Shown piece by piece: positions 1 to 9,844 of a stretch of 9,844 bases of DNA. Within the stretch, counting starts at the first letter, position 1; the number at the start of each line of letters is the position of its first letter. Below the pieces are notes generated by a model, which saw nothing but the letters and a program-made list of their open reading frames with translations, did no database searches and was not told the origin of the DNA. This DNA comes from Nitrospinae bacterium RIFCSPLOWO2_12_FULL_45_22 (GTDB lineage Bacteria > 2-12-FULL-45-22), in NCBI GenBank assembly GCA_001803565.1, contig MHDQ01000029.1, positions 1-9,844 on the forward strand, read 5' to 3'. A program made the translations under genes and the position numbers.

Positions 1-388
1 AGTTTCCCTAAATCATCAAATAAGGAATATACTACCGGGATCACTACCAGGGTAAGGAAAGTAGAGGTCGCCAGCCCGCCCATAATAACAATAGCCATAG
101 GGGAGCGCATCTCTGCCCCTTCTCCAGCCGAGAGGGCAAATTGAACTCTGACCGGTCCGGGGTAGTAACGAACTCTACCCCGACAATCCCGGCCAATTTA
201 AGGCTCAGGAAGAATATGACCACCGTCCCCAGTACTACCGTCTTTGTCTGCTTTGCCTGATCGCCATCCTCAGTCGTCCTGGCCTGACCCTTTTCTCCAC
301 CACATCCGATAAGCAAGGCAGAGTAGAGAAAAACTGCTATCCCAAGTAACCCTGGTACTCTAATAAACCCATTCCCTCTCTTCTTCAT
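1..388 (-). pseudogene. Deletion remnant of an RND multidrug/metal efflux operon (adaptor start fused to pump fragments)
   Basis: The start at 388 opens a lipoprotein-like N-terminus: basic residues, a hydrophobic stretch and a lipobox LIGC with the lipidation cysteine at residue 29. This is typical of RND periplasmic adaptor (membrane-fusion) proteins. At about residue 48 (near base 244) the reading passes straight into RND inner-membrane pump sequence (KTVVLGTVVIFF, then GVEFVTTPDRSEF, normally in the middle of the roughly 1000-residue pump). Near base 136 pump homology changes frame. The frame that reads TTT at 140-138 gives GEGAEMRSPMAIVIMGG and then VVYSLFDDLG, the last transmembrane helix and tail of RND pumps, and runs off the window edge. 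The original frame ends as a 114-residue ORF. Two internal deletions in an adaptor-pump operon explain this order. No working pump can be made. A GAGG lies 9 bases before the ATG. An assembly join is the main alternative. Confidence 0.75.
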
Positions 389-561
389 AGGTAATACCTC
401 GTCTATAGCTCACTGCCAATAAGGAAAGATGGGATACAGAGGTGATGTGATTCCTAGGAATAATATGAAGGCATGGGAAAGAAACTTTGCACACCTAAAC
501 ACTTTAACCTCCGCTCCCATCTACCACCCGCTATACTAGAGCTTCAACAACCGCTTTCTAA

Positions 562-654
562 CCCCAACCCAAAGAATGTAGTGAAGGTGTTATTGATGAA
601 GAGGGCATGTGGTTTTACCTGATGCCCAGCAAAAATATCTACCGCTTAATATAA
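562..654 (+). pseudogene. Possible C-terminal gene fragment, unidentified
   Basis: After an in-frame stop at 559-561 this frame stays open for 30 codons to a TAA at 652-654. Its end reads VIDEEGMWFYLMPSKN followed by IYRLI, which looks like the tail of a folded protein rather than random translation. There is no plausible start codon with a ribosome binding site, and I do not recognise the family. It may be the end of a gene whose front was lost in the rearrangements that damaged the neighbouring efflux operon. The piece is short and could equally be chance. Confidence 0.25.
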
Positions 655-684
655 CTTATACGATCGGGAAAAATCAATCCATTG

Positions 685-826
685 GTTGACTACCCCAGGG
701 CCACGTCAAAGTCATCTTAGAAGTCGATTGGGTAACTCAAGGCTTTAGCCTTGACAGATCAACCCTGAAGGGTTGAGTTACAGGGGCTGCTCAGGATCAC
801 TTTGACGTTACCGTGTTGACTACCCC
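685..826. repeat. Nested palindromic element flanked by 12-bp direct repeats
   Basis: The 12-mer GTTGACTACCCC occurs at 685-696 and again at 815-826. Between the copies lies an inverted repeat, ACGTCAAAGTCATC at 703-716 against its complement at 795-808 (13 of 14 paired). Inside that is a perfect 9-bp pair GTAACTCAA/TTGAGTTAC (732-740, 773-781), itself holding two small hairpins: AAGGCT-TT-AGCCTT at 739-752 and AACCCT-GA-AGGGTT at 761-774. The layout resembles a small non-autonomous element with a long target duplication, or a cruciform-forming intergenic repeat. No ORF is inside. Confidence 0.6.
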
Positions 827-865
827 TAAATTACTCGAACCAAGTATCATCCGCGTTAAGCCTTC

Positions 866-922
866 ACCACAGAGGCAGCAGAGCGCGCAAAGTTCTCTGC
901 GCTTCTCAGTGTACTCTGTGGT
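866..922. repeat. Palindromic intergenic repeat (ACCACAGAG...CTCTGTGGT)
   Basis: A perfect 9-bp inverted pair ACCACAGAG (866-874) and CTCTGTGGT (914-922) encloses a second pair, GCAGAG (878-883) with CTCTGC (895-900). Purine-rich CAGAG-type palindromes like this are common dispersed intergenic repeats in environmental bacterial genomes. A related single arm (TGCGTGCTCTGTGTTCTCTG followed by CGGT) occurs in this window at about 2021-2044, so the family is dispersed here too. Confidence 0.6.
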
Positions 923-1009
923 TCATTCTCATCTATAAGACTGCAATTGCTTTTGTAAGTAAAGGAGAAATGGGGATGAGGGAGAAAGGAATAATTTAGG
1001 TTGGGATAA

Positions 1010-1038
1010 GGCGGGAGGTGTTGGGAGTGCCCCCCGCC
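1010..1038 (-). terminator. Possible hairpin terminator downstream of merP
   Basis: GGCGGG at 1010-1015 pairs with CCCGCC at 1033-1038, 16 bases past the merP stop in the direction of transcription. The loop is 17 bases and no clear T-run follows on the minus strand. If it acts at all, it would be a weak or factor-assisted terminator or an mRNA 3'-end stabiliser. Confidence 0.3.
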
Positions 1039-1054
1039 ATAATACTACTGATCA

Positions 1055-1345
1055 TTATTCTATGATCTGGGCCTTAAAATGGCCAGATGCTTCTACCGCC
1101 TTTATCAGGTCCTCGGTCTTAACCCCTTCTCCGGCTACTACCACAGCCTTCCCATCCTTCAGGCTTACTTCAGCCGATTTTACCCCCTCTACCCCTTTAA
1201 GGGCTTTGCTCACGGCTGGGGGACACATATCACAATTCATACCGTCTACCTTGACCTGGATAGTTTGGTCTACTGACCAGACCGGGGTAGAGAGACCAGC
1301 CAGGATAAAGGCAGATATTACAACCATACTTATTAATTTCCTCAT
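1055..1345 (-). CDS. merP: Periplasmic mercury-binding protein, MerP-like (HMA domain)
   Basis: This 96-residue protein has a signal peptide (MRKLISMVVISAFILAG, cleavage probably near residue 24) followed by one heavy-metal-associated domain. The metal-binding loop is GMNCDMCPPAV, with the paired cysteines at 38 and 41. The remainder keeps the HMA pattern (VEGVKSAEVSLKDGKAVVV). MerP binds Hg(II) in the periplasm through the two cysteines and passes it to the membrane transporter MerT, whose gene lies 109 bases upstream in the same direction. The frame is open further upstream to 1444, but the ATG at 1345 is chosen because a strong AAAGGAGGTG (1354-1363) precedes it at good spacing and the signal peptide begins there. 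The proline after the second cysteine is unusual for MerP, so another soft metal or a general HMA chaperone role is possible. The adjacent merT makes mercury the best guess. Confidence 0.85.
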   Translation of the reverse strand: MRKLISMVVISAFILAGLSTPVWSVDQTIQVKVDGMNCDMCPPAVSKALKGVEGVKSAEVSLKDGKAVVVAGEGVKTEDLIKAVEASGHFKAQIIE

Positions 1346-1353
1346 TTTCCTTT

Positions 1354-1363
1354 CACCTCCTTT
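1354..1363 (-). promoter_or_regulatory. Strong ribosome binding site fixing the merP start
   Basis: On the minus strand this reads AAAGGAGGTG, ending 8 bases before the ATG at 1345. It decides the start against the longer frame that opens at 1444, which would add 33 residues without signal-peptide character. Confidence 0.8.
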
Positions 1364-1454
1364 CTCCTTGCAAAATAGCCTCAGGATTGTCTTCTCCCTG
1401 AAGTCCCTAAAAGACCTTATGCCCGCATTTTTTGCCGGCACCAAATGGACGCTG

Positions 1455-1793
1455 TTAACTGACTATCCTTGATAGGACCATAGGGTAGAAAACCGCTACT
1501 AAAAAGATAGACAGGCATAACCAGAAGAAAACTTTATTGATCCTGCCTGATGAAATGCCCTTATACACACAATCAAAAGCCGGTTTATTCAAGTAGATGT
1601 GATAAAAGGCATATCCCAGAAAGAGAAAAGCCACTAGTATAAATAGGGGCCGAAACCTCTCCAGGGAGGTAAAGAAATTTAAACCCCCTATGGAAATCCC
1701 AAAAAGGACAAACATGGTAGGTCCTAAGCAGCAAGAACCTACAAAAAATGAGGAGACCAGAGCCCCTATGTTCCCCATGGTTACCCTGTTCAT
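1455..1793 (-). CDS. merT: MerT-like mercuric ion transport protein
   Basis: The 112-residue membrane protein has the usual MerT length and three hydrophobic segments (about 8-36, 48-67 and 87-108). The first helix carries the paired cysteines in GSCCLGP (Cys21, Cys22), which accept Hg(II) from MerP. ERFRPLFI after helix 1 is the MerT signature. MerT moves mercuric ions across the inner membrane, normally to the reductase MerA. The cytoplasmic loop between helices 2 and 3 has only one cysteine (Cys75); classical MerT has two, and the second position here is Ser-rich. Another cysteine, Cys93, is in helix 3. A GGGAGA about 6 bases before the ATG supports the start, and Met6 is a weaker alternative. 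The gene leads a merT-merP unit. No merR, merA or merB is in the window, so how the metal is detoxified is not shown. Confidence 0.85.
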   Translation of the reverse strand: MNRVTMGNIGALVSSFFVGSCCLGPTMFVLFGISIGGLNFFTSLERFRPLFILVAFLFLGYAFYHIYLNKPAFDCVYKGISSGRINKVFFWLCLSIFLVAVFYPMVLSRIVS

Positions 1794-1852
1794 CCTTTTC
1801 TCCCTTTCTTTATCTCCATTATCTTACCTATTCCCCTCATCACCTCTTGCTT

Positions 1853-1877
1853 ACACTTTTTTATAGGTCAAAAGTGT
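1853..1877. promoter_or_regulatory. Palindrome in the merT leader, possible operator
   Basis: ACACTTTT (1853-1860) and AAAAGTGT (1870-1877) form a perfect 8-bp inverted repeat with a 9-base spacer, between the predicted promoter and the merT start. It could be a repressor site or an mRNA hairpin. It does not match the classical MerR dyad, so no regulator can be named. Confidence 0.35.
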
Positions 1878-1904
1878 TAAAGGGTCATATGGTTCTTGCC
1901 TTCT

Positions 1905-1933
1905 ACTATATTATTTTACATATTAATAAACAA
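1905..1933 (-). promoter_or_regulatory. Possible sigma-70-type promoter for merT-merP
   Basis: On the minus strand TTGTTT (1928-1933) and TATAGT (1905-1910) are separated by 17 bases in AT-rich DNA. Transcription would start near 1898, giving a leader of about 100 bases that contains the palindrome at 1853-1877. This is the best-matching promoter seen in the 318-bp gap upstream of merT. Confidence 0.4.
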
Positions 1934-1948
1934 TTTACCTCAAAAAAT

Positions 1949-2000
1949 ATTCCCTTAGTGGAATCGTTCCGCCATCGCCACCAGGATAGCGAAAGGGAAT
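1949..2000. repeat. Inverted repeat in the merT-DUF763 intergenic region
   Basis: ATTCCCTT (1949-1956) pairs with AAGGGAAT (1993-2000) around a 36-base interior containing CGCCATCGCC. It lies upstream of the predicted merT promoter. It may be a hairpin or part of a decayed small repeat. Nothing coding is seen in the gap 1794-2111. Confidence 0.3.
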
Positions 2001-2010
2001 TTAACTATTC

Positions 2011-2044
2011 ACCGCTCTTCTGCGTGCTCTGTGTTCTCTGCGGT
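2011..2044. repeat. Single arm of a CTCTGTG-type dispersed repeat
   Basis: The stretch from ACCGC (2011-2015) to GCGGT (2040-2044) has short inverted ends. Its body (TGCGTGCTCTGTGTTCTCTG) resembles one arm of the palindromic repeat at 866-922. A 9-bp near-tandem duplication, GAGGATAAC at 2072-2080 and 2083-2091, follows just before the end of the DUF763 gene. Confidence 0.4.
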
Positions 2045-2111
2045 AAAAAATATACGGTTGCCTAGTTGTCGGAGGATAACGAGAGGATAACAAAGGGCCT
2101 CAGGTAAACAG

Positions 2112-3179
2112 CTACAGGGATCCCAGGCGGTGTAAGGCTTCTATTTTTTCCCCCCGGCCAATTTTTGCCTGGGTTACGACCTTCCTTAGAAACTCAATCG
2201 AGCGGTCATAGTTCTTTCGGTCTATGGGATAAGGGTGACTGTCTTTGCCTCCATGGGCAAAGCTGAAGCGGGCAGGGTCAGTGTAATTGGGCTTAATGCC
2301 ATAGACCAACTCTGATATCAAACTAAGGGCTCGAATAGCCTTGGGGCCCACCCCGGGCATGCCCAGGAGTTTCTCAAAGTCTTCCGGTTGGTTTTCGTAG
2401 GTGGAGCAAAAAATCTTGTAGAGCCTCTCTGGGTGCAAGTCCTGTACCAAGATATGGTGTCGGCCAGGTAGGTCCAACTGCTGCATCTTCTTTATCTCCC
2501 TGACCAATATCTCTGGCCTTTCATGCGAGACTAAGGTGGTAGTATTCCGGGCATCAGCACTATCACTAGCCACCAGATTCAAAACCAGCCTGGCTTTTGA
2601 GTCACAGCAGATAGCTGCTTCTGGCTCATTAACAAAATCAGTCACTTTTTCCCCCAGCCAATGATACCGGCGGGCATAACAGTTTGTTTCATTCATGCCT
2701 TGCTGGATAACAGCCCATTTCCCTTCCCTGGTAAAAAAGAAGCTATGATGGTATAATTGGTAACCATCCTGGAGGGCATTATTATCTACTTTGGCCGCCA
2801 TCCGGCTAGCAAATTGTAAGCTAGCTGGCTCAATCAGCAAGTAGTTACCAACCTTTTCTATCTCATGGGGTGTGTGGCGAGAGATACCCCCTTTCCCGCC
2901 AGCTACAAAGAGTCCCAGCTCCCTTTCTAGCCCCTTTAACCCTTCTTTTATCGCTCCACAGGTTGTCGTTGTCAGCCCACTAGAATGCCAATCAAATCCC
3001 AACACACACCCCAGGGCCTGGAACCAAAAAGGGTCAGAGAGTTTAATCAAGAATTCCTCTGGGCCCTGTTCCAATACAATGAGGTAGATAATCTCCCGCG
3101 CTAGCTTCCTCATCCGCTGGAAGAGCCAGGGTGGGGCCTGCCCATAATGGAGTGGCAGATACGCTTCCCCTACTTTCAT
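2112..3179 (-). CDS. DUF763 family protein with a helix-hairpin-helix motif, function unknown
   Basis: The 355-residue product has the hallmarks of the DUF763 family found in archaea and scattered bacteria. They are an N-terminal LPLHYGQAPPWLFQRM (8-23), SDPFWFQALGCVLGFDWHSS (48-67) followed by TTTTCGA, GGKGGISRHTPHEI (94-107), KWAVIQQGMN (154-163) and, near the end, FSFAHGGKDSHPYPIDRK (305-322). Residues 272-280 (LGMPGVGPK) form a helix-hairpin-helix of the type that binds DNA backbone, so a nucleic-acid role is likely, but no enzymatic activity is established for the family. The length is close to complete. The start fits the family N-terminus although the ribosome site is weak (AAAGG about 10 bases upstream). 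The 169-bp repeat lies 35 bases upstream of the start codon and probably contributes the leader. Confidence 0.85.
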   Translation of the reverse strand: MKVGEAYLPLHYGQAPPWLFQRMRKLAREIIYLIVLEQGPEEFLIKLSDPFWFQALGCVLGFDWHSSGLTTTTCGAIKEGLKGLERELGLFVAGGKGGISRHTPHEIEKVGNYLLIEPASLQFASRMAAKVDNNALQDGYQLYHHSFFFTREGKWAVIQQGMNETNCYARRYHWLGEKVTDFVNEPEAAICCDSKARLVLNLVASDSADARNTTTLVSHERPEILVREIKKMQQLDLPGRHHILVQDLHPERLYKIFCSTYENQPEDFEKLLGMPGVGPKAIRALSLISELVYGIKPNYTDPARFSFAHGGKDSHPYPIDRKNYDRSIEFLRKVVTQAKIGRGEKIEALHRLGSL

Positions 3180-3214
3180 AATCTTTATGCCTTTAACCTT
3201 TCATTTTGCAACGC

Positions 3215-3383
3215 CTAAGTGCTTCATTTCATAAATACAGTTACGTATTATGCCTATTTTTTGCCTTCTTTTTTATTAGGAAACCAAGAAGCCAGGAAAT
3301 TAACCTCTCCTGTATTCCTGGTTTCCTTATCATAAGCACTTTCTCTCAAATACGTCACCGTAATTATGGATTAGAGCACTAAG
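3215..3383. repeat. 169-bp terminal-inverted-repeat element, copy 1 (MITE-like)
   Basis: The ends are inverted copies: CTAAGTGCT at the left and AGCACTAAG at the right. Imperfect pairing extends over about 33 bases (26 of 33 when a left end is aligned with the complement of a right end). An inner hairpin pairs CCAGGAA (3292-3298) with TTCCTGG (3315-3321). It carries no ORF and no transposase. A second copy of exactly the same length in the same orientation lies at 7904-8072, with 6 differences by hand alignment (about 96% identity). A convincing target-site duplication is not visible. The element resembles a non-autonomous miniature transposable element, family unassigned. Confidence 0.8.
3329..3358 (-). 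promoter_or_regulatory. Possible outward promoter inside repeat copy 1, directed at the DUF763 gene
   Basis: On the minus strand GTGACG (3353-3358) and TATGAT (3329-3334) are separated by 18 bases. TATGAT matches the -10 consensus at 5 of 6 positions and GTGACG matches the -35 at 4 of 6. Transcription would run through the rest of the repeat into the DUF763 gene. The same motif is conserved in copy 2. Confidence 0.25.
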
Positions 3384-3584
3384 GGTCGGGTGGCACTTGA
3401 ATTATAATAGTTTAATAACATTTTAGGCAAGTGGAGTTGCGCAGAAAACCAACCTACCCAATTTCTAGTGTTCCCCAAAAATTTTATGTTTTATTAGGGA
3501 TAATTGTGAGAGGAGAGGTGGTTTTCATGGACAGGAAAAAGGGAAATGAACCGTTTAGGGGAAATGAAGGATGCTGTTCTCGGA
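3384..3584. other. Intergenic stretch between repeat copy 1 and the GGDEF gene
   Basis: These 201 bases are AT-rich and contain no gene of recognisable family. A TATAAT at about 3402 on the plus strand lacks a matching -35. The only coding-like signal is the short plus-strand ORF beginning at 3527, which runs on into the 3' end of the GGDEF gene. Confidence 0.4.
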
Positions 3585-3622
3585 TTAGGCAACACAGGTT
3601 TTATTCCTGCCAGAGGATTTAG
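3527..3622 (+). CDS. Doubtful 31-residue plus-strand ORF, possible truncated gene start
   Basis: An ATG at 3527 is preceded by a good ribosome site (AGGAGAGGTG, 3511-3520) and begins MDRKKGNEPFRGNEG. It ends after 31 residues, overlapping the last codons of the convergent GGDEF gene by 38 bases. A second frame starting at an ATG inside it reads MKDAVLGLGNTGF and also stops soon after. The strong ribosome site is the only reason to list it. It may be the leftover start of a gene cut off when the neighbouring block was joined here, or chance. Confidence 0.2.
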   Translation: MDRKKGNEPFRGNEGCCSRIRQHRFYSCQRI

Positions 3623-4634
3623 CCCGATATAAGGCTTGATCTGCCTTGATTACCAGCGCTTCCTTATTATGAGCATCTACCGGATAAGTAGCTATACCAA
3701 CACTTATAGTAATCCTTGACTTAGGCATAGTGCCTCTCCCACTGAATCTTGTCTTTTCTACTGCCTCTGACAGTCTCTTCCCTAATAAGACGGCTTCTGC
3801 CTTACTGGTTTCAGGGGCAATAACGCTGAATTCTTCCCCCCCATACCGGGCAATTAGGTCATAAAAGCGGCAAGAGCCTTTTAAAAGGCCAGTCAATTCT
3901 TTCAATAATGCGTCTCCGGCAGGATGGCCATAAGTATCATTGTATTGCTTGAAGTGATCAATATCTAACATGAGTAGAGATACACTATGCCCATGTCTTT
4001 CCGCCCGGGCCACTTCTGCCTCTAATAAATTGTGTAGGGCCTGATGGTTAAAGAGTCCTGTCATACTGTCTAACCTGGATAGTTCCTTATAATATTGGGC
4101 TTCTTTAGCTACCCTTTGCACCTCTCTCTTTTCCAGCGTTTTGGCTATTATAATCTTTATCAATTCATTATTAAGGGGCTTGGTTAAGTAATCCGCTGCT
4201 CCTAATCTCATGGCCTTTACCGCGGTCTCTACCGAGGCATACCCGGTGATAATAATAACGTCAATTTCTGGGTCTATTTCTTTGCCCCTCTCAAGTAGTT
4301 CCAGACCATCTATCCCGGGCATCTTTATGTCGCTGAGAATCAAATCAAAAGGCATCGTTTTAACCTTTTCTATGGCTTCTTCGCCATTACAGGCCGTCCA
4401 TACTCTGTATCCTTCTGCTTCCAATACCTCCCGGAAGAGATCCAGGATAATCTCTTCATCGTCTACTACCAATATCCTGGCGGGCAGTCTAGCTAACTCT
4501 ACCTTATCGTGGGTTCCAAATATATTGGAATAGTTATCGCCTGTAGCTAACATATTAGATGCTACAGAAATATTTTCCCGCCCGGTTGTGACCTCTCGGG
4601 TCCCCAATTTTTTCATTTTATCTCTCTCGTCCAT
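3585..4634 (-). CDS. Response regulator with GGDEF output domain (diguanylate cyclase)
   Basis: This 349-residue soluble protein couples a receiver domain (about 53-168) to a GGDEF domain (about 185-345). The receiver has the acidic pair D58/D59, the phosphoacceptor D102 in LILSDIKMPGIDG, T130 and K152 (TKP), so it should accept phosphate from a histidine kinase. The cyclase domain starts with DSMTGLFN (189-196) and has the metal ligand D224 and an intact active site GGEEF at 265-269. An RxxD inhibitory site, RFYD at 256-259, lies five residues before it. It should make cyclic di-GMP from two GTP when phosphorylated and be restrained by its product. No partner kinase gene is adjacent. Residues 1-50 are a low-homology leader. 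Met7 (4616) has a slightly better ribosome site (GAGAGA) than Met1 and may be the true start. The gap to the upstream acyl-CoA ligase gene is 152 bases with no clear promoter seen. Confidence 0.92.
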   Translation of the reverse strand: MDERDKMKKLGTREVTTGRENISVASNMLATGDNYSNIFGTHDKVELARLPARILVVDDEEIILDLFREVLEAEGYRVWTACNGEEAIEKVKTMPFDLILSDIKMPGIDGLELLERGKEIDPEIDVIIITGYASVETAVKAMRLGAADYLTKPLNNELIKIIIAKTLEKREVQRVAKEAQYYKELSRLDSMTGLFNHQALHNLLEAEVARAERHGHSVSLLMLDIDHFKQYNDTYGHPAGDALLKELTGLLKGSCRFYDLIARYGGEEFSVIAPETSKAEAVLLGKRLSEAVEKTRFSGRGTMPKSRITISVGIATYPVDAHNKEALVIKADQALYRAKSSGRNKTCVA

Positions 4635-4786
4635 TAAGATAAAGAAAAATTAGCTAAGACTTTGCCTCAGCCCAATGCTCTTTTCTTTAGCAGAAAGGTT
4701 GAGATAATGGCACTCTAAAGCAACTTCGACAAGTTTCCTCTGTCGTTTCTATAACTTATCGGAAGAAATTAGTAAATAATCAAATG

Positions 4787-6346
4787 TTAGGAGACCCTAC
4801 TCTCCTGGTCTCGCCAGTATTGCTCTCGTAAGACCCTCTTTAGTATCTTACCCGAGGGATTGCGGGGTAATTCAGCCACAAAGTCTACTGACTTAGGCTT
4901 CTTATAGCTGGCCAGTCTATCTTTGCAATGGTCCATAATCTCTTGTTCGGTACAGGTCTCGCCATCCTTTAGGACCACTATGGCCTTCAACGACTCACCC
5001 CATTTCTCATCCGGTACCCCGATTACAGCACAGTCCACTACCTTCGGATGGGCCATAATTACGTTATCTATTTCTACCGGATAGATATTGACACCCCCAC
5101 TGATAACCATATCAGACTTCCGGTCTACTACATAATAATACCCTTCTTCATCCATCCTCAGCACATCACCCACGGTAAACCATTTACCACGAGAGTTATC
5201 GTCGGTAGCCCTGGGGTTTTTATAGTAGCCATCCAGCATACATGGCCCGGTAGCATATAGTATCCCCGGCTCACCATGGGGTGCTGGTTTGCCTTCCTCA
5301 TCCAGGAGGGTCATCTCATAGCCAAAGATAGGCTGGCCCACACATCGGAGCTTACGGCGCTGGTCTCTATGTTTCAAATTGGTACAGATACCGGTCTCGG
5401 TAGCTCCATAGACCTCGCTAAGATTGGCATTCTTGAAATAGTCTAATATCCATTCCTTGGTCTTGGTATGCAGTGGGGCGGCTCCAGAGGTAAGCACCCG
5501 CATAGAGCTGACATCATAGCTGTCTAACTCTTTCTTAGGCAGTTGCATCATCATATTATACATAGTAGGGACGAAAAAGGCGGTAGTAATCTTTTCCTCC
5601 CCGATAGTCCTCAGGGTATCGGCAGCATCAAACTTCTCCCGGATAAGGACTGTCGCGCCTATATATAGATGCATATGGTTAAAGAAGCAGGGGCCACCAT
5701 GGTAAAGGGGCCCTACGCTAATAATCTTGTCCTCTTCGGTAAAGCCAAATTCTATACAGGAGTACATGTAGAGTAAAGTATTTGCCCGGTGGCTGCGGAC
5801 CGCTCCCTTGGGGAATCCGGTAGTGCCTGAGGTATACATAATCAGATTATGATCAGCCTCTTTCAATTCTACTTCCGGTTCAGCGGTGGAAGAGCGGGCC
5901 AGTAGCTCTTCATAGGGGATCATGTTAGGGCATTTCTCATTTCCTAACAGGATATAATGCTTTACTTGCTCAAATTGCTTCATAACCGGCTCTACCCTCT
6001 CCAGGAACTCAACACTGGTGATCAGGGCCTTCGATTCAGAGTTGTTGACAATATATTGTATTTCATCTGCTTTCAGGTTGTAGTTGATGGGTACGGCTAC
6101 AAAGCCGGTCTTGTGGATAGCAAAGTAGGCATCCATATACTCCGGCTTATTAGACAGGAGGATCGAGACCTTATCACCTTTTTTGAGCCCTAAGCCCATC
6201 AAGCCGTTAGCCAGGCGGTTGACGCGTTCATTATACTCCCCATAGGTCATCCGCTTATCTTCAAAGATTATGGCCTCTTTGGTCGGATATTTTTGGGCAT
6301 GTTGTCGCAAAGTATCGCCTACCAATAAAGTGTCCTTCAATAGCAT
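4787..6346 (-). CDS. AMP-forming acyl-CoA synthetase (FadD-like, class I adenylate-forming enzyme)
   Basis: The 519-residue protein is a full-length member of the ANL superfamily. It activates a carboxylic acid with ATP to an acyl-adenylate and then forms the CoA thioester. The P-loop-like motif YTSGTTGFPKG is at 171-181, GATETG follows in the middle of the protein, the hinge region reads YYYVVDRKSDMVISGG, and the C-terminal catalytic lysine is K500 in NPSGKILKR. It has no signal peptide or membrane segment, so it is cytosolic. The overall pattern fits medium- or long-chain fatty acid-CoA ligases (FadD13-like), but aromatic or other acids are possible and the substrate cannot be read from the sequence. 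No beta-oxidation genes are adjacent. The start is supported by GGGAGGG (6354-6360) seven bases before the ATG. A possible promoter lies at 6411-6439. Confidence 0.92.
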   Translation of the reverse strand: MLLKDTLLVGDTLRQHAQKYPTKEAIIFEDKRMTYGEYNERVNRLANGLMGLGLKKGDKVSILLSNKPEYMDAYFAIHKTGFVAVPINYNLKADEIQYIVNNSESKALITSVEFLERVEPVMKQFEQVKHYILLGNEKCPNMIPYEELLARSSTAEPEVELKEADHNLIMYTSGTTGFPKGAVRSHRANTLLYMYSCIEFGFTEEDKIISVGPLYHGGPCFFNHMHLYIGATVLIREKFDAADTLRTIGEEKITTAFFVPTMYNMMMQLPKKELDSYDVSSMRVLTSGAAPLHTKTKEWILDYFKNANLSEVYGATETGICTNLKHRDQRRKLRCVGQPIFGYEMTLLDEEGKPAPHGEPGILYATGPCMLDGYYKNPRATDDNSRGKWFTVGDVLRMDEEGYYYVVDRKSDMVISGGVNIYPVEIDNVIMAHPKVVDCAVIGVPDEKWGESLKAIVVLKDGETCTEQEIMDHCKDRLASYKKPKSVDFVAELPRNPSGKILKRVLREQYWRDQESRVS

Positions 6347-6410
6347 ATCGTTACCCTCCCCTCAGCCTAGCTTCTATAGGTTGATATTGTTTAAAGTTAA
6401 GATTTTTCTG

Positions 6411-6439
6411 ATAGTGCCATAAACCTCCTTATTTGTCAA
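6411..6439 (-). promoter_or_regulatory. Possible promoter for the acyl-CoA synthetase gene
   Basis: On the minus strand a perfect TTGACA (6434-6439) is followed after 17 bases by CACTAT (6411-6416), a weak -10. It lies in the 118-bp gap between the TM0106-family gene and the acyl-CoA synthetase start. The perfect -35 box suggests a separate or activator-assisted promoter, but the poor -10 keeps this uncertain. Confidence 0.3.
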
Positions 6440-6470
6440 AAAAAATTTTGCTAAAAAAAACAAGCTAGCT
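6440..6470 (-). terminator. T-rich end of the TM0106-family gene, weak terminator candidate
   Basis: On the minus strand the stop codon lies inside the palindrome AAGCTAGCTT, which is followed by G and eight T residues, then CAAAATTTTTTTTG. The palindrome has almost no loop and would make a poor hairpin, so intrinsic termination is only possible. The long T-runs are what stand out. Confidence 0.25.
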
Positions 6471-7859
6471 TACTTTATTGATCAACCATTCTTTTACTAC
6501 CTTAGTAGCTAAGCAATCATCCCGGTTGTACTCGATGGCCCAATCCAGGTACTGTTGTTGGGCGGTTTCTAGCCAGAGGGAATACCAGAGCATAGACTGA
6601 TGGGCATTGGCCTTATGATTACTCCAACTGAATCCTAACCATTTAGCAATCTCTTTTAAAGAATAGCTCCGGGTAGGTATAACCAGGTGATCTTTTATGA
6701 ACTTATGGATATCGGCCATATTGCCCAATATGTGCTGGAGCAAATCTTCTTCACCACCATATTTCACCTGGAGCTTTTTCAAGACCATAGGTTCATAGGT
6801 ATGGTAGTGATAAACAATAAAATCATCCTCCCACTGGGCCATAAATGCAAGAAACTCCTGCCAGATACGGCATTCTTCTATAGGGTCTTTGGCCACAAAG
6901 CAACGATACTCTTCCTGACCATCTTGACATACTAAAACCCCGATGAGATAGATTATCCCCCGCTGGTATTCACTCTCTATATCCAGGAAAATCTCCACCT
7001 TTTTCTCAGGCAGGAAAAAGCGTTTCATTTGGATAGTCTGACTGCTGGCCAGGGCTTGGGCCTGGAGTTTTATGCGTTTAGATAGACCCCGTGAGCCTTG
7101 CTGGAACCATCTTAAGGCCCGGGTGGACAAATGGGCCAACTGGCTTATCCGTATAATTCCTTGATTTTTCAATCTTTCTTTAGCCTGCCTGGAGAGACCT
7201 GGTATTAAAGAGATGTCCTCCCGTTCCCAGGCCTCTGCTACACAAGTCCTTTCCCAGGGGCAGTTCTGACAGGCCGAAGAGATAAAAGGGGATACTTCCT
7301 GACCTTGAAAAATAGCTTCTATCTCCTGTAATACCTGCTGAAAATAGGGGTAATTCTCCCTCACCGGGATTAGCCGCTGCCTTCTATCGGAAAGGATCAA
7401 TCCCATATGGTCAGGCAACCGCCCTTGAATAATCTCTAATATATGGACATAGAAGATAGTTTGCAGGAGATATATTTTCCGGCGGGTACGGCCGCTTTTA
7501 ATCTCTACTGGTCGGTAATGGTAGGTACCGAATAAGGAGTTTCCTGGTACCTTCTCCAGCAAATCTGGTATCCCAAGAAAGTTGTTGGTAAATAGGACCC
7601 CATGTGCTATCCAGTCCACCCCTTGTTGCATAAGGGCCAGAGTCTTCTCCATTCCTTGATAATAATTACCTGGCTCATATTGAGGTACACAGCAAGGGAT
7701 CGTCTTCAATACCTGCTGCTCAAAATAAAGGCTATCTTTCTTGAGCCTTAAGAGAAAATCGCTAGGTGAGGTCTTTTGCCTGGAGTCACCATGAAGCTCT
7801 AAATATAGCCACCGGGGGCATTTGCTATATTGGAAAAAATTTTCCGCGGTAATTACCAT
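6465..7859 (-). CDS. TM0106-family RecB/Cas4-like nuclease fused to an RNase H-like exonuclease domain
   Basis: The 464-residue protein matches the TM0106-type RecB-like putative nuclease family. Residues 1-210 form a Cas4/RecB-type PD-(D/E)XK domain: D99 in GIPDLLE, E119 and K121 in VEIKSG, and the QTIFY motif at 133-137. Four cysteines placed as in Cas4 (C14 in SKCPRW; C197, C200 and C206 near the end of the domain) probably hold an Fe-S cluster. Residues 219-250 look like a helix-hairpin-helix (IPGLSRQAKERLKNQGI). The C-terminal part resembles the RNase_H_2 (YprB-like) fold, with D293/E295 in FLDIES, VYHYHTYEP, and YNRDDCLAT carrying D447/D448. Both nuclease centres appear intact, which suggests DNA end processing or repair; the physiological role of the family is unsettled. 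The start fits the family N-terminus although the ribosome site is weak. The second copy of the 169-bp repeat lies 44 bases upstream. Confidence 0.88.
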   Translation of the reverse strand: MVITAENFFQYSKCPRWLYLELHGDSRQKTSPSDFLLRLKKDSLYFEQQVLKTIPCCVPQYEPGNYYQGMEKTLALMQQGVDWIAHGVLFTNNFLGIPDLLEKVPGNSLFGTYHYRPVEIKSGRTRRKIYLLQTIFYVHILEIIQGRLPDHMGLILSDRRQRLIPVRENYPYFQQVLQEIEAIFQGQEVSPFISSACQNCPWERTCVAEAWEREDISLIPGLSRQAKERLKNQGIIRISQLAHLSTRALRWFQQGSRGLSKRIKLQAQALASSQTIQMKRFFLPEKKVEIFLDIESEYQRGIIYLIGVLVCQDGQEEYRCFVAKDPIEECRIWQEFLAFMAQWEDDFIVYHYHTYEPMVLKKLQVKYGGEEDLLQHILGNMADIHKFIKDHLVIPTRSYSLKEIAKWLGFSWSNHKANAHQSMLWYSLWLETAQQQYLDWAIEYNRDDCLATKVVKEWLINKVS

Positions 7860-7903
7860 GCCACGCTATCCAGTATCGTGCAACTATTCAGCCACCAAGA
7901 ACG

Positions 7904-8072
7904 CTTAGTGCTTCATTTCATAAATACAGTTACGTATTATGCCTATTTTTTGCCTTTTTTTTTATTAGGAAGCCAAGAGGCCAGGAAATTAACCTCTCCT
8001 GTATTCCTGGTTTCCTTATCATAAACACTTTCTCTCAAATACGTCACCGTAATTATGGATTAGAGCGCTAAG
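7904..8072. repeat. 169-bp terminal-inverted-repeat element, copy 2 (MITE-like)
   Basis: This is a direct repeat of 3215-3383, equal in length, with 6 base differences (positions 7906, 7957, 7972, 7980, 8025 and 8067 by hand alignment). The ends are CTTAGTGCT and AGCGCTAAG, one mismatch apart as an inverted pair. Like copy 1 it has no ORF and lies just upstream of a minus-strand gene, here the TM0106-family nuclease. Only 7 bases separate it from the unrelated inverted-repeat element at 8080-8213, so two elements sit side by side in the 350-bp gap between plsY and the nuclease gene. Confidence 0.8.
8018..8047 (-). promoter_or_regulatory. Possible outward promoter inside repeat copy 2, directed at the nuclease gene
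   Basis: GTGACG (8042-8047) and TATGAT (8018-8023) on the minus strand, 18 bases apart, repeat the arrangement in copy 1. A transcript would carry about 105 bases of repeat sequence plus 44 bases of unique leader before the nuclease start codon. Confidence 0.25.
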
Positions 8073-8079
8073 TTTTACT

Positions 8080-8213
8080 GTAACAGTTCACGGGGATCAG
8101 TTAACAGGGTTCAGAAAAAGAGTTTAAATTTTAAATAGTTATCGCTATTTGGAGAGGGCGCTGATGTCTTTGAGGAAAAGATTGCCGGACAACTGATCCC
8201 TGTGAACTGTTAC
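8080..8213. repeat. 134-bp element with 23-bp terminal inverted repeats overlapping the plsY stop
   Basis: GTAACAGTTCACGGGGATCA plus GTT (8080-8102) pairs with its complement at 8191-8213, 22 of 23 positions. The 88-base interior is AT-rich, has a small hairpin AAATAG/CTATTT and no ORF. The right end supplies the TAA stop of plsY. It may be a second kind of miniature element, or an intergenic palindrome that also acts as an mRNA 3'-end structure for plsY. No target duplication is obvious. Confidence 0.7.
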
Positions 8214-8794
8214 CTACCGATCTTACTCTCTGTCCCTTGCCAGAGCCTCTCCAAATTATCCTGGTGTCTCCAGATGATTAAAAGTCCTATCACTACACCC
8301 ACAATAACAAAGCTATTGCCTGCCCCCAAAAAAAAGCCAAACATAGGCAGGGACAGGGCAGAGGTCATAGAGGCGACAGATACATATCGCCAGAGTAAAC
8401 AGCACATTAGCCATATAGCACCGGCTAAGAGGGTTGCCCAAGGCATTAAGACCAAAAATACCCCCAGGCCAGTAGCGACTCCTTTGCCACCCCGGAAATG
8501 GCTAAAAACCGGGAACATATGACCCAAGATTACAGCTAGCCCGGCTAATGACATGGCCGTAGCTGACGCAGCCAATCCCTGGGCTAATAAAACCGCTCCG
8601 CTGCCTTTTAATCCATCACCCAGCAAGGTCAATATACCGGCTGTTTTCCCTACTACCCTGAAGACATTAGTGGTACCAATATTACCACTGCCATATTCCC
8701 TTATGTCTATCCTCTTCTGCTTACGGGCAATAATCAGGCCAAAGGATATAGAACCTAATAAATAAGCCGCGATAACCGAAATAATAACAGACAT
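8210..8794 (-). CDS. plsY: Acyl-phosphate:glycerol-3-phosphate acyltransferase PlsY
   Basis: PlsY transfers an acyl group from acyl-phosphate to glycerol-3-phosphate, making lysophosphatidic acid, the first membrane step of phospholipid synthesis. From the ATG at 8794 the protein has 194 residues, the family norm, and starts directly with helix 1 (AYLLGSISFG). The three conserved motifs are present: GSGNIGTTN (35-43) after DIREY, HFRGGKGVATG (99-109), and RHQDNLERL with GTE (176-189) near the end. Several hydrophobic helices separate them. A GTG at 8857 in the same frame would add 21 residues and overlap the trpS end by 10 bases. The ATG is preferred on homology although neither start has a good ribosome site. 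The stop TAA lies within the inverted repeat at 8191-8213, so the last base of the final Arg codon and the stop come from that element. Confidence 0.93.
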   Translation of the reverse strand: MSVIISVIAAYLLGSISFGLIIARKQKRIDIREYGSGNIGTTNVFRVVGKTAGILTLLGDGLKGSGAVLLAQGLAASATAMSLAGLAVILGHMFPVFSHFRGGKGVATGLGVFLVLMPWATLLAGAIWLMCCLLWRYVSVASMTSALSLPMFGFFLGAGNSFVIVGVVIGLLIIWRHQDNLERLWQGTESKIGR

Positions 8795-8847
8795 AAAGAA
8801 TAATATTTGGGACGCAGATTCCCGCAGATAACTATCTGAAAGAAAAG

Positions 8848-9828
8848 TTAAGACCACAGCCCTATGACTTCTCGCACCTCATGCATCGTCTGCTGGGCAA
8901 TAGGCCGGGCTTTATTGGCCCCATATTCTAATATTTCCTTAAGTTTCTCCTGGCTGCCAATAAGCTGCTCTCGCCTCTCCCGATACGGTCCAAGATAATC
9001 TGCCAGGGTCTTAGCCAGATTATTCTTGTTCTCTACACACCCTAAGGTCCCTGCTTCGCAGCCATGTCGGACATCTTCTATCTTGCCGGGAGAAAATATC
9101 TGTTGATAATGAAATACTGAACAGATATCTGGCCGGCCCGGATCACCACGGCGTATCTTCTGCGGGTCTGTAACCATCTGATGGACTTTTTCCCTGATGA
9201 CTTCCGGTGGATCGGCTAAATAGATACAATTATCCAGACTCTTGCTCATCTTACGACCATCAATCCCGAGCAATTTAGGAGTCTTGGTAAGTATCTCCTG
9301 GGGCTCAGGAAAGATAGGTTTATAGAGGCGGTTGAAGGAGCGGACTATTTCTCGTATTATCTCTAGATGAGGTAATTGATCCACTCCTACCGGCACCTTA
9401 TTCCCTTTGTACATAAGGATATCCGAGGCCTGCAGCACCGGATACCCCATCAAGCCATAGTTTATCTTGGGTATATGGGTCTCTCTGACTTGTTCTTTCA
9501 GGGTTGGATTACGCTCTAGCCAGGGCATAGGCACCAGCATAGAAAGGAGAAGATGGAGTTCCGCATGTTCTTTTACCTGCGACTGTAAGAATATGACGCT
9601 ATTTTCTTGATCAAGACCTATGGCTAACCAGTCTGCCAGGAGCTGAAAGATATTCTCTTTTAACTCTGAGGGGTCTTCAAAATCGGTAGTCATAGCATGC
9701 CAATCCACAATGGAATAGAAGCAATCGTACTCTTTTTGCAGTTCCATCCATTTTTCTAATACCCCTACCAGGTGGCCTATATGCACCTTACCCGTAGGGC
9801 GCATCCCACTAAAAACCCGCTCCCTCAT
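8848..9828 (-). CDS. trpS: Tryptophanyl-tRNA synthetase
   Basis: This class I aminoacyl-tRNA synthetase charges tRNA-Trp with tryptophan in the cytosol. At 326 residues it is complete. The nucleotide-binding HIGH motif is literal (PTGKVHIGHL, 11-20), the KMSKS loop is KMSKS at 193-197 in GRKMSKSLDN, and GVDQLPHLE (148-156) belongs to the family's active-site region. The C-terminal helices end in a typical ARPIAQQTMHEVREVIGL. The start is supported by AGGAG six bases before the ATG (9835-9839), close to the window edge. plsY follows in the same direction with a 53-base gap, or an overlap if its GTG start is used, so the two are probably co-transcribed. Any upstream partner lies outside the window. 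Confidence 0.97.
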   Translation of the reverse strand: MRERVFSGMRPTGKVHIGHLVGVLEKWMELQKEYDCFYSIVDWHAMTTDFEDPSELKENIFQLLADWLAIGLDQENSVIFLQSQVKEHAELHLLLSMLVPMPWLERNPTLKEQVRETHIPKINYGLMGYPVLQASDILMYKGNKVPVGVDQLPHLEIIREIVRSFNRLYKPIFPEPQEILTKTPKLLGIDGRKMSKSLDNCIYLADPPEVIREKVHQMVTDPQKIRRGDPGRPDICSVFHYQQIFSPGKIEDVRHGCEAGTLGCVENKNNLAKTLADYLGPYRERREQLIGSQEKLKEILEYGANKARPIAQQTMHEVREVIGLWS

Positions 9829-9844
9829 CTACCACTCCTATCTA

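Follow-up and report, generated by a model that had tools for sequence, protein, structure and literature searches.

The locus

The window analysed here is the whole 9,844-nucleotide stretch from Nitrospinae bacterium RIFCSPLOWO2_12_FULL_45_22. Two of its genes, coding for a DUF763 protein and for a TM0106-family RecB-like nuclease, are each preceded by a copy of the same 169-bp sequence (Table 1), and both read on the - strand, away from the left end of that sequence, with a gap of 35 bp between copy 1 and the DUF763 start (3179) and of 44 bp between copy 2 and the nuclease start (7859). The copies have the same orientation and are 96% identical, with six substitutions at element positions 3, 54, 69, 76, 122 and 164, and a direct repeat of this length and identity cannot have arisen by chance. 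Comparison of the flanks of the two copies revealed no common sequence outside the element on either side. A preliminary description of this DNA had reported the repeat, its orientation, the six differences, the distances to both genes and the gene families, and all of this proved exact.

The ends of the sequence are imperfect terminal inverted repeats (TIRs) of ~31 bp, about 80% complementary and of the GTGCTYNATTTCATAANTNCGGTNACGTATT type. Every well-preserved copy that we found is built on one plan, C-TWA-G + TG... / ...CA-C-TWA-G.

Table 1. Features of the window discussed in the text
Feature	Position	Strand	Remarks
DUF763 protein gene, 355 aa	2112..3179	-	beside copy 1, outside the element; PF05559, 8e-131
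MITE copy 1 including target bases	3215..3383	+	CTAAG[TIR ... TIR]CTAAG; 100% of query; W = A/A
Left target bases TAA, copy 1	3216..3218	.	3-bp TWA duplication (apparent); counterpart 3380-3382
MITE copy 1, element proper	about 3219-3379
Left terminal inverted repeat, copy 1	3219..3249	+	GTGCTTCATTTCATAAATACAGTTACGTATT
Internal palindrome, copy 1	3270..3335	.	arms 3270-3297 and 3308-3335
Promoter-like pair GTGACG-18-TATGAT, copy 1	3329..3358	-	-35-like hexamer inside the TIR core
Right terminal inverted repeat, copy 1	3349..3379	-	GTGCTCTAATCCATAATTACGGTGACGTATT, read on the - strand
TM0106-family RecB-like nuclease gene, 464 aa	6465..7859	-	beside copy 2, outside the element; TIGR03491, 3e-112
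MITE copy 2 including target bases	7904..8072	+	CTTAG[...]CTAAG; W = T/A, unmatched
MITE copy 2, element proper	about 7908-8068
Left terminal inverted repeat, copy 2	7908..7938	+
Promoter-like pair GTGACG-18-TATGAT, copy 2	8018..8047	-
Right terminal inverted repeat, copy 2	8038..8068	-

A dispersed family without genes

Searching the genome that contains the window (G000; 3.67 Mb in 321 contigs, 85% complete) with the element yielded 25 matching stretches, which fall into about 20 loci. These comprise full, deleted and truncated copies, and the family has members of ~130, 169, 189 and 203-206 bp. Several copies are found at the ends of contigs, and a number of contigs break within the element; a repeat that interrupts assembly is expected to behave in this way. 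Family members, at ~130-206 bp, stay under the ~600 bp usual for a MITE and have no transposase or other gene of their own; they also show the two further marks of a MITE, terminal inverted repeats and multiple dispersed copies. The only genome of the same order that we examined holds no copy, and a DNA similarity search of phages and plasmids gave no match to the element. When viral contigs were scanned with the TIR pattern instead, a single match was obtained, whose terminal bases do not fit and which we judged to be due to chance.

One longer TIR element of 576 bp, on contig C8, was considered as a MITE carrying a nuclease gene as cargo. This idea was dropped, as the nuclease gene has inverted arms of its own and so seems to have inserted secondarily into the TIR element.

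The inverted arms noticed while checking the C8 element constitute a separate observation. In this genome, GxxExxY/PDDEXK_3 nuclease genes and their remnants lie between inverted arms made of short near-repeats. The 11 loci that could be tested score 15-32, and 10 of them lie above the 99th percentile of the controls (mean 10.1, 99th percentile 17). Of 21 nuclease loci from other genomes, 16 attain the 95th percentile of controls taken from the same locus, and 10 lie above the 99th. Some scores are inflated by arms of low complexity, as at L252.

Target site

All copies of the element sit in a CTWAG target, with a TA present at each element end within it. Of 32 paired elements, 26 have the same W base on both sides (p = 2.7e-4 against 50%), namely 16/18 elements of other genomes and 10 of the 14 that could be tested in the genome of the window (p = 0.09). 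This agreement suggests that the duplicated unit is TWA, of 3 bp, instead of the usual TA, which is the simplest reading of the data. A duplication of TA at a fixed CTAG target would always produce CTAAG on the left and CTTAG on the right, an arrangement seen in only two of the 32 elements. Of the window copies, the first is matched and the second is among the mismatches; its T/A pair could stem from mutation, from recombination between copies or from a chimeric join made by the assembler. Given the contigs that break inside the element, some of the other mismatches may also be assembly chimeras.

Terminal repeats shared with IS630 transposons

The core of the terminal repeats, TTCATAANTNCNGTNACGTATT, was searched for in 386 genomes using 18 fixed bases and allowing at most one mismatch. 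It occurs in 14 of them including the genome of the window, hence in 13/385 others, and the reversed pattern, used as a control, occurs in none of the 386. In six genomes (G041, G172, G191, G274, G311 and G337) paired cores lie 97-273 bp apart between CTWAG flanks, and these are MITE-like elements of other lineages. In a further genome, G039, the pair bounds an element of ~1.34 kb, flanked by CTAAG on both sides, whose two overlapping ORFs match HTH_23 and DDE_3/NF033545 of the IS630 family (PF13358, 1.3e-13; NF033545, 107.6 bits for a cut-off of 100). The G039 transposase was then used to search the other TIR-bearing genomes, where it found a transposase with 64% identity in G372 and a transposase remnant with 61% identity in G191, both with the same TIR just beyond their 3' end. 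Also, an IS630 element on plasmid 2 of Polaromonas sp. JS666, whose transposase is 60% identical to that of G039, has the ends CTAAGTAGGCGATTTCGTAAATACGATAACGTATT ... CTAAG. Another three IS630 copies on plasmids have right ends that start with CTWAGTGG. All the transposases that we found adjoining these TIRs belong to IS630. We assign the element to the IS630-type MITEs because its TIR core also borders IS630-family transposases in G039, G372 and G191 and on the Polaromonas plasmid.

A transposase of this subgroup was sought in the genome of the window, at its 85% completeness, and no match was found; the same protein family retrieves relatives with 61-64% identity in other genomes. We therefore infer the mobilising enzyme from those other genomes. 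The single DDE_3 match of the genome of the window, an IS630 copy on contig C247, was discarded as a source, since it is a different IS630 lacking matching TIRs. A source of the IS5/IS1031 type, a group that makes TNA duplications, was likewise considered and rejected: the genome has a single PF13586 match, with no such TIR beside it. The MITE family thus appears to be orphaned, or else its source belongs to the 15% of the genome that is missing.

Placement relative to genes

To judge what the position of the copies upstream of genes means, we compared it with a null of intergenic positions, derived from a hexamer-based gene call of our own on a 572-kb sample of the genome and not from a published annotation. 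Every one of the 18 copies for which both neighbours were mapped is intergenic, intergenic DNA making up 13% of the sample. By length, this DNA is 71% tandem, 22% divergent and 7% convergent, from which 12.8 tandem, 3.9 divergent and 1.3 convergent copies are expected; the observed numbers are 12, 4 and 2 (chi-square p = 0.82). Upstream of some gene lie 16 of the 18 copies and 93% of intergenic positions as a whole, so that finding a copy some tens of bases ahead of a gene is close to the default for an intergenic insertion. Copies at most 130 bp from a start are 13/18, against 52% of positions (one-sided p = 0.07). Altogether, the copies lie about start codons as expected if they had inserted at random between genes, and the bias toward starts on which the preliminary description had made its regulatory idea depend was not found.

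The same description had proposed a mobile or duplicated leader shared by two DNA-processing genes, which would link their expression. Its mobile part stands, in the form of a TIR element of the IS630-type MITEs; for the shared leader we see no support other than a non-significant excess of one orientation (8:2). Two copies in one orientation, at similar distances from two nucleic-acid-related genes, could by themselves be read as a conserved leader, or as a segmental duplication of a regulatory region specific to such genes, with no transposon involved. However, there are about 20 copies and the others neighbour miscellaneous genes, nothing outside the element is common to the window copies, and the element has TIRs, an apparent TWA duplication and ends shared with IS630 transposons. 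Also, in none of 80 relatives do DUF763 and TM0106 genes lie near each other, in flanks of up to 6 kb. A leader of this kind is thus extremely improbable, and shared expression of the DUF763 and TM0106-nuclease genes via the element is unsupported.

Promoter-like pair and RNA fold

The pair GTGACG-18-TATGAT that had been pointed out in both copies is indeed there, on the - strand. It is weak, with 9/12 consensus matches in either copy, and shuffles predict 1.1 and 0.9 such sites, or about one, per scanned stretch. The six differences between the copies do miss its boxes, as had been remarked, which is mostly expected by chance. A mobile promoter or leader firing through the left end, in the manner of the Correia elements, and bringing DUF763 and the TM0106 nuclease under common expression, would account for the presence of the pair in both copies and for its polarity, which is right for both genes; promoter-bearing MITEs are known, Correia and others among them (PMC10969869). 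The left end also faces the downstream start, with the pair pointing at that gene, in 8 of 10 intact tandem copies. However, this excess is not significant (p = 0.11), and it becomes 8/12 (p = 0.39) when the C8 element and a relic on contig C306 are added. Moreover, the -35-like hexamer GTGACG belongs to the TIR core found across genomes, so that its conservation is explained by transposition, through recognition by the transposase, and the neighbour classes are those of random intergenic insertion. Although the 8:2 orientation excess leaves outward transcription from the element possible, we regard a mobile promoter serving these two genes as unlikely.

The element with its TIRs folds from end to end on the - strand, at -60 kcal/mol for copy 1 and -51 kcal/mol for copy 2 (z = -8.5 and -6.1). 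A transcribed element could therefore act on downstream genes as an RNA hairpin, be it a 5' leader, a processing site or an attenuator, and RNase III is known to cut Correia transcripts (PMC10969869). However, the palindrome that makes this fold follows from the TIRs alone, and among 40 base pairs checked none has changes on both sides. The element has no match in Rfam, a terminator-like call is weak and confined to copy 1, and the deleted forms on contigs C1 and C313 miss one arm of the internal hairpin. We see no evidence for hairpin control of DUF763 or of the TM0106 nuclease, and a regulatory RNA of this type seems to us very unlikely.

Discussion

Our results are best explained if the 169-bp sequences are copies of a non-autonomous IS630-type MITE of ~160 bp, moved in trans, probably orphaned and placed without regulatory design, a reading to which we give a probability of roughly 0.93. 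A transposase of the IS630 subgroup, supplied in trans, would once have bound the terminal repeats, excised the element and inserted it at CTWAG sites along the cut-and-paste pathway of IS630/Tc1-mariner. No source seems to be left in the sequenced 85% of the genome, so that the family has probably lost it. Insertions into genes would have been lost too, so that copies would persist mainly between genes, and such intergenic survival would by itself leave most of them upstream of some gene. Any transcript running across a copy would carry a strong hairpin.

This replaces a specific regulatory story with a more general one, in which gene-less relatives of a widespread IS630 subgroup litter the intergenic DNA of a poorly sampled bacterium, most of them landing upstream of a gene without any design. 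Also, the matched TWA within CTWAG, seen in several unrelated genomes, departs in a way that can be tested from the TA duplication that textbooks give for IS630/Tc1-mariner. The data could be stretched further, to an IS630 subgroup present in unrelated bacteria that targets CTWAG, duplicates TWA and has repeatedly given birth to MITEs, the orphaned MITE of the present genome serving in addition as an oriented outward promoter for some of the genes downstream; we hold this full combination to be unlikely.

Judged from its sequence, the element represents a new IS630-type MITE family of an ordinary kind, whose apparent target duplication is unusual; we found no description of it, or of a CTWAG-targeting IS630 group, in the open-access literature. 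A known counterpart with genes is the element on plasmid 2 of Polaromonas sp. JS666 (NC_007950.1, WP_232291614.1), whose TIR shares the core and which has CTAAG on both sides; that element is autonomous and has two ORFs, whereas the MITE has none. With ISY100 and the IS630 family at large the element shares TIRs that, in other genomes, bound DDE_3/NF033545 transposases, and a presumed cut-and-paste movement into a target containing T and A. ISY100 inserts into TA and duplicates it (PMC2170065), whereas the subgroup described here shows a matched TWA within CTWAG.

Two families of small repeats offer the nearest parallels. RUP, the repeat unit of pneumococcus, is a 107-bp element described at targets that contain TA; its source is present in the genome that harbours it, IS630-Spn1 being its proposed mover. 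Like the present element it is small, gene-less and mostly intergenic, with IS630-like TIRs, and its transposase has been proposed to work in trans (PMC2229807, PMC3049150). The present family differs in its CTWAG target, in the apparent duplication of three bases, TWA, and in that our search of its genome revealed no source element. The Correia or NEMIS elements of Neisseria are similar in their length of 100-200 bp, their TIRs, their ability to fold, their many copies and their frequent position upstream of genes. In Correia copies, promoters and RNase III cleavage have been demonstrated experimentally (PMC10969869), whereas the likeness drawn here is one of anatomy, and our promoter is a predicted one.

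Palindromic repeats around nuclease genes

GxxExxY/PDDEXK_3 nuclease genes and their remnants, in the window's own genome (L239-L250) as in others (L251-L275), are flanked by inverted arms built of short near-repeats such as ACCACAAAGACACAAAGAACACAAAG, CCACAGATTACGCAGATTTCGCAGATTA and AACCGCCGATGAACGCCGAT. Inverted-arm scores were 15-32 in all 11 testable own-genome loci, against a control mean of 10, and 16 of the 21 loci from other genomes lay at or above the 95th percentile of controls. These genes look like a widespread palindromic mobile repeat, or like passengers within one, an arrangement of which we found no description in the literature searched. A family of repeats of ~230-260 bp (L247-L250; L247 and L248 are 96% identical) matches the GxxExxY locus L243 minus its deleted middle, apparently a nuclease gene decayed to a gene-less palindrome. 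The window itself has two gene-free sequences in this style, possibly empty remnants of such palindromes.

Coordinates of the features
Feature	Locus	Positions	Sequence
Arm-flanked GxxExxY locus	L246	1463-1682	
Arm-flanked GxxExxY locus	L243	1462-1883	
Arm-flanked GxxExxY gene or remnant	L247	1451-1680	
Gene-less repeat	L247	1453-1680	
Gene-less repeat	L248	1416-1641	
GxxExxY-style sequences	window	863-936; about 2006-2045	CACCACAGAGGC... / ...CTCTGTGGTT; CACCGCTCTTCTGCGTGCTCTGTGTTCTCTGCGGT
23-bp inverted repeat	window	8080-8102; 8191-8213	GTAACAGTTCACGGGGATCAGTT
Three nested layers, contig C8	L140	1450-2110	
IS630 transposase, genome G039	L026	1534-2758	
Solo right-end repeat, contig C306	L165	2515-2545	

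Palindromes and IS630-type elements

About one third of MITE copies lie within AT-rich AAAGCGCAAAGCTAAGGAATAATTCCTTAG-type palindromes (L008, L011, L013, L147, L017, L014, L140), whose centre supplies the CTWAG target. On C8 three layers are nested: a AAAGCGCAAAACTAAGG palindrome encloses an IS630-type TIR element (CTTAA...CTTAG), which encloses a GxxExxY gene with inner arms of its own. MITE copy 2 is adjoined by a 23-bp inverted repeat (96% complementary, spacing 88 bp), another palindrome.

On C306, a lone right-end terminal repeat lies upstream of a small 89-aa gene, at a distance of 45 bp; the gene looks like rpsO, a name taken from sequence rather than a family search.

The G039 IS630 transposase occupies two overlapping frames that meet at a run of nine T on the sense strand, a layout consistent with programmed frameshifting.
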